DNA from: Gaiellales bacterium
GTDB lineage: Bacteria > Actinomycetota > Thermoleophilia > RBG-16-64-13
Length of the DNA: 64,000 nucleotides
NCBI GenBank assembly: GCA_012719395.1
Contig: JAAYAL010000008.1
Coordinates: 1 to 64,000 of the forward strand
Direction of reading: 5' to 3'
The position numbers were made by a program, and so were the translations under genes. This document shows, in pieces, positions 1 through 64,000 of the stretch. Position 1 is the stretch's first letter. Every line of letters begins with the position of its first letter. The notes under the pieces were generated by a model. The model worked only from the letters and a program-made list of their open reading frames with translations, searched no databases and was not told where the DNA came from.

Positions 1-1007
1 AAGGTGCCGCGGGCGATGGGCAGGAAGTAGGTGAGCGGCGCCACGTAGGCCACCCAGCGCACCGCCCAGGGAATGGCACTGAGCGGGAAGATGAAGCCGC
101 TGATGAGGATCTGGGGTACCAAGGTGAACACGGCCATCTGTAGGGCTTGTTGCTGGGTCTGCGACACGGTGGAGATGAGCAGGCCGATCCCCAGGCAGGT
201 GATGAGGAAGAAGAGGGACAGGCCGAAGAGCAGCAGGGGGCTGCCGGCAAAGGGCACCTCAAAGATCCACACCCCGGCTCCCACCACGATCAACAGGTCC
301 ACGAAGGCAATGAGTATGTAGGGGACGATCTTGCCCACCATCAGCTCCAGCGGCCCCAACGGCGTCACCATGAGTTGCTCCAGCGTGCCCCGCTCCTTCT
401 CCCGGACCACGCCCACGGCCGTCATGATGGTGGCGATGAACACCATGACCAGTCCTACCAAGCCCGGAATCATGACGTTGGCGGAGCGCAGATGGGGATT
501 GTAGAGGATCTCGGTGGTGTAGTTCAGTGCAGGCGCGGGCGAGCCGGTGGAGCCGGTGGATCCGGTCACCGGGTTCCCGGCCAACGACGTGGCCAGCTTC
601 TGCACCACTGCTTGGATCTGCCGTGCGGCAGTCTGCGCCGTGAAGATCTCGGAGCCGTCCACCAGCACCAAACCGGCCTCTCCTGCGCCTGCGGGCGCCA
701 GGATGGCCACTTGAGCCTCGCCCGTGCGGATCTTCTCCTCGATCTCCTCTCGTGAGGTGGAGGAGGTGTCCACCACCTCGAAGTACTCGGCGGCCTGAGT
801 ACGCAGCACCTGCGCGATCAGCCCGGGCAGGGGGCTTCCCTGCGGGCCTCCCACCGCCGTGCGCATGTGGCGCACATCGAAGGTGGCAGCGTAGCCGAAG
901 ATGAGCAGCCAGAGGAAGGGGATGAGGATCATCATGGCCAGGGTGCGACGATCCCGCACCACTTGGATGAATTCCTTCCGCATCAGCGCGGCCAGCCGCC
1001 TCCTCAC
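1..1007 (-). CDS. ABC-2 type multidrug/export permease, 3' end cut by window edge
   Basis: This is the membrane subunit of an ABC-2 exporter (YhhJ/YbhR type). I read it directly from the minus strand, where the frame is open from about 1007 to the window edge. The chosen GTG start at 1007 follows a GGAGGGGG ribosome binding site. The N-terminus carries the family signature KEFIQVVRD followed by a first membrane helix. A large extracytoplasmic domain follows, then the conserved block MIPGLVGLVMVFIATIMTAV and the coupling motif REKERGTLEQL. Four further hydrophobic segments reach the edge. The C-terminal end, perhaps 30-40 residues, and any partner ATPase lie outside the window. The gene is divergent from the nickel regulator. 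The exported substrate cannot be told from the sequence. Confidence 0.88.
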   Translation of the reverse strand, partial: MRRRLAALMRKEFIQVVRDRRTLAMMILIPFLWLLIFGYAATFDVRHMRTAVGGPQGSPLPGLIAQVLRTQAAEYFEVVDTSSTSREEIEEKIRTGEAQVAILAPAGAGEAGLVLVDGSEIFTAQTAARQIQAVVQKLATSLAGNPVTGSTGSTGSPAPALNYTTEILYNPHLRSANVMIPGLVGLVMVFIATIMTAVGVVREKERGTLEQLMVTPLGPLELMVGKIVPYILIAFVDLLIVVGAGVWIFEVPFAGSPLLLFGLSLFFLITCLGIGLLISTVSQTQQQALQMAVFTLVPQILISGFIFPLSAIPWAVRWVAYVAPLTYFLPIARGT

Positions 1008-1148
1008 CTCTCCCCCCTCCTTGGAGTCGGGCCGCCCCGCCGCGGACGGGCCACGGGCGGAAACCGTGCACAGCCGAAATATACATCAGGCGCGGCACCG
1101 GCGGTCCGCGACTTCGCCGCCCGCGCCCTCCGGCGACGAAAGCACGGT

Positions 1149-1182
1149 TTGACACAGGCTCGTAACTGCAATATGTTTGCAG
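1149..1182 (+). promoter_or_regulatory. Promoter with Nur-like operator upstream of the metal-transport operon
   Basis: A consensus-like promoter reads TTGACA (1149-1154), a 17-base spacer and TATGTT (1172-1177). A perfect inverted repeat, CTGCAA at 1166-1171 and TTGCAG at 1177-1182 separated by five bases, lies on the -10 element. The core TGCAA-N5-TTGCA matches, from memory, the box bound by the nickel-responsive Fur homologue Nur of Streptomyces. The position over the -10 predicts repression by the protein encoded directly downstream. Confidence 0.7.
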
Positions 1183-1238
1183 AAGCCACTGTCTCTCCGG
1201 CACGCGCCGGGGGGTCACGAGAGAGGAACGGGGCGAAG

Positions 1239-1691
1239 ATGACTCACCACGCCACCAGGACGCTACAGGAACTCGGTTACCGTCTCACACCACAGCGGAC
1301 CATGGTATGGGAGGTCCTGCGCCGCACCCGGGGCGCCCACCTCTCCGCCGAGGATGTATGCGCCCAGGTGCAGGCCGACTTCCCTCACGTCAACCTCTCC
1401 ACGGTCTACCGGACCCTGGAGTTGTTGGTGGGGCTCAAACTAGTGCGGGAAACCTGCTTGGGCTCGGATCGCCGCTACTACGAGGTGGAGGAGGAGGTCC
1501 CCCACCATCACGTGGTTTGCGGGCTCTGCGGCAAGGTGGAGCACCTCAGTGACGACTCCCTGCAGACCACGCGCCACCTGTTGAACCACGTCTTGGGCTT
1601 CGAGATGCGGGAGGCCACCTTCTTCGGGGTGTGCCGCACCTGTCTCAGCGCCGTCAACGAAGGGGAAGAGGAGCACCATGCACATCCCTGA
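1239..1691 (+). CDS. nur: Fur-family metalloregulator, Nur-like (nickel-responsive)
   Basis: This 150-residue protein is a Fur-family repressor. It has the winged-helix segment LGYRLTPQRTMVWEVL, the recognition helix VNLSTVYRTLELL, and the metal-site block HHHVVCGLCGKVEHL. A CRTC pair near the C-terminus would complete a structural zinc site. ATG at 1239 is the start; GAGAGGAA lies a little upstream. The 3' end overlaps the CbiM-like gene by 14 bases, so the two are translationally coupled. The inverted repeat TGCAA-N5-TTGCA over the promoter -10 fits a Nur operator, and the downstream ECF transporter has the architecture used for nickel or cobalt. I therefore infer a Ni(II)-dependent autorepressor. 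The fold is certain; the choice of Nur over Zur or Fur rests on the operator and neighbours. Confidence 0.85.
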   Translation: MTHHATRTLQELGYRLTPQRTMVWEVLRRTRGAHLSAEDVCAQVQADFPHVNLSTVYRTLELLVGLKLVRETCLGSDRRYYEVEEEVPHHHVVCGLCGKVEHLSDDSLQTTRHLLNHVLGFEMREATFFGVCRTCLSAVNEGEEEHHAHP

Positions 1692-2676
1692 TGGTTTCCT
1701 GACGCTGCCGGTGGCGGCCGCCACAGGAGTGGCGGCCGCCACCGCCGTCGGCTACGCGGCGCGCCGTGCCGGCCGAGAGATGGGCGAATCCGCGGTGCCG
1801 GTCCTGGGCGTCAGCGCCGCCTTCATCTTCGCCGCCCAGATGCTGAACTTCCCCGTGCTGGCAGGCACCAGCGGCCATTTCGTGGGGGGACTCCTCGCCT
1901 GTCTGGTGGTGGGACCGTGGAACGGGGTAGTGGTGATGACTGCCATTGTGCTGTTGCAGGCACTGCTGATGGGTGACGGCGGGCTCACGGCTCTGGGTGC
2001 GAACGTGCTCAACATGGCGGTAGTGGGCGGGTTGCTTCCCTGGTTGCTGGTCCGCGCGCTGGGCGGATCGGTGCGGCACACACGAACCTCCTACCTGGCG
2101 GTGGCGGGCGTTGCTGCCTGGCTGGCTGTGGTACTGGCCTCCGCCACCTGCGCCGTTGAGCTGGCGGTGTCCGGCACCGCACCACTGGGCGCAGTCCTGC
2201 CGGCCATGGTGCTCGTGCACTCGGTCATCGGCATCGGCGAAGGGCTCCTCACGGTGGGGATCCTCGGTGTGCTCCTCAGCTCCCGCCCGGAACTGCTGCG
2301 CGGCTATCCGCCGCCCCTATCCCTGTCTCCCTCGCCTGCTGGATTCCGCAAACGCGCGTGGGGGGTTGCCGTCACAGGACTGGTGGTGGCCGTGCTGCTG
2401 GCGGTCTTCGTCGCCCCCTGGGCATCGTCGCAGCCGGACGGCTTGGAGCGGGTGGCGGAGACCCAGGCCTTCACCGACCGGGCCACTGACCAGGTGGCAG
2501 CGCAGACGCCCCTTTTCGACTACCAGTTCCCGCTCCTGGGAGATACGCCTTGGTCCACCTCGGCGGCAGGGGCGATGGGAACGGTTGTTCTGTTCGGCTT
2601 GGTGGTGCTACTGGGACGTGCGCTCGGACGGCGGGCTTCCCCCGACGGGGCTGAGATCGGCCACGACGGCACTTAG
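1678..2676 (+). CDS. nikMN: ECF metal transporter substrate-specific component, CbiM/NikM fused to PDGLE (NikN-like) domain
   Basis: This membrane protein binds the metal ion of an energy-coupling-factor importer. It begins MHIPDGFL, the hallmark of CbiM/NikM, in which the terminal amine and His2 ligate Ni or Co. About six hydrophobic segments fill residues 10-210. The C-terminal part, about 225-320, contains PDGLERVAE, an extracytoplasmic loop and a last helix, which is the PDGLE (NikN/CbiN-like) domain fused in cis. The length of 332 residues fits the fused form. The start overlaps the upstream regulator, and the T-component follows after two bases. Nickel is preferred over cobalt because of the Nur-like operator and the absence of cobalamin genes nearby; the metal is not proven. 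Confidence 0.9.
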   Translation: MHIPDGFLTLPVAAATGVAAATAVGYAARRAGREMGESAVPVLGVSAAFIFAAQMLNFPVLAGTSGHFVGGLLACLVVGPWNGVVVMTAIVLLQALLMGDGGLTALGANVLNMAVVGGLLPWLLVRALGGSVRHTRTSYLAVAGVAAWLAVVLASATCAVELAVSGTAPLGAVLPAMVLVHSVIGIGEGLLTVGILGVLLSSRPELLRGYPPPLSLSPSPAGFRKRAWGVAVTGLVVAVLLAVFVAPWASSQPDGLERVAETQAFTDRATDQVAAQTPLFDYQFPLLGDTPWSTSAAGAMGTVVLFGLVVLLGRALGRRASPDGAEIGHDGT

Positions 2677-2678
2677 CC

Positions 2679-3416
2679 GTGGACGGGGACCGTCGCCTGC
2701 CCGCGGACCCCTTGGATCCGCGGGCACGACTGATCGCTCTCCTGGGGTTTGTGGTGGTGGTGGTGGCCACGCCTCCGCGCGCCGCGTGGCCGTTCCTGGC
2801 GTACGCATTGGTACCTGCGTTCTTCATCGGCTACGAACGCGTCTCACCCCGAGCACTGGCGCGCAGGCTGCTCTTCCTCGGCCCGCTGCTGCTGACCGTG
2901 GTCGGGACGCGCCTGCTGTGGTTCCTACTACAGCACGATTCCGGGCAGCCCACGCTGCAGAACGAGGTATGGCTCCTGGCCGTGTTGGGTATGCGCTCCG
3001 GGCTTGCGGTCCTTGCTGTGGCCGCCTTCATGGGGCACGGCGATATCAACAGGCTGGCCCAGGGCCTGCGGGGATTGGGTGTGCCGGCCATCCTCACCGG
3101 CGTTATGGAGCAGGCGTATCGCTACTGGCGCCTACTGTGGCGCGAATTGGGCCTGCTGCGGGACGCTGCAGGCGCCCGCGGCTTCCGGCCCCGTCATCTG
3201 GGAGACACGGTCACCCTGGGCCGGCTTACCGGCAGCCTGCTGCTACGCAGCCTCCAACGGGCGGAGCGTGTCCATCACGCCATGCTCGGCCGAGGATTCG
3301 CGGGCACCTTTCCAACCTCCCACCCCCTGCGCTGGTCCAGGTATGATGCTCTCTTCCTCCTCCCGGCCCTGATCCTCCCTGCGGCCATATGCGCGGCCTC
3401 GCACCTGGTGGAGTGA
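2679..3416 (+). CDS. nikQ: ECF transporter transmembrane component CbiQ/NikQ
   Basis: This 245-residue integral membrane protein is the T component that couples the metal-binding subunit to the ATPase. It shows clustered hydrophobic segments at about 20-60, 65-85, 100-125 and at the C-terminus. The cytoplasmic coupling region contains RDAAGARGFRPR and ARG-like motifs such as MLGRGFAG, typical of CbiQ proteins, which contact the ATPase dimer. The GTG start at 2679 lies two bases after the upstream stop, implying translational coupling without its own strong ribosome binding site. The ATPase gene follows seven bases later. The family assignment is firm and the metal specificity is inherited from the neighbours. 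Confidence 0.88.
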   Translation: MDGDRRLPADPLDPRARLIALLGFVVVVVATPPRAAWPFLAYALVPAFFIGYERVSPRALARRLLFLGPLLLTVVGTRLLWFLLQHDSGQPTLQNEVWLLAVLGMRSGLAVLAVAAFMGHGDINRLAQGLRGLGVPAILTGVMEQAYRYWRLLWRELGLLRDAAGARGFRPRHLGDTVTLGRLTGSLLLRSLQRAERVHHAMLGRGFAGTFPTSHPLRWSRYDALFLLPALILPAAICAASHLVE

Positions 3417-3423
3417 GCCCACC

Positions 3424-4179
3424 GTGACCCGAGCCCCAGCCGTGCCGGCCGTGGACATCTCCCACCTGTCCTTCCGCTATCCGGATGGTACCCCCGCCCT
3501 GGATGACATCTGCCTCACCATCCAGCCCGGTGAATCCGTAGCACTGTTGGGCCCAAACGGTGCAGGGAAGACCACGCTGGCCCTCCACCTCAACGGTCTG
3601 CTACGCGGGCAGGGCCGGGTAGCGGTGCTGGGGTTGCAGACGGTGCCGGCCAACCTTGGCGCCCTGCGTCAACGAGTGGGGCTGGTCTTCCAGGATCCGG
3701 ATGATCAGCTCTTCATGAATACGCTGGGGGACGATGTGGCTTTCGGGCCACGCAACATGGGCCTGGAGCCGGAGGAAGTGGAGCGCCGCGTGGCGGAATC
3801 CCTGGAGCTGCTGGGGCTCGACAGGCTACGAAACCGCCCACCCCACCGGCTGTCCTACGGACAGAAGCGCCGCGCCACGCTGGCCGGCGTGCTGGCCATG
3901 AAACCCGACCTACTGGTGCTGGATGAACCCTCCGGCAACCTGGACCCCGTGGGCCGGCGCCGCTTGGCCGAGTTGCTGGCGCAGTTGGACTGCACACTGC
4001 TGGTGGTCACCCACGACCTCCCCTATGCGTTGCAGACCTGCCGGCGCGCCGTGATCCTCAATGGTGGTCGGGCCGTGGCCGACGGCCCGACCACCCGCAT
4101 ACTCGCCGACCGGCACTTGCTGGAGGCCAACGGGCTGGAATGGCCCTTCGGCTTCACACCGCCGGCTCCTCCGGGATGA
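3424..4179 (+). CDS. nikO: ECF transporter ATP-binding protein CbiO/NikO
   Basis: This is the 251-residue ABC ATPase that energises the metal ECF importer. Visible motifs are Walker [10 protein letters not shown] near residue 40, the Q-loop VFQDPDDQLF near 88, which is typical of ECF ATPases, the signature LSYGQKRR near 140, Walker B LLVLDEPS, and the switch histidine in VVTHDL. The single ATPase probably acts as a homodimer. It is the last gene of the regulator-M-Q-O operon. Its 3' end overlaps the convergent PspC gene by 26 bases. The GTG start has a GGTGGAG element upstream. Everything expected of a functional ATPase is present. Confidence 0.93.
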   Translation: MTRAPAVPAVDISHLSFRYPDGTPALDDICLTIQPGESVALLGPNGAGKTTLALHLNGLLRGQGRVAVLGLQTVPANLGALRQRVGLVFQDPDDQLFMNTLGDDVAFGPRNMGLEPEEVERRVAESLELLGLDRLRNRPPHRLSYGQKRRATLAGVLAMKPDLLVLDEPSGNLDPVGRRRLAELLAQLDCTLLVVTHDLPYALQTCRRAVILNGGRAVADGPTTRILADRHLLEANGLEWPFGFTPPAPPG

Positions 4180-4348
4180 TGATCCAGCAGAGGATGTAGG
4201 CCAGCAGGCCGGCGCCTCCCAGAAGGCTGACCACCACCCACGCCACGCGAATCAGCGTGGGATCAATATCCAGGTACGCCCCCAGCCCGGCGCACACCCC
4301 TCCCAGCATGCGGTCGGTCCGCGATCGATACAGCCGCTTGCTTGCCAT
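4154..4348 (-). CDS. PspC domain-containing small membrane protein
   Basis: This 64-residue protein is a stand-alone PspC domain. The pattern RTDRMLGGVCAGLGAYL followed by DPTLIRVAWV and a hydrophobic helix ending in IIPEEP is the complete family signature. In phage-shock systems PspC senses membrane stress, but in Gram-positive bacteria such solo copies have poorly defined roles. The ATG at 4348 has GAGGAG seven bases upstream. It is convergent with the metal ATPase gene and shares 26 bases with its end. Two small zinc-ribbon genes lie just upstream on the same strand and may be co-transcribed with it. Confidence 0.87.
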   Translation of the reverse strand: MASKRLYRSRTDRMLGGVCAGLGAYLDIDPTLIRVAWVVVSLLGGAGLLAYILCWIIIPEEPAV

Positions 4349-4360
4349 GCATTCGCTCCT

Positions 4361-4573
4361 CTAACCGTGGTAGTGGCAGGCGGGGCACGTCAGGATCTCG
4401 GCCCCCTTGTGGTCAACCTTGTGCTCCAGCGGCGCGTGGCAGTTGGGGCAGAGGCCGGCATCCATCAGGCATTCCACCGAGGTGCAGACGTACGTCACAC
4501 CCCCCACGGCGTCCTTCACCTCCACCGCCGCCGGCGCTCCGCAGTTCACACATGCGTGCTCTTCGGCCATCAC
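4361..4573 (-). CDS. Small double zinc-ribbon protein
   Basis: A protein of about 70 residues with three Cys pairs: CVNCG near the N-terminus, then CPNCHAPL, and CPACHYHG at the C-terminus, with one further Cys in SVECL. The spacing suggests two zinc-binding knuckles. I recognise no named family. It starts at GTG 4573 or ATG 4570 after an AAGGGGG element, ten bases or fewer downstream of another Cys-rich gene with which it shares a similar layout. A role as a zinc-binding adaptor or nucleic-acid-binding protein is possible but not shown. Confidence 0.6.
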   Translation of the reverse strand: MMAEEHACVNCGAPAAVEVKDAVGGVTYVCTSVECLMDAGLCPNCHAPLEHKVDHKGAEILTCPACHYHG

Positions 4574-4579
4574 GCCCCC

Positions 4580-4777
4580 TTATCGCTGATCCGCGATCTG
4601 TTCCCGATAGATATCGGTCTTGAACATCTCGCATTCCGGATTGACGCAGTACCACACTCTGTAGGTGGCACAGATGCCCGTGGAGGCACTTCCCCCGGAG
4701 CCGGTACGCTCCGCTTCTTCCACGCGCTCGGCCAGAGGCCGCTCGCAGTTGATGCACGTCTTGACGCCTACTGTCAC
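4580..4777 (-). CDS. Small Cys-rich protein, zinc-ribbon-like
   Basis: A 65-residue protein beginning with GTG at 4777, chosen because GGAGAGG lies five bases upstream. It contains CINCERPLAERVEE near the start, then a Ser/Gly segment, CATYRVWYC, and NPECEMFK near the C-terminus, giving five cysteines. The pairs CxxC and CxxxxxxxC could bind zinc. The similarity in size and Cys content to the next gene (4361-4573) suggests paralogy or a common role. I do not recognise a family. The reading frame upstream of 4777 is open but has no better start. Confidence 0.55.
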   Translation of the reverse strand: MTVGVKTCINCERPLAERVEEAERTGSGGSASTGICATYRVWYCVNPECEMFKTDIYREQIADQR

Positions 4778-4874
4778 GCTGCCTCTCCGTCGACATGGTG
4801 TGTTATACCTGTAGCCAGCGTACACCAAGATGCGGGCGCCGCGTGCCCGCTGCGGCGATGCCAAGGAGGCTGTG

Positions 4875-6458
4875 GTGCCCTTCGAATCCCCCTACTCCTC
4901 GGATTCCCCTCAACTGCTGGACTGGAAACCATGGGGCCGCGAGGTCTTCGCCCAAGCCGCCGAAGATGACACTCCCGTGCTTCTCCTCCTCTCCACCACC
5001 TGGTGCCGCTGGTGCCACCTCATGGATGAGTCAACACTGATCGACCCGCTGGTGGTGAGGGGAATCCAGCAGAGCTTCCTGCCGGTGCGCGTGGACCCGG
5101 AGGAGCGGCCGGACATCAACCATCGCTACAGCATGGGTGGATGGCCCACCGTGGCCATCCTCACTCCGGAAGGGGAGTTGATCACGGGCACCACCTACGC
5201 CGGACCGGGAGAGATGGTGGAGATGCTGAGCAACGCCAGCGAGATATGGCGCGAGTACCGCCCACAGATATCCGAAGAGGTGGCGGAGTTGCGGCTGAAC
5301 GCCGTGGCCCTGCTCGACCAGATGCGCTCCAACCCCGACGCCCCTCCCTTCGAGGATGACGCGCTTGCCACCCTGCTGGATACCGCCCTGCTCGCCTTCG
5401 ATGAAGAGTATGGGGGCTTCGGCACGGGTGCCAAGTTCCCCCGGCCGGACATACTCTTCGCCCTCCTGGCCCTGCTGCGGCTACCCGACCGGCTGACATC
5501 ACGTCAGGCTCGCGCCCGCCAGATACTGGAAAGAACAGTGGAGACCATCGCCGGCGGGGGTCTGCACGACACGGTGGAGGGCGGCTTCTTCCGTTACGCT
5601 GCCGCCCGGGACTGGACCGCACCTCATACCGAAAAGCTTCTGTCGGACAACGCACAGCTGACCCACCTCCTGGCCCAGGCCGGTATGGAGCTGGGCAGAC
5701 CAGACTGGATCTGCTTGGCTGGGGACTCGCTGGCCTTCTTGGACACCTCCCTGCTCCAGACAGAACAGGGCCTTTACGCCTCCAGCCACGGCGCCCGCGA
5801 TGACTACTACGCCCTCACCACACGAGAGCGGCGGCGGACCGCCCAACCACCGAGTCTCCACCCCGTCACCTACTCCTCCCCCAACGCCGTGGCCGGGCGA
5901 GCCCTGGTGGCGGTGGCGCTGGCCACCGAAGACCACCTGCTGTTGGACCGGGCCATCGACTTGTCCGATGCCTTGTGGGAACGACGTAGTGAGCGGGGAT
6001 TGGTGCAGCATGCCGCCGTTCCCTCGGCCGACTGCTTCCTGGAAGCCCAAATACACCTGCTGGCCCTGCTGCTCGATCTGGCGGAGAAGGACCCGGAGCC
6101 GGATAGGAGTTTCGCCGCCCGGGAGCGGGCGGGCGCCCTCTGGGGAGACGTGGACCGCTATTTCTCGGTCTCCGGCAGATGCGTCCTGCTGGCAGACACC
6201 GCCGCCCCCGCCGACGTGCCCACCAAGACGCTGCCCTTCTACGAGGCGCGTCTGGGGCGCCTCTCGCGTACGGAGACACCGCCGAGGGAGAACGCCCTGG
6301 CTGCGGCGTGCCTTGTGCGTCTGGCCCGCCTGAACGCGGACGACGCACTGTTGGAACGCGCCACGATAATGCTACGCCAGCTCTTGCCCTATGTCACTCA
6401 CATGGGCAACTTCGCCATAGAGTTGGCGCACACCGCCCTGGTACTACGCGGCGCATAG
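4875..6458 (+). CDS. Thioredoxin-like DUF255 protein (YyaL family, N-terminal domain plus (alpha/alpha) barrel)
   Basis: This 527-residue cytosolic protein has an N-terminal thioredoxin fold. Its active-site-like motif is STTWCRWCHLMDEST, the DUF255/YyaL signature. The rest (about 130-520) is an alpha-helical barrel of the six-hairpin glycosidase type, with GGFGTGAKFPRPD and the W-T-APHTEKLLSDNAQL stretch conserved in the family. The reaction is unknown; relatives are called spermatogenesis-associated protein 20 or cellobiose epimerase-like. GTG 4875 was chosen because AAGGAGG lies five bases before it; a GTG at 4872 is equally possible. The length is slightly shorter than the usual 650-700 residues, mostly at the C-terminus. 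Confidence 0.87.
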   Translation: MPFESPYSSDSPQLLDWKPWGREVFAQAAEDDTPVLLLLSTTWCRWCHLMDESTLIDPLVVRGIQQSFLPVRVDPEERPDINHRYSMGGWPTVAILTPEGELITGTTYAGPGEMVEMLSNASEIWREYRPQISEEVAELRLNAVALLDQMRSNPDAPPFEDDALATLLDTALLAFDEEYGGFGTGAKFPRPDILFALLALLRLPDRLTSRQARARQILERTVETIAGGGLHDTVEGGFFRYAAARDWTAPHTEKLLSDNAQLTHLLAQAGMELGRPDWICLAGDSLAFLDTSLLQTEQGLYASSHGARDDYYALTTRERRRTAQPPSLHPVTYSSPNAVAGRALVAVALATEDHLLLDRAIDLSDALWERRSERGLVQHAAVPSADCFLEAQIHLLALLLDLAEKDPEPDRSFAARERAGALWGDVDRYFSVSGRCVLLADTAAPADVPTKTLPFYEARLGRLSRTETPPRENALAAACLVRLARLNADDALLERATIMLRQLLPYVTHMGNFAIELAHTALVLRGA

Positions 6459-6522
6459 CCCGGCCACCCACCGTCGGCTACGGCGTGACCGGCCGGCGCC
6501 AGCAGCGTCCTCCTCTGCGGCA

Positions 6523-7896
6523 TCAGCCCGCGGCCCGCGCGATCAGCCCCTGCGGTCCTTGGACCAAGGTGAACTCCACCCCGCAGATAGGGCAGGTCAC
6601 CCGATCTCCGGCCGTGGCCCCCGGCTCCAACTGGATCTCGTGGCGGCAGACGGGGCACTGCACCCCCATGAAGTGAGGCGCGTAGGTGGGCTCGAAAAGC
6701 TGCTCCAGCAGCGAGGCGTTTAGGTGCCTACGTTCTGTCCCCGCCCTCACTGCCGCTTCCAGCGCGCCCGCCTCGGCCACGTTTCCCAGGAGCAGGGCCC
6801 CCACCAGCCGATCGTCCGGGTCGAAGACCAGCTTCTTGTAGAAGTCGCCGAAGACCTCCGACTTCACCTCCGAGTAACCGGAGCGGTAGGCCACCACCGT
6901 CCGGCCCACCGATACCAGGCTGACACCCATGATCTGCGTGTTGAACACGTGCACCTGGTCGGAGGCCAGGCCCGCTGTCTCCGCCCCGGCGCTCCCGGTC
7001 GAAGCAAGGCCCGCCAGCAGAGTGTCCGCCGCCTGCTCTCCCTGGCGCCAGGAACGGAGCCAGTTGAAGCCACCACCGGCGCACGCGTCACCTGCCGCCA
7101 CCACCTCCGGCCAGGGAGTGCTGAGATCTGCAGCCACCTGCAACCCCGTGCCCGCCTCGGGCAGGAAGTCGACTGCCGGCTCGAAACGGCCGCACAGGCC
7201 CACCAACGCGCCTTCCTGCATCCTGCCATCGGCCAGGCGCACGCCGCCCGCCCTGCCATTCCTCTCCACCACCGCAACCGGCGTGGCCTCCGTCACCACC
7301 TTCACTCCCGCCGCCACCATGCGGTTTGCGGCGATCTGCTGCCCATCGACATCCAGGACCTCCGGCCAGACACCCTGCCCGGAGAGAAGGTAGCTGACAG
7401 CCAAGCCGCGCCCCGCCGCCGCGCGTACCAGCTCCAACGCGGGGATGGTGTCGCCGTGCACCACCACCTCGGCTCCGGCGGGAAGGCTCAGGACCTGGCG
7501 CGCCTCGTCCACGGTGGTGAAAGAGACAACCCCGGGGAGATCAGAGCCAGGTATCCCCGGTCGGGCACGCCGCCGGCCGCTGGCCACCACCAGTCCATCA
7601 TAGTGAAGCAACGCGCCGTTCTCTGTGCGCACGGTGCACGCCTCCGGGTCCACGGCGGTCACCCGCGAGTCCAGCCGCACATCGATACCCTTGGAGCGGT
7701 AGTAGGCGGCGGGATGGGCATAGATGGCCGTCTCCGGCAACCGCCCCGCCGCCACATCACCCAACTGCGGGCGCCGGTAGAAAGGGAACTGCTCCTCCGA
7801 GAGCACCGCCACTTCCGCATCCGGCCGGCGGTCCTTGAGCCGTTCCGCGGCCCGCATCCCCGCGACGCCACCGCCCACCACCACGAAGCCCGGCAT
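6523..7896 (-). CDS. NAD(P)/FAD-dependent oxidoreductase with C-terminal zinc ribbon
   Basis: This 457-residue flavoprotein begins PGFVVVGGGVAGMRAAERL, an FAD-binding Rossmann motif. It has a second central region around VVVHGDTIPALELVR for pyridine nucleotide and an FAD-contact motif VVAAGDACAGG near residue 300. This is the layout of nitrite-reductase/rubredoxin-reductase-like enzymes. The last 45 residues add CPVCRHEI and CPICGVEF, two Cys pairs forming a zinc ribbon or rubredoxin-like knuckle, which is unusual. The ATG at 7896 has GGAGGAG upstream. It is convergent with the DUF255 gene and divergent from the frameshifted membrane protein. The electron partner is unknown. Confidence 0.85.
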   Translation of the reverse strand: MPGFVVVGGGVAGMRAAERLKDRRPDAEVAVLSEEQFPFYRRPQLGDVAAGRLPETAIYAHPAAYYRSKGIDVRLDSRVTAVDPEACTVRTENGALLHYDGLVVASGRRRARPGIPGSDLPGVVSFTTVDEARQVLSLPAGAEVVVHGDTIPALELVRAAAGRGLAVSYLLSGQGVWPEVLDVDGQQIAANRMVAAGVKVVTEATPVAVVERNGRAGGVRLADGRMQEGALVGLCGRFEPAVDFLPEAGTGLQVAADLSTPWPEVVAAGDACAGGGFNWLRSWRQGEQAADTLLAGLASTGSAGAETAGLASDQVHVFNTQIMGVSLVSVGRTVVAYRSGYSEVKSEVFGDFYKKLVFDPDDRLVGALLLGNVAEAGALEAAVRAGTERRHLNASLLEQLFEPTYAPHFMGVQCPVCRHEIQLEPGATAGDRVTCPICGVEFTLVQGPQGLIARAAG

Positions 7897-7923
7897 GCTG
7901 CTCCTCCCTCCATCGCCATCGTC

Positions 7924-7992
7924 TGTGCACAGTGTACATGCCCTCTGCGCACATCCTGCAACACGGGTGCACGTGCGACGCCGCACATGTGC
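7924..7992. promoter_or_regulatory. Cluster of short palindromes in divergent intergenic region
   Basis: Between the FAD oxidoreductase and the divergent membrane protein gene four short perfect palindromes occur in 70 bases: TGTGCACA (7924-7931), TGTACA (7933-7938), GCACGTGC (7969-7976) and GCACATGTGC (7983-7992). They share a TGYRCA-like core. They could be an operator for a regulator acting on both genes, though GC-rich intergenic sequence also yields such motifs by chance. Confidence 0.3.
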
Positions 7993-8038
7993 GCCTCCCG
8001 CCTCGGACAAGCCGGCTCCCCGTGTTACGCTCCCCGGC

Positions 8039-8817
8039 ATGGGAGAGCAGCTCGTCTACACCTGGCTCCTGCGCAGCTGGTTGATGATCGCCCTGGCGCC
8101 CTGGGTGCCTTCGTGGTCCTCCTCATCATCCCCGCTCCCTACGGCCGTGTCTCCCGGAGCGGCTGGGGCCCGCAGCTCAGCTCGCGGCTTGGCTGGACGC
8201 TGATGGAGGCGCCGGCCCGGCTTCTATTCTTCGCTCTCTTCCTGGCAGGCCCCCGGCGTAGTGGCTTCGCCCTGCTGCTGCTCTCTCTGCTCTGGATCAT
8301 CCACTACGTGGACCGCACAGTGTTCTTCCCCCTCCGCCTGCGGGGAAACCGGCAGCACATGACCCTCGTCACCGTGCTGCTGGGCGTCTTCTTCAACGCG
8401 GGCAATGCCTACCTGAACGGCCGCCACCTGTTCCATCTGGGGTCGGCACTGCCCACCGACTGGCCGACAGACCCTCGCTTCCTGGCGGGGATCCTGCTCT
8501 TTGTGGTCGGCTTTGTCCTCAACAAGTCCTCGGACCAGTCGCTGATCGGCCTGCGCGCCCCGGGAGAGAGCGGCTACCGCATCCCCGAGGGAGGAGCCTT
8601 CCGCTGGGTCTCCTGCCCCAACTACCTGGGCGAGATCGTGGAGTGGGGCGGCTGGGCCCTGGCCTGCTGGAACCTGCCCGGCGCCGCCTTCTTCCTGTGG
8701 ACGACCGCCAACCTGGGACCGCGTGCCGTCTCCACCCATCCGCTTCGCCGCCGGAGCGTGCTGGGTACGCGCCAGTCTCGAACGCAGGGAGCGCGAACAG
8801 CAGCGCTATTTGCGTGA
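8039..8817 (+). pseudogene. Frameshifted 3-oxo-5-alpha-steroid 4-dehydrogenase/methyltransferase-like membrane protein
   Basis: The N-terminus (ATG 8039) reads MGEQLVYTWLLRSWLMIAL in one frame. From about 8095 the homologous continuation GAFVVLLIIPAPYGR lies in the -1 frame. That frame then runs through several membrane helices to the family motif SCPNYLGEIVEWGGWAL and NLGPRA, ending at 8817. This is the steroid 5-alpha-reductase C-terminal / DUF1295 family of polytopic NADPH-binding enzymes. One base missing or two extra near 8093-8099 explain the break; no slippery sequence is visible. The last 28 residues also match the family poorly, so a second defect near 8725 is possible. It is either a recent pseudogene or a sequencing error. 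Confidence 0.72.
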
Positions 8818-8884
8818 CCGAGGACACAGAATGGCGCCGCCCAGCGCGCTCCGGCGGCCGAGGTTGTTGCTTTTCAGCACCCTC

Positions 8885-9856
8885 TCAAGACGGGCCGGCT
8901 GCGGAGACCACGAGGCCGGCCACCTCCTCCAGGGCGATGTTGCCGCCAGACACCACGCACACCACTTTGCCCGTCCCCGCCCGGCCGGCCACGGCGCACG
9001 CCACCGGGCAGGCGCCTGCGCCCTCCGCCACCACGTGATTCCTCTCGGCCGTGAGCAGGAGCGCCTCGGCCACTTCAGCCACCTCCGCCACCGCCGACTG
9101 CACGCCCAGCCGATTCGCGCGCTCGAACATCTGCGGGAACACGGAGCGGCTGCCGATACCGTCCACGAATGACGACGTGAACTCGATCTCCGTGGGCCTG
9201 CCCGCAGCCAGCGACGCCGCAAGAGGGGCCGCGCCGGCCACCTCCGCCGCCACCACCCGGCAGGAGGGGCGCAGTGCCCTCACGGCCGCGGCCACACCGC
9301 AGGTGAGCCCGCCGCCCCCCCAGGGTGTCACGATGGCATCGGCTTGGGGCAGGTCCTCCAGGATCTCCCAGGCGATGGTGCCGTTGCCGGCCATGACCCG
9401 GGTGTCGTCGAAGGCGTGGATGAAGGTTCCTTCGATACCCGGGAAGCCACGTTCCTGGAAGGCGCGCCACCATTGCTCGTACGTGATGAGGATGACCCGG
9501 GCTCCCAGGCGCTCGGATGCGGCCACCTTGCTCTGGGGCGCGAAGTCCGGCATCAACACCGTGCAGGACACGCCCAGTTCTCGGGCGAGGTAGGCAACGG
9601 CCTGAGCCATATTCCCAGCCGAGGCCGTCACCAAGCCCCGTTCCATCTCCGCCGCCGCCAGCTCCCCCACCACCGCCGCCGCCCCGCGCAGCTTGAAGGC
9701 ACCGATGGGCTGCAGGTTCTCCAGCTTCAGGTACACCTCTGCGCCGGCCGCGAAGGACTCGGCGCGCATGGGATCCAGCCTGACCAGTGGTGTGCGCAGG
9801 CAATGAGGCGCGATGAGGCGCCGGGCGCGGTCGATGTCGGCCCGGTCTGGGATCAT
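8885..9856 (-). CDS. Threonine/serine dehydratase-like PLP enzyme
   Basis: This 323-residue fold-type II PLP enzyme matches threonine ammonia-lyase of the catabolic type, without the ACT domain found in biosynthetic IlvA. The Schiff-base lysine is in GAFKLRGAA near residue 55. The phosphate-binding loop is GGGGLTCG near 185, and SGGNIALEE near 305 is also typical. It would convert threonine to 2-oxobutanoate and ammonia, or act on serine. ATG 9856 follows GGAGGGTGAG. It lies 12 bases downstream of an aldo/keto reductase gene on the same strand. Substrate choice between threonine, serine and related hydroxy-amino acids is not fixed by these motifs. Confidence 0.85.
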   Translation of the reverse strand: MIPDRADIDRARRLIAPHCLRTPLVRLDPMRAESFAAGAEVYLKLENLQPIGAFKLRGAAAVVGELAAAEMERGLVTASAGNMAQAVAYLARELGVSCTVLMPDFAPQSKVAASERLGARVILITYEQWWRAFQERGFPGIEGTFIHAFDDTRVMAGNGTIAWEILEDLPQADAIVTPWGGGGLTCGVAAAVRALRPSCRVVAAEVAGAAPLAASLAAGRPTEIEFTSSFVDGIGSRSVFPQMFERANRLGVQSAVAEVAEVAEALLLTAERNHVVAEGAGACPVACAVAGRAGTGKVVCVVSGGNIALEEVAGLVVSAAGPS

Positions 9857-9868
9857 CTCACCCTCCTC

Positions 9869-10858
9869 TCACGGCTCCGCTATGAAGAAGGAGGCCATCT
9901 CCTCGCACTCCGAAGGTGTGAGCTCGATCTCCAGTGCCTGTAGCCCCGGTTCCAGGTGGGTGGGCCGGCGAGGCCCCATGATGACGGACGTCACCCGCGG
10001 CTGATGCAGCAGCCACGCCAGCGACAAGGTGGCCGTGTCCGTCCCCCGCGACTCGGCGAAAGCGCGCAGACGCTCCAGGCCGGCGAAGACGTCCGCCTTC
10101 AACAGATGCTGGTACGGGTCGGAGCGCAGGGTCATGCGCGACCCCGGTGGGAACGGCTGGTCAGCTTGGTACTTGCCGGTCAACCAGCCTCCCGCCAAGG
10201 GACTGAAGGGGGTGAAACCCAAGCCCTGGTCGGCCAGGAGCGGGAAAAGCTCAACCTCATCCTTACGTTCAAGGAGGCTGTAGGAGTTCTGGATCCACTC
10301 GATCCGGCACCAGCCATGGGTATCCGCCAGCCATAAAGCCTTGGCCGTCAGCCAGGCAGGCATGTTGGAGGCGCCGACGTAGCGGACCTTGCCGGCATGA
10401 ACCAGATCGTTCAGGGTAGAGAGGCTCTCCTCCAGGGGAGTGGAGGGATCAGGCTCGTGGAGGAGGAAGAGGTCCAGGTAGTCCACGCCCAGACGGCTCA
10501 GGCTGATGTCCACCTGGCTGAGCAGATGCCGCCGGGAGAGGCCGCAGTCGTTTGGACCGGGACCCACAGGATTGAACACCTTGGTGCTGATCAGGAGCTG
10601 ATCGCGCACGGCGGAGCCGCGGGAGGCCAGCCATTGACCTATCATGTGCTCGCTGGCACCCCCGCCGTAGGCGTTCGCCGTGTCGAAGAGGTTGATGCCC
10701 AGGTAGAAGGCGGCGTCCATGATGGCAAAGGCCTCCTCCATGGTCTCGCCCCTGCCGAAGAACTCGGGCATGCTGCCGATGCCGCCGAAGTTGCCGCAGC
10801 CCAAGGCCAGCCGGGACACCTTGACACCCGTACGACCGAGATTCACGTAACCCACCAA
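9869..10858 (-). CDS. Aldo/keto reductase
   Basis: This 329-residue NADPH-dependent oxidoreductase has a TIM barrel. The start region VNLGRTGVKVSRLALGCGNFGG is the conserved first strand. The catalytic Asp-Tyr are in FDTANAYGGGASE and the Lys is in LLISTKVF. The family block VDYLDLFLLHEPDP follows, and the C-terminal NADP-binding region includes TSVIMGPRR. It resembles the YhdN/YajO group of general aldo/keto reductases. The start is TTG at 10858 or GTG three bases later, after GGAGGG. It is the first gene before the threonine dehydratase-like gene. The physiological substrate is unknown. Confidence 0.88.
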   Translation of the reverse strand: MVGYVNLGRTGVKVSRLALGCGNFGGIGSMPEFFGRGETMEEAFAIMDAAFYLGINLFDTANAYGGGASEHMIGQWLASRGSAVRDQLLISTKVFNPVGPGPNDCGLSRRHLLSQVDISLSRLGVDYLDLFLLHEPDPSTPLEESLSTLNDLVHAGKVRYVGASNMPAWLTAKALWLADTHGWCRIEWIQNSYSLLERKDEVELFPLLADQGLGFTPFSPLAGGWLTGKYQADQPFPPGSRMTLRSDPYQHLLKADVFAGLERLRAFAESRGTDTATLSLAWLLHQPRVTSVIMGPRRPTHLEPGLQALEIELTPSECEEMASFFIAEP

Positions 10859-10889
10859 CAGCTCCCTCCGTCCTCCTCAGAGCCGGTCT

Positions 10890-10918
10890 GCGGCCGCCTC
10901 GCGGAGCGAGGCGGCCGC
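10890..10918 (-). terminator. Perfect hairpin after livMGF
   Basis: A 13-base-pair perfect stem (GCGGCCGCCTCGC with its complement) and a three-base GGA loop lie between the end of the fused transporter gene and the aldo/keto reductase start. No T-run follows on the minus strand, so termination may need Rho or act as an RNA 3'-end stabiliser. Confidence 0.65.
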
Positions 10919-10939
10919 CCCTCCCACCGGGACTCCGTC

Positions 10940-13642
10940 TCAGTCTCCCAGGTAGGCCTTCTTGATCCTATCGCTTTCCGCCAGCTTGTACGCCTCGTCG
11001 GACAGCACGATGGAGCCGGTTTGCAGCACATACGCGCGATGCGCGATCTGCAGCGCCATCTGCGCGTTCTGCTCCACCATGAAGATAGTGGTGCCTTTCC
11101 GGTTGATATCCTCCACGATATCGAAGACCTGCTGCACCAGGATGGGGGAAAGCCCCATGGACGGCTCGTCCAAGCACAGCAGCGTGGGCTCGGTCATGAG
11201 GGCCCGCGCGATGGCCAGCATCTGCTGCTCACCGCCGGAGAGAGTGCCGCCATTCTGGTTGCGACGTTCGTAGAGGATGGGGAACTGCTCGAAAGCCCTG
11301 TCGACGCCGCGCTTGATGACCGCCGGATCGTTGACAGAGTAGCCGCCCAACGCGAGGTTATCGAGAACCGTCATGAGCGGAAAGATGCGGCGACCCTCCG
11401 GCACGAGCGCCACCCCGCCGCCCACGATCCGGCCGCTGTGCCACCGCTCGATGCGCTGACCTGCGAACTCAATGGTGCCGGCAGTGGCGCGGACATTGCC
11501 CAGGATGGTCTTGATGGTCGTGCTCTTGCCGGCGGCATTGGCCCCGAGCAGGCAGACGATCTCCCCGGGGTACACGTCAAGATCCAAACCTTTGAGCACT
11601 TTGATAGGACCATAGGCAGCCTCCACTCCCCTCAACCGCAACAAGGGCGTCCCCGTGGCCAGGCTGGGCTTTGCCGCCACGCCCACGTCATGCTTCTCGC
11701 CCAGGTAGGCGGCGATCACATCCGGGTGTTCCTGCATCTCATTGGGCGTGCCCTCGGCCAGCACTTGGCCCTTGTTCATGACCACGATGCGGTCGGAGCA
11801 CCCCATGACCACCGGCATCTGATGCTCCACCAAGATGATGGTGTAGCCGCGGTCGCGCAACGCGATGATCTGTCTGCTGATCTCCTCCACCTCTGCGGGA
11901 TTCATGCCGGCAGCCGGCTCGTCCAGCAGCAGCACGTCCGGACGAAGCGTCATGGCGCGGGCGATCTCCACCCGGCGCCGGTCCGCATAGTTGAGAACGG
12001 TCACGTATTCGTCTTTGCGCCGGGCCAAGTTCTGCCCAAAGAAGACCAGGTTGCGGAGCCCATCCAGTTCGGCCGACTGCTCCTCGCGCTTCACCGCCGG
12101 GGTCCGAGCAATGGAGCGGAAGACACCCGCCTTCAGCCAATGGTGAGCGCCGGCCATGACGTTGTCCAGCACCGACAGCTGCGGGTAGACGCGGATGTTC
12201 TGGAAGGTCCGCGCCAGGCCCTTGCCCGCCACCCGGTCAGGTGAGCGCCCGGTGATGTCCTCGCCGCGGTAGGTCACAGTGCCCTTGTCCGGCTTGTAGA
12301 TGCCGGTGATGAGGTTGAACAACGTGGTCTTGCCGGCACCATTCGGCCCGATCACCCCCAGGATCTCACCCTGGTGCAGGTCGAAGGAGACGTTCTCCAC
12401 CGCCACCACGCCCCCGAAGCTCTTGCCCAGCCCCTTGACGGAGAGAATCTTCTCCCCGGAGCGCGGAGCGCATTCGGTGGTCAAGGTGGGCGTGGGCATG
12501 TGCCCCAGGACGGAGGGAGGAGCTTGGCTCGGAGCCGCAACCGCGCCGGCGCCCGCCGTGGTTGGAGCCGGAACCGGCAGGGCAGCCAATATCGCGTTCT
12601 CCGCGGCAACCGCCTCCTCCAGGGTGGTCCTGCTTCGCCGCGGCCGAGCCCGCAACACACCCATGGGCAACAGGACTATGACCACCAGCAACAGCAGGCT
12701 CATGATGGCCATGCGGTACTGCACGATACCCGGGAATTTGCGCAACAGCTCCCCCAGGAAAGTGTAGATGACCGCACCGATCACCACACCGGCGGGGTTT
12801 CCCTGCCCCCCCAGGATGACAAGAAGGTAAATGGCCACCAGCGTGTCAAGAGTGAAGTTCTCTGGGAAGACGCCCACCTGGAAGGCGGCGAGCAACGCGC
12901 CGGCCAGACCCATGATGGCGGCCGTGACCAGGAACACGTTGACCCGGTAACGCGGCAGGTTGACGCCCATGCAGGAGGCCGTGATCTCGTCGTCGCGGAT
13001 GCCCGCCCAGGCCCGGCCGCTGCGCGACGCCACCAGTCGCAATGCGGCAAAGAACACCAGAGCGGCGAACAACCACAACAGGTAGTAGTACGCCCTGGGT
13101 GTGCGGAACACGAAACTGAACACGGAGGGACGCCCCAACGGCGTGATGCCGTTGGGCCCGTTGGTGATGTTCACCAGATTGAGGATGAGCTGCTGCACAA
13201 TATAGAAGAAGGCAAGGGTGACGATGGCCAGGTAGTCACCGCGCACCCGCAGGCTGGGGATCCCAATGATGGCGCCGAAGACGGTGGCCACAACCATGGC
13301 AATCAGCAACGAAGGCCAGAATCCCAGGTGGAGACCGAACTTGGTCGAATTGAGGATGGCGTAGGTATAACCGCCCATGGCGTAGAAGGCCACGAAGCCC
13401 ATATCCAGGAGGCCGGCCACACCGGCCAGAAGGTTCAGGCCGTTGCCGGCGACGACGTAGATGGCCACTATCACACCCACCCGCGTCCAGTAAGCGCTGC
13501 CGCTCACCAACGGGAAGAGGATCACCACAAGAGCGAATAGAGCGGGCCATACGATGCGGGGAACGCGGGAGGTCGCCGCCCTCAGCGGAGCCACGGCCTT
13601 GGTCAAGCTGTCCCCCCAACGGTCGCGAAGTGATTGTGCCAT
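10940..13642 (-). CDS. livMGF: Branched-chain amino acid ABC transporter, LivM-LivG-LivF triple fusion
   Basis: One 900-residue polypeptide holds three normally separate subunits. Residues about 1-340 are the LivM permease, with the family segment [20 protein letters not shown] and [14 protein letters not shown] Pro/Ala-rich linker follows. Residues about 400-655 are LivG (Walker [10 protein letters not shown], signature [15 protein letters not shown], Walker [14 protein letters not shown]). Residues about 665-900 are LivF (Walker [10 protein letters not shown], signature [15 protein letters not shown], Walker [12 protein letters not shown]). It would form the inner-membrane half with LivH (10 bases upstream), importing Leu/Ile/Val or related substrates captured by the lipoprotein at 14663-15892. 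LivM-LivG fusions are known; carrying LivF as well is uncommon. Confidence 0.94.
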
Positions 13643-13652
13643 GGCCGCGACC

Positions 13653-14561
13653 TCAGACCTTGACTGGAATGGGCTTGCCCAGCAACCCCGACGGTTTGAA
13701 GAGCAGTATGGCGATAAGAAGGCCGAAAGAGATCACATCGCGATAAGTGAACGAGATGTAGTAAGAACCGAGCGTCTCGGCCGCGGCCAGGATGAAGGAG
13801 CCCAACACGGCTCCCCGCAGGTTCCCAATCCCTCCCAGCACCGCCGCGGTGAAGGCCTTCATGCCCAGGCTGAAACCCATGGCGAAATCGATCTGCGTGT
13901 AGTAGAGGCCCGTCAGCACCCCACCGATACCTGCCATCATGGCACCCACCAGGAAGGTGAGCGAAATAATGCCGTTGACCGAGATGCCCATGAACGAGGC
14001 CGCCTCCCGGTCCTGGGCGCAGGCGCGCATGGCCTTGCCCGCCTTGGTGCGGGCCATGAACAGCTCCAGCACGATGAGAGCCACGAAGGTCACCACGATG
14101 ATGACAATGCGGTTGGCTCCGATGGTGGAGCCCCCGATCTCCAGACTCCAGCGTGGCGGTAACAGCAGATCGGTGGCAATGGGCCGGGAGCGGAACTGTG
14201 TGACCACGCCCACGATGTTCCGCAGCAGCACCGACATGGCCAGAGCGCTGATGAGCGGCGCCAGTCGGGCGGCGTTGCGCAGCGGCCGATAAGCCAGGAA
14301 TTCGATGGTCACGGCCAGCAGGCCACAGGCCAGCATGGCCGCGAGCAGGGCCAGCAGGATGATGAGGATGGGATTGGCGGTAAGCTGATTGTCCCTGATG
14401 AAAGCGGTTTCCACAAGATAGCCCACGAAGGCACCAATCATGAATACTTCGCCGTGGGCGAAGTTGAGAATGGTGAGAATGCCGTAGACCATCGAGTAAC
14501 CCAGGGCGAACAGTGCGATCACCGAGCCCAGGGTCAACGCGTTGACCACCTGCTGTGTCAT
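13653..14561 (-). CDS. livH: Branched-chain amino acid ABC transporter permease LivH
   Basis: This 302-residue permease has about eight hydrophobic segments. It carries the LivH hallmarks LGSVIALFALGYSMVYGILT, NFAHGEVFMIGAFVGY and the cytoplasmic EAA-like loop KAMRACAQDREAASFMGI. It pairs with the LivM domain of the downstream fusion protein. ATG 14561 follows GGAGGAGGAACG. The gene lies 101 bases downstream of the binding-protein gene, with a strong hairpin between them, and 10 bases upstream of livMGF. Substrate specificity is set by the binding protein and remains branched-chain or related amino acids by family. Confidence 0.93.
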   Translation of the reverse strand: MTQQVVNALTLGSVIALFALGYSMVYGILTILNFAHGEVFMIGAFVGYLVETAFIRDNQLTANPILIILLALLAAMLACGLLAVTIEFLAYRPLRNAARLAPLISALAMSVLLRNIVGVVTQFRSRPIATDLLLPPRWSLEIGGSTIGANRIVIIVVTFVALIVLELFMARTKAGKAMRACAQDREAASFMGISVNGIISLTFLVGAMMAGIGGVLTGLYYTQIDFAMGFSLGMKAFTAAVLGGIGNLRGAVLGSFILAAAETLGSYYISFTYRDVISFGLLIAILLFKPSGLLGKPIPVKV

Positions 14562-14610
14562 GTGTTCACGTTCCTCCTCCAGGAGAGCGCCCCGTCGCCT
14601 CTGCCGTGCT

Positions 14611-14640
14611 GTGAGGCTGGGGCCTGGGCCCCAGCCTCAC
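14611..14640 (-). terminator. Perfect 14-bp hairpin between livJ and livH
   Basis: A 30-base perfect palindrome (14-base-pair stem, two-base loop) occupies the gap between the binding-protein gene and the permease genes. No T-run follows it. Such a structure typically protects the upstream mRNA or partly terminates, giving more binding protein than permease. Confidence 0.7.
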
Positions 14641-14662
14641 CACCTCTCCGGTAGAACCTGAA

Positions 14663-15892
14663 CTACTCCAGCGTGATCCCCTTGACCTGGGTGAACGCGT
14701 CGCCCTTGACCTGGATGATGAAGATACCGCCCGAGGCCAGGTTGCCCTCAGGCGTGAACGAGATCGGGAAGTCCAGAATGCCTGTGTACTCGATCTGGCC
14801 GAGCGCATCGTTGACGGCCTTGCGATCGACCTTGCCGTCCTTGACCCCCACGCTCTTGATGGCGTTGAGCAACACCATGGTGGCCTCGTAGCTCTGCGCC
14901 GTGAAGGCGCTGGTCACCTGGTACTTCTCGATGTACCTGTCCAGAAACTCCTTGGCTGTGGGCAGCGCGGACGCCAGAGGACCGAGGCTGGTGGCATACG
15001 CACCCTCGGTAGCCCCGCCGGCGTTGGCGATGAACTCAGTGGGATCGTTCACGCCGTCGCCCCCCATGATCTGCACCTCAAAGCCCATGCTCTTCATCTG
15101 CTTCGCCACGGCCGCCGCCTGGGAAGGCGCCGGGAGAGCCGTGAACAGGATGTCGGGAGCAGCTTCCTTCACCTTGGTGAGAACGGAGGAGAAATCCTTG
15201 TCCTCGGCCGCGATCTGCTGCCGCTCCACTGTCACCCCGCCCGCCTGGAGAGCGGCGTCGACTTGGTCTCCCAGACCCTTGCCGTAGGTACTCTTATCAT
15301 CGATGATGAAGGCCTTCTTGACGCCGAGGTCCCCGATCAGGAACTTGGCGATTGATGGTCCCTGCACGGCATCCGCAGGGCAGATACGATGGAAGACGGT
15401 GTAGCCACCCTCGGCCAGCGCGTCGTTCGTGGCCGACTGCGTTAGCATGCCCAGATTGGCGTCGTTGAGGATGGGCAGTGCCGACAGCACCGCTGCGCTG
15501 GTCATAGGGCCAACCACACCCACAATGGCGTTGTCATCCACAAACTTCTGCGCCACGGTTGCCGCCGTGGCCGGGTCACCGGCGTCATCGCCCACTTCCA
15601 CGGTGAACGTCACGCCGGGCATAGCGCCTGACGCGTTGAAGTCGTCAACTGCGAACTGAACGGACTGTAGCGCGTCCAGACCGATCTTCGACAGGTTGCC
15701 CGTGAAGGGGCCCGCCGCTCCGATCTTCAAGGAGACGGCCTCGGCACCCGCTGTCGTGGTGGTCTCCCCACCGGTGGCAGAGGTAGCTGGTCCCGTAGCG
15801 GTGGTGGTTGTGCTTTCGCCGCACCCAGCGACCACCAGACCAAGTGCCACAACAAACGCGATGCACAGCACCAGGTATCTTTTGGCTCTCAC
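14663..15892 (-). CDS. livJ: Branched-chain amino acid ABC transporter substrate-binding lipoprotein
   Basis: This 409-residue solute-binding protein has a lipoprotein signal: MRAKRY, a hydrophobic core, and the lipobox LVVAGC (Cys24). A Thr/Ser-rich tether follows. The mature part has the Leu/Ile/Val-binding fold, with KIGAAGPFTGNLSKIG, VGVVGPMTSAAVLSALP and FIIDDKSTYGKG. It delivers substrate to LivH and LivMGF. The GTG start at 15892 follows AAAGGGGG. It is the first gene of the liv operon, and a 30-base hairpin separates it from the permeases. The Thr-rich linker after the lipobox is shared with other lipoproteins in the window. Confidence 0.92.
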   Translation of the reverse strand: MRAKRYLVLCIAFVVALGLVVAGCGESTTTTATGPATSATGGETTTTAGAEAVSLKIGAAGPFTGNLSKIGLDALQSVQFAVDDFNASGAMPGVTFTVEVGDDAGDPATAATVAQKFVDDNAIVGVVGPMTSAAVLSALPILNDANLGMLTQSATNDALAEGGYTVFHRICPADAVQGPSIAKFLIGDLGVKKAFIIDDKSTYGKGLGDQVDAALQAGGVTVERQQIAAEDKDFSSVLTKVKEAAPDILFTALPAPSQAAAVAKQMKSMGFEVQIMGGDGVNDPTEFIANAGGATEGAYATSLGPLASALPTAKEFLDRYIEKYQVTSAFTAQSYEATMVLLNAIKSVGVKDGKVDRKAVNDALGQIEYTGILDFPISFTPEGNLASGGIFIIQVKGDAFTQVKGITLE

Positions 15893-16308
15893 AACAATAA
15901 CCCCCTTTTCGAGTGCGCCGCTCGCGACACACCCCCCTTGCTCCGCTCTCCCGCATCAATGCTCCTGCCGCCGCCGGCCGCCCCATCCGACCTGCGCCAC
16001 TCCTTGCACCCCCTTCCTCGCTCGCCACTTTGCACTCCCCACGGCGGTCGGGCCATCCGACCTCACACACCCGAATCTTACACCTGTGAGTCCCCGCACT
16101 GCACCGTCTCCATACTGATGCCGACCGTCAACCGAATCAGGGTCGCCGCTGCCTCATCCTGCACCTCCTACACCGCGGGCAACCGACGCTCGGTGAGAGG
16201 CGCGTCGCAGGCGGGCATGGACCACGCGGCCGCAGCGCACGCCGGTCACGTGGAATGGCGCCTGCCCTCCTGCCCAACAGAAGCCGGCGGTGCCCCGCGC
16301 GATGTGTC
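15893..16308. other. Noncoding gap upstream of the liv operon
   Basis: No convincing gene is seen in these 416 bases on either strand. The region should hold the promoter of the liv operon (minus strand). A TTGACG element lies on that strand near 16127-16132, but no well-spaced -10 was found. It also contains the sequence downstream of the surface-protein gene. Confidence 0.5.
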
Positions 16309-17883
16309 CTACCCCTGCTTGCGCACGATGAGCCAGCCCAACAACGTGGCCAGCAGCGCCACCCCCAGCACCAGCCACACGACGGGCGATCGGAACCAAC
16401 GGTCCTGCAGCAGGGAAGGGGACTGCAAACCGGGCACGGTGACGGTGGTCGATGCGACGGTGGAAGACGTGGTGGTAGAGCCGGTTGTGGTGGCGGCAGC
16501 GGTGGTGCCAGTGGTGGAGGAGATCGCCATGGGAGAGGTCGCCAGCAGCGTCTCGAAGGAGTCGAACTCAGCCGCCGGTCGCCGCGTGAACTGAACCTCA
16601 GCGAGGTAGAGGGCGGTGGACTGCGTGCCGGGGTAGGAGTCCACGATCTCCAACCGGGCCGAGGTCACGTCGCGTGCGTCCACGGCAAAGCGCTGGGCGC
16701 CGGGCTCGTCGGCCAGTTCCAGGGTATAGGAGGAGCCGTCGGAGAAGGTGAGCAGGCAGGTCTTGGGCCTGGCCGATTCCTGGAACGACCCCGGCTCGCT
16801 CAGATCCCCACCCACGATGCAGACCTCTTTGATCTCATCGGCGTAGACCAGATCGAACTCCAGCCATTCCCCCCGGCCACCCCCGCCGTTGTCCACCACC
16901 CACGCTTCCCACAGGCTGCGGTCCGCCGCCCGATCGGGAGCATTGGGCACGTTCTCACCCCCCTCCCCCACCGTCCCCGTGGAGGCACGCACTGCGCTCA
17001 CAAAGGGGCTCTTGCCCTTGTACTCCTCGCTGGGATAGGGAGCGGAATCGGAGTAGTAGAGGTAGATATCGTAGGGGAAATAGCCAGAATCGTCCTCCCC
17101 CACCTTCGGATCGGCACCGGGCTCGAAATCCTCGAACACCCACTGCAAGGTGGCGGCCTCCGGCGTGGTGAAACCGTCCGGATGGGTCACCTGCCATTCG
17201 TCCGCCTCACCCCAGCCGGCGGCCAGCTCCCGCGTCACCATGGCTCCCTCCCCCCGGAAGTCCTCTCCCATGGTGAAGCGCACCACGGCCCTGCCGATAG
17301 GGCCCTTCCACAGCTCCCCGCTGTGGAGGAAGTACTCGTACCAGTGCACCCAGCCCTCGCGCAACTCCGGGGGAACCGCCTCCTGGTGGAAGCGGCGACC
17401 GGCGCTCACCGATGGTGCGGCCAAGTAGCGGATGCGTATGTGCGTGGGGCCGGGAGCGAAGGTCACGGTGTGCACCAGGTAGCGGGTGTACTGGGCACCG
17501 GGCCAAGCGGCCAGACCCTCCATGGTGGCCGCGGGGGCGGACCACACCTTGAGTGGCTCTCCCTCTTGCCAGGCCTGAAAGCCCAGCGGCACCGTCCCCT
17601 GTGCATCTCCCTCGTCCTCATAACGCAGGTAGGGAAAGCCCAGGTCCACCGTCTGCTGCGCACCGTCATTGACAAAGCGGAAGCCCACCTGGAACTCGGC
17701 GTAGCCGTCGTGGAGCATGGCCTGCACCGTCTCCGCCTCCAAACGAATGTCGGCACTGGCCACCGGGAAGACGCTCCCGGCCAGCGTACCCAGGGCGGTA
17801 TCGTCCGCCAGGGCCGGAGCGCAGAGAGCCACAGTCAGCAGTACGCACAGGCTCAGGATCGCAACTCCGGTTCTCCAGGCCAT
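16309..17883 (-). CDS. Secreted membrane-anchored protein with NADase-type glycan-binding-like domain
   Basis: This 524-residue protein has a signal peptide (MAWRTGVAILSLCVLLTVAL, cleavage near ALADD) and a C-terminal membrane helix followed by RKQG. Most of it is therefore outside the cell. The first half is beta-rich with YAEFQVGFRFVNDGAQQTVD. The second half has a discoidin-like module around DRSLWEAWVVDNGGGGRGEW and FDLVYADEIKEVCIVGGD, a pattern of the NADase-type glycan-binding domain. A Thr/Ser-rich stalk precedes the anchor. ATG 17883 follows a purine-rich GGGGGAGGTAGGG site. Function is unknown; carbohydrate or surface binding is an inference. Confidence 0.75.
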   Translation of the reverse strand: MAWRTGVAILSLCVLLTVALCAPALADDTALGTLAGSVFPVASADIRLEAETVQAMLHDGYAEFQVGFRFVNDGAQQTVDLGFPYLRYEDEGDAQGTVPLGFQAWQEGEPLKVWSAPAATMEGLAAWPGAQYTRYLVHTVTFAPGPTHIRIRYLAAPSVSAGRRFHQEAVPPELREGWVHWYEYFLHSGELWKGPIGRAVVRFTMGEDFRGEGAMVTRELAAGWGEADEWQVTHPDGFTTPEAATLQWVFEDFEPGADPKVGEDDSGYFPYDIYLYYSDSAPYPSEEYKGKSPFVSAVRASTGTVGEGGENVPNAPDRAADRSLWEAWVVDNGGGGRGEWLEFDLVYADEIKEVCIVGGDLSEPGSFQESARPKTCLLTFSDGSSYTLELADEPGAQRFAVDARDVTSARLEIVDSYPGTQSTALYLAEVQFTRRPAAEFDSFETLLATSPMAISSTTGTTAAATTTGSTTTSSTVASTTVTVPGLQSPSLLQDRWFRSPVVWLVLGVALLATLLGWLIVRKQG

Positions 17884-17903
17884 CCGCCCTACCTCCCCCT
17901 GGT

Positions 17904-17935
17904 CCGGCGGCGGGCGCTTCCGCGTCCGCCGCCGG
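17904..17935 (-). terminator. Hairpin between fprA and the surface-protein gene
   Basis: A ten-base-pair stem CCGGCGGCGG with its complement encloses a 12-base loop that can itself pair GCG with CGC. No T-run is present. It lies 28 bases below the end of fprA and could terminate or stabilise that transcript. Confidence 0.5.
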
Positions 17936-17964
17936 CTGGTTTCACCGCCTACTTCAGGCTGAGA

Positions 17965-19164
17965 CTACGCCCACGCCTTCACCCGCCGCGCCGCCTCGCG
18001 GCCGTACTCCTCGCACGCGGCCAGGTTCTCCTCCGTGGGCACGAAACGAAAGTCGATGGGCGGCAGCACCTCCAGGTTCATGGCCCTCAGCGTGGCATCG
18101 ATCTCGCGCGTGGCGCCACCGGCCCACCCGTAGGAGCCGAAGGCCCCGGCGAGGCGGTTCTTGGGACGCAGACCTTTGAGGTAGGTGAGGAACTCACCTA
18201 CCGTGGGAAACATGCCGTTGTTGAGCGTGGGCGACCCCACCAGGAAGCAACGCGACTCCTGCACCAGCCGCACGCACTCCGCCAGGGGCGTGGACGACAA
18301 GCGCAGGATAGTGGTTTCCACACCCTCCTGATTGGCACCGTCCGAGATGGCCGCCGCCATCTTCTCCGTGGAGTGCCACATGGTGTCGTAAATGAGGCAG
18401 ATGCGCGGCTTGGCCTCGAAACGCGACCAGGCCAGGTACGCCTCGATGATGGCGTCGATATCCTCGCGCCGCCGCCAGATCATGCCGTGGCTGGGCCCAA
18501 TGACGTCGATCTGCAGACCCAGGTCCACCACCTTCTGGATCTGCTTGATGATCTGCCCGGAGAAGGGCATGAGGATATTGGCGAAGTAGGTGACCGCCTC
18601 CTCCATGACCACGTTCATGTCGTTCTCGTCGGCGAAGCGGCGGGAGCCGGCCAAGTGCTGGCCGAAGGCGTCGTTGGGCAGGAGGACGTGCGGTTCCTTG
18701 ACGTAGGTGAACATGCTCTCCGGCCAGTGCAGCATTGGTGCTTCCAGGAAGGAGAGCGTGTAGGCGCCCAGACCGAGGTCGTCGCCCGTGCCCACGATGA
18801 GGTAATCCCAGGCGGCGGCTTCGGCTCCGTAATGCATCTCCAGGGCTTCCTTGCCCCGCTTGCTGGTGACCACTTTGCCGGGCTTGAGTTCCGCCACCAG
18901 CCAGGGAAGGGAGCCGGAATGGTCGGGCTCCACGTGGTTGACGATAAGGTAGTCCACGGCCTGCCCGCAGCAACCCCGCACGCGACGCACCATCTCCGGA
19001 CCGAAGCCGGAGCGAACACCGTCCACCACGGCCACCTTTTCATCCACGATCAGGTAGGAGTTGTAGCTGCTGCCGCGAGGCGTCCCGTAGCCGTGGAACT
19101 CACGCACATCCCAGTCCACGGCGCCCACCCAATAGATGTTGGGAGCCAACTCCACTCTCTGCAT
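17965..19164 (-). CDS. fprA: FprA family A-type flavoprotein (flavo-diiron O2/NO reductase)
   Basis: This 399-residue enzyme joins a metallo-beta-lactamase domain (residues 1-250) to a flavodoxin domain (about 255-395). Diiron ligands are visible in NHVEPDHSG (His77, Glu79, Asp81, His82), with further ligands in DAFGQHLAG and GPSHGMIW. The FMN-binding loop is IYDTMWHSTEKMA. Such proteins reduce oxygen to water or nitric oxide to N2O in anaerobes, protecting against oxidative or nitrosative stress. ATG 19164 follows GGAGGAAGGAG. It is a single-gene unit or is expressed with the upstream methyltransferase (24 bases away). The usual rubredoxin partner is not in the window. Confidence 0.93.
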   Translation of the reverse strand: MQRVELAPNIYWVGAVDWDVREFHGYGTPRGSSYNSYLIVDEKVAVVDGVRSGFGPEMVRRVRGCCGQAVDYLIVNHVEPDHSGSLPWLVAELKPGKVVTSKRGKEALEMHYGAEAAAWDYLIVGTGDDLGLGAYTLSFLEAPMLHWPESMFTYVKEPHVLLPNDAFGQHLAGSRRFADENDMNVVMEEAVTYFANILMPFSGQIIKQIQKVVDLGLQIDVIGPSHGMIWRRREDIDAIIEAYLAWSRFEAKPRICLIYDTMWHSTEKMAAAISDGANQEGVETTILRLSSTPLAECVRLVQESRCFLVGSPTLNNGMFPTVGEFLTYLKGLRPKNRLAGAFGSYGWAGGATREIDATLRAMNLEVLPPIDFRFVPTEENLAACEEYGREAARRVKAWA

Positions 19165-19188
19165 ATCCTGTACTCCTTCCTCCGGCCT

Positions 19189-20202
19189 CTACCCCAGCGG
19201 GCTCCTTGCCAGCAGCAACTGGTTGCTGCCGTGAGCGAGGTCCTGGATGTCCACGTCCTCCAACCCGGCTTCTGCGAACCAGGCGCGGTAATCCCTTTCA
19301 CGCCAGACGCCACCTTCCAGCGTGGCCTGCAGCATGTTGACAGCGAAGAGCGCCGCCCGTGCGCTGCGCTCCCAGACGAAGTCCACCGCGGCCACCACGC
19401 CCCCGGGGGCGAGCACCCGGCCTGCGCGCACCAGCAGGTCCCGGTTCCGCGCCGGCCCGTATATATGGAAGATATTACCGAGAAAAACCAGATCGTACGG
19501 TCCCGCCGGGAGCTCTCTCAGGAAATCGCAGGCACAGAAGTCCATGCCGGCAGCCACTGCGCCCAGTTTCTCCCTGGCCAGTTCTATCACCTCAGGCATG
19601 TCCAGCAACGTGGGGCGGATACCCCTGGCCATGAACCGGGCCGACATGTGGCCCACCGCCCCACCCACGTCGAGCAGATTCCTCGGCCGGGATGGCGACA
19701 TGTAGCCGAGGATGCGATCGACCACGGCGTCGCGAGGACCCGAGGGGCCCTCGCCCATGGTGAGGGCGCAGGCCTTCTGGTCCTTCTTGGCCCGCAACGC
19801 CGCCCGCTGACGACCGTGAGTGATGATGAAGGGCAGCTCGTAGAGGCTGCGTACCTTGTTCGACTGATGGAGCAACCAGTTGCGCTCAAGCTCCGGCCCA
19901 GGGTCCACCAACCGTTGGCGGCCCAAGGCACTCAACGTGTAACGGGGACCCGGCGCAGCCACTTCGCGGGCATCGGCAACGGACCCGGCCCCCGAAGTCG
20001 GCGGGGGCTGGTCCCTTTCCGCCACACCCAGGGAGACCAGCGCCTCCAGCATCACGGCCACCGCCCTCCCATTCGCCTGGAGGGCGACGGTGGCGGCGGT
20101 GGCCGTCACGGGTCCCGCCGCCAGCACATCGACCAGCCCCGAACGCAAGGCCCCGGCCAGCACCATCAAGCGTTCCACCTGTTCCCTGTCCACCAGCGTC
20201 AC
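19189..20202 (-). CDS. SAM-dependent O-methyltransferase-like protein with N-terminal winged helix
   Basis: This 337-residue protein resembles the acetylserotonin/hydroxyneurosporene O-methyltransferase family. Residues 1-80 form a winged-helix dimerisation domain (ATAATVALQANGRAVAVMLEAL). The SAM-binding motif is NLLDVGGAVGHMSARFMARG near 200, followed by DMPEVIELAR and DLVFLGNIFHIY. The GTG start at 20202 follows GGAGGATGG. It lies between the GNAT-rhodanese gene and fprA on the same strand with short gaps (34 and 24 bases), so the three may form an operon. The methyl acceptor is unknown. All SAM-binding motifs look intact. Confidence 0.82.
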   Translation of the reverse strand: MTLVDREQVERLMVLAGALRSGLVDVLAAGPVTATAATVALQANGRAVAVMLEALVSLGVAERDQPPPTSGAGSVADAREVAAPGPRYTLSALGRQRLVDPGPELERNWLLHQSNKVRSLYELPFIITHGRQRAALRAKKDQKACALTMGEGPSGPRDAVVDRILGYMSPSRPRNLLDVGGAVGHMSARFMARGIRPTLLDMPEVIELAREKLGAVAAGMDFCACDFLRELPAGPYDLVFLGNIFHIYGPARNRDLLVRAGRVLAPGGVVAAVDFVWERSARAALFAVNMLQATLEGGVWRERDYRAWFAEAGLEDVDIQDLAHGSNQLLLARSPLG

Positions 20203-20236
20203 GCGCCACCATCCTCCACCCCGTGTGCGGGCGTCC

Positions 20237-21064
20237 TCACTTCTCCAGCGGCAGGCCCGCCTGCACCCATTCCTCCAAGCCGCCGGCCATGTGCCTCACG
20301 TTTGTGAACTCCAAGTGTCGCAGCTTATCAGCCGCAATGGCACTGGCCTCTCAGCTGAAGCCGTTGCAGTAGAGCACGAGTGGCTCGTCCTTCTGGAACC
20401 GCCGCCGAGCTTCCCGACTCAGCGAACGGAAATCGATCCACTCCGCGCCGGGCAAATGGCCCGCCGTTCAGGGCTCGTCACCCATGACATCCACCATCCG
20501 CAGGGGTTCACCCCGCTGCAACGCGGCCCGGACCTCCTGCACTCCGACCAGCCCCACGCCGGGCCGGCCTGCCGGCGGATCATAGAAGACCAGGTACGCG
20601 GCGGCCGTGAAGTAGTCTGACCGGCGGAAGAGGTCGATCGACCGCTGGTCCCGCATGTCCACCACCGAAGCCGGCGAGCAACCCGCCTTCTCCACCACCC
20701 TTCCAGCGGCGTGGATGGCCCACAACACCTCTGCTTCGGCCCGGTGGGACGCCATCACCTGAATGACGGTATAGACGCCGCCCGGGGCGTCCTCGTGGGC
20801 CACCAGGCCCACCACCTCCTCCCACTGGGTCAACACCCACCACAGACCCAGCCGCGCAAATTGGTCGATCTCCTCCAGCGAGGGAGCCTTCTCCCCCTCC
20901 TCGTGCCACAGCAGCTGATGTGCTGCCTCGAGGTGGTCGAAGTCGAGGGGGACCAAGTCCAGCCCCGGCAGGGGCGACGGGGGGTGCACGGCCCTGGCTG
21001 CCATCACGGCCTGGGTCATCTCCACCTGCAGGCCGCTCGTGAGGAGAGAGGTCTGCACCAGCAC
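20237..21064 (-). CDS. GNAT-rhodanese fusion with two in-frame UGA codons, candidate selenoprotein
   Basis: One open frame on the minus strand is interrupted only by UGA at 20468-20470 and 20351-20353 before its TGA at 20237. Residues about 20-165 look like a GNAT acetyltransferase fold ending DLFRRSDYFTAAAYLVFY. Residues about 175-275 are a rhodanese domain: RMVDVMGDEP-UGA-TAGHLPGA, then LVLYCNGFS-UGA-EASAIAADKL and HMAGGLEEWVQAGLP. The second UGA replaces the second Cys usual in this rhodanese subgroup, four residues after the catalytic Cys, and a 6-bp hairpin follows it. The first UGA is not at a usual Cys position. Selenocysteine insertion is likely for the second; a nonsense mutation is possible for the first. 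The GTG start at 21064 is uncertain. Confidence 0.7.
20320..20335 (-). promoter_or_regulatory. Candidate bacterial SECIS hairpin after second UGA of the rhodanese gene
   Basis: On the minus strand GCGGCT and AGCTGC form a six-base-pair stem (one G-U pair) with a GATA loop, starting 15 bases after the UGA at 20351-20353. The distance and the G at the first loop position fit the loose bacterial SECIS rule. Confidence 0.45.
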
Positions 21065-21180
21065 TCATCGCTGCGCACCGGATAGGCGCGCGGTTGGAGC
21101 TGCTCTCTGACGAGGTCGAAGGCATCACCGTAGCAGCAGGTAGAGTCACCCGCAACCGCTGGGGTCAGCCTCACGCCGTC

Positions 21181-21189
21181 TGGTACAGT
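21181..21189 (+). promoter_or_regulatory. Extended -10 promoter element of the MATE gene
   Basis: TGGTACAGT, an extended -10 (TGn-TACAGT), lies nine bases before the ATG at 21199. Transcription would begin at or just before the start codon, implying a very short or absent leader. No strong -35 is visible. Confidence 0.45.
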
Positions 21190-21198
21190 GGCGCTCTT

Positions 21199-22512
21199 AT
21201 GACCTCCCGCATCACCCTGGGCTCCCGCGACCGCAACATCCTGCACCTGGCCGTTCCGGCTCTGGGCTCCCTCGCCGCCGACCCTCTCCTCTCCATGGTG
21301 GACACCGCACTGGTGGGCCACTTGGGCGTGGCGCCGCTGGCCGCTCTCGCCATATCCGTGGTGGTGTTCAATCTGGCCTTCATGGTGTTCAACTTCCTGG
21401 CCTATGCCACCACCGGCCCCGTGGCACGACGCCTGGGCTCCGGGCGGGCGGAGGAGATCCCCGCCTTCGCCGCCCAGGCCCTGTGGCTGGCCCTGCTTCT
21501 GGGCATAGCGGGCACGGTCGCAGCGGAAATCGCCGCCGAGCCGCTGGGGAGGCTGGTGGGAGCGCAAAACGAGGTCCTGGCCCTATTCCTCGCATACTTC
21601 CGCATCCGCATCCTGGCGCTGACCCCGCTGCTGATCACTCTGACCGGGCACGGGCTCTTCCGCGGGCTACAGGACACCCGCACGCCCCTCTTCATCACCG
21701 TGAGCGTCAACACCCTGAACGGCCTCCTTGCCTATTTCCTCATCTACCCGGTGGGATTGGGCGTGCGGGGCGCCGCCATCGCCACGCTTTCCGCCCAATC
21801 GGTGGGCGCCCTGCTCTTCCTGTGGCGCGCGACGCGGCGCCTCAAACCGCTGGCCCGCCCCGGGGTCTGGCGGCCCAGGGGCGCCCCCATGCGCGAACTT
21901 CTCCGCCTCAGCCGCGACCTGGCCTTCCGCACCATTGCCCTATATGGAACCTACTTCCTCTCCACCACCGCCGCTACCCGCATGGGAACCGTGGAGGTGG
22001 CCGCTCACCAGGTGGCATTGGACCTGTGGATGTTCCTGGCCATGGTCGTGGATTCTCTGGCCATCGCCGGGCAGGCCCTGATCGGGCGACACCTGGGCCT
22101 GGGCCAATCTGCAGAGGCGCGGGCCATCGGCGTCCGCACCCTATGGTGGAGCGTGGGAGCCGGAGCGGTGCTGGGGCTGGGTTACTGGCTGATGCGGGGA
22201 CTGCTGCCCCGTATCTTCACCAGCGACCCCCAGGTGCTGGCAGGTATCGCTTTGGCCTTCCCCTTCGTGGCCGCGCTGCAGCCACTCAACGGCTACGTCT
22301 TCGCCTTGGACGGAATTCTCATCGGTGCTTCCGATACCGGATACCTGGCCAGGTGGATGACGGTCAGCGTGGCGGCGGCGGCGGCGATCATCCTGCTGGC
22401 GCTATGGAATGACTGGGGATTGCAGGGGATATGGGCGGGATTGGCCCTGCTCATGGCGGGCCGAGGCCTGACCAACAGCCTGCGCTTCCAGAGCGGGCGC
22501 TGGGCCCGCTGA
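21199..22512 (+). CDS. MATE family multidrug/metabolite exporter (DinF-like)
   Basis: This 437-residue transporter has 12 predicted membrane segments in two similar halves. Family motifs include LAVPALGSLAADPLLSMVDTALVGHLG at the N-terminus, FRGLQDTRTPLFITV after the sixth helix, and GTVEVAAHQVALDLW in the second half. DinF-type MATE proteins export cationic or organic substrates in exchange for H+ or Na+. The start is ATG 21199, where homology begins; the frame is open further upstream, but that stretch overlaps the divergent GNAT-rhodanese gene. The promoter element sits just before the ATG. A GC-rich hairpin overlaps the stop codon. The substrate is unknown. Confidence 0.9.
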   Translation: MTSRITLGSRDRNILHLAVPALGSLAADPLLSMVDTALVGHLGVAPLAALAISVVVFNLAFMVFNFLAYATTGPVARRLGSGRAEEIPAFAAQALWLALLLGIAGTVAAEIAAEPLGRLVGAQNEVLALFLAYFRIRILALTPLLITLTGHGLFRGLQDTRTPLFITVSVNTLNGLLAYFLIYPVGLGVRGAAIATLSAQSVGALLFLWRATRRLKPLARPGVWRPRGAPMRELLRLSRDLAFRTIALYGTYFLSTTAATRMGTVEVAAHQVALDLWMFLAMVVDSLAIAGQALIGRHLGLGQSAEARAIGVRTLWWSVGAGAVLGLGYWLMRGLLPRIFTSDPQVLAGIALAFPFVAALQPLNGYVFALDGILIGASDTGYLARWMTVSVAAAAAIILLALWNDWGLQGIWAGLALLMAGRGLTNSLRFQSGRWAR

Positions 22513-22533
22513 CCTTTCGGCCGGCGGGCCCAG
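22500..22533 (+). terminator. Hairpin overlapping the MATE stop codon
   Basis: CTGGGCCCGC at 22500-22509 pairs perfectly with GCGGGCCCAG at 22524-22533 around a 14-base loop that holds the TGA stop. No T-run follows. It probably marks the end of the MATE transcript. Confidence 0.5.
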
Positions 22534-22565
22534 ACGCACTCACCTCTCAGTCAATCACGTCCTGG

Positions 22566-22760
22566 TCACGCCTGTTCGTCAGAGGCGTTCTCGGCCTTCC
22601 AAATCTTCCACACCTTGCCCGCCAGATCCGGGCCGGGCGCGAGAGTGGGCTTGCCGGGCTGCCAACCGGAGGGAGCCACCTCACCCGTGGTGTCAACGTG
22701 CGCGAAGCCTTCAGTTGCCGCAACGCTTCAACCACATTGCGTCCCACCTCAGGGTGAGTC
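22566..22760 (-). pseudogene. C-terminal remnant of a thioredoxin-dependent peroxiredoxin (AhpC/TSA)
   Basis: The minus strand encodes THPEVGRNVVEALRQLKA, the conserved C-terminal helix of Prx6-type peroxiredoxins. After a one-base shift near 22705 it continues FAHVDTTGEVAPSGWQPGKP and ends WKAENASDEQA before TGA at 22566. The catalytic N-terminal two-thirds, with the TPxxC motif, is absent; the sequence above 22760 has in-frame stops and no similarity. The remnant is both truncated and frameshifted. It occupies most of the 341-base gap between the MATE gene and the lipoprotein gene, and nothing else is recognised there. Confidence 0.75.
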
Positions 22761-22853
22761 CTTCCTCACAGCCGCCAGCCGGCTCCGATGACGCCTCATA
22801 CCGCTCTCTATCACGTTCGCGAGAAAACCGACCGGTTCCACCCACCGCCCGAG

Positions 22854-23732
22854 CTACGCAGGGCGCTCGCTTTCCCCCTCCGCGAGCTGGTCGGCAATCG
22901 GCGCCGGCAGCGGCTGTGCAGGATCCTCCGCCTGTCCCGAAACCGCCGCCTGCTCGACTGGGGCCGCCGCTGTCAACGCGGGTCGGCGGCGGCGTACCAG
23001 TGTGAAGATCAACACCGCGATGAGCGCAAGGAGGATCAGACCCCCGGCAATGAAGGCAATCACGATCGGCCACCGCAGGGAGGAGCTCTCAGCGCTCATC
23101 TCCGTGGCACCCGTGGCCCGCGGCCGCCAGACCAGCGTGTTTCCCTGCACTTCGTCCGCGTTGTTGGCACCGATGGAGCCCGGCAGCGTCACCCGGTTCT
23201 CGAACTGGATGATGCTCGACAGCATGTCGGTGGGCACGTCGTCGCCCGCACCCTCACCGATGGCGCCCATGGCTGCGGCTGCGTCCACGCTGGCTTTGTA
23301 CCGGGTCACCACCCGGAACAGCGTGGTTTCCTGCTCGAAGTCGATGGAGGAATCGCCCAGCTCAGATACCATCCCCTCGTCGGACTGCAGCAGGGAGGCC
23401 AGCTCCCCTTTGTCCGCGAAAGCCACGGTGGCCACGACCCAGCGCGTGCCGTCCTGGTCCGTGCCCTCCGTCACATCCCAGTCCTCAGGGATGCTGGTGG
23501 ATAGCTCCGAGAAAATGTCGCCCTCTTCCTGCTGCGCCATCAGATCCTGGATTTCTTTGTCGACGGACATGCGGAAGCCGAACGAACCGGAACCGTTGTC
23601 CTTGATAGTGGTCTCCAGGCCGATCTTGATCTGACAACCCGCCACCAGCAACGCGCCCGCTGCCAGCAGAAGGACGAGCATCACAAGTCGCCCCGCCTTC
23701 TTCCACCCCAACCACTGCCTCGGCCTTTTCAC
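22854..23732 (-). CDS. LppM-family membrane lipoprotein
   Basis: This 292-residue protein has a lipoprotein signal with lipobox LLVAGC (Cys33). An extracytoplasmic LppM domain follows, starting [20 protein letters not shown] and including DWDVTEGTDQDGTRWVVATVAF. A single membrane helix near residue 225 and a basic RRRR anchor precede a Pro/Ala/Glu tail. LppM proteins are typical of Actinomycetota; the mycobacterial one affects phagosome trafficking, but the general role is unknown. The GTG start at 23732 follows GGAGGGGAGG, a very strong site. The first 248 bases overlap, in another frame, the open frame of the upstream MFS gene. Confidence 0.82.
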   Translation of the reverse strand: MKRPRQWLGWKKAGRLVMLVLLLAAGALLVAGCQIKIGLETTIKDNGSGSFGFRMSVDKEIQDLMAQQEEGDIFSELSTSIPEDWDVTEGTDQDGTRWVVATVAFADKGELASLLQSDEGMVSELGDSSIDFEQETTLFRVVTRYKASVDAAAAMGAIGEGAGDDVPTDMLSSIIQFENRVTLPGSIGANNADEVQGNTLVWRPRATGATEMSAESSSLRWPIVIAFIAGGLILLALIAVLIFTLVRRRRPALTAAAPVEQAAVSGQAEDPAQPLPAPIADQLAEGESERPA

Positions 23733-25065
23733 GTGCCTCCCCTCCCGAGCGCCTTCGGTTCCGCGGGCTCTTGCTTCTCATGCCCCGAAACCCTGTGTCA
23801 CTTATGTAATACCAGACAAGTGCTCCCGCGCCTCCCACCAGCGCCAGCGTCAGCGCACACGCGTAGGCTTCAGGCGGATACCGGCCTGCGGCCGAGCGGG
23901 GGAATAGGTTGATGATGAGCCCCATCAGCCACTGCAGGAGTGCCGCGCCTCCTATGCCGAAGAGATTGACCGCCGTCACCGCGCGGCCCATGACCGCCGC
24001 CGGAAAGACGCGGCGCGTGTGCGCCATCATGAGGATGTTGTAGGCCCCGCCGAAGCCGAGCGCGATGAAGGCCGGGTAGGCCAGCCAGCGCGCCTGCACC
24101 AGCGCCGCCACAATGAGAGCGGCCTCGGAGACCAGCAGGGCCCCGGCACCTACCCCCACCGCAAAACGCCGGCCCACATGGTCGAAGAGCCAGCCGCAGG
24201 AGAAGTACCCGGCCAGCCCGCCTACCGCCGCCAGGGTGATGATGGTACCGGCAGCGGACCGCGAGTAGCCCAGCGCCTCAAAGAGGTAGGGACCGGACCA
24301 CAGGCCCTGCATGGAGAGCAGGGTCCCCACCATGAAGAAGTTGAGCAGGGCGATCCGCCGGAAGCGAGGGTCTCCCACCACCACACGCAATCCCGGCCGC
24401 AGCGGAACGTCCACTGACGGGGCGACCTTCACTGCTGCACTACTCGAGGCCGGAGAGGCCGGCGAAAGGGGCACCTCCCTTCTCCCCGGTGCGTTCCGCA
24501 CCAGCAGCGCCACCAGCAGAGCGCTCACCGCCACCCCCACCGCCGCCGCAGCGAACACCGCCCGCCATCCAATGGCGGCCGCGGCCCAGGCCAGCGGAGC
24601 CCCCGTGGCCAACGAACCCAGCGCCCCCATCCCCACCAGCAACCCGGACATGGTGGCGAAGCGCGCCGGCGAGTACCAGCGGCTGAAGGCCGTGTAGGCA
24701 CCCATGAGCACCCCGCCCATGCCTGCTCCTATGAGGGCCCGGCCCACCAGCAGTTCTCCCAGACCAGCGGCCAGGGAGAAGACCAGACTGCCCAGCCCCG
24801 CTACCAACATGAGGCCGGAGGTCACCAACCGGGGGCCCCAGCGGTCCAAGCCAGCGCCCAATGGGATCTGCACCGCAGCGAAGACGTAGTAGAAGACGCT
24901 GGTCATCAGCCCCAGGCTGCCGGCGGTGAGGCTGAAGTCGCGCGTGAGGTCGTCGGCGATGATGGCGTTGGCCGACCGGAAGAAGTTGGAGAAGAAGTAG
25001 GCGAGGGCGAAGGCGAGAAAGATGAGCGCCCGGCGCCCCTTGACGACCCTGCGCCGCGCAGGCAT
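23485..25065 (-). CDS. MFS transporter with anomalous overlapping C-terminal tail
   Basis: This major facilitator has about 12 membrane helices, starting [20 protein letters not shown] and with the MFS loop [13 protein letters not shown] between helices 2 and 3. It belongs to the general MFS_1 group; the substrate is unknown. ATG 25065 is chosen because homology begins there, 58 bases after hisF, although its ribosome binding site is weak. The membrane part ends about WYYISDTGF near 23800. The frame then stays open for about 100 hydrophilic, Arg/Gly-rich residues to 23485, inside the LppM gene. That tail looks like out-of-frame LppM sequence, so the natural stop was probably lost or a small indel lies near 23790. 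Confidence 0.8.
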
Positions 25066-25123
25066 CAAGGTGCCCGGTGGGAGGCGGCGGAGCAGACCAC
25101 GGAGAAGATGGCCCGGCCCGCGC

Positions 25124-25894
25124 TCAGAACCGTACAGGGACGCCGCGGGCCGCCATGAATTCCTTGGCCTGGCGTATGGAGTATTCACCGAAATGGAAGA
25201 TGGACGCGGCCAGCACGGCATCCGCTCCGCCCGCCAGCACGCCCTCGGCCAGGTGCTCCAGCGTGCCCACGCCGCCACTGGCGATGACCGGCACACGCAC
25301 CGCCTCCACGACAGCGCGCGTCAGCTCCAAGTCGAACCCATCCTTGGTTCCGTCCCTGTCCATGGAGGTGAGCATGATCTCGCCGGCGCCCCGTCCCACT
25401 ACCTCGCGTGCCCACCGCACCGCATCCAGGCCGGTGTTGACACGCCCGCCGTTCAGGTAGACGTCCCAGCGGGGCGGCTCTCCCCTGGGAGTAATGCGCT
25501 TGGCGTCGATGGCCACCACGATGCACTGCGAGCCGTAGCGGCGCGAGCACTCGTTGACCGCCTCCGGGTTCTGGATGGCGGCGGAGTTGAGCGACACCTT
25601 GTCCGCCCCGGCGTTGAGCAGCGCCCGCACGTCCCCCTGGTTGCGAATGCCCCCACCGATAGTGAAGGGGATGAACAGTTCCTCGGCGCAGCGGCGGGCC
25701 AGTTCCACGATGGTGTCCCGGTTCTCGTGCGAGGCGGTGATGTCCAGGAACACCACCTCGTCCGCCCCCTCCAGGTCGTAGCGCGAGGCCAGCTCCACCG
25801 GATCTCCCGCGTCCCGCAGGTTGACGAAGTTGGTGCCTTTGACCACGCGGCCCTTGTCCACGTCCAGGCAGGGGATCACGCGAATGAGGTGCAT
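25124..25894 (-). CDS. hisF: Imidazole glycerol phosphate synthase, cyclase subunit HisF
   Basis: This 256-residue TIM-barrel enzyme closes the imidazole ring from PRFAR and the ammonia delivered by HisH, giving IGP and AICAR in histidine biosynthesis. The N-terminal signature [21 protein letters not shown] holds the catalytic Asp11. The second catalytic Asp is in [14 protein letters not shown], and phosphate-binding loops GGGIRNQGD and [10 protein letters not shown] are present. ATG 25894 follows GAGGAT. It is the last his gene of the hisB-hisH-hisA-hisF run, 25 bases after hisA. Length and motifs are normal. Confidence 0.97.
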
Positions 25895-25919
25895 GCTCGA
25901 TCCTCTTCCCGGCCCAGGC

Positions 25920-26648
25920 TCAGGCCTCGCCCACGGCCGCCTGCGCCTCCGCCAGCGTGAAGGCGCCCTCGTAGAGCGCCCGCCCCACGATGACCCCGGT
26001 CACACCCAGCGGCTCCAGGGCGGCGGCGCCCCGAAGGTCATCCAGGGTGGTAACGCCACCCGCGGCGATGATCTCCACCTCCGTGTGGCGGGCCAACTCG
26101 CTCGTGGCTGTGAGATTCATGCCCGCCATCATGCCGTCGCGCGCGATATCGGTGTAGAGGACCTCTTTCACCCCCATGGCCTGCAACTGCTTGACCAGAT
26201 CAACGGCCGATACCGCCGAGACCTTCTGCCAGCCGTGCGTGGTGACGCAGCCGTTCTCGGCGTCTACTGAGACCACCAGATTCGCCCCCCAGCGCTCGAG
26301 GGCGGCGCGTAGAAAAGGCTCGTCCGTGAGCGCGCTGGTACCCACGATGATGCGCGACACCCGGCTGCCCTCGATAAGGCGCAACGCTTCCTGCGCACGA
26401 AGGCCGCCTCCCAACTGCACGGGGACCCCCGCCGCCTCGGCCATGCTCTTGACCACCTCGAAGTTCTGCGGCGTGCCCAACCGGGCACCGTCCAGGTCCA
26501 CCACGTGAAGGCGTTGGGCCCCCTGCTCCACCCACTTCCGAGCCACCTCCACCGGATCGTCGCTGAACACCGTCTGGTTGGCGAACACGCCGCGCCGCAG
26601 GCGCACGCAGTGCCCGGCCTGGATATCGATGGCGGGGAACAATCTCAT
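25920..26648 (-). CDS. hisA: ProFAR isomerase HisA (possibly PriA)
   Basis: This 242-residue beta/alpha-barrel isomerises ProFAR to PRFAR in histidine synthesis. The catalytic Asp8 is in [15 protein letters not shown] and the second Asp is in [14 protein letters not shown]. Phosphate loops are GGGLRAQEA and [10 protein letters not shown]. In many Actinomycetota this enzyme is the bifunctional PriA that also serves as TrpF. The presence of separate trpF cannot be judged here, so bifunctionality is only possible. ATG 26648 follows GGGAGCG. It lies between hisH and hisF with short gaps, in keeping with one operon. Confidence 0.95.
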
Positions 26649-26667
26649 ATCACGCGCTCCCTGACGT

Positions 26668-27282
26668 TCAGCACAGATTTCGGGCGAAGTTGCGGTAGAT
26701 CTCCAGCCCCAGGCTGCTCGACTTCTCCGGGTGGAACTGGAAGGCCACCACGTTGTCGCGCTCCACGCCGGAGGCGAAGCCCACGCCGTATTCGGTGAAG
26801 GTGAGCACGTCGCCGGGCCGACGGGGCGTTACCACAAAACTATGAACGAAGTAGAAGGCCGAACCGTTGGGGATAGCCTCCAACACGGGTGAGGCCTTGG
26901 CGATCTCAATGGTGTTCCAGCCGATATGCGGCACCTTCAGCTGCACCGGCAGCAGGCGGACGGCGCCCTCCAACAAGCCAAGTCCGGCCACACCCGGGCT
27001 CTCCTCGCTGGACTCGAACAGGAGCTGCTGGCCCAGACACACGCCCAGGAAAGGCACGCCCGCCTCCACCCGCTCCCGGATGACCTCCGCCAGCCCCCGC
27101 CGCTCCAATTCCTCCATGGCAGATCCGAAGGCTCCCACGCCGGGCAGCACTAAGCCGCGGGCGTCACGGATACCCGCCACGTCCCCGCCCACCTCCGCCT
27201 GCACGCCCACGCGCTCAAAGGCCTTCTGCACCGAACGCAGGTTGCCCGAGCCGTAGTCGATGATGTAGAGCGGTGCAGTCAC
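26668..27282 (-). CDS. hisH: Imidazole glycerol phosphate synthase, glutaminase subunit HisH
   Basis: This 204-residue class I glutamine amidotransferase supplies ammonia to HisF. The nucleophile Cys is in PFLGVCLGQQLLFE. The His-Glu pair is in VVAFQFHPEKSS near the C-terminus, completing the triad. The oxyanion loop DYGSGNLRSV is at the start. The GTG start at 27282 follows GGAAGGAAC. It is 19 bases upstream of hisA. Between it and the end of hisB lies a 112-base fragment of an unrelated epimerase gene. All catalytic residues are intact. Confidence 0.96.
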   Translation of the reverse strand: MTAPLYIIDYGSGNLRSVQKAFERVGVQAEVGGDVAGIRDARGLVLPGVGAFGSAMEELERRGLAEVIRERVEAGVPFLGVCLGQQLLFESSEESPGVAGLGLLEGAVRLLPVQLKVPHIGWNTIEIAKASPVLEAIPNGSAFYFVHSFVVTPRRPGDVLTFTEYGVGFASGVERDNVVAFQFHPEKSSSLGLEIYRNFARNLC

Positions 27283-27296
27283 CCGACTGTTCCTTC

Positions 27297-27408
27297 CTAG
27301 ATGCGTCCCACGCGGCGGAACCAGTGGACGGCATCCTCTAGTGATTCGGCCACCGGCCGGCCGCGAAAGCCCAGCTCATGCCACGCCGGGCCCAGGGCTC
27401 CGAGGCGC
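27297..27408 (-). pseudogene. C-terminal fragment of an NAD-dependent epimerase/dihydroflavonol reductase-like gene
   Basis: The gap between hisB and hisH reads RLGALGPAWHELGFRGRP, then VAESLEDAVHWFRRVGRI and a TAG at 27297-27299. This matches the end of extended short-chain dehydrogenases (family ending RRELGWRPRPLEESLRDAVRWF). Only the last 36 codons remain, fused in sequence to the hisB end, and the Rossmann domain is missing. In relatives this gene may sit inside the his operon, and a deletion has removed it here. Confidence 0.65.
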
Positions 27409-28038
27409 CTACAGCATACCTTTGGTGGAGGGCACGCCGCCCTGCCGCGCGTCCACCACCAGCGCCGCGCTCAGGGCGCGCGCAAAGGCCTTGAACACGG
27501 CCTCCACCATGTGGTGCGGGTTTGAGCCGGTCAGCAGGCGAACATGCAGCGTGAGCCGGCCGTTGCCGACGACCGCCTGGAAGAACTCCTCCGCCAAGTC
27601 CGTGGTGAACCCGCCGATCTCCACGCCGGGAAGCTCCGCTCCCCAGGCCAAGTACGGGCGGCCGCTCAGGTCCACCACCACCTGGGCCAGTGACTCGTCC
27701 ATGGGGACGTGCGCTTCACCGTAGCGGCGAATGCCGGCCTTGTCACCCAAGGCTGCCTCCAACGCCAAACCCAAGCAGATACCGACGTCCTCCACCGTGT
27801 GGTGGGCGCCGGTCTCAAGATCACCTTCAGCCCTAAGGTTGAGATCGAAATGCCCGTGTCGACCCAACAGTGTCAGCATGTGGTCGAAGAAGCCGATGCC
27901 CGTGGCCACCCGGACGTCACCGCTTCCATCCAGCACGAGATCCAAGCCTACGTTGGTCTCCGCCGTGCACCGCTCCACCAGCGCGCGCCGCCCTCCCGCT
28001 TCCACCCGCAACGACGGTTTCTGCGGCGTTCCTTCCAC
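27409..28038 (-). CDS. hisB: Imidazoleglycerol-phosphate dehydratase HisB
   Basis: This 209-residue enzyme dehydrates IGP to imidazole acetol phosphate. Metal-binding histidines lie in [19 protein letters not shown], in [15 protein letters not shown] near the middle, and in [18 protein letters not shown] near the C-terminus, the three diagnostic blocks. The GTG start at 28038 follows a strong CGGAGGTC site. It is monofunctional, lacking the phosphatase domain found in E. coli. It heads the hisB-H-A-F run. The histidinol-phosphate aminotransferase hisC is not in the window, and hisD lies about 2.7 kb upstream beyond an MFS gene and a decayed helicase. Confidence 0.96.
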
Positions 28039-28054
28039 CTATGACCTCCGAGCG

Positions 28055-29261
28055 TCCGTTGTGCAACGAGCATAGCACAGGACCCCGACGGCACCTGGGG
28101 CCGGGCAGCGGAGGCCGGGACAGGTTGGGGTCGTCGGTTTCAAGGGGTAGGTACTCCAAGTGGGGCAGCTCCCACGCGCGTTCGCGGAACGTGTAGTAGT
28201 GCTCCACGTACTTCTTGAGCAGCGCCGCAGCGATCTCTTGCCAGAGGGTCACCTTGCTCATTGAATCGAAGGCGAGTTGGGCCCGGGGAATCTGCAGCCG
28301 GTACCAGGCGTGATCGCCGAGGAGGGCGCGGATGCCGGCGCGGGTGAGATTGAGGTTGTACCAGCCCCGCTCCGCCTTGAAGCGTTCAAGCTCAGAGAAG
28401 AGCCGGTCGAACTCGAGGAGTGCGATGTGCACAGCGAAGAAGTGCCCCTCGCCCGGCGCGCCCAGCTCCCTCCTCCGTCTCGGCGCGCGACTTCAGCGCC
28501 TGGATCTTCGGGTACCAGCTGAGGACCACCGGGTTATCCTGAAGCCACCGCTCCTGCTCGCGTTCCTCGGGGTCCGGAGGCACCACCGTGGGGATCGGCC
28601 CCAGTCTGCGGAAGGCGTCACCGAAGTCGGTGTGAACACCGCCGATCTCCTCCTTGAGCCGCACCGTCTTGAGTCGTCCATCGCCGAGGTCAGAAACCAC
28701 CTACAACACGAACACGGCTGGGCCCTCGGTCGGAAGCCCCTCTTCCCGCAGGTAGTCCTGGAACTGCGCCATGAAGTCGGCACGGACACCGGAAATGGAG
28801 AGCGTCTCCAGATCAGCGATGTGCCGCGGAGGATTGACCTCTGACGGTAATGCCGCGCGTATGCTGCGCTTGAGGCTCATGTCGTAGCCTCTGAGGCGCA
28901 CACCCCGGCCAAAGAGCCGGATGATCTGCGCTCCCTCCCCGGCCGATATCCACGAGCCCCATGGTGCTCACCCGCCAGCTGTTCCAGCCCTTGGTGAACG
29001 CTCGGAGTCGTCCTGCAGGTTGGCGATGTGGTGGTCCTTGCCGAAGCCGTCGTTGTAGAAGTAGCGGTAGGAGTAGTCGAAGAGGATGCTCTTGGCATAC
29101 GTGTCCGAGAGGGACGCGTTGCCCTTGACGGCTTGTGCGAAGGTGAGGGTTGAGGTCCACGGCGGCGTCGAACAGCGCCGTCGAAGCCGGTCCAGACTAT
29201 CCGTGGAGCGGCGGGTGAGATCGTGCGCGTAGTACGCGGCGTGGTAGTCGGTGAGGTCCAT
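28055..29261 (-). pseudogene. Decayed DEAD/DEAH helicase / type III restriction-like gene
   Basis: Fragments in several frames together match one large defence-type helicase. ATG 29261 starts [18 protein letters not shown], the N-terminus of these proteins. After a gap come [20 protein letters not shown] and, in another frame, MGLVDIG with [15 protein letters not shown] (the helicase motif VI region). Then [37 protein letters not shown] and finally [20 protein letters not shown]. At least three frameshifts are needed, one stop (28701) interrupts it, and the ATPase motifs I-II are deleted. The C-terminus is lost near 28055. It sits between an MFS gene and hisB. Functional activity is excluded. 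Confidence 0.75.
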
Positions 29262-29299
29262 GCGGCGCCCTGAAGTCCGTTGCCGTCGCGGCCAAACGC

Positions 29300-30607
29300 C
29301 TACCCCTCCCCCTCCACCAGCTCCACCGAGGCCGGCGCGCCGTCCGTCTCGGCCGCAGCCATGGCATGCTCCCGGGTGGCGCTCCTCCACGTCCCGTACA
29401 GCCCCGGCGACACCGCCAGCAGGCCCACCAGCGCGATGGAGCCCGCATAGGCCAGCACCCGCCCGCCGACGTGCTGGTAGACGAGCGGGGCCACCAACGT
29501 CCCCACCAGGGCCGCCAGTTGCCCGGACGCATGCTCCATGCCCTGCACCGCCCCGATCCAGGGCGGCGGCGCCACCTGCACCAGGAAGGCGGTTTTGGCT
29601 GGGAAGGAGAGCGCCACGCACAGCCCTTCCACCACGTTGAAGACCAGCAGCAGCGGCAACACGTCCAGCGTGCCGTAGGCCATCCAGCACAGCGTAGACA
29701 GCCCGAAACCGATGAACACCAGCCAGAACCGGCTGTAACGGTCGGCCAAACGCCCGCCCACGAACGCCAGCAACATGGGCAGGCTGAACGCCACCCAGGT
29801 GGCGCCCACGAAGGCCATGGATGCCCCCAGGTGTCGTAGCCACAGGCTCCAAATGACCTCGAAGGCCCCGCTGGCGAAGTTGAAGGAGGCGGCCAACACC
29901 AGGAAGTAGAGGACGGGGCGGCCGGCCAGTACACGGAAGGACGGCCGCGCCTGGATCTCACGTGCCGGGTGCCGGACGGTCCGGACCGGCTCCCGCAACA
30001 CAGCAGCCATGGCCACCACCACCACCGCCGTGAGAGCGCTCCCGAAGAGGAAGATGGAGTAGAAAGCCCACTTCCCCTGACCTCCGCCCAGTTGATAGAG
30101 GGGAACGGCCAGCGCCGGCCCCAGGACCAATCCGGCAAACTGCGCCGTGGTCAGCCAGCCGAAGGCCCGGCTGCGGTTGGATTGGTCGGTGATGTCGGCG
30201 ATGAAGCCGATTCCCGCCGGGTAGATGGCGGCCGCTCCCATTCCCTCCAGGAACCGGAACAGCACGAACCAACCGGGGCGCGTAGTGGTGATGAATAGGA
30301 GGGTGGCCGTCAAATAGAGGCAGGCGCCCAGGATGAGCAGCGGCTTGCGGCCGAAGCGGTCGCTGGCCAGCCCGAAGAGCGAGGAGAACCCCACCACGCC
30401 CACGTAGTAGGCCGCGGCCACCAGCCCAATGAGCGCCACCGAGGCATGCCCCTCTTCCTGTAGAAAGACGGGTAGGTAGGGGAGGATGGCGCCGAAGCCG
30501 GTCCAGACCACGAAGAGCGAAGCGGCGATGACGAGAAGCTGTAAGGGTAGGCGGGAAGTGGGTGTTGTGGTCACAATCAACTCGGGTCGGCGGGTCAGCT
30601 TCACCAC
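29300..30607 (-). CDS. MFS transporter (multidrug-resistance-like)
   Basis: This 435-residue major facilitator has 12 predicted helices. The first helix is [20 protein letters not shown], followed by [20 protein letters not shown]. The family motif between helices 2 and 3 reads [16 protein letters not shown], and the drug-exporter type helix 5 motif (GLVLGPALA) is present. This points to an H+-coupled exporter of the DHA1 group. The start is GTG 30607, or possibly the GTG at codon 12. It lies between hisD and the decayed helicase on the same strand. A link to histidine metabolism is not implied. The substrate is unknown. Confidence 0.87.
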
Positions 30608-30747
30608 GATACGCCGCTCCCGCCGTTTCGCCCAGTCGGAGGCGCTCGACTCCCAGCTGCCGGCGCCCCTTGCGGCCGCAATTCTCCGCGCGCGGACCCC
30701 GAGCCGCGGGCGGATGCATCCGGCGATCAGGCCGCCCGTGCCGCGGG

Positions 30748-32109
30748 CTATTCCGCGGCATCCTCCGCCCGCATCTCCGCCGATATGCGGTGGAAGCAGA
30801 ACCCCTCGCTCTCCGCCAAGCGGGCCAACGGCGGCGCCAGACGGCCGGCGGCGGCCGCGTCCAACTCAATGAGCGACTGCCGGCGCAGAAAGGTATGCAC
30901 GGACAGGGCGGAAGCGAAGCGGGCCGAGCCCCCGGTGGGCAGCACGTGATTGGAGCCGGCCACGTAGTCGCCAAAGGCCGTGGGCGTATGTTTCCCTACG
31001 AATATGGCACCGGCCGAGGCTACGCCGGAGAGGAAGGCACGGGCGTCCTGCAGGTGGAGCTCCAAGTGCTCGGGGCCGTAGGCGTTCACCAACGCCGCCG
31101 CCAGCGGGGCGAACTCCTGGCCCAGAGCCGGGTAGAAGGCGTGGAGGTTGCCACCAACTGGACGTGCGACACAGGACCCCGTGGACGCGGGCCCCGGCAC
31201 AGCGGAGTGGGCGGCGAGCGTGTCGGACAGTGCGCACCGCTCGGCGCGCAGCACCTCGATGGCCTTGCCCACCGCTCGGCAGAAGTCCTCGTCCGGCGCC
31301 ATGAGCAGGGCTTGAGCACCGCTGCCGTGTTCCTCCTGAGCCAGGAGATCGGCGGCCACCCAGCGCGGCTCCGCCTGCCCGTCCGCCACCACCAGCACCT
31401 CGCTGGGCCCGGCCAAGCTGTCGATGCCCACCAGCCCGAACACCTGCCGCTTGGCCTCGTTTACGTACGCGTTGCCCGGTCCGGTGATGACGTCTACCCG
31501 GGGCACCGTCCCTGTGCCGTACGCCAGCGCCGCCACCGCCTGCGCCCCGCCCAGACGGTAGACCTCACGTACGCCCAGCAGCCAGGCCGCAGCCAGCACC
31601 GACTCGTTCACCGCGCCATCCCGCCCCGGCGGCGTGCAGATGGCCAACTCCGCCACTCCCGCCACCTGCGCCGGCACCACGTTCATGATGACCGAGGACG
31701 CGTAGGAGCCCAGCCCGCCCGGCACGTACAGCCCCGCCCGCCCCACCGGCCGCTGGCGGATGCCCAGGCGCTGACCGTCCGGCCCCTGCTCCTCCCAGTC
31801 GGCGGGGAGCTCGTGACGGTGGAACCAAGTGCAGTTGTCGCGCGCCTTTTCCAGCGCCCGGCGCAGATCCGCCGGGAGCCGCTCACTGGCGGCGCGCAGT
31901 TCCTCCTCCGGCACGCGCAGGCGTGCGGCCGTCACCTGGGGCCAGTCCAGCCGGGCGGTGACCTCGACCAGGGCGGCGTCGCCGCGGGCGCGCACGCCGG
32001 CCAGAATCCCCTCCACCACCCGCGCGATCGCCTCACTGCTTGCCGGGCGAGGGCGGACACCGTCAACGGCACTGGGGACAGATGCGAGCGTGAGCGCCTG
32101 AATGAGCAC
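30748..32109 (-). CDS. hisD: Histidinol dehydrogenase HisD
   Basis: This 453-residue zinc enzyme oxidises histidinol to histidine with two NAD+. The Zn-ligand region EEHGSGAQALL and the catalytic block AGSNHVLPTGGSARFASAL are present. NAD-binding stretches GRAGLYVPGGLGSYASSVIM and VDVITGPGNAYVNEAKRQVFG are intact. The GTG start at 32109 follows GGAGGCC. An insertion-like stretch near residue 315 (SAVPGPASTGSCVARPVGG) replaces the usual shorter loop and may be lineage-specific. It lies 96 bases downstream of dnaE and upstream of the MFS gene, separate from hisBHAF. Confidence 0.94.
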   Translation of the reverse strand: MLIQALTLASVPSAVDGVRPRPASSEAIARVVEGILAGVRARGDAALVEVTARLDWPQVTAARLRVPEEELRAASERLPADLRRALEKARDNCTWFHRHELPADWEEQGPDGQRLGIRQRPVGRAGLYVPGGLGSYASSVIMNVVPAQVAGVAELAICTPPGRDGAVNESVLAAAWLLGVREVYRLGGAQAVAALAYGTGTVPRVDVITGPGNAYVNEAKRQVFGLVGIDSLAGPSEVLVVADGQAEPRWVAADLLAQEEHGSGAQALLMAPDEDFCRAVGKAIEVLRAERCALSDTLAAHSAVPGPASTGSCVARPVGGNLHAFYPALGQEFAPLAAALVNAYGPEHLELHLQDARAFLSGVASAGAIFVGKHTPTAFGDYVAGSNHVLPTGGSARFASALSVHTFLRRQSLIELDAAAAGRLAPPLARLAESEGFCFHRISAEMRAEDAAE

Positions 32110-32205
32110 CTTGGCCTCCGAGTCAGAGCGAGGGACTACCGCGCGCCCCGCGCCGGCGGGGTCGCGAGCACAGGTTACCAGCCCGCGGACGGTCGCAGCC
32201 GAAGA

Positions 32206-35200
32206 CTACAGGCCGGAGACCGCGCCCACCAGCGGCGCGCCCTGCCAGCTCACGGCTGCCTCACCCAACAAGACCTTGAGCTCCGCAAAGAGACTCGTCT
32301 GCGGGTCCACGCGGTAGCCTTCGCCGAAGCGCAGCAGGAAGCGATCCGCACTGGTCACCACTTCCACCTGCACCGGGCAAGGCCCAGGGAAGTGGTGCAG
32401 CACCAGCTTGAGATCATCAATGACGGTGGCGGGCACGCCCTCCCCATCCAGGGTCAGGAGAACCGGCTCGTCGCCGGTGCGGGCCACGAAGGGCTCCACG
32501 GCGAAGGGAATGAGCTTGGTCTCCACTTCGTCCTTGTGGTCCACCTTGCCCCGCACCTTGACCACGCGGTCCTCCTGCAGGATCTCCCTGTTGTCCGAGT
32601 ACATGCGCGGGAAGCACAGCATTTCCACCGACCCCTCGACGCCGTCCAGGGTCACGAAGGCCATGGTCTCGTGGTTCTTCTTGGTGGTGATGCGCTTCAC
32701 GGATGACACCATGCCCACGATGGTGACCTCCTGGCCATCCGCCACCTCGCTCAGATGCGAGATGAGATGGGTGGTTTCCGCCTGGATCTGGTGGCGCAGC
32801 CCCCGTAGCGGATGGGAGGACAGAAACAGCCCCAATGTCTCCTTCTCCTGCGCCAGCCGCTCCTCCTTGCTGAAGTCATCCTCGGGGATGGGCACGGGCA
32901 ACGACTGCGGGCCCCGTCCCGTGCCGGCCGCCGCTGCCCCCGCGGGGGCCTTCTTGCCCTCGGGGGCCACACTCAACAGGTCGAAAATGGATCCCTGCCC
33001 CAGCGTGGCGTCAGCCTGCGTCTTCTTGGCGAAGGACATGGCCTGGGGCAGCACCTGCAGCATGCCCAATCGAGAATAGCCGGTGGAATCCAGCCCGCCG
33101 GCCTTGATGAGACTCTCGATGGCGCGCTGGTTGACCGTGGTCAGATCCACGCGGGCGCAGAAGTCGAAGATGTCGCTGAAGCCGCCCGCCTCCTCGCGCG
33201 CGGCCAGGATGCACTTGATGGCCGTCTCCCCCACGTTCTTCACCGCGTTGAGCCCGAAGCGGATACGGCCCTCCACCACCCGAAAGTTGATGGCGGATTC
33301 GTTGATGTCCGGCGGCAGAACCTCGATGCCCATCTCGTTGGCCACCGTCACATAGAAGGGCACTTTGTCCTTGGTGTTCATGACGCTGGAGATGAGGGCC
33401 GCCATGTATTCCACCGGGTAGTTCGCTTTGAGATAGGCGGTCTGGTAAGCGATGAGCGCGTAGCAGGCGGCGTGCGACTTGTTGAAGGAGTAGTCGCCCG
33501 CCTTCTCCATCAGCGACCACAGGTGGTCCACCACACCCGGCGCCGCGCCCCCCGCCAGGGCGCCCTCACGGAACTTGGGCTGCAGCCGGTCCAGGATGGC
33601 GCGGTTCTTCTTGCCGATGGCCTTGCGCAGGTCGTCTGCCTCCGAGGGCGTGAAGCCGCCGATGCGCTTGGAGATGTCCATCAACTGTTCCTGGTAGATG
33701 GCCACGCCGTAGGTGGGCTTGAGCACCGGCTCCAGGCGCGGGTCCACATAGGTGACCAGCGCGGGATCGCGCTTGTTGCGGGCGAAGGTGGGGATGAACT
33801 CCATGGGACCCGGCCGATAGAGGGCCACCAGGGCGATGAGGTCGTCGAAGGTGGTGGGGCCCACCTCACGCAGAGCGGCCTGCATGCCCGTGGACTCAAA
33901 CTGGAAGACCCCCTCCGAGTCCCCCCGGGTCAGCATGCGGTAGGTCTTGCCGTCGTCGAAGGGGATGGCCGCCAGGTCGAAGGCCGGGTCCTGCTCGCGG
34001 ATGATACGCACGGCCTCGGCCAGCACATCCAAGTTGCGTAGGCCCAGGAAGTCCATCTTGAGCAGCCCCAGCTTCTCCACATCGCCCATGGCGAACTGCG
34101 TGACCACCTCGGCGTCGCCCTTCTGCTGCAGCGGCAGGTAGTCGGTGAGGGGTCGGTCGGAGATGACCACGCCGGCGGCGTGGATGGACTCCTGCCGGAT
34201 CAGCCCTTCGATGGGCCTGGCCACGTCCACCACTCGGCGAACTTCCTCGTCCTTGTCGTACTCGGCGCGCAGGTCCTGCTTGTCGGCCAGCGCATCGGCC
34301 AGAGTCACCTTGGGCCCTTCCGGCACCAGCTTGGCGATGCGGTCCGCCACACCGTAGGGCACGTCCATCACCCGGGCGGCATCGCGGATGGCCTGCCGCG
34401 CCTTGATCGTGCCGAAGGTGCCGATCTGCGCCACCCGGTCCCGCCCGTACTTCTCAGCCACGTACTCGATGACCCGGTCCCGCCCCTCCACGGAGAAGTC
34501 GATGTCGATATCGGGCATGCTCACCCGGCCGGGGTTGAGAAAACGCTCGAAGAGCAGGTCGTGCTTGAGCGGGTCCAACTCGGTAATGCCCAGCAGGTAG
34601 GCCACCAGCGACCCCGCCGCCGAGCCGCGGCCCGGTCCCACGGGGATGCCCGCCCGTTTGGAAAAGGAGACGAAGTCCCAGACGATCAGGAAGTAGGCGG
34701 GGAAGCCCATCTGACCGATGGTGGCCAGCTCCATCTCCAGACGCTCGCGGACCTCGGGCCCTGGGTCGGCGCCGAAACGGCGGCTGATGCCCTCCTCGCA
34801 CAGGTGGCGCAGGTAGGCGGCCTCGTCGGCGAAGCCTCCAGGCACCTCGTAGCTGGGGAGCAGGATGCGGTCGAACTCCAGGTTGACGTTGCAGCGCTCC
34901 GCCACCAGCAGCGTGTTGTCCACCGCCTCCGGGTACTTGGCGAAGGCCTGCCGCATCTCCTCTTCCGACTTGAAGTAGAACTCCTCGCTGCTGAAGCGCA
35001 GCCGCTTCTCCTCCGAGAGCCGGGAGCCGGTCTGGATGCAGAGCAGCACGTCGTGCGCCGGGGCGTCCTTGTGCTCCAGGTAGTGGATGTCGTTGGTGGC
35101 CACCAGGGGCAGGCCCACTTCCCGCGCCAGTTCGGCGACGGCCTCGGGCACTCCCTCCAGATCCGGGACACCGGTCTCCTGGATCTCGATGTACACGTTC

Positions 35201-35700
35201 TCCCGGCCGAAGAGGCCGCACAGCCGCTCCACTTCCCGCCTGGCGTCTTCCTTCTGCCCCCGCTCCAACGATTTGGACAGCCGCCCGGTAGGGCAACCGG
35301 AGAGGCAGATAAGGCCGTCGGCGTACTGCTGCAGGAGCTCGTAGTCCACTCGGGGTTTGATGTAGTAGCCCTCCAGGAAGGCGCGGCTGCCCAAGCGCAG
35401 CAGGTTCTGGTAGCCCTCGTTGGTGCTGGCCAGCAGAGTGAGATGCCAGCGCTCCTCCGACTGGCGATCCTTGTGCAACCGGTCCTCCACCACGTAGGCC
35501 TCCAGGCCCAGGATGGGCTTGACCCCGGCCTTGACCGCCTTCTGGTAGAACTGCACGGCACCGGACAGCACCCCGTGATCCGTGAGGGCCAGTGCCGGCA
35601 TGCCGTAGGCGGCGGCCTTCTCCACCAGATCGCCCACCTTGCAGGCACCGTCGAGGGCGGAGTAATCGCTGTGGACATGGAGATGTACGAAGCCGGACAT
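32206..35700 (-). CDS. dnaE: DNA polymerase III alpha subunit DnaE
   Basis: This 1,164-residue replicative polymerase begins with a PHP domain (HLHVHSDYSALDGACKVGDL). The catalytic aspartates of the C-family palm are in SMPDIDIDFSVEGRDRVIEY, with GPGRGSAAGSLVAYLLGI nearby. The fingers and helix-hairpin-helix regions (YEIQ-like YQEQLMDISKRIGGF and KKNRAILDR) follow. An OB-fold is near residue 1,000 (VTIVGMVSSVKRITTKK). ATG 35700 is chosen because the PHP domain begins there; upstream residues are low-complexity. It has no exonuclease insertion, so it is DnaE1-like rather than PolC. Length and domain order are normal. Confidence 0.97.
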   Translation of the reverse strand: MSGFVHLHVHSDYSALDGACKVGDLVEKAAAYGMPALALTDHGVLSGAVQFYQKAVKAGVKPILGLEAYVVEDRLHKDRQSEERWHLTLLASTNEGYQNLLRLGSRAFLEGYYIKPRVDYELLQQYADGLICLSGCPTGRLSKSLERGQKEDARREVERLCGLFGRENVYIEIQETGVPDLEGVPEAVAELAREVGLPLVATNDIHYLEHKDAPAHDVLLCIQTGSRLSEEKRLRFSSEEFYFKSEEEMRQAFAKYPEAVDNTLLVAERCNVNLEFDRILLPSYEVPGGFADEAAYLRHLCEEGISRRFGADPGPEVRERLEMELATIGQMGFPAYFLIVWDFVSFSKRAGIPVGPGRGSAAGSLVAYLLGITELDPLKHDLLFERFLNPGRVSMPDIDIDFSVEGRDRVIEYVAEKYGRDRVAQIGTFGTIKARQAIRDAARVMDVPYGVADRIAKLVPEGPKVTLADALADKQDLRAEYDKDEEVRRVVDVARPIEGLIRQESIHAAGVVISDRPLTDYLPLQQKGDAEVVTQFAMGDVEKLGLLKMDFLGLRNLDVLAEAVRIIREQDPAFDLAAIPFDDGKTYRMLTRGDSEGVFQFESTGMQAALREVGPTTFDDLIALVALYRPGPMEFIPTFARNKRDPALVTYVDPRLEPVLKPTYGVAIYQEQLMDISKRIGGFTPSEADDLRKAIGKKNRAILDRLQPKFREGALAGGAAPGVVDHLWSLMEKAGDYSFNKSHAACYALIAYQTAYLKANYPVEYMAALISSVMNTKDKVPFYVTVANEMGIEVLPPDINESAINFRVVEGRIRFGLNAVKNVGETAIKCILAAREEAGGFSDIFDFCARVDLTTVNQRAIESLIKAGGLDSTGYSRLGMLQVLPQAMSFAKKTQADATLGQGSIFDLLSVAPEGKKAPAGAAAAGTGRGPQSLPVPIPEDDFSKEERLAQEKETLGLFLSSHPLRGLRHQIQAETTHLISHLSEVADGQEVTIVGMVSSVKRITTKKNHETMAFVTLDGVEGSVEMLCFPRMYSDNREILQEDRVVKVRGKVDHKDEVETKLIPFAVEPFVARTGDEPVLLTLDGEGVPATVIDDLKLVLHHFPGPCPVQVEVVTSADRFLLRFGEGYRVDPQTSLFAELKVLLGEAAVSWQGAPLVGAVSGL

Positions 35701-36176
35701 GGGCGCAGCGACTCCCCTGGAGGTAGACGGGCTGGGTGGCAATCCCCCGTGACGGGTCAGGTTACAGGCTCGATTCTACCCCGAACGCCTCTTTGCCTCA
35801 ACCAGAATGTGTGGCCCATGGCGGACGCTGTACGCCGGAGGCGGACGAAGGGCGAGATCACAAGCCTTCCACAAGCCTCCCTATTGAAGCCGCCTTAACA
35901 AGACGATCCGGTCCGGCCCGGCGCTGGTGAAGATGACAGACGAACCAAGCAGAGCGAACCCGTCGGACAGCCAGGATGCGAGGCCTTTGGCTCTTGGCGC
36001 GGTCCTTGACGCCCAGTGACATCCACCCATACTGGGGTGACGGGGGAGTGCTCAGTCTCCCCATGCGGCACGAAGGGGTCGGAAGGACAGAGGTCCTGCA
36101 CAAGATGCTGGCTCCCCGCCACCGGGGGATCGAGGCCGGCCCACGGGCCACCGGCCGGCTCTGCGAGGAGGTCGTC
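35701..36176. other. Noncoding region upstream of dnaE
   Basis: No gene is supported in this stretch on either strand. It should carry the dnaE promoter (minus strand). A few open frames are present but show neither similarity nor ribosome binding sites. Confidence 0.5.
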
Positions 36177-36263
36177 ATGGTCGTGCACGCCGATATCTCC
36201 GCCCATACCGACTACTCCTATGCCGGCTTCGTCGCCTACGTCAGAGAGCGCGGCGCAGAGTAA
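36177..36263 (+). pseudogene. 28-codon micro-ORF resembling the N-terminus of a PHP-domain protein
   Basis: ATG 36177 lies five bases after a perfect AGGAGG. It encodes MVVHADISAHTDYS followed by YAGFVAYVRERGAE and TAA at 36261. The start resembles PHP-domain proteins (DLHVHTxYS), although the first of the two His residues is replaced by Ser. Nothing similar continues after the stop. It may be a truncated PHP gene, or a real microprotein given the strong ribosome binding site. A beta-CASP nuclease fragment is a less likely alternative. Confidence 0.35.
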
Positions 36264-36383
36264 CCCCTGCCGCCCGAGGCCAACCGCTCCTGCCGCGCCA
36301 CCAAAGAGCACGATGCATGTCCCGGGCTTCCTTCATCGCGCGAGATGAGACGCGTGTCATGCGCGTCGACGGCGAAGCCGGCG

Positions 36384-36584
36384 TCATCCCCGAGCCGGCC
36401 GGCCGGCGCCCCCTCCGCCGCGCTTCTTGGGCAGCAAAGCACTGATGATCCCCACAAGTGCCACCGCCCCCATGATGAGGTAGGTGGTGGTGGGAGCCAG
36501 GTGGAAGAGCCATACGCACACGGCGTAGATGACCCCCAGTCAGACCACCAACCCCACAAGACTGCCGATGATCCTGCCGGCCAT
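36384..36584 (-). CDS. Small two-helix membrane protein interrupted by UGA at codon 15
   Basis: On the minus strand ATG 36584 follows a strong GGGGAGGTCACC site. The frame reads MAGRIIGSLVGLVV, then UGA at 36540-36542. It continues LGVIYAVCVWLFHLAPTTTY, a second hydrophobic helix LIMGAVALVGIISALLP and a basic Gly-rich tail KKRGGGGAGRPARG, ending TGA at 36384. Without the UGA it would be an ordinary 66-residue membrane protein. A TGG-to-TGA change (Trp) fits the helix best; selenocysteine inside a membrane helix would be unusual. It is not obviously a member of a named family. It could also start at a downstream codon and be shorter. Confidence 0.45.
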
Positions 36585-36736
36585 GGTGACCTCCCCGCGT
36601 GCGGGCGGCGCCCCCAGGGCGCGCCGCCTCCCACACCCGCTGCGCTTCGCCCATCTCCCTTCTACCTACCGAAAGCCGGCCCCCGGCAAACGCGGTACGC
36701 GAACACGCCGGACGGCACACGCCACCGGTGGCGGAA

Positions 36737-37534
36737 CTACCCCGGCTTCACAGCGCAGATGGCCGCGGAGAGCACGCAGTCCTCCAGCCTGGCCTCCGGC
36801 TGCCACTCCTTGATGAAGGTGCGGCTCTCCTCGCTGGGCCGGATGCTGATGTCGGTGAAGCCGGCCCGGGACAGCATGGAGGTGAGGTTGTCGATATCGG
36901 TGGCCCCGGAGATGCAGGCAGAGAGCAGGCGCATGTCCTCCCGCCAGGCTTCGGGGATGGCGGCAATGGCCACCACGTCACTCACGGCCAGTCGCCCTCC
37001 CGGCTTGAGCACCCGAAAGGCGTCGGTGAACACCGCCGGCTTGTCCGGCGACAGATTGATGACGCAGTTGGAGATGATGACGTCCGCCGTGGCGTCGGCC
37101 ACCGGCAGGTGCTCGATCTCCCCCAGCCGGAACTCTACGTTGCCCAGGTTGGCCTCGCGGGCGTTCTCACGCGCCTTGGCCACCATCTCCGGCGTCATGT
37201 CCACGCCTATCACCCGCCCCGAGGGCCCCACGCGGTGGGCGGCCAGGAAGCAGTCGAAACCGGCCCCGCTCCCCAGATCCACCACCACCTCCCCGGGCTG
37301 GAGGGCGGCGATGGCCTGAGGGTTGCCGCACCCCAGCCCCAGATTGGCGCCCTCGGGCGCCAGGGCCAGCTCCTCGGCCGTGTAGCCGACCTGCCGAGAG
37401 ATCTCGTCGAAGCCGGCCGCCTGCCCCCCGCAGCAGGACGACCCACCGCAGCACGAAGACCCCTGCATCGCGAACCCCGCGTAACGCGCGCGCACAGCGT
37501 CGCGCACGGCATCGTGGTCCTTGCTTTCAGACAT
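36737..37534 (-). CDS. arsM: Arsenite methyltransferase ArsM
   Basis: This 265-residue SAM-dependent enzyme methylates arsenite. The N-terminal region has a CCGGSSCCGG double Cys motif (residues 28-37) that can bind As(III), and two conserved Cys follow in the core (SNCVINLSPDK and LSACISGATD). The SAM-binding motif is VVVDLGSGAGFDCFLAAHRVG, with the associated GVDMTPEMVAKAREN. ATG 37534 follows AGGAGGAAGG and overlaps the arsR stop by eight bases, so the two are one operon under ArsR. The Cys ligands needed for activity (two core Cys plus N-terminal Cys) are all present. Confidence 0.93.
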   Translation of the reverse strand: MSESKDHDAVRDAVRARYAGFAMQGSSCCGGSSCCGGQAAGFDEISRQVGYTAEELALAPEGANLGLGCGNPQAIAALQPGEVVVDLGSGAGFDCFLAAHRVGPSGRVIGVDMTPEMVAKARENAREANLGNVEFRLGEIEHLPVADATADVIISNCVINLSPDKPAVFTDAFRVLKPGGRLAVSDVVAIAAIPEAWREDMRLLSACISGATDIDNLTSMLSRAGFTDISIRPSEESRTFIKEWQPEARLEDCVLSAAICAVKPG

Positions 37535-38081
37535 CGTCCTTCCTCCTAATGTCCCCTCTCGCCTTCAGTTCCGGCGAGGTCTCCCGACCGAACACGCCGC
37601 GCGCCTCACCATCATCCTCCCGAGCCACCCCAGTACGGCATCGCTGCCCTCGGGCGACAGAGCACAGATCGAGGGAGAGAACCCCCTCCAGCAGGGCTCT
37701 GTCCCGCTCGATGGTGGCGTCATCCTCCAGAGCCTCCTGCAACCACTGCTGGAGAGGCCGGCTGAACTCCCCGGTGGGCCCCTCAGGCAGGCGGTAGTAG
37801 GCCCAGCGGCCCTCCTTGCGCATCTCCACCAATCCGGCCGCGCTCAGGAGCGAGAGGTGCTTGGATACGGTGGAAGGGGCCAGCGCCAGCACCTCCACGA
37901 TCTGGCACACGCACAGCTCGCCCCTGTCCAGCAGCTGCAGGATGCGCACCCGCTGCGTGTCGGCCAGGGCCTTGGTCACTCGAATGGTCGATGCCAGCCC
38001 GCGACCGGCCGCGTTCCACCGGCTCCATTCCCCGGGCTCAGACCCGGCGACACATTCGCAGGCGCGTTTATGATTCGTCAT
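37527..38081 (-). CDS. arsR: ArsR-family arsenic-responsive repressor
   Basis: This 184-residue winged-helix repressor has the ArsR core: TKALADTQRVRILQLLDRGE, then LCVCQIVEVLALAPSTVSKH in the recognition region. The CVC pair at the start of that helix is the As(III)-binding motif of classical ArsR. A C-terminal tail with several further Cys (CSVARGQRC) is longer than usual. The ATG at 38081 is chosen because it sits in a palindrome that looks like the operator, and the frame upstream is Arg-rich without homology. It is the first gene of the operon with arsM. Confidence 0.9.
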   Translation of the reverse strand: MTNHKRACECVAGSEPGEWSRWNAAGRGLASTIRVTKALADTQRVRILQLLDRGELCVCQIVEVLALAPSTVSKHLSLLSAAGLVEMRKEGRWAYYRLPEGPTGEFSRPLQQWLQEALEDDATIERDRALLEGVLSLDLCSVARGQRCRTGVAREDDGEARGVFGRETSPELKARGDIRRKDDV

Positions 38082-38094
38082 ATGGCGAAATATA
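38069..38094 (-). promoter_or_regulatory. ArsR operator/promoter overlapping the arsR start codon
   Basis: A 26-base imperfect palindrome, TATATTTCGC-CATATG-ACGAATCATA on the minus strand, is centred on the arsR ATG. Its TATATT can serve as the -10, which would give a leaderless or nearly leaderless transcript. The AT-rich inverted repeat with a CATATG centre fits an ArsR-family autoregulatory operator. Confidence 0.55.
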
Positions 38095-38234
38095 GAAGCA
38101 CAACCGCCCAAGGTCAAGCGAAGACTGTCGCGTGGGACACAACGCCAGGGCGGAGGCCGGCGGTGTCCATGCACACTCTCCCCGGGTCGCCCTCGCCCTC
38201 GGCAGTACGACCCGGGGAGCGCTTGGCCCCGCGG

Positions 38235-39962
38235 CTACCGCTGGGCCACGTAGTCTCGCACTGCGGTGATCTCGAATCCGTACTTCCCGGCCAGCTGCTT
38301 CAGCGTGACGCCGTCCGCCTCGTCGGGGGAGATGCCAAATGCCGCCAGGAAGGCGTCGAAATCCCGCACCTTGGCCCTGATCTCACCCAGCGTGGTCGTG
38401 CCCTTGATGTCCGGCGTGGTCTCCGAGGTGCTGCCCGTCCCGCCGCCGGTGCCCGTACCGCCCCCGGTGCCGAGGGCCTTGGTCGTGCTGGTGGCGGGCC
38501 CCACGCTGGTAGTGGTGGTGGCCGGGGTGGGCGAGGTGGTGCCGCCATCACCCGGCTGTCCGCCTCCACCGGCCTCCCCGGGCCACAACCCGGTCAGGAG
38601 GTAGGCGATGGACCCGGGCACGCCCGCCTTCATGTGCTCACGCGCGAGCGCCGTGGCGGGCAGGCCATTGAGCCGGGCTACCTCGGCCACGCGTTCCGCG
38701 GGGATCCCGGCCTGCTCCCCCATAGCCAGGAGGGATTGGTCGATGTAACGGATGGCCTCCCGGATGGTCTCCGGCGACACGATCTCCGCTCCGGCGATGC
38801 CCATGTCCGTCTGCACGTCCTTGAGCTTGGTCGATGCCGCCACCGACTGGGGGATGACGAAGCCGTTGTGCAGCTCCTGGGCACTGACGTTGTAGTTGTC
38901 GACGACATCGGAGACCGTGCTCGAGCCCCGGATATCCTCCACCACGCCGAAGGTCCGCGCAGCGGTGATGCCGAAGTTGCCCGAGGTCATGGCCTCCACG
39001 ATGGGGATGACGAAGGCGGCCAGCGCCACCGACCAGAGCACCGGTGTGGCCATCGCCCGCCCACTCTTGCCACCGGCCGGTCTGTCAAACCAGGTGCGCA
39101 CCTTGAGCGTGCTGCCCGTCTTCTTGCTGACCGGGCAGGAGTCAACGCACTTCAGGCAGCGGGTGCACTCCACGTCCCGCACCACGTTCACCTTGCTGAC
39201 CCGAATCTTCACAGGGCAGGCGCGGTCGCAGCGGCCACAGTCGATGCAGGTGGAAGCTTCCCGCTTGATGTTGAGGAAGGAGAAGGAGTTGAACAGCCCG
39301 TTCAGGGCACCCAGCGGACAGGCGAAACGACAGAAAGGCCGCGGGATGAAGAGCGCCGCCAGCACCGTGGCCGCCAGCACCGCGTAGCCGCTCCAGGCGA
39401 TCTCATCCGTCCAAATGTTGAAGGGGTTGTAGTAGGGGTCCCAGTCCTGGAAGACAATCTTGCCGGAACGGGCGGTCTGGATGAGGAGCCAGGCCAGGAT
39501 GACGAACTTGGCGTAACGGAGCACGGACTCCAGCTTGTGCGGGAGCTTGTCGTAAGCGGAGGCCCACAGCCTGCGCCCCACAGCGTTCAGCCCGTCCTGC
39601 ATGGTGCCCAGCGGGCAGATCCACCCACAGAAGGATTTCCCGGTGAGAACCAGGCCGATGGCCAGAGCCAGCAGCATGATAAAGACCGCCGAGTGCACCT
39701 TGTTGACGCAGTTGCCGGTGCTGAAGTAGGTGTAGAGGTTGGCAACGCCGCCGAAGGGACAGATGGTGTGGAGATTGGCCGCCCACGACCAGGTCAGCGT
39801 GTGCGCGATGCCGATGAGAAGCACGTAGGCCACTATCAGCCGGCGCACGGCGTCACGAAAGATCTGCGTCCGCGTGCGCCGCGGAGGCAGCTTCCCGCGG
39901 CGCCCACCTACCGACGTCTCGAATCGCTCCCCGGCGGTTGCCGGACTACTGCTCTTCTCCAT
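38235..39962 (-). CDS. NapH-like 4Fe-4S membrane protein with C-terminal repeat modules
   Basis: This 575-residue protein has five to six membrane helices and cytoplasmic Fe-S centres. Cys motifs are CGWICPLG (112-119) and CRFACPLGA (211-219), the NapH/NosR/RdxA signature, then two ferredoxin clusters CIDCGRCDRACP (239-250) and CTRCLKCVDSCP (267-278). A further helix near 305-325 leads to an outside tail. The tail holds two similar modules beginning DIRGSSTV (343) and DIKGTTTL (518), separated by a Thr/Gly-rich linker. It is probably a quinol- or ferredoxin-linked electron-transfer subunit. The start at 39962 has a weak site and lies five bases after the DUF2202 gene. The partner enzyme is unknown. 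Confidence 0.85.
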   Translation of the reverse strand: MEKSSSPATAGERFETSVGGRRGKLPPRRTRTQIFRDAVRRLIVAYVLLIGIAHTLTWSWAANLHTICPFGGVANLYTYFSTGNCVNKVHSAVFIMLLALAIGLVLTGKSFCGWICPLGTMQDGLNAVGRRLWASAYDKLPHKLESVLRYAKFVILAWLLIQTARSGKIVFQDWDPYYNPFNIWTDEIAWSGYAVLAATVLAALFIPRPFCRFACPLGALNGLFNSFSFLNIKREASTCIDCGRCDRACPVKIRVSKVNVVRDVECTRCLKCVDSCPVSKKTGSTLKVRTWFDRPAGGKSGRAMATPVLWSVALAAFVIPIVEAMTSGNFGITAARTFGVVEDIRGSSTVSDVVDNYNVSAQELHNGFVIPQSVAASTKLKDVQTDMGIAGAEIVSPETIREAIRYIDQSLLAMGEQAGIPAERVAEVARLNGLPATALAREHMKAGVPGSIAYLLTGLWPGEAGGGGQPGDGGTTSPTPATTTTSVGPATSTTKALGTGGGTGTGGGTGSTSETTPDIKGTTTLGEIRAKVRDFDAFLAAFGISPDEADGVTLKQLAGKYGFEITAVRDYVAQR

Positions 39963-39967
39963 CACGG

Positions 39968-40426
39968 CTACCGGCTGAACGCGCGCAAGTGATTCTGCGA
40001 GCCGCGCAGGAGGTTGGAGTAGACCTGATCGATATCGGCATTGTCCGACCGGGCTATGGCCTGCTCCAGATCCTCGATGTCCGCCTCTTCGATCAGCCGC
40101 CCCACGTCCCTGGCCGCCCATAGGGATCCACTCCCTTGCCCCACCAGGTCATCGTAGAGCTTCTGGAGCTCGGCATCGTGGAAGACGCCGTTCTCCTCGC
40201 TGAAACCGGGATCCGGCACGGCATACGCATCCAGCAGCGTCTCCACGGCGTCCATGTGGCGCTGTTCCGAGGCCGCGATATTCGCGAAGATCCTGGCACC
40301 CCACAGGTGGTAGAAGCTCAGGTAGACGTCGCGGGCCATCTTCTCCTCTTCGTACATGAAGAGGAGTCTGGCCTTCTCCTCAACGCTGAGCTCGCCCTGG
40401 AACAGGGCCTGCAGGTGACCCTCCAC
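39968..40426 (-). CDS. DUF2202 ferritin-like protein, mature domain (signal peptide out of frame)
   Basis: This 152-residue alpha-helical domain matches DUF2202, a secreted ferritin-like family. Family blocks are LLFMYEEEKMARDVYLSFYH, IFANIAASEQRHMDAVETLL and VYSNLLRGSQNHLRAF, with Glu/His residues at metal-binding positions (EEEK, EQRHMD). The open frame starts at GTG 40426 without a signal. A signal peptide with a proper ribosome binding site lies just upstream in a different frame (40427-40571), and a single-base indel near 40430-40470 would join them. The gene is five bases upstream of the NapH-like protein and may be its operon partner. Function is unknown. Confidence 0.75.
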   Translation of the reverse strand: MEGHLQALFQGELSVEEKARLLFMYEEEKMARDVYLSFYHLWGARIFANIAASEQRHMDAVETLLDAYAVPDPGFSEENGVFHDAELQKLYDDLVGQGSGSLWAARDVGRLIEEADIEDLEQAIARSDNADIDQVYSNLLRGSQNHLRAFSR

Positions 40427-40571
40427 TCTTGCGCCGACCGAGGCGGCGCCATCCCCTCCGCCACCACCGGCCGCCGCGTCCGTTGCCGGCTGCGAGCGCA
40501 GTGCCCGCCATCACCAACGTCAGACCGACGGCGACCACCGTCACCACCCACTTCTTGCTCAACCTCCTCAT
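40427..40571 (-). other. Signal-peptide segment belonging to the DUF2202 gene but shifted one base
   Basis: ATG 40571, six bases after GAGGAGG, encodes MRRLSKKWVVTVVAVGLTLV ending in a signal-peptidase site MAGTALAAG. A Gly/Arg-rich stretch typical of DUF2202 mature N-termini follows. Its frame then leaves the DUF2202 frame by one base within a GC-rich run. It is best read as the 5' part of that gene. Confidence 0.7.
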
Positions 40572-40743
40572 CACACGCCTCCTCGGCCGCCGGGTTTCCC
40601 TTGCCTCCGTTTCAGCCTAGGGCCCAAATGTGAGGAAAATGCGAACAATTATCGCGTATCCATGCAATGAACCGGCCATAGTGGTGGAAGCGGAGAGAGA
40701 TGCCGGCCAGGGCCGGAGCAACCCGGCCCGCAGGAGTCAGCGG

Positions 40744-41334
40744 TCAGGAGAAGCGGAGACCGTGCCCGTGGAGTTGTGCGGCCCCTAGGAGAGCCACCGT
40801 TTCGCCTACTCCCTTCACCACCCGCAGCCGCCCTCCACCCAGCGGCTCCGCCATGCCTTCCCGCCCCTCCCGATTCCACGGCCGGTCCAGGAGCACTCCC
40901 ACGCCGTTGCCGCGCACCACGAAGTCGCACACATTGGGAAGGTGATCATCCACCAGCACGTCTATGGCCTGCGCGGGCTTGTCTGCGTTCTCACAGCGGA
41001 TGAATTCGTCGAAGGCAAGCTGGTTGCCCTCCAGCCAGGCCAGAGTGGCCTGCACAGCGCCCTCCGGCCGCGCCGTCACGATAGACACTCGGCCGAGCTC
41101 CCGCAGCCCGGCCAGCCCCTGGGCCACTCCCTCATACACCGGCAGGGCGGTCACCCACTCCGGGTCCTCCATGGCCTCCATGATCTCGAGCAGCATATCG
41201 GACTCACCCACGGCATAGCGCCAGGCAGAGAGGTCCTCGTAGTTGAGCCGTAGGCCGTACTTCGCCTCAATGCGGGGCAAGATGCCCCGCACATGGTCCG
41301 CGAGCACCCCATCAATGTCGACACCAATTCGCAC
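40744..41334 (-). CDS. HAD-superfamily 5' nucleotidase-like phosphatase (NT5C type)
   Basis: This 196-residue protein starts RIGVDIDGVLADHV, the catalytic DxD motif of HAD phosphohydrolases, with the nucleophile Asp. Motif II is SIVTARPEG, and a later acidic pair DVLVDDHLPN holds motif IV. It matches deoxynucleotidases of type C (NT5C) and the YorS-like group, so dephosphorylation of nucleotides is likely. GTG 41334 is chosen over an upstream TTG because AAAGGAGG lies eight bases before it. It is 23 bases downstream of the FAD oxidoreductase gene. Confidence 0.82.
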   Translation of the reverse strand: MRIGVDIDGVLADHVRGILPRIEAKYGLRLNYEDLSAWRYAVGESDMLLEIMEAMEDPEWVTALPVYEGVAQGLAGLRELGRVSIVTARPEGAVQATLAWLEGNQLAFDEFIRCENADKPAQAIDVLVDDHLPNVCDFVVRGNGVGVLLDRPWNREGREGMAEPLGGGRLRVVKGVGETVALLGAAQLHGHGLRFS

Positions 41335-41357
41335 CTGGGGGGCCTCCTTTCGCACCC

Positions 41358-43001
41358 TCAACGGATCAGCACGTGGCCCTGGGCCAGCAACTCCTCGCTC
41401 AGCATATGGTACTCGACCTCACCGAGGGCTGATCCCTCAGCCAGGGCCAAGGCGATGAGGGCGCCGCAAGCGGCGCCGGCATTGGCCCGCACCGGTTCCA
41501 TACGCAGGGCGGAGTTGTAGGCCTTCCAGTCCACCGAATAAGCGGAGGAGACCAGCAGGTAGGGGTGATCCACCGGCTGCACCGCCCGCAGAGGCAGCAT
41601 GACCATGGCGGCGGTATCCGGCTGCTGGGCTCCGTTGATGGTGTCGTGGCGATCAAAGGCCGCATACTTGCCACAGGAGATGGGGTCCTCCTGGTTGGAC
41701 TCCAATTGCGCCAAGCCGAACACGTTCTCGGACAGCACCATGATCTCGCCCCGTACGTAGGGCCACGTGGGCAGCCGCGCCACGCCGATCTGCGGGAATG
41801 CGTCCTGAATGGCGGCCACCTGGGTCAGCGCCCGCTGCTGCAGTCGCGCCAAGATGAGGGGACGATTCTCAGGCTCCATGTACCACGAGTAAGAGAGGTC
41901 GGGGTCGGGGCAATCGCTCCAGGCCTCGTTCAACTCCCTCTTGTCACCGGGAAGCACGTGGCGCATTGACCAGCTCCCCTCGAAGGTACTGGCGATGTTT
42001 CGCGGCACCTTGGCGGGGAGGGCCGGCTCCGGGGCAGGGTCTCGCCACAGCTCGTGGCTCTCCACGGCCTCAGCAATGCCCTCCGCGGCTACCTTCAACG
42101 TCACCAGGAGAGTGAGGGATTGCGGCGAGGTGGTATATAGATTGGTGCGGGTGGGTGGCACCGCCTGCCGGCCCCGCAGGTCATTCTGGCGCAGGGGGCT
42201 GCGACCGATGGTATACGTGCAGCCCAAGGCCCGAGCCAGGTCCGCCTCCACGGAGGCATCGATGAAGTAGGTGGTCTCCAGGCGCAGACGGCTCCCGGCC
42301 TCGTCCTGCACGATGACGTAGCGGTCGCCCTCGGCATCGGAGGCGCCGCGCAGCACGCCCCACAGCCTGAGCATCTCCACTCTGCCCCGGGCCCCCTCCG
42401 GCACCTGCTCGTCAGTGAAGGCCAGTCTCTCCAACACCGCCTGGGCCACCTCCGGCTCGTACACCATACGGCCGTTGCGCTCCAGGGGCCACACACCCAG
42501 TGCCTCATAGTGCTCGAGCATCGTCTGGCGAAACTCGCGGTAGAAGCCACCCAGCGTCCCCGGCTCGTAGTCGTCCTCCAGGCAAAGCCCCTGAGCCAAC
42601 GGGGACTCCAGAGCCGCCGTGTTGCTGACGAGGACTACGCGCACCGGGCCGGTCAGCCTCTCAGCGGCCAGCCTCAGCCCTCGCAACGCCCCCAGCCCGG
42701 AGCTGGTGGCGCCGTACACCACCACGTCCACGCGCTCCACCGCGTCCCACTCCGCACTGATCCCATCGTTCGGCGAAACGGAGATGGTGGAGGTGGCCAC
42801 ACTACCGAGCTGCGTTGGGCCGGGATTGCCGCGCCCCGCGCCCTGGGCCAGACCCAGCCACAGCAGAGAGCAGGCGACCAGCACAACCGCCGTGACGGCC
42901 GTGATCTGCCATCGGCCGGGCAGCGACCGTCGCAGCAGCGAAGCCCCGCCCGAAGCCCGCCGAACCTCCCCATCCCGCGATGGCTCTTGAACGCTACGCA
43001 T
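41358..43001 (-). CDS. Membrane-anchored/secreted FAD-dependent oxidoreductase
   Basis: This 547-residue protein has an N-terminal membrane helix (about 32-55) and then a Rossmann-type FAD domain starting VDVVVYGATSSGLGALRGL. Conserved C-terminal blocks are YVRGEIMVLSENVFGLAQ and PDTAAMVMLPLRAVQPVDHP, followed by SAYSVDWKAYNSALRMEPVR. It belongs to the FAD_oxidored group (PF12831), whose members act outside the cytoplasm on unknown substrates. ATG 43001 is chosen because GAGG lies seven bases upstream. It precedes the HAD phosphatase gene. The substrate cannot be inferred. Confidence 0.8.
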   Translation of the reverse strand: MRSVQEPSRDGEVRRASGGASLLRRSLPGRWQITAVTAVVLVACSLLWLGLAQGAGRGNPGPTQLGSVATSTISVSPNDGISAEWDAVERVDVVVYGATSSGLGALRGLRLAAERLTGPVRVVLVSNTAALESPLAQGLCLEDDYEPGTLGGFYREFRQTMLEHYEALGVWPLERNGRMVYEPEVAQAVLERLAFTDEQVPEGARGRVEMLRLWGVLRGASDAEGDRYVIVQDEAGSRLRLETTYFIDASVEADLARALGCTYTIGRSPLRQNDLRGRQAVPPTRTNLYTTSPQSLTLLVTLKVAAEGIAEAVESHELWRDPAPEPALPAKVPRNIASTFEGSWSMRHVLPGDKRELNEAWSDCPDPDLSYSWYMEPENRPLILARLQQRALTQVAAIQDAFPQIGVARLPTWPYVRGEIMVLSENVFGLAQLESNQEDPISCGKYAAFDRHDTINGAQQPDTAAMVMLPLRAVQPVDHPYLLVSSAYSVDWKAYNSALRMEPVRANAGAACGALIALALAEGSALGEVEYHMLSEELLAQGHVLIR

Positions 43002-43086
43002 GGACACACCTCGTTGCCGCTGAAATGAGCCTCACGCCCTATACGGGGGGAGTCTCACCCCCTACCTGGGTGCGGCGCAGTATAGC

Positions 43087-43278
43087 TTACGTAAGCGAAC
43101 CACGCGGCCGACAGGCACAGCGGCGACAGTCGCCGTCACACCCAAGCGGCAGCGGTTCTCGGCACCGAGGGCACAGCAGCACCGGCGTGCTCACCACCAA
43201 GCCACAGCGCGGGCAGGTCCACTCTGCCGGGCAACACCTCCCGTCCTTCGGGGGCCGGCCTTCGCCCACCGTGCCCAT
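43087..43278 (-). CDS. Small Cys-rich zinc-ribbon protein translationally coupled to feoB
   Basis: This 63-residue protein begins at the ATG that overlaps the feoB TGA (TGATG at 43280-43276). It contains TCPRCGLVVSTPVLLCPRC, a zinc ribbon of the double CPxC type, and a further Cys cluster CDGDCRRCAC at the end, giving nine cysteines in all. It does not look like FeoC, which is a winged helix. It may be an iron- or zinc-binding accessory of the Fe(II) transporter, or an unrelated passenger. The strong coupling to feoB is the main evidence for expression. Confidence 0.6.
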   Translation of the reverse strand: MGTVGEGRPPKDGRCCPAEWTCPRCGLVVSTPVLLCPRCREPLPLGCDGDCRRCACRPRGSLT

Positions 43279-45296
43279 CACCATCCCGCCAGACGCGCCA
43301 CCTGCGCCACCACACCCCCCACCAGGAAGGCCAAGCCCACGCTCCCCACCCACACCAGGGCGGTGAAGGTACGGCCCCTCTCTTTGAGGATGACCAGCAC
43401 CGACGCCAGGCAGGGGACGAATAGCGTCACCGTGACCATGGCCACCAGCACGCTGCTGCCGGACAGTGCCAGGTCATATAGCCTTACCGCCGCGAACTCC
43501 CGGCGAACCATGCCCAGCATGAAGGCTTCCGCCGACTCGGGCGGCAGCCGCAGCCAGCCCGTCACCAGCGGTGCCAACGCGCGCTGGATGGCAGCCAGTC
43601 CCCCGCTCACGTCCAGGATGCTGAGGACCGCCGAGCCAGCCAGGAAATACACCGCTGCTTCTTTGAGGAACGACCAAGTCTTACGAAAGGTTTTGTTGAA
43701 CACGTTGCCGGGACGGGGCAAACGCAACGGCGGAAGGTCCAAGAGCAGGTCGCTGGCCCGGCCAGGTGAGAACCGGTCCAGCAGCCGCCCGATGCCCCCC
43801 AACAGCACTATCATGATGGCCAGGTAGGCTGCAGTCACCCAGGCGCCCCCCTGGCCGGCCAGCACGGCCGCAATGATGCCCAGTTGAGCCGAGCAGGGGA
43901 TGGTGAGCGCCATGAGCGCCGTGGCGATCTTGCGCTCCCGTTCCGACCCCAGCATGCGCGTGCTCATAGCGGCCATGGTCACGCAGCCCAGGCCCAGGAT
44001 CATGGGGATCACCGCCAGCCCATTCAGCCCTATGCTTCCCATCAGGCGGTCAGTCAGCGCAGCGAGGCGTGGGAGATAGCCGCAATCCTCCAGCAGGGCC
44101 ATGAGGAAGTAGAAGCCCAGCACCAGCGGCAACAACAGTCCCAGCAGGTAGGTGATGGTCAGGGTGATCACGCCGTATGACCCGGCGAAGAGCTGGAAGA
44201 TGGTGCCGGAATCACCGGCCACGGAGGCCACCAGTCGGCGCAGGAAGGGCTCCACGTACCCCCCCATGACCGTGCCCTCCGTGAACCCCACCAGTGTCTG
44301 CGCCACCAACACGCCCAGGAAGAAGTAGATACAGGCCAGGACGAGCAGCAGGATGGGGAAGCCGGTGAGCGGCCTCATGAGAACGCCGCCCAAGCGAGAA
44401 CGGAAGGCCCCCGCCCCGGTCCCCTGCCGGATCACGCGGGCGGCCAGCCGGTTGACCCGCACACGTCGTGCCCGATAGAGCTCGTCGCGAGCGCCACCGG
44501 GTTCCAAGCCGTATTCCGCCGCCACTTCCTGGTCACCTTCCAGGACCAGCAACGCGTCCCCACGGCGGGCCACGCGCGTCTCCCAACGTGCCAAGCGCGG
44601 CTCCAGGTCCGGATTCGGCCGCCCAGGGCGCGCCCGGCGCAGCGCTTCCCTGACCTCCCCGAAACCCGCCCGCTTCACGGCCACCGTGGAAATGACCTCC
44701 ACCCCCAATTCCTCGACCAGAGCCTTGGCGTCCACCTTGACCCCGCGCCGGTCCGCCTCATCCATGAGGTTGAGCGCCACCACCATAGGCAGTCCCATAT
44801 CGCACAGTTGTTGGGTGAGGAAGAGATCGCGCTCCAGGTTGGAGGCATCCACCACGTTGAGAACCACGTCCGCCCGCCGGATGACCTCCCGCGCCACTCG
44901 CTCCTCGGCGGTGAAGGCCGAGACGCCATAGATGCCCGGCGTATCAACCACCGTCACGTCGCCGGCCGTCCCCCGTGCGATCTCGATGGTGGTGCCCGGG
45001 TAGTTGGACACGTCCACGTACTGCCCGGTGAAGGCGTTGAAGAAGAGCGACTTGCCCACGTTGGGATTGCCCACCAGGACCACGATAGGCTTTCCCTGGG
45101 ACGGAGACGTGGATGCCTCATCAGCCGCCACTGCAGAGGCCCCGGAGTGCGGCTGCAGGCCATCAGACTGGAGAGGCCGCGGGGCACCGGCCGGCCTCTC
45201 CAGTGCGCCGGGGGGGCTACTGACGCCCGCTGTCACATGCGGCAGGACGTCACCAACGCTGTTACCCTCCTTGCGCTGATCAGAAACCTCGCTCAC
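43278..45296 (-). CDS. feoB: Ferrous iron transport protein B FeoB
   Basis: This 672-residue GTP-driven Fe(II) importer has an N-terminal G domain with P-loop GNPNVGKSLFFNAF, G3 VDTPGIYGV and G4 NLMDEADRRG. A helical linker domain and about ten membrane segments follow, including two Gate motifs (GYLPRLAALTDRLMGSIGLN and IPMILGLGCVTMAAMSTRML). The N-terminus carries a roughly 68-residue Ser/Pro-rich extension before the G domain, longer than usual. The GTG start at 45296 follows GGAGAGGG; the 19-base segment containing this site is duplicated upstream. It lies 127 bases downstream of feoA and overlaps a small Cys-rich gene. Confidence 0.95.
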   Translation of the reverse strand: MSEVSDQRKEGNSVGDVLPHVTAGVSSPPGALERPAGAPRPLQSDGLQPHSGASAVAADEASTSPSQGKPIVVLVGNPNVGKSLFFNAFTGQYVDVSNYPGTTIEIARGTAGDVTVVDTPGIYGVSAFTAEERVAREVIRRADVVLNVVDASNLERDLFLTQQLCDMGLPMVVALNLMDEADRRGVKVDAKALVEELGVEVISTVAVKRAGFGEVREALRRARPGRPNPDLEPRLARWETRVARRGDALLVLEGDQEVAAEYGLEPGGARDELYRARRVRVNRLAARVIRQGTGAGAFRSRLGGVLMRPLTGFPILLLVLACIYFFLGVLVAQTLVGFTEGTVMGGYVEPFLRRLVASVAGDSGTIFQLFAGSYGVITLTITYLLGLLLPLVLGFYFLMALLEDCGYLPRLAALTDRLMGSIGLNGLAVIPMILGLGCVTMAAMSTRMLGSERERKIATALMALTIPCSAQLGIIAAVLAGQGGAWVTAAYLAIMIVLLGGIGRLLDRFSPGRASDLLLDLPPLRLPRPGNVFNKTFRKTWSFLKEAAVYFLAGSAVLSILDVSGGLAAIQRALAPLVTGWLRLPPESAEAFMLGMVRREFAAVRLYDLALSGSSVLVAMVTVTLFVPCLASVLVILKERGRTFTALVWVGSVGLAFLVGGVVAQVARLAGW

Positions 45297-45325
45297 ACCC
45301 TCTCCGCTCGCTCACACCCTCTCCG
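45288..45325 (-). repeat. Tandem 19-bp duplication of the feoB ribosome binding site and start codon
   Basis: On the minus strand CGGAGAGGGTGTGAGCGAG occurs twice without a gap (45325-45307 and 45306-45288). Each copy contains the GGAGAGG site and a GTG. Nineteen is not a multiple of three, so the upstream GTG opens an 11-codon frame that ends in a TGA just inside feoB. It may act as a decoy or coupling element. Confidence 0.85.
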
Positions 45326-45423
45326 GTATTCTTCTGCAACCCCGGCCGGGCACACTGAGGCCACGCAAAGGACGCAGGGAAACGGACAGGCGACCGGCCT
45401 CAGAGGAGGATCATCAGGAGAGG

Positions 45424-45729
45424 TCAGGTGCGGCGGCCGAAGCGCCGGTGCCGGCGCCCACATTCCACGGGGACGGCTGCCAGAGGACACGCCGGCCCGC
45501 AACTGTCACCGGCGAGAGGCTCCACCAAAATGGAGCCGGCCAACTGACGCCCCACGCATATCTCTTGATTGCGGCGCCGGACCAGCACCGGGCCCCCGCC
45601 CAGGACCTCGGCCGAGTCCACCGTGGCGCCTTCGTGCATGCCTATGCGGGTGCACTGGGCACGGGTGCGCTCATCCGGGATCCGCACAATCCGCAGCGGC
45701 CCTCTTCTCTTGGCCTCAAGAAGCGTCAT
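45424..45729 (-). CDS. feoA: Ferrous iron transport protein A FeoA
   Basis: This 101-residue SH3-like protein is the small partner of FeoB. It shows the family pattern PLRIVRIPDERTRAQCTRIGMHEGATV and GGGPVLVRRRNQEICVGRQLA near the middle. The C-terminus has an extra Cys-containing tail (SCGPACPLAAVPVECGRR) not usual in FeoA. ATG 45729 is chosen because homology starts at TLLEAKRRGP; a GTG at 45747 is possible. It heads the feoA-feoB transcription unit. A promoter and an IdeR/DtxR-like box lie upstream, so iron repression is likely. Confidence 0.85.
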   Translation of the reverse strand: MTLLEAKRRGPLRIVRIPDERTRAQCTRIGMHEGATVDSAEVLGGGPVLVRRRNQEICVGRQLAGSILVEPLAGDSCGPACPLAAVPVECGRRHRRFGRRT

Positions 45730-45756
45730 CAGCCTACGTCCCACCACCAGGCAACC

Positions 45757-45813
45757 ATATTAGCCATACCTAACACCCAGCACTAGTATAGGCTCCCAAG
45801 CCGCGCAACACAA
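45757..45813 (-). promoter_or_regulatory. Promoter and IdeR/DtxR-like box of feoA
   Basis: TTGTGT (45813-45808) and TATACT (45789-45784), 18 bases apart, form a likely promoter. Just downstream at 45773-45757 lies TTAGGTATGGCTAATAT, which shares 12 of 19 positions with the DtxR/IdeR consensus as I recall it, including TTAGG and CTAA. Iron-bound IdeR would repress feoAB. Confidence 0.5.
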
Positions 45814-45841
45814 GGCGCATCCGGGGTGAGGCCACTTGGGC

Positions 45842-45874
45842 GACGGGGGCCGCGGCCGAGCCGCGGCCCCCGTC
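45842..45874 (-). terminator. Perfect 15-bp hairpin downstream of serC
   Basis: GACGGGGGCCGCGGC and its complement form a 15-base-pair stem with a CGA loop, 21 bases after the serC stop on the minus strand. No T-run follows. It also insulates the feoA promoter region beyond. Confidence 0.7.
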
Positions 45875-45895
45875 GCCCGCACCACTGTCCCAGAC

Positions 45896-47047
45896 TCAGG
45901 CCCCAGCCTTGACCTGAGCCCAGGCCCAATCCAGCCAGGGAAAGAGTGCCTCCAAGTCCGCGGTCTCCACAGTGGCACCGCCCCATAGGCGCAGGCCCAC
46001 AGGGGCTTCGCGGTAGGACAGGATGTCGTAGCCCACCCCCTCCGTTTCGAGCAGAGCCCCCACCTGCTTCACGGCCTTGCTTCGACCGTCCTCCGGCAGC
46101 GTAGCCAGCCAAGGATCGACCACCTGCAGACACATGGAGGTGGTGGAGCGGGTCTCCGGTCGCCGGGCCAGGAACTCCACCCAGGGAGCGCTCTCCACCC
46201 AACACCCGGTGGCGGCGAAGTTGGCCTGACTGCGGCGATACAGCTCCGAGAGGCCGCCGATGCTCGCCGCCCACTTCAGCCCATCCAGAGCATCCTCCGT
46301 GCAGAGCATGGAGGGAGTGTTGATGGTATCGCCCTCGAAGATGGCGGCGTTGAGCCTGCCGGCCTTGGTGAGCCGGAAGACCTTGGGCATGGGCCAGGGC
46401 GGCTGGTAGGACTCCAGGCGCTCCACCGCCCGCGGGCTGAGGATGATGACACCGTGCGCCGCCTCGCCGCCCAGCACCTTCTGCCAGGAGTAAGTGACCA
46501 CATCCAGCTTCTCCCAGGGCAGGGGCATGGCAAAGATGGCAGAGGTGGCGTCACAGATGGTCAGCCCCTCACGGTCGGCCGCGATCCAGTCACCGTCGGG
46601 AACGCGGACGCCGCTGGTGGTCCCGTTCCAGGCGAACACCACGTCGCGCCGGAAATCAGCCGCCGCCAGATCCGCGATCTCCCCGTAGTCCGCCTCATAC
46701 ACGTTGACATCCTTCAGGCGCAGCTGCTTCACCACGTCCGTGACCCAGCCCTTGCCGAAGCTCTCCCAGGCCAGAACGTCCGCGCCACGCTGCCCCAGCA
46801 GCGACCATAGGGCCATCTCCACCGCCCCGGTGTCGGAACCGGGCACGATGCCCAGCAGATAGCCGGAGGGAAGACCCAACAATGCCTTGGAGCGCTCGAT
46901 CACCTCTCTCAGACGAGCGCGCCCGGCGGCGCAGCGATGAGACCTGCCCACCAACGCGCCATTCAGCGCCTGCAGGTCCCAGCCCGGCCGCTTGCAGCAA
47001 GGCCCGGAACCGAAGTTCGGGACACGGGGCTTTGTCTCCGGCTTCAT
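45896..47047 (-). CDS. serC: Phosphoserine aminotransferase SerC
   Basis: This 383-residue PLP enzyme makes phosphoserine from phosphohydroxypyruvate in serine synthesis. It belongs to the actinobacterial/methanosarcinal form, starting [20 protein letters not shown]. The PLP lysine is in [18 protein letters not shown]. The substrate-binding stretch [20 protein letters not shown] and [20 protein letters not shown] are conserved. ATG 47047 follows AAAGGAG seven bases upstream. It is a single-gene unit ending at a hairpin. The gene for SerA is not in the window. Confidence 0.95.
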
Positions 47048-47149
47048 CTGTCTCCTTTGCTGGACGTGCACCAACCGCGGCCGCGTGACGGCCGGGCCGC
47101 GATTCTACCCCGCACGGCGATGGCCCACCAGCCGCCGCCCCACCCGCAC

Positions 47150-47177
47150 TTGATGGCGCCCACCGGTGGGATATATT
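47150..47177 (+). promoter_or_regulatory. Promoter of the GNAT gene
   Basis: TTGATG (47150-47155) and TATATT (47172-47177), 16 bases apart, form a good vegetative-type promoter 30 bases before the GTG start. It is the most consensus-like element in this intergenic region. Confidence 0.6.
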
Positions 47178-47206
47178 CTCCATGCTGGGTCTGCTTGTGA
47201 GAAAGG

Positions 47207-48025
47207 GTGACGCGCGTGCCGCTCGACCAACGCCTGCAGGACGTACAAACGCGACGAGCCGTCCCTGATGACGCGGCGGAAGTGGTCCGGATCTTCCGGG
47301 CCGGTTTCCCTCCCTCCCTCCTCCCCTACACCATCTATGACCAGCCCGGCATCGTTGACTACTTGCGCGGCATGCTCCGCTGGCAGCACGTGGGAACCAC
47401 CTCCGTGACCATCGTGAGTACCTATCAGGGGAAGGTGGCCGCTTGGGCCCAGTTCCACCGCCACCCTACCCTGCTCTTCCTCAACCACGTGTACGTCACC
47501 CCCGAATTCCAGGGAGCCGGGTTGGGCAGAGTCCTCCTACGCGGTGCCATAGACCTGGTGAGGGAGCCCGGGCAGATCTACCTGGGTTCGGAAGCCTTCT
47601 CCACCAACAAAGGAGCGCATGCCTGGTACCGCTCCCTGGGCATGGAGCCTTCGGATCGGGTCCATTGGGTGGAGCTGATTCCCGAGCCGGTTCAGGGCCG
47701 CCGCGCGTGGTGGAGCTTCGACGGCCTGGTCACCGGCCTGGCCGCCCAGAAGCGCTTCGGCTTCTCCCGCATCCTGCTGCGCACCCGGCGCACGGCCTAC
47801 GTCATCCGCACCCTGGGCCGGCACTTCTACCGCGGCAACAGCTTTGACATCTTGGACGACGCCAGCGCTATGACCGCCCTCCACACTCTGGACCCGAAGC
47901 GAAAGCTGATGATCATCGCCTCCGGCGAGGGAAGAGAGCCACGCTATCCCATCGTGGCGCAAAGCACGCAGGTGCGCGGCCGCATCGACACCGCACTGAC
48001 CGTGCTGGGCTCCTTCCCGGGTTAG
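47207..48025 (+). CDS. GNAT family N-acetyltransferase
   Basis: This 272-residue protein has an N-terminal GNAT domain. The acetyl-CoA motif is VYVTPEFQGAGLGRVLLRGA (residues about 87-106), with the flanking KGAHAWYRSLGMEPSD. The C-terminal 120 residues are a less conserved extension that I do not recognise, with RYPIVAQSTQVRG near the end. The acceptor is unknown. GTG 47207 is the longest start; GTG 47216 has a better-spaced AAAGGG and could be the true one. The 3' end overlaps the convergent citramalate synthase gene by four bases. The promoter lies upstream. Confidence 0.85.
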   Translation: MTRVPLDQRLQDVQTRRAVPDDAAEVVRIFRAGFPPSLLPYTIYDQPGIVDYLRGMLRWQHVGTTSVTIVSTYQGKVAAWAQFHRHPTLLFLNHVYVTPEFQGAGLGRVLLRGAIDLVREPGQIYLGSEAFSTNKGAHAWYRSLGMEPSDRVHWVELIPEPVQGRRAWWSFDGLVTGLAAQKRFGFSRILLRTRRTAYVIRTLGRHFYRGNSFDILDDASAMTALHTLDPKRKLMIIASGEGREPRYPIVAQSTQVRGRIDTALTVLGSFPG

Positions 48026-49758
48026 CCGTCGGCCTCCGGGCCGGTGTCCCCCTCCGGGTCCGCCCGCAGCAGCCCGTAGTCGATGGAATCCACCAGCGCC
48101 TGCCAGGATGCCTCCACCACGTTGTCGCTCACGCCGACAGACCCCCAGGATTCCGCGCCGTTGGACGAGTCCAAGAGTACCCTGGTGACGGCTGCCGTGC
48201 CGCGGTCCTCATCCAGGATGCGCACGGAGTAGTTCACCAGGTGGATATCCTGCAGGGCCGGGAACTTGCGCTCAATAGCCAAGCGCAGAGCACGGTCGAG
48301 GGCGTTGACCGGGCCGTTGCCCTCCGCCGTCTGGATGATGCGCTCACCGTTGATGTGGATCTTGATGGTGGCCTCGGTGGTCACCTCGCCGTGCTCCCGC
48401 TTCTCCACTATGAGACGGAAGCTCTCCAGCGTGAAGAACTCCCGCCGCACGCCCAGCTCGTCGCGCATGAGCAGTTCGAAGGAGGCGTCGGCCGCCTCGT
48501 AGTGATAGCCCTTGTGTTCCATCTTCTTCAGCCGGCGTAGGATGCGCTCCTCCAGACGTCGCTGCTCGTCCAAGGAGTAGCCCAGCTCGCGCGCCCGTTG
48601 GCGGATGGCACCCCTGCCGGACAGCTCGCTCAGCAGGATGCGTGGCGTATTGCCCACCTGCTCCGGTCTGATGTGCTCGAAAGTGGAGCGATCCTCCTGC
48701 ACGGCGGCGATGTGCAGGCCGCCCTTGTGGGCGAAGGCGTTGCGCCCCACGTAAGGCTGGTGCGGGTCAGGCGAGACGTTGCAGAGCTCCGCCACGAAGT
48801 GACTTGTCTCCGTGAGGCGGGCCAGGTTCTCGTCGGAGATGCAGTCCACTCCCACCTTGAGCTTGAGTGCAGGGATGATGGCGCAGAGATCCGCGTTGCC
48901 GCAGCGCTCCCCGTAGCCGTTGATGGTGCCCTGCACGTGGGTGGCCCCCTTCTGCACCCCAATCAGGGTGTTGGCCACGGCACAACCCGAATCGTTGTGG
49001 CAGTGGATGCCCACCTGGGTGCCGAGGGCGGCGGTGCGCAAGTTCTCCACCACCGCCGCCACTGTCTGCCCCAAACGGACCGGCAGACATGCGCCGTTGG
49101 TATCGCAGAGGACGACGGCGGAGGCACCGGCTTCGGCAGCAGTCCGCACGCACTGCAGGGCGTACTCCGAGTCATCCAGATAAGCGTCGAAGAAGTGCTC
49201 GGCGTCATAGATCACTTCTTTGCCGCGCCCCACCAGGAACTCCACCGATTCCGCGATCATGCGCAGGTTCTCTGTCCGGTCCACCCGCAACACCTTGCGT
49301 ACATGCAGGTCCCAGGTCTTGCCCACGATGGTGGCCACCGGCACCCAGCTTTCCCCCAACACCCGCAGCACCGGGTCCTCCTTCGCCCTCGCCCCCTTGC
49401 CACGCGTCATGCCGAAGGCGGCCACGCGAGTGTGGCCCGCCAACCGCTCCGCCTGCATGCGCTGGAAGAACTCCTCGTCCTTGGGGTTGGAGCCGGGAAA
49501 GCCGCCCTCAATGATGTGGATACCCAACTCCGCCAGCCGCCGGGCGATACGTATCTTCTCGTCCACGGAGACCGACAGCCCCTCGCGCTGCATGCCGTCA
49601 CGGAGCGTGGTGTCGTAGAGCAGGAGGGCACCCGGCGCCGTAGGCGGCGCACCCGCCGCGGGCCCGCCGAGCCCGGAGCCGGGACTGGTGACGACATGCG
49701 CGGGCTCCGCTTGGCCGGCCGCCGCCTTTCCCTCACCGTGCGGCATCGCCGCCGTCAC
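48022..49758 (-). CDS. cimA: (R)-citramalate synthase CimA
   Basis: This 578-residue enzyme of the LeuA/homocitrate synthase superfamily condenses pyruvate and acetyl-CoA to citramalate, an alternative route to 2-oxobutanoate for isoleucine. The catalytic start YDTTLRDGMQREG and metal motif GIHCHNDSGCAVANTLIG are visible. The CimA-typical EHFFDAYLDDSEYALQCVR distinguishes it from 2-isopropylmalate synthase. The C-terminal LeuA regulatory domain (about 430-560) would bind isoleucine. The start may be GTG 49758 or ATG 49746. It lies next to ilvE and leuBCD, consistent with an isoleucine/leucine operon. LeuA itself is not seen. Confidence 0.9.
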   Translation of the reverse strand: MTAAMPHGEGKAAAGQAEPAHVVTSPGSGLGGPAAGAPPTAPGALLLYDTTLRDGMQREGLSVSVDEKIRIARRLAELGIHIIEGGFPGSNPKDEEFFQRMQAERLAGHTRVAAFGMTRGKGARAKEDPVLRVLGESWVPVATIVGKTWDLHVRKVLRVDRTENLRMIAESVEFLVGRGKEVIYDAEHFFDAYLDDSEYALQCVRTAAEAGASAVVLCDTNGACLPVRLGQTVAAVVENLRTAALGTQVGIHCHNDSGCAVANTLIGVQKGATHVQGTINGYGERCGNADLCAIIPALKLKVGVDCISDENLARLTETSHFVAELCNVSPDPHQPYVGRNAFAHKGGLHIAAVQEDRSTFEHIRPEQVGNTPRILLSELSGRGAIRQRARELGYSLDEQRRLEERILRRLKKMEHKGYHYEAADASFELLMRDELGVRREFFTLESFRLIVEKREHGEVTTEATIKIHINGERIIQTAEGNGPVNALDRALRLAIERKFPALQDIHLVNYSVRILDEDRGTAAVTRVLLDSSNGAESWGSVGVSDNVVEASWQALVDSIDYGLLRADPEGDTGPEADG

Positions 49759-49805
49759 GCCCTCCCAAGTCCCATTCGTTTCGATGCCCCGCGGCCCGCC
49801 CGCGC

Positions 49806-50684
49806 CTATTCCGGCCAGACGGGGGCGCCGGAGGTGGCGGCGTAGTCGCGGAAGGCCTTGATGATACGCCGCGTCACCGGCCCCGGCGTACCGTCGCCGA
49901 TCTTGCGCCGGTCCGCCTCCACGATGGGGGCCGCCTCCGCCCCGGTGCCGGTGAGGAACAGCTCATCGGCGTTGTAGATGTCGTAGAGGGTGTAGAGCCC
50001 CTCCTCCACCGGAATGCTCAGTTGCTCGCGGCAGAGCTTGATGACCACGCCCCGGCTGATGCCGCGCAGGGCCCCGGTGATGGGGTGCGGGGTGAACACC
50101 TTGCCGCCCTTCACGAAGAACAGGTTGTCCGCGGTGCATTCGGCCACCCAGCCGTCCTGGTTGAGGACGATGCCCTCGTTGGCGCCGGTGCCGCGCAGCT
50201 CCAACGCCCCCAGGATGTTGGTGAGGTAGTTGAGGCTTTTCACGCTGCCGTTGATGCACTGGGGCGAGTTGCGACGCGTGGAACAGGTGATGACGGTGAG
50301 GCCCTTCTCGTAGGCCTCCGGCGGGTACAGCTGGATAGTGGAGGTGATGATGAAGTAGCTGGACTTGGGGCACTTGACCGGATTGAGGCCCAGGTCGCCC
50401 TCACCACGGGTCACCACCAGGCGGATGTAGCCGTCGCGCAGCTCGTTGCGCCGCACCGTCTCCAGCGTGGCCTCGAACATGGCCACCCGGTCGATGGGCA
50501 CCTCCAGGGCGATGGCCTGCGCCGACATGTACAGCCGCTCTATGTGATCCTCCAGCTCGAACACCCGCCCGTTGTAGATGCGGATGCCCTCAAAGATGCC
50601 GTCGCCATAGAGAAGACCATGGTCGAAGACGCTGATCTTCGCGTGTTCCTTGTCGTAGTACGTGCCGTCAATCAAGACCTGCAT
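49806..50684 (-). CDS. ilvE: Branched-chain amino acid aminotransferase IlvE
   Basis: This 292-residue fold-type IV PLP enzyme transfers amino groups to branched-chain keto acids. The start MQVLIDGTYYDKEHAKISVF with DHGLLYGDGIFEGIRIYNG is diagnostic. The PLP lysine is in GSVKSLNYLTNILGALE, with ELFLTGTGAEAAPI and EVDRRKIGDG-like ADRRKIGDGTPGPVT near the end. ATG 50684 follows AAGGAGAAACG. It is in line with leuB, leuD and leuC upstream and cimA downstream, all on the minus strand. A strong hairpin separates it from leuB. Confidence 0.95.
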   Translation of the reverse strand: MQVLIDGTYYDKEHAKISVFDHGLLYGDGIFEGIRIYNGRVFELEDHIERLYMSAQAIALEVPIDRVAMFEATLETVRRNELRDGYIRLVVTRGEGDLGLNPVKCPKSSYFIITSTIQLYPPEAYEKGLTVITCSTRRNSPQCINGSVKSLNYLTNILGALELRGTGANEGIVLNQDGWVAECTADNLFFVKGGKVFTPHPITGALRGISRGVVIKLCREQLSIPVEEGLYTLYDIYNADELFLTGTGAEAAPIVEADRRKIGDGTPGPVTRRIIKAFRDYAATSGAPVWPE

Positions 50685-50754
50685 CGCGTTTCTCCTTCGC
50701 GCCTGGTTCCCGCCCCTGCTGGTGGCGCGGCACCGCAAGCGGTGGCGCGCCGCG

Positions 50755-50796
50755 GCCGAGGGCGGCGCCGCCCACCTAGGCGGCGCCGCCCTCGGC
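50755..50796 (-). terminator. 18-bp hairpin overlapping the leuB stop codon
   Basis: GCCGAGGGCGGCGCCGCC and its complement form a perfect 18-base-pair stem with a six-base loop. The TAG of leuB (50776-50778) lies in the loop. No T-run follows. It could reduce readthrough into ilvE or protect leuCDB mRNA. Confidence 0.75.
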
Positions 50797-51846
50797 TACA
50801 TAACGGGCCACCAAGTCACCCACGTCGCTCGTGCCCATGCCCATCTGCCCCGCCGCCAGCGACTCCATCTTGCTGATGGCGTAGACCATGCCCTTCTCCA
50901 CCTCGACCGCCGCCTCCGGCCGGTGCAGGAAGTCCAGCATCATGCCTGCGGCCGCGATGGCCGCCAGCGGGTTGATGACGTTGAGCCCCTCGTACTTGGG
51001 CGCCGAGCCGCCCATGGGCTCGAACATAGAACAGCGCTCCGGGTGGATGTTGCCACCGGCCGCCACGCCCAAGCCACCCTGGATCATGGCCGCCTGGTCG
51101 GTGATGATATCGCCGAACATGTTGTCGGTGACGATGACGTCGAACCACTCCGGGTTCTTGAGGAACCACATGGAGATGGCGTCCACGTGAGCGTAGTCAC
51201 GCTTCACGTCCGGGTAGTCGGCGTCACCGATCTCGTTGAAAGCCCGCCACCACAGATCCCAGGCGTAGGTCAGCACGTTGGTCTTGCCGCACAGTGTGAG
51301 ACGCCCGTGACGGTCCGGCCGCCGCGCGTACTCGAAGGCGTAGCGCAGGCAGCGCTCCACTCCCATGCGGGTGTTCACGCTCTCCTGCACGGCGACCTCG
51401 TCCGGAGTGCCCTTCTTCAGGAAGCCGCCGGTGGAAGTGTAGAGCCCCTCGGTGTTCTCGCGCACCACCACAAAGTCGATGTCCTCCGGCCCCTTGTCCT
51501 TGATGGGAGTCCAGACGCCGGGCAGCAGCTTGACCGGGCGCAGGTTGACGTACTGGTCCAGGGCGCGGCGCAGGTAGAGGAGAATCCCGTGTTCCAGGAT
51601 GCCCGGCGCCACGTTCGGGTGGCCTACGGCACCCAGCAGGACGGCGTCGTGCTTCTCCAACTCCGCCACCGCCGACTCGGGCAGGGTCTCGCCGGTGCGC
51701 AGGTAGCGGGCGGCACCGAAATCGTAGTCGGTCTGGTCGTAGCTGAAGCCGAAGCGATCGGCCGCGGCCTTGAACACCTTGAGCCCCTCGCGCGTGACTT
51801 CGGGGCCGGTGCCGTCCCCAGGGATGACCGCGATCTTGTAGCCCAT
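50776..51846 (-). CDS. leuB: 3-isopropylmalate dehydrogenase LeuB
   Basis: This 356-residue NAD-dependent enzyme decarboxylates 3-isopropylmalate in leucine synthesis. Family blocks are AVIPGDGTGPEVTREGLKV, FVVVRENTEGLYTSTGG, and the Mg-binding VTDNMFGDIITDQAAMIQGG. The C-terminal segment EPMGGSAPKYEGLNVINPLA is typical. It also resembles the isocitrate/tartrate dehydrogenase-like subgroup. ATG 51846 follows AGAGGAGGAACG. It is 26 bases after leuD and ends inside a strong hairpin. Confidence 0.93.
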   Translation of the reverse strand: MGYKIAVIPGDGTGPEVTREGLKVFKAAADRFGFSYDQTDYDFGAARYLRTGETLPESAVAELEKHDAVLLGAVGHPNVAPGILEHGILLYLRRALDQYVNLRPVKLLPGVWTPIKDKGPEDIDFVVVRENTEGLYTSTGGFLKKGTPDEVAVQESVNTRMGVERCLRYAFEYARRPDRHGRLTLCGKTNVLTYAWDLWWRAFNEIGDADYPDVKRDYAHVDAISMWFLKNPEWFDVIVTDNMFGDIITDQAAMIQGGLGVAAGGNIHPERCSMFEPMGGSAPKYEGLNVINPLAAIAAAGMMLDFLHRPEAAVEVEKGMVYAISKMESLAAGQMGMGTSDVGDLVARYVAEGGAA

Positions 51847-51872
51847 GCCCGTTCCTCCTCTGCCTTCCGGCC

Positions 51873-52373
51873 CTATCGCTCGGATGTCGACTTCTTCAAG
51901 TACGGCAGCAGGCCACCCGCCGCCACCAGCTCCCGCATGAAGGGCGGCAGCGCCTCGGCCTGGTAGTCTTTGCCCGTGGTCAGATTGCGGATGGAGCCCG
52001 TCTCCAGGTCCACCTCCAGCTCGTCGCCCTCACTGATCCCATCAACGGCCTCCGGTGCCACCAGGATGGGAAGCCCGGTGTTGAAGGCGTTGCGGTAGAA
52101 GATGCGGGCGAAGCTCTTGGCGATGACCACCGGCACGCCGGCGCCCTTGATGGCGATGGGGGCGTGCTCGCGGCTGGAGCCGCAGCCAAAGTTCTCCCGC
52201 GCCACCATGATGTCCCCGGCCTTGACCTTCTGGGGGAACTCGGCGTCGCAGTCCTCCATGAGGTGGCAGGCCAACTCCTCCGCCGTCTTCATGTTGAGGT
52301 AGCGGGCAGCGATTATCTGGTCGGTGTCCACGTCCCGACCAAAGGTCCAGGCGCAACCGCGGATGGCACTCAT
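51873..52373 (-). CDS. leuD: 3-isopropylmalate dehydratase small subunit LeuD
   Basis: This 166-residue swivel domain pairs with LeuC to isomerise 2- to 3-isopropylmalate. It begins IRGCAWTFGRDVDTDQIIAA with YLNMKTAEELACHLMED following. The active-site loop is ARENFGCGSSREHAPIAIKG, and KSFARIFYRNAFNTGLPILV is conserved. ATG 52373 overlaps the leuC stop by four bases (ATGA), with GAGAGGAG upstream. The short, prokaryotic/archaeal-type subunit fits the separate large-subunit gene upstream. Confidence 0.95.
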   Translation of the reverse strand: MSAIRGCAWTFGRDVDTDQIIAARYLNMKTAEELACHLMEDCDAEFPQKVKAGDIMVARENFGCGSSREHAPIAIKGAGVPVVIAKSFARIFYRNAFNTGLPILVAPEAVDGISEGDELEVDLETGSIRNLTTGKDYQAEALPPFMRELVAAGGLLPYLKKSTSER

Positions 52374-53701
52374 CGCGCGCTCCTCTCACCCTTGTCAGGT
52401 ACGCCTGCGGCCACCGCTTCCTGGGCACCCGGCGCCTTCAGCCCCACCTGTTGCGGCGTGGCCACGTGGCCGGCCACGGCCGAGGCGGCCGCCACGTAGG
52501 GGCCGGCCAGGTAGACCTCGGAGGTGGGATGCCCCATGCGGCCGATGAAGTTGCGGTTGGTGGTGCTCACCGCCCTCTCGCCCGGGGCCAGGATGCCCAT
52601 GTGGCCGCCCAGGCAGGGGCCGCAGGTGGGGGCGGAAACCACGGCCTCCGCTTCCAGGAAGACCTCGAACAGGCCCTCGGTCATGGCCTGCCGCCACACG
52701 GCCTGCGTGGCCGGGATGACGATGCAGCGCACGTCCTTATGCACCTTGCGCCCGCGCAACACCTCCGCCGCCTGGCGGAGGTCCTCGATGCGCCCGTTCG
52801 TACAGCTGCCGATCACCACCTGGTCGACGGCGATATCGTTGAGGTCCGCCGCCGCGGCCGCGTTGCCGGGCAGGTGCGGCTTGGCCACCATAAGCGGGAT
52901 ACGGGAGGCGTCCCAGGCGTAGACGCGCGCGTAGACGGCATCGGTATCCGAATAGGCATAGAGGGACTCGCGGCGGAAACGCCCCTTGACGTAGGCCTTG
53001 GTGGTGGCGTCTGCGGCAAAGATGCCGTTCTTGGCGCCGGCTTCAATGGCCATGTTAGCCATGCTGAAGCGCGAGTCCATGGACAGGCCCGCGATGGCCG
53101 GCCCCGTGAACTCCATGGCCTCGTACAGCGCCCCGTCCACCCCTATCTCCCCGATGAGGTAGAGGATGAAGTCCTTGCCGGTGAGGAAGGGGCCGGGTGC
53201 GCCGCTGAACTCGAACTTGACGGACGCCGGCACCCGGAACCAGACCCTACCCGTGGCCATGGCCCCGGCCAGATCGGTGGAGCCCACGCCGGTGGCGAAC
53301 GCCCCCAGCGCGCCATAGGTGCAGGTGTGCGAGTCCGCCCCCACCACCACATCGCCCGGGCCCACCAGCCCCAGTTCCGGCAGCAACGCGTGCTCCACGC
53401 CCACCCGGCCCACTTCGTAGAAGTGCTCGATGTGGAAACGCCGCGCAAACTCCCGCATCTGCTTGACCAAGGTGGCGGACTTGATGTCCTTGTTGGGAGT
53501 GAAATGGTCAGGGATGAGCGCGATGCGCGCCGGGTCGAAGACGCTGTCGAAACCGGCCTTCTCGAACTCGTCGATGGCCACCGGCGCCGTGATGTCGTTG
53601 CCGAGACAGAAATCGACCTTGGCCATGATGAGCTCGCCCGCGCTGACGGCTTCCTTGCCCGCCGCCCGCGCCAAGAGCTTCTCGGTGATGGTCATGCCCA
53701 T
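52370..53701 (-). CDS. leuC: 3-isopropylmalate dehydratase large subunit LeuC
   Basis: This 443-residue aconitase-like subunit binds a 4Fe-4S cluster. Cluster cysteines are in VVIGSCTNGRIEDLRQAAEV and the PTCGPCLGGHMGILAPGE pair. Active-site residues are in VVVGADSHTCTYGALGAFA. It is the HACN-type family shared by archaeal-like LeuC. ATG 53701 follows GAGGGTAGG. Ten bases (GAGGGTAGGC) are repeated in the leader at 53706-53731. It is the first gene of the leuC-leuD-leuB-ilvE-cimA run. The start three residues earlier or later (MGM) does not change the domain. Confidence 0.95.
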   Translation of the reverse strand: MGMTITEKLLARAAGKEAVSAGELIMAKVDFCLGNDITAPVAIDEFEKAGFDSVFDPARIALIPDHFTPNKDIKSATLVKQMREFARRFHIEHFYEVGRVGVEHALLPELGLVGPGDVVVGADSHTCTYGALGAFATGVGSTDLAGAMATGRVWFRVPASVKFEFSGAPGPFLTGKDFILYLIGEIGVDGALYEAMEFTGPAIAGLSMDSRFSMANMAIEAGAKNGIFAADATTKAYVKGRFRRESLYAYSDTDAVYARVYAWDASRIPLMVAKPHLPGNAAAAADLNDIAVDQVVIGSCTNGRIEDLRQAAEVLRGRKVHKDVRCIVIPATQAVWRQAMTEGLFEVFLEAEAVVSAPTCGPCLGGHMGILAPGERAVSTTNRNFIGRMGHPTSEVYLAGPYVAAASAVAGHVATPQQVGLKAPGAQEAVAAGVPDKGERSAR

Positions 53702-53922
53702 GCGCTGCCTACCCTCTGGGAGCCTACCCTCCGATTGGTACGAGCTTATTAGTTTATAGAAAGCGCAGAAGGGCCGCAATGCGGCGAGAGGGCGGCCGTT
53801 CATCCCGTCCGGCCGGGCCTTTCTCACTCGACGGCACGCATCTCACTCGTCACCACACCGACAAGGCCGGCAGCCGGGATCTCATGGTGCCTTCGTGCCC
53901 CGCACAGACCTCCTGCCGCGCC

Positions 53923-54582
53923 TCATGCCACCGGAACCAACACCCGGTAATAGAAGACCCTGCCGTGGCGGCTGAGGGGGATGGGCGCCCGCTCGCGGGC
54001 CAGAGGGTCCATCACCAGGAAATCCTGCCCGTCCGCCCCCACCACCTCCACCCAGTGCTGCGCGCTGCCGCCCAGGTAGCCCACCCCCAGGAGCGGCCGC
54101 AACCCCGAGCGTAGATCGGCCTCGATCCTCTTCGCATCGAAGACGCGGGAGTACCGGTACCCGACCCGCGGATAGGCCCGGGTGATGTGCTTCCAGACCA
54201 CGTCACCTTCCGCGTCGTACACGCCGGCGGCGGTGAAGGCCTGGTTGACCCGGCCGGGGTCGGTGGCGACGCCCAGGGTGCCGAGCGCGGAGGCGATGCA
54301 GGAGACCAGGCAGCCGGAACCGCCCATGCGGTACGAAGAAGCGCCCAGCGTCTGGGTGGCCCAGGCAGGATCGTTCTGGAGGAAGAACGTGACGTCGCGC
54401 GGCTCGATCGTGGCCGCCGTCTTCAGCACCACGCCCTGCGTCTTGGTCAGGTAAGCTCGAATGGCATAATGGCCACCCACCGCCACCACCGCCACAAGCG
54501 CGAGCATGACGCCGGCAAGCACGATTCGGGCGCGACGCGACCGCAGCAGGTGTCTGACCGCCTGGATATCAACCTCCCACAT
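53923..54582 (-). CDS. Membrane-anchored C39-like (papain-fold) protein
   Basis: This 219-residue protein has one N-terminal membrane helix (about 19-38, RIVLAGVMLALVAVVAVGGH) and an outside domain. The domain has FFLQNDPAWATQTLG and the Cys-containing MGGSGCLVSCIASALG, typical of C39-like peptidases. The His is in AQHWVEVVGADGQDFLVMDP. It could cleave or bind a secreted peptide, or be an inactive relative. The start at ATG 54582 lacks a clear ribosome binding site. It stands alone between leuC and the DUF4143 ATPase gene. Confidence 0.78.
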   Translation of the reverse strand: MWEVDIQAVRHLLRSRRARIVLAGVMLALVAVVAVGGHYAIRAYLTKTQGVVLKTAATIEPRDVTFFLQNDPAWATQTLGASSYRMGGSGCLVSCIASALGTLGVATDPGRVNQAFTAAGVYDAEGDVVWKHITRAYPRVGYRYSRVFDAKRIEADLRSGLRPLLGVGYLGGSAQHWVEVVGADGQDFLVMDPLARERAPIPLSRHGRVFYYRVLVPVA

Positions 54583-54812
54583 CCGTGATGCTGCCGAACC
54601 AGAGGAAGACTACATGAAAGGGCGCGAGGCAACACGGTGGGGCGGCCCGTTGGCAGTTCGCCGGGTGCAGCCCATCCCCGATTTGTAGTCTTGCATGCGA
54701 CACGACGACCGCGGGAACCAAGGTCCCGGCTTGATGGTTCTCGCCAACACGGCCGCTGCCCGCACGGCGGCCGAGGCCCGCCTCTCCGTCACTGCCCAGT
54801 CCATTCGACGCA

Positions 54813-55961
54813 TCACCCGAACAGGCAGCCCGGGCCTCCGGCCAGATCCCCGGCGGGGACGGCCTCCACGTGTGACGCCAGCCGATAGCGCCTGCTTCCC
54901 GGGTAGACCACGGCCACGTGCTGAAGGCCCACGTCCTCGAGCGCGATGCGGATGGATGGGGTGATCCTGGGAGCGTCGCTGCGCTTGATCTCCACGCCGA
55001 ACAGCCCCGTCTCCCGCTGGAGCAGCAGATCCATCTCCGCCCCCTGATGCGTGGCCCAGAACCATGCATCTTCGTGCGGCTCGCGGACCATAATCTGCTC
55101 GACGATGAAGCCCTCCCATGACGCTCCCACTTTGGGATGCTCGAGGAGTTCCTTGTACGTTCTGATACCCAGCAGTCGATGAAGCAGGCCGCTGTCTCGC
55201 ACGTACACTTTGGGCGATTTCACCTGTCGTTTCTTCACATTGGCGTGGTAGGGCTGCAGTTGCCGCACGACATTGGCGTCGGTCAGAAGGTCGAGATAGC
55301 GTCTCGCCGTCGGCTGGCTGACATCCAGGGTCCGGGCAGCCTCCGATGCGTTCCACGTCTGCCCATGGTAGTGGGCGATGATCGTCCAGAGGCGCCGCAA
55401 CGCCAACGCCGGCACGCTCACCCCCCACTGTGACATGTCGCGCTCGAGAAGCGCCTGGATGAACTGGCTGCGCCAGACAGCGCTGTCCTCGTCGGTGTCG
55501 GCAAGGAAGGCCCGCGGAAACCCCCCGCGCTCCCAGAGCCGGTCCCGACTACCCGCACCCACCTCATCGAGCGTGAAACCGCTGATGGCGATTCGCTCGA
55601 TGCGGCCGGCCAGGCTCTCGGAGGTCTGTCGTTCCAGTTCCCCGGACGCGCTGCCCAGAAGGAGGAAACGCGCTGATACCTCGCGGTCGACGAGCACTCG
55701 CAGTACCGGAAAGAGCTCGGGGCGCCTCTGAATCTCATCGATCACCACCAGCCCCTTGAGGGAGCCGAGCGCGGTTATGGGCTCGTCCAAACGGGCGAGG
55801 CTGATGGGATCTTCCAGGTCGAAGTAGTTGAGCGATTCCGGGGTCAGCAACTGCCGGGCAAGGGTGGTCTTGCCGCACTGGCGCGGACCCGACAGGACAA
55901 CGATGGGGCTTCTACCAAGAGCCGCGTGTATCAGAGCCAGTAGGCGGGGACGGTCTATCAT
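54813..55961 (-). CDS. AAA+ ATPase with C-terminal DUF4143 domain
   Basis: This 382-residue protein has Walker A LSGPRQCGKTTLARQLL near residue 22, Walker B GLVVIDEIQRRPELFPVLR near 70, and sensor RFLLLGSASGELERQTSES. A winged helix (ASEAARTLDVSQPTARRYLD) follows near residue 210. The C-terminal DUF4143 part has VYVRDSGLLHRLLGIRTY and EVEIKRSD-like FGVEIKRSDAPRIT, a restriction-nuclease-like fold. Such ATPases are widespread in accessory regions and their role is not established; many accompany toxin-antitoxin or defence genes. ATG 55961 is the start. Confidence 0.88.
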   Translation of the reverse strand: MIDRPRLLALIHAALGRSPIVVLSGPRQCGKTTLARQLLTPESLNYFDLEDPISLARLDEPITALGSLKGLVVIDEIQRRPELFPVLRVLVDREVSARFLLLGSASGELERQTSESLAGRIERIAISGFTLDEVGAGSRDRLWERGGFPRAFLADTDEDSAVWRSQFIQALLERDMSQWGVSVPALALRRLWTIIAHYHGQTWNASEAARTLDVSQPTARRYLDLLTDANVVRQLQPYHANVKKRQVKSPKVYVRDSGLLHRLLGIRTYKELLEHPKVGASWEGFIVEQIMVREPHEDAWFWATHQGAEMDLLLQRETGLFGVEIKRSDAPRITPSIRIALEDVGLQHVAVVYPGSRRYRLASHVEAVPAGDLAGGPGCLFG

Positions 55962-56141
55962 AGCCCCAACTTACCATGAAATATTCAAATCTCGCGTTCA
56001 TTTTTCATGGTGGTGGCAGGCACGAGATGATGACACCATCTGGGGGGCCGCCCCGGAAGACGGCGCCACTGGTCCGCCTTGCTCCGGATCGGCTCGGAAG
56101 GCTCCGCAGGGCACCGTAGCCAGGCGAGCGTGGCCGGCGGC

Positions 56142-56170
56142 TTGCCACGTGTGAGGGTCGCAACTACCAT
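56142..56170 (+). promoter_or_regulatory. Promoter of the selenoprotein peroxiredoxin-like gene
   Basis: TTGCCA (56142-56147) and TACCAT (56165-56170) are separated by exactly 17 bases and lie 42 bases before the ATG at 56212. They are the best-spaced pair upstream of the gene. Confidence 0.5.
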
Positions 56171-56211
56171 CGGGGGGCGTGGGTCCTTCTCGACTGAAGA
56201 GGAGCCGATTG

Positions 56212-56673
56212 ATGCCCCAAGTTGCAATCGATGCCGTCGCGCCCGACTTCCTGTTGAAGGACCATCGCGGCGAGGACTTCACCCTGTCCGATCTGCGTGG
56301 CCGGCGGAACGCTCTTCTGGTCTTCAATCGCGGTTTCACGTGACCCTTCTGCCGCCGGCACATGGCGCAGTTGCGCCAAGATCACGAGAAGTTCGAGGCT
56401 CTCGGAACAACCATCGTGGTGGTGGGCCCGGAGGACGCCCAGTCGTTCTCGGATTACTGGAAAGCGAACGACCTGCCGTTCATCGGACTGCCTGATCCCA
56501 CCCACCGCGTGCTCAAGACCTACGGCCAGCAGATCAAGTTGTTCAAGTTCGGCCGCATGCCGGCCCAGGTCCTGGTCGACAGCCAGGGCGTGGCCCGCTA
56601 CGTCCATTACGGCCACGACATGTCGGACATCCCCACGAACGAGGAGATACTGCAGCTCATAGCGTCGCTCTAG
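56212..56673 (+). CDS. Peroxiredoxin-like (AhpC/TSA) selenoprotein with T-U-P-F-C motif
   Basis: This 153-residue thioredoxin-fold protein reads APDFLLKDHRGEDFTLSDLR, then LLVFNRGFT-UGA-PFCRRHMA and AQLRQDHEKFEALGTTIVVV, ending at TAG 56671. The UGA at 56341-56343 occupies the peroxidatic Cys position of a CxxC-type Prx-like site, so the active site is U-P-F-C. The frame is open on both sides, and a hairpin with a GG-starting loop follows the UGA. Known Prx-like selenoproteins carry Sec at exactly this site. It would reduce peroxides with a thiol partner. ATG 56212 follows AGAGGAG. Standard gene finders would truncate it to a start at 56362. Confidence 0.88.
56349..56370 (+). promoter_or_regulatory. 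Bacterial SECIS-like hairpin after the UGA
   Basis: CTGC (56349-56352) pairs with GCAG (56367-56370) and GCC (56354-56356) with GGC (56364-56366), with C56353 bulged. The seven-base loop GGCACAT (56357-56363) begins with GG, as in bacterial SECIS elements. The loop starts 13 bases after the UGA, slightly nearer than the usual 16-37. Confidence 0.65.
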
Positions 56674-56704
56674 GGACTATTCTGGTCGAGAAGCTCCATG
56701 ACTC

Positions 56705-58114
56705 TCAGTCCACTGCCGTTCCGTTGGCGTAGAGCGTGTGGCCGTTTGTCACCACGTTGGCCATATCGCCGTCGAACTGCGTCACGTAGCTGTCGGCCGT
56801 CAAGGTCCAGATACTGGTGGAGTCGAGCGTGACGGACAGTGCCGCGGCCTCGGTGCCATCCGCGTTGATGGCGCCGGTGTATGAAGAGCCGTCGGTGATG
56901 GTCATGGCCAGTTTCGACATGGAGTCGGCCAGGATGTCGCCGGCGATTGTCTGTCCCTTCAGGTTGAATTCACACGTGCCGCCGTTGGCACCCGCGGTGC
57001 CCCAGCCTCTTTCGCTGGTGTTGCCGGACACCCGTAGGAGGTAGGTGCCGTCAGCCAAGGTCAGATCCACACCGCTGAGCGTGATGATGCTGGAGGTGTT
57101 GGTGACGTAGAACATGTCGCCGTTCTTGGACACCAGCGTGCCCCCGGTCATGCTGAGACTGCTGGTGCCCTGTTCGGCGTCACCCGACATGCTCTGATAG
57201 AGCATTACGTTGTGGACGTTGTTGGCGGTGTCGGTCTTGCTGTAGGTGCCGCCCATGTTGCCGGTCACGTCGCAATCGACCAGCGTGATCGAATTCAGGC
57301 CTTCCACGACCAGGGCTTCGGAATCCTTGGCCGTCAACGTGGCGTTGCTCACGGTGATATCGGCGGTGCTGTAGATGGCCGGAGCGCCGGAGTTCCCGCT
57401 GGTGGTGTAGGTGCCACCGTCGACCACCATGGTCCCACCGCCGCGGTCACTGCGTATGGCCGCCTTCACGGTGGCATTCACGGTCAGGTTGGTGGCGTGC
57501 ATGGTGCCCCCGCCGGCAACCTCGATGCCGCCCGCGTTGCCTCCGGAGACGTTCACGGTGGTGTCCGTGATATTGATGGTGGCGCCGTCGTAGGCGAACA
57601 CGCCGTTGGCCCCTTCCGCGGTTGCCGTCACCGTGCCGCCGGTGATGTTCAGAGTGGCGTTGTCCAAGGCCAGGATGGCGGCGTTGAGCCCGTAGAAGCT
57701 GCTGGCATCGTTGTTGGAAGCCGCGCCGGCGGTCTTCTCGACCGTCACGTTCTCCAGCGTGGCCGTGGCGTCACCCTCGGCCCGGATGGCGTTCTCATCC
57801 GCGTTGGTGGAGGTGTACGTGTCTCCAGTGAGCGTCTCGCCGTCGCTAAGCGTGTAGGCGCCCGTGCCGGTGTCTACGCTCGTGGAACCGCCTCCAGGAG
57901 GGGCACCGGGGGCTGCGCCATCGCCGGGCTGCTGGGGCGGCTGGCCGTCGGCTGTTGTCGAGGTGGCGGCAGCCGTCGTCGACGTCGACGTGGCAGTTGC
58001 CCCACTGTTGTTCTCACCCCCGCAGCCAGCGAGTAGGCCGCCCATCAGCAGGATCGAGAGGGCGAGGGGCAGAGCCTTCCCCAGGATCCTTGCGGTACGC
58101 GTGGTCTTCTTCAT
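56705..58114 (-). CDS. Secreted beta-helix-like lipoprotein
   Basis: This 469-residue protein has a lipoprotein signal with lipobox GLLAGC (Cys31) and a Thr/Ala/Pro-rich tether. The remainder is a run of Thr/Val/Asn/Gly repeats such as NATLNITGGTVTATAEGAN and GATINITDTTVNVSGGNAGG, a right-handed parallel beta-helix pattern as in adhesins and pectate-lyase-like folds. It would lie outside the cell. Similar proteins in gut Actinomycetota have no known role. ATG 58114 follows GGAGACAAAC. It lies 12 bases downstream of the tannase-like lipoprotein gene, so both are probably co-transcribed and may cooperate on plant phenolics or polysaccharides. Confidence 0.8.
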   Translation of the reverse strand: MKKTTRTARILGKALPLALSILLMGGLLAGCGGENNSGATATSTSTTAAATSTTADGQPPQQPGDGAAPGAPPGGGSTSVDTGTGAYTLSDGETLTGDTYTSTNADENAIRAEGDATATLENVTVEKTAGAASNNDASSFYGLNAAILALDNATLNITGGTVTATAEGANGVFAYDGATINITDTTVNVSGGNAGGIEVAGGGTMHATNLTVNATVKAAIRSDRGGGTMVVDGGTYTTSGNSGAPAIYSTADITVSNATLTAKDSEALVVEGLNSITLVDCDVTGNMGGTYSKTDTANNVHNVMLYQSMSGDAEQGTSSLSMTGGTLVSKNGDMFYVTNTSSIITLSGVDLTLADGTYLLRVSGNTSERGWGTAGANGGTCEFNLKGQTIAGDILADSMSKLAMTITDGSSYTGAINADGTEAAALSVTLDSTSIWTLTADSYVTQFDGDMANVVTNGHTLYANGTAVD

Positions 58115-58126
58115 GTTTGTCTCCGC

Positions 58127-59572
58127 TCAGTCTGTGTTGAACAACGGCTCGAGCACATCGGCGTGTTTCTCGAGGGCTTCGAGCACAAAGGTGTCCCAAT
58201 GCCGGGCGTCGGCTTCGGAGTTGCCGAAGACGTAGTCTTCCTGGCCGCAGTCGATGACGTCGAACCCAGGGATGGACTTGCTGGCGCCGGCGGTCCTGTA
58301 GGCGGCGGCATCAGCGAGGGTGAAGGAGACGTGTGAGAGGTCGGTCGCGTCGACCCAGTTGCTGATGTCAACGCCGGTGGCCTCGGTCTCGGTGCCGTTC
58401 GTGGTCTGCGGGGTGGCGGCGCTCTTGGTGACGGTTTTGGCGCCGTCGACGTACGTGCCGTACATCTCGTCCACGTAGAGAGAGAAGGAGTCGCCCAGCA
58501 CTTCGGAGGGAACGTGGCCGCCGTCCCACTGCCATTCGATCACCGCATCGACCCCGGCGTTGAACCACGCGATCTCCAGGTTGAGAGAGGCGAACATGGA
58601 GATGTCGCCTTCGCTCGCGCCCATCACGATCCTGGTCCAGACGGGGTCCTCGGTGCCTTCCGCGCCAATGTAGTTGAGCGGGTTGTAGAGGGACACGATG
58701 TTGTTGCCGTACTCGTCGCCGGCTTCGATGCCGGCGATGTCGGCCTTGTAGGCGGCCACCATGTCGTCGTAGCTCGCGTAGGTGGCGGAATCGGTGGCCG
58801 CGAACATGGTGGCGTGGGTGGCGCCGCCGGAGCCCCCGGTGGACACGACGTAGTCCACGCTGCCGGGCAGGTTGCCGAGCAGGATGTTGTACTTCACGAA
58901 CCGGGCCGCATTCTTCTGGTCCACCAGACAGCTGGGGGCATCGCCGGTGTGGTAGGTGGCGCCGCTGGAGTCGGTGGCGGTGTCCTGCTTGCCGCGGTTG
59001 CCGCAGGCCACGTTGATGTAGCCGTCGGCGGCGTAGGTGGTGGAAGCCGGGGAGTTGTTCTGGGAACCGTAGCCGGCGGCGCCCGTGTTCAGGATCACCG
59101 GGGCCGTTGCCGCCGTGTAGACCTGGCCGTTGGGGCTTGTGATCTGAGCAGCGAAGTCGATGACCAGCGAGCCCTTCACGGCCGCCTGGGCGTCGTTTGA
59201 GGTGACGTCGGCCGTGCCGTCGCCGTTGGTGTCGATGCCGGTGACATAGGCTCCCGGGACGCAGACAGAGACGCCCTGCTGGTCAGGCAGTTCCGGATAA
59301 GCCACCGCGGACACGATGGAGAGCACCCACGCGTCGGCGTCCGTGGAGTAGGTCCATTCCTGGTTCTCGTTGTTCGCCAGGTTCAGCGTGCTTTCGATAG
59401 ACGCGTGGCCCGAGCCGGTCGAAGCCATGCTCGAGGCTGTGGATGCGCTCTGACTGGTGCTGCCGCTCTGCGTGCTGCCGCTCTGCGAGTCGCCGCCGCT
59501 GCAGCCGCCCAACCCCACGACCAGACTCGGCGCTATGGCCATGGCCACCAACAGCTGCAGGGGCCTCCTCAT
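58127..59572 (-). CDS. Subtype B tannase-like secreted alpha/beta-hydrolase lipoprotein
   Basis: This 481-residue protein has a lipoprotein signal (MRRPLQLLVAMAIAPSLVVG, lipobox VGLGGC) and a Ser/Thr/Gln-rich tether. The catalytic domain has the nucleophile motif VVSTGGSGGATHATMFAA, the acid/base stretch VDAVIEWQWDGGHVP and the ANGRGKQD-like VACGNRGKQDTATDSSG block of subtype B tannases. It may hydrolyse gallate or other aromatic esters outside the cell. The Asp catalytic residue is in DVIDCGQEDYVFGN or nearby. ATG 59572 follows AAAGGAG. It is the first gene of a two-gene unit with the beta-helix lipoprotein. Confidence 0.8.
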   Translation of the reverse strand: MRRPLQLLVAMAIAPSLVVGLGGCSGGDSQSGSTQSGSTSQSASTASSMASTGSGHASIESTLNLANNENQEWTYSTDADAWVLSIVSAVAYPELPDQQGVSVCVPGAYVTGIDTNGDGTADVTSNDAQAAVKGSLVIDFAAQITSPNGQVYTAATAPVILNTGAAGYGSQNNSPASTTYAADGYINVACGNRGKQDTATDSSGATYHTGDAPSCLVDQKNAARFVKYNILLGNLPGSVDYVVSTGGSGGATHATMFAATDSATYASYDDMVAAYKADIAGIEAGDEYGNNIVSLYNPLNYIGAEGTEDPVWTRIVMGASEGDISMFASLNLEIAWFNAGVDAVIEWQWDGGHVPSEVLGDSFSLYVDEMYGTYVDGAKTVTKSAATPQTTNGTETEATGVDISNWVDATDLSHVSFTLADAAAYRTAGASKSIPGFDVIDCGQEDYVFGNSEADARHWDTFVLEALEKHADVLEPLFNTD

Positions 59573-59960
59573 TGAGAACTCCTTTCATTCCCTCAACTCA
59601 GACAAGACAAGGAGATCGTAGTGCGCCGGGAGTAAGGGCAACGTAAGGCTGCAGGTTGCCGCCTCGGGGTGGCCGCGGAGTGCGGTGGAGGTGGCCACGG
59701 GCAGGTGCGAACATCGCTCCAGCGCTCCGTTCCCCGGGCCAACTCCGCCTGCTCACCTTGCGCGATATCTAGCCCCGCGTCCCCCAATACCCGGGACGCT
59801 GACGATGGTACTCAACGGCCACGATCCGTCTGCCCACCTGCGGGACATCTTGTGACGCATACCAATCGAGGATGTCGCGTAGATCGTCACGGGGCGACTG
59901 CGCGAACTCAATGTGGCAGCCGGGTTGGCTCACGTGAGGCCAAGCGAGCATGCAACCTCG
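59573..59960. other. Region upstream of the tannase gene with a possible toxin-like fragment
   Basis: No intact gene is supported. The minus strand at 59769-59951 encodes CHIEFAQSPRDDLRDILDWY followed by ASQDVPQVGRRIVA, which recalls ParE/RelE-type toxins or a short helical domain, then an unrelated tail to TAG. It has no clear ribosome binding site and may be a degraded toxin gene. The rest should hold the tannase promoter, for which no clear pair of boxes was found. Confidence 0.3.
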
Positions 59961-60365
59961 TCAAGGGACATGACCCGCCAAGCCGGTTTCCTGCATCAGC
60001 GGCTCCACCCCGGCCAGCTCCCCGGGACGCACTCCGGAGAACAGGTGTTAGAGCGCCAGCATGGTGTGCGTCTTGCCGCCGCCGAAGTTGGTTTGCAGCT
60101 GCTCCACCGGGTCCCGATACTCGTCCGACCCCTCCCCCAGGTGCACCTGCCACAGGTCGGCAGCAGACTCGGCCTGCTGGTAGACGCCGCCGGCCACATC
60201 CGCGTGGGGCGTCACCACCTCCCGCCAGGGCCGGAGGCCGGCCGCCGCCGCGCTCTCGAGGGCGCTCCCCGCCGTCTTGCGCTTCTCGGCCCGCACCTGC
60301 TCGTCAAAGCGGAGGCGCAGCAGCTCCAGTGCCCTGCCGACCCGCTCGTAGTTGGCGATGGCCAC
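59961..60365 (-). pseudogene. Truncated Swt1/DUF499 ATPase gene downstream of Fic
   Basis: GTG 60365, after a strong AGAGGAGG site, encodes [20 protein letters not shown], the start of Swt1-type DUF499 proteins. It then jumps to [20 protein letters not shown] and [18 protein letters not shown] (DUF499), and [17 protein letters not shown], the Walker A region. Compared with the family, segments before GLRPW and between EYRDPVE and QLQTNF are deleted. TAA at 60048 and TGA at 59961 end the frame, and the remaining 900 or so residues are gone. The family belongs to antiphage or DUF1156/DUF499 clusters. It shares four bases with the Fic gene end. Confidence 0.75.
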
Positions 60366-60367
60366 CC

Positions 60368-61903
60368 TCAAGCCTCCTCTATCGTGCCGGGCCCCGGAGC
60401 CCCGCCCGCCGGCAGTTGCGCGCGCGCCGCCCGGACCACGGCCTCCATGCCCTCCAACTCCTCGTTGGTCAGTTCGGCGAAACTCCTCCTCTTCTTCCCC
60501 GAGAGGCGGCCGTCACCCTGCAGGCTGAGCCGGATGAAGAGGTCCAGCCGGGCATCAGGCATGTCCACGATCTCTGCCAGGTCCGCGCGCGCCATGTCAA
60601 ACACGGCCAAGTACTCAAGCTCGGACGTGAACTCCCGAGCGATGGTGTCGCCAATGAAACGGAACAACTCCTCTGCCGCGTGCGTGAGATCCGGGTAACG
60701 GTAGTAGGCAGCCGACTCGTTCAGCACGGTCAGCGCGCCGGCCTGGTCCAGCTCGTATTCCACGTGCTGCATGACCTCGCGAGAATACGACTCAAGCACG
60801 ACGTCGTACCGAGCCTTCTCGCGTAGCATCACAGCCGAGACGGGGAAGATAACGCCTGGCGGGGTGAAGCCGCCGGCCGCCAGCACGTGGTGAATGAGGA
60901 AGCGATGCAAACGGCCGTTCCCATCCGCGAAGGGGTGGATGAACACGAAGCCGAAGCCGAGCAGGGCAGCCGCCATCACCGGATGTGCCGCGGCCGCCTC
61001 CAGCCGCCGTTGACACTCCGCCCAGCCACGCATCAGGGCCGGGACGTCCTCCGGCCGGGGAGGCACGTAGTGGACCAGTTCCCTCCCGGGTCCCAGACTC
61101 TGGCCCACGTAGTTCTGGGAGCTTCGGAATCCGTCGGCCCCATACCGTGGATCCACGATCATCCGCTGCAGCGCGGTCAGCTCCTCTTCGTTGGCACATC
61201 CGACGTTGCCCGCCTGCCGCAGAAGCTCCACGAACCGCGCCGTCCGCCGCCGATCCGGCCGCAGCCGTTCTATCTCGTAGGACGATTTCGTTTCCTTCAC
61301 GAACAGATAGTGCGCCGCCCGCAACACGGTATCCGCGGGAAAGCGCTCGAGCACGCTCCGCACCCGTTCCTCCAGCCGCTGGGCGATTAACCGTTCCACG
61401 GTGCTGGTCCGCCGCACCAATGGGCAGTAGGCCGGCGTGCCGGGCAGGTTGTTGATCACCCGCTGTCGGCGTACACGGCTGGCGGAGCCCTGGGGACCGA
61501 ACGACAGGTACCGGCCTGGATCCAGTACCGGGACATAGTTGCCCTGGGTGAGGTCGGGCAGTGGGAGAGCGGCGCCGGTCAGCCACTCAAAGAGGAACCA
61601 GGCCAGCCGGGAGTAACGGCCGGTGGGAGAACCCCGGACAAAGGAGGTGAGTTCGTCGACGGGCGCCACGCTGAATAGAGCCGCCAAGACCTCCAGGTTG
61701 ATCCCTTCCCGCTTGAGGGCAAAGAGCAGATGATCAGTCCACCCGTGGCCGGGATCCGAGCGTGGCGGGTAGTATTCCTCTCGGCGCCCCTCGCGCACCA
61801 CCGAACGCCGATGACCCCGGTCGAGCAGGTAGGACCGTGCTTCAAGCGCGAGCGTGTCCAGCCCAAATCGCTCGACAAGCGCCAGATACCCGATCGCCTT
61901 CAA
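60368..61903 (-). CDS. Fic domain protein (large, HPFADGNGR motif)
   Basis: This 511-residue protein has the catalytic Fic motif [20 protein letters not shown] at about residues 330-349, complete with the His, Arg and Gly-rich loop that bind ATP. The N-terminal 250 residues include [20 protein letters not shown], the substrate-facing region with an inhibitory-helix-like SxxxE motif. It would AMPylate a target protein. A start at TTG 61903 is poor, so an alternative start is possible. It is followed by a degraded DUF499 gene overlapping by four bases, a context typical of defence or toxin loci. All catalytic residues are intact. Confidence 0.85.
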
Positions 61904-61961
61904 GAGCGTCGCCCCCGTGCAGAACGATTACCACATGCGCAGAATGCTTACAGTGGGACTA

Positions 61962-62186
61962 TCATTGCGCATTTCGGTTATGAATGGTAGCCGCGGCGGG
62001 TAATGCCTCAGCGCGCGAGGCTTGCTCCGCATCTTCGGCGTGGACAACATCGCAGGTCCTCAGGCCCAAGTCCGCTGTGCTTGGCGATGCGTGCGCGGCG
62101 AGGACCTGGTTGGCACCCGATTCGCGGAGAAGGCCGAAAAACCGGCTCGCCGGCTTCTTGGTGAATCCGATGGTATAGAAGTTCAC
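61962..62186 (-). pseudogene. Degraded DUF488 gene (N-terminal fragment)
   Basis: GTG 62186, after AAAAGGATCA, encodes VNFYTIGFTKKPASRFFGLL then RESGANQ, which is the conserved N-terminus of DUF488 proteins (KLYTIGFTKKxAExFFELL). After residue 27 the frame no longer matches; the RIAKHSGLGPEDLR stretch that would follow is in another frame. The catalytic-like Arg/Asp segments are missing. The start site is still good, so it may be a recent loss. Confidence 0.6.
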
Positions 62187-62283
62187 TGATCCTTTTCGCC
62201 CCTGCCTACAACCCGAAGCCATCTCCCGTCGCTTGGTCAACGAGCCTTCGCTGCCGGTCGCATGCCCCTGTCCTGCCGCCCTT

Positions 62284-62508
62284 TCACTGAATACCCAAGA
62301 ATTCGTCAATGGTCATGCGCACATCAGCCGCGATCTTGCGCAAGAGCGTGGGAGAGATATCGCGGCCTGCGTGGAAAGGGACTGTAGTGCTCCGACCGTC
62401 CGCGTGCCGGAACTGCTTGTGGGACCCGCGTTGCCTGGTCTCTACGAACCCGTGAGCCTCACGCAGGATGACGACCTCTCCGGGCTTGAGAACCGGCAGA
62501 GCTCCCAA
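62284..62508 (-). CDS. hicA: HicA family toxin (mRNA interferase)
   Basis: This 74-residue protein has a dsRBD-like HicA fold. The catalytic His is in RQRGSHKQFRHADGR, with TVPFHAGRDISPTLLRKIA following, the full HicA signature. It would cleave mRNA when free of antitoxin. The start is TTG 62508, chosen because homology begins at GALPVLKPGEV; no strong ribosome binding site is seen and translation may be coupled to the upstream antitoxin, which ends three bases earlier. The order antitoxin-toxin is the less common one for HicAB but is well known. Confidence 0.85.
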   Translation of the reverse strand: MGALPVLKPGEVVILREAHGFVETRQRGSHKQFRHADGRSTTVPFHAGRDISPTLLRKIAADVRMTIDEFLGIQ

Positions 62509-62510
62509 GG

Positions 62511-62729
62511 TCAGGCAACCCGAACAGTGCGTACGCCGACGTACTCCGACTCAAGAACAGGCTGGCCATCCTCCAGCAGCATCTCGACGACCTCACGTAG
62601 GTTCTGCTGCAACTCATCCATGTGGGAACCCTGGGTGTGCGCGCCTGGCCACCCCGGCACGTAGCCAACAAACACACCGGTCTGCGGATCACGCTCGACT
62701 ACGAAACCATAGGAACCATGGGAACGCAT
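62511..62729 (-). CDS. hicB: HicB family antitoxin (partner of HicA)
   Basis: This 72-residue protein has the HicB core: YGFVVERDPQTGVFVGYVPG, then PGAHTQGSHMDELQQNLREV. It ends before the DNA-binding tail found in longer HicB proteins, so autoregulation may be reduced. It neutralises the adjacent HicA. ATG 62729 follows AGGAGGTGAG, a strong site, as expected for an antitoxin made in excess. It is the first gene of the pair. Confidence 0.85.
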   Translation of the reverse strand: MRSHGSYGFVVERDPQTGVFVGYVPGWPGAHTQGSHMDELQQNLREVVEMLLEDGQPVLESEYVGVRTVRVA

Positions 62730-62800
62730 GGCTCACCTCCTGGATCGACCACACGATAGCCTACATCCCCACTGCCGGCAGCGGGATCAAGGCGCGGCGC

Positions 62801-64000
62801 TCAGTGCCTCTTCTTCACGATCGGTACTCCCTCCAGGCCATCCAGGATCTCCATCAGCCGGCGCTTGCGGGCGTGGGTCTGCCGCAATTCCCGCAGGTAC
62901 CCGTGCCATTGCTCGGTTTCCTTCCGCCGGGCCATGACCCGCCCCGCCTTGCGAAGGTACGTGGCCGCCTCCTGATACGCGCTGGGCTGGACCCGGGCAA
63001 TCAGCCGCTCGGCCTTGCTCTGCCAGATGGCCACCGCCCGATCCGGCGCGTGGTCTTGCACAGCCGTGGCGATCTCGTCCTCGTTGACCCGGTACCACCC
63101 GAGACTCTGCTGGGGGAGCCGGTCGTACCAGCGCAGCACCTCGTCCGGTCTCTCTTCCAGGATGGCAATGCCGATGAGGTCGGCCGCCATGGGGAAACAG
63201 TCGTTCGGGTCTGCTGCCGGTTCGTCGAGATGGGTTTCCGGGAGTGGCCATACTTCGCGCTCCCAGGGGAGAACTCCCGTTTCGAGGTAATCCAATAGGC
63301 GCTCGCGTACCGTGGGCCAAGCTTTGATTCTCTCGGCGACTTCCCGGCAGTCCGTGAAGGCCTTTCGCGACGGACGGCGCACGAACTCCTCCGCCTGCAT
63401 GGCCGCCACCGCCGGCCAGTTCTCTTCCAGCGCTCGGATTTCCCGCAGTTGATCGCGCAGGCCCGCCGCGATGCCCGGCCATGGTTCCTTGGTGGCCTCA
63501 TACCCTTTCCGGATCCAGCGCTCGGCCTCCTCGTAGCGCCCTGCCGTAACCAGCTGGCCCACCAACCGTTGATAGCTACCCGTCTTTGTGGCCTCGGCTT
63601 CGCACAGGGGAATGATCTCGTCCTCCCGGCCGGCGCCCTCCAGGGCGTGAACGGCCCAGTCGCCGAGCCGGTCGCGGGCGTAGCCGCGATCGAAGGCGTC
63701 GGCGCCCTTGAAGCTCTTCACGTCAGGTAGACGGGCCAGCAGCCGGTCCGCCAGCGCCTGCCAGGACGCCTGTGGATGCGGCTGCCGAAGGTACTCCGCG
63801 AAGGCTTCGCAGATCCCATAATCGTCCGCCAGCACGGCGTCCAGGGCCCAACTCAATCTGTCGGCGCCGTCGAGAGACGACGAATCCAACGCCTTGACGA
63901 TCACCGGCATACAGCCGATGATCTCAGCGGCCGTTTCGCCCTGGTCCTGGCTTTCCTCCACTTGGCGGGTTCCCGTGGTCAAGAGCTCCTCGCCCGCGGT
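62801..64000 (-). CDS. Partial protein, C-terminal region of a SWIM zinc finger family protein
   Basis: The open frame runs off the window edge, so the N-terminus is unseen; a TTG at 63982 is not a likely true start. The visible 400 residues are helical repeats (ADRLLARLPDVKSFKGADAF, GRYEEAERWIRKGYEA) like those found after the SWIM zinc finger in this family. Motifs such as VLADDYGICEAFAEYLRQPH are typical. No SWIM CxCxnCxH motif is seen in the window. The role is unknown. It ends 70 bases before the HicAB genes. Confidence 0.7.
   Translation of the reverse strand, partial: TAGEELLTTGTRQVEESQDQGETAAEIIGCMPVIVKALDSSSLDGADRLSWALDAVLADDYGICEAFAEYLRQPHPQASWQALADRLLARLPDVKSFKGADAFDRGYARDRLGDWAVHALEGAGREDEIIPLCEAEATKTGSYQRLVGQLVTAGRYEEAERWIRKGYEATKEPWPGIAAGLRDQLREIRALEENWPAVAAMQAEEFVRRPSRKAFTDCREVAERIKAWPTVRERLLDYLETGVLPWEREVWPLPETHLDEPAADPNDCFPMAADLIGIAILEERPDEVLRWYDRLPQQSLGWYRVNEDEIATAVQDHAPDRAVAIWQSKAERLIARVQPSAYQEAATYLRKAGRVMARRKETEQWHGYLRELRQTHARKRRLMEILDGLEGVPIVKKRH

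Follow-up and report, generated by a model that had tools for sequence, protein, structure and literature searches.

A probable recently decayed selenoprotein gene in a Gaiellales bacterium and a candidate family of tandem GNAT-like/rhodanese selenoproteins

We analyzed a GNAT-like/rhodanese locus on the minus strand of a 64,000-nucleotide stretch of Gaiellales DNA (the whole stretch is called the window below). The locus is very probably a recently decayed orthologue, i.e., a pseudogene, of a selenoprotein gene. The intact relatives of this window copy probably constitute an undescribed selenoprotein family of one Thermoleophilia family, with tandem GNAT-like domains, a rhodanese domain, and a Cys-x4-Sec loop, encoded beside a methyltransferase and, in most cases, a flavodiiron protein and engaged in sulfane-sulfur or oxidant handling; the window would then hold a selenoprotein loss caught while the selenocysteine (Sec) codon and its hairpin survive. 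The new element is apparently the parent family, with its tandem GNAT-like/rhodanese architecture and CxxxxU loop, and not the window copy.

The locus, its relatives, and its neighbours

Translation of the minus strand from 21064 to 20237, with UGA read as a residue, gives a single frame with two in-frame UGA codons and a terminal UGA (...DVMGDEP-U-TAGHLPGAEW...VLYCNGFS-U-EASAIAADKLR...GLPLEK-UGA). The open stretch of the pseudogene (20240..21064, minus strand), which is 59% identical to the orthologue L010, starts inside GNAT-like domain 1, runs on through GNAT-like domain 2 and the rhodanese domain, and is interrupted by the two UGA codons. A profile search places the rhodanese domain (PF00581, 46 bits against a gathering cut-off of 22) at residues 176-268. 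This range spans both UGA codons, as the sequence-only reading of the same DNA had claimed. The loop Cys codon (20366..20368, minus strand; residue 233, position 1 of the loop in YCNGFSU) is invariant in the alignment of relatives. The natural stop UGA (20237..20239, minus strand) lies 3' of the rhodanese domain, and the relatives terminate close to this point, by TAA, TAG, or TGA. The source genome is a MAG of 2.43 Mb in 92 contigs, 98% complete.

A search of 61 genomes yielded 11 clear relatives, which belong to several genera of the same bacterial family. Nine of them are full length, one (G007) is cut off by a contig edge and lacks just the N-terminus, and one (G004) is a fragment; no closer relative of the same genus was present among the 61 genomes. 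Scanning of 84,980 species genomes returned 11 loci, apparently the same set, all from Actinomycetota (MAGs, several of them labelled Thermoleophilia). In searches of 399 genomes from the class and 397 from the phylum, long matches stayed within the same bacterial family, and matches beyond it covered just the rhodanese part.

The full-length relatives are 380-402 aa long and have two GNAT-like domains in tandem, followed at the C-terminus by a rhodanese domain (PF00581, 53-62 bits against a cut-off of 22). Their active loop has the form C-x4-Sec, mostly CN[DG][YF][TSG]U. Pfam matches to GNAT domains are weak and below cut-off. The GNAT fold is found in an AlphaFold model of L010 (pLDDT 84, pTM 0.64), which matches 3iwg (E 5.7e-16, TM 0.80 by target), 1ozp (TM 0.65), and other tandem GNAT structures; the C-terminal part of the model matches rhodaneses. 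The acetyl-CoA pyrophosphate loop [QR]xxGx[GA] is absent from the GNAT-like domains of nine of the ten relatives, and the sole match (L016) is at a non-conserved place. Since this loop is missing, it is improbable, judging from their sequences, that the GNAT-like domains act as ordinary acetyltransferases. The earlier description of the locus as a GNAT-rhodanese selenoprotein is supported for the family but not for the window copy, which we regard as a pseudogene, and its GNAT part is to be understood as a GNAT-like fold without the acetyl-CoA motif.

The genes around the window copy are intact. The divergent neighbour encodes a MATE-family transporter (21199..22512, plus strand; TIGR00797, 292 bits over cut-off), which is in the same place at the L047 locus. 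The next gene downstream encodes a class I methyltransferase (19189..20202, minus strand; PF00891), and a methyltransferase gene is also downstream in all 11 relatives. It is followed by a gene of a flavodiiron protein with ODP beta-lactamase and flavodoxin domains (17965..19164, minus strand; PF19583, PF00258). A flavodiiron gene is also downstream in seven of the 11 relatives (L047, L050-L055), and some of the other contigs are too short to tell. With these methyltransferase and flavodiiron neighbours, the family may act under stress from oxygen, NO, or sulfur.

Two UGA codons of different origin

The second in-frame UGA (20351..20353, minus strand; residue 238) lies five residues after the loop Cys. 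At this site of the alignment (YC-x4-U) ten relatives have UGA, and the eleventh, L018, has the Cys codon TGT. The relatives thus share a single in-frame UGA site, and one homologue has Cys as its counterpart. UGA 20351-20353 is a Sec codon in origin, which agrees with the proposal of a Sec codon at the second-Cys position (YCNGFS-U) followed by a SECIS-like hairpin. L018 (G001:C67) alone among the relatives has Cys instead of Sec, yet SelB is encoded in the same genome; this suggests a Sec-to-Cys replacement, or the reverse, inside the family.

Bacterial SECIS elements typically have loops that start with G. Folding and comparison of the relatives revealed a SECIS-like hairpin (20318..20337, minus strand) that starts 13 nt past the second UGA and is formed by eight base pairs with a GAUA loop (UUGCGGCU-GAUA-AGCUGCGA). 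At this fixed distance from the UGA, all 11 UGA copies including the window copy have a hairpin whose loop starts with G. The stem is 7-8 bp long, with eight pairs and the GAUA loop in the window copy and most relatives; the G004 hairpin has one U-U mismatch. Thus the hairpin and its G-starting loop, both reported from the sequence alone, are real, but the stem has eight pairs, not six, and begins 13 rather than 15 nucleotides after the UGA.

The stem encodes the conserved peptide IAADKLR, and therefore its conservation alone is weak evidence. For the same reason there are no double compensatory changes: no pair is altered on both sides among the UGA copies. A pair-shuffle control was uninformative as well, so the case for the hairpin rests on controls with slid partners, on the Cys homologue, and on codon choice. 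Pairing was found in 95.5% of cells, compared with 27-53% with slid partners. In the Cys homologue L018, GAC and AGG stand instead of GAT and CGA, the stem is broken, and the hairpin is lost. The codons GAT and CGA account for 11 of 11 uses in the stem versus 26% and 8%, respectively, elsewhere in the same genes. As the sequences are related, this bias cannot be given an exact probability. Codon choice is stronger evidence for the hairpin than conservation alone.

The first in-frame UGA (20468..20470, minus strand; residue 199) has a different history. The aligned codon is TGG (Trp) in all ten relatives that cover the site, and neither Cys nor UGA occurs there in the homologues. Because the aligned residue is an invariant Trp, this is not a Sec site. 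By the same alignment UGA 20468-20470 is a nonsense change and not a second Sec codon, and a single base change from TGG to TGA suffices to produce it. The sequence-only reading had left two options, a Sec codon combined with a nonsense change, or two Sec residues. The former is borne out and the latter is contradicted; Cys, which had been put forward as the residue to look for in homologues at both positions, is present at the second (in G001) but not at the first. A reassignment of UGA to Trp throughout the genome was also considered and rejected. In a sample of 17 long ORFs from the window, 11 end in TGA, which makes it a normal stop here, and it also terminates several members of the family.

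The genome of the window copy has the Sec machinery, namely SelA, SelB, SelD, and tRNA-Sec, and the genes for SelA, SelB, and tRNA-Sec are together on contig C20. SelD and one FdhA of this genome have in-frame TGA codons in the Sec motifs where these are expected, and hairpins accompany both. The genomes of seven of the ten UGA-carrying relatives encode SelB; the search detected none in G004 (76% complete), G013 (64%), and G007 (93%, 320 contigs). A gene for formate dehydrogenase alpha on the same contig as the window, outside it (G000:C51:110687-112696), carries a TGA in frame where Sec is usual (ARTUHAPTVAGLA), together with a hairpin.

In the intact relatives, SelB and tRNA-Sec would read the UGA as Sec with the aid of the hairpin 13 nt downstream. 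Cys at position 1 and Sec at position 6 would be in one loop and most likely make a thiol/selenol pair. The Cys would carry sulfane sulfur as in rhodaneses, with the Sec as its redox partner, and the pair would take up and release sulfane sulfur or cycle through a selenenyl-sulfide.

Probable decay of the window copy

The GTG at 21064, which had been taken for the gene start, does not hold as such: homology extends upstream to 21132 in another frame, and the full-length relatives are about 105 residues longer. A tblastn search with the relatives detected the upstream remnant YGDAFDLVREQLQPRAYPVRSDEC of 24 codons (21061..21132, minus strand; E 2e-7 with L010). The offset between it and the main frame is equivalent to the loss of one nucleotide near 21060. 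Between the remnant and the MATE gene lies a deletion junction (21133..21198). The distance from the MATE start to a conserved Tyr is 67 bp in the window versus approximately 422 bp in L047. Thus a net loss of approximately 355 bp relative to the orthologous locus has cost the gene its start codon and about 80 codons, along with most of the spacer. The loss is local, since the order of the MATE, GNAT-like/rhodanese, methyltransferase, and flavodiiron genes is the same in L047. A frame that is intact apart from the Sec codon was found in L010-L017; the window copy has a lost start, a frameshift, and the Trp-to-UGA change. The lost start and the frameshift had escaped the sequence-only reading. 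A genome search found no second copy of the gene in the same genome.

Among the residues that are invariant in the other relatives, 12 of 60 are changed in the window copy versus 2 of 62 in its sister L010 (Fisher p 0.004). An acceleration of the rate in the window copy is partly supported: relative-rate tests gave p<0.05 with four of the nine outgroups, and the tree branches are 0.37 versus 0.33. Such mixed results fit a recent decay.

In this reading, a deletion took away the start and the first ~80 codons, a 1-nt frameshift parted the remaining upstream coding sequence from the rest, and the codon of the invariant Trp changed from TGG to TGA. Translation would halt at this first UGA, and no complete rhodanese domain would be produced. 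The Sec codon and the hairpin would persist as fossils.

One counterpoint to decay is that the frame from 21064 is open except for the first UGA, with the second UGA and the hairpin intact. Single-base lesions in a MAG sequence could be errors, and a MAG in 92 contigs with the open frame and the hairpin otherwise kept is what one would see if the gene were intact in the living organism and all lesions came from sequencing or assembly. We consider this unlikely. It requires a base error, an indel error, and an assembly loss of 355 bp in one gene with both neighbours intact and the ancestral order preserved, and it leaves the changes at 12 of the 60 invariant residues to be accounted for.

Still less probable is a shortened protein that is expressed from GTG 21064 or from a start downstream and consists of GNAT-like domain 2 alone up to the first UGA. 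There are indeed 198 stop-free codons, in a GC-rich sequence where chance stops are rare. But no ribosome-binding site is obvious by eye before GTG 21064, the frame begins inside domain 1, and the product would be without the rhodanese domain that defines the family. A two-Sec rhodanese with both UGA codons decoded is hardly credible at all, even with the Sec machinery in the genome and some hairpin folding downstream of the first UGA: that position is an invariant Trp (TGG in ten of ten) and never Cys, the fold after it is unremarkable (z -1.3), and the gene has no start of its own.

Comparison with known rhodanese selenoproteins

Passages of PMC13188914 list five forms of rhodanese selenoproteins, forms 1-5, with the motifs UxxS, UxxG, CxU, UxxG, and UxxxxU. 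Passages of the review PMC9312934 also cover such motifs, and those of an earlier survey (PMC1088965) include a rhodanese-related selenoprotein with no motif given. As presented in those passages, forms 1-5 share with the parent family a PF00581 domain, Sec in or near the active loop, and prediction from UGA conservation. The parent family differs from them in its CxxxxU loop, with Cys at position 1 and Sec at position 6, and in two GNAT-like domains in front. Neither a CxxxxU form nor a GNAT fusion is mentioned in the passages of the three sources.

Among the known families, TsoB (NF045694, rhodanese/DsbD fusion-like) is likewise a fusion, and the second Sec of its UxxxxU motif corresponds in position to the Sec of the parent family, provided that the registers agree. 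It has Sec at both positions and another partner domain, in contrast to the CxxxxU loop of the parent family. The relatives score 26-34 bits with its profile against a cut-off of 805 and are outside TsoB (28 bits in the membership comparison). Rhodanese_LYCAU (NF041203) is, like the parent family, a rhodanese with optional Sec, but its Sec is two residues past the Cys, going by its CxU motif, rather than in a CxxxxU loop. Here the scores are 32-39 bits against a cut-off of 115, again outside the family (37 bits). No NCBIfam model reaches its cut-off. The tandem-GNAT proteins (3iwg; MshD mycothiol synthase, 1ozp) resemble the predicted L010 model in having two consecutive GNAT folds. Their identity to the parent family is 13-16%, and the latter is without the acetyl-CoA loop in nearly all relatives and has an attached rhodanese.

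The open literature searched contained no paper that combines rhodanese, GNAT, and selenocysteine; most subscription papers and preprints were outside its reach. For Thermoleophilia, rhodanese, and selenoprotein together, the search found one soil meta-omics paper, which was judged unrelated.

Single-domain rhodaneses from other Actinomycetota (match regions L023, L076, L077, L078, and L081) have UGA at the same CxxxxU position (YC[HWY]D[YT][QL]-U-D[ML]SPRAA). A strong hairpin comes after it, and the 3-nt loop of this hairpin starts with G. By their sequences they are apparently a second CxxxxU rhodanese selenoprotein group. In another Actinomycetota family, the rhodaneses L079 and L084 have UGA in YCSN[YF]N-U-H; SelB is encoded in their genomes, and the hairpin is less clear.

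An apparent two-Sec rhodanese thus gives way to a better-supported object, a selenoprotein family confined to one lineage, in which both the rhodanese loop motif and the domain fusion are new. The intact members of this family would be cut at the UGA by standard gene callers. The window copy would provide an example of the death of a selenoprotein gene by deletion, frameshift, and nonsense change, in which the SECIS-like hairpin persists and the genome keeps its Sec machinery.
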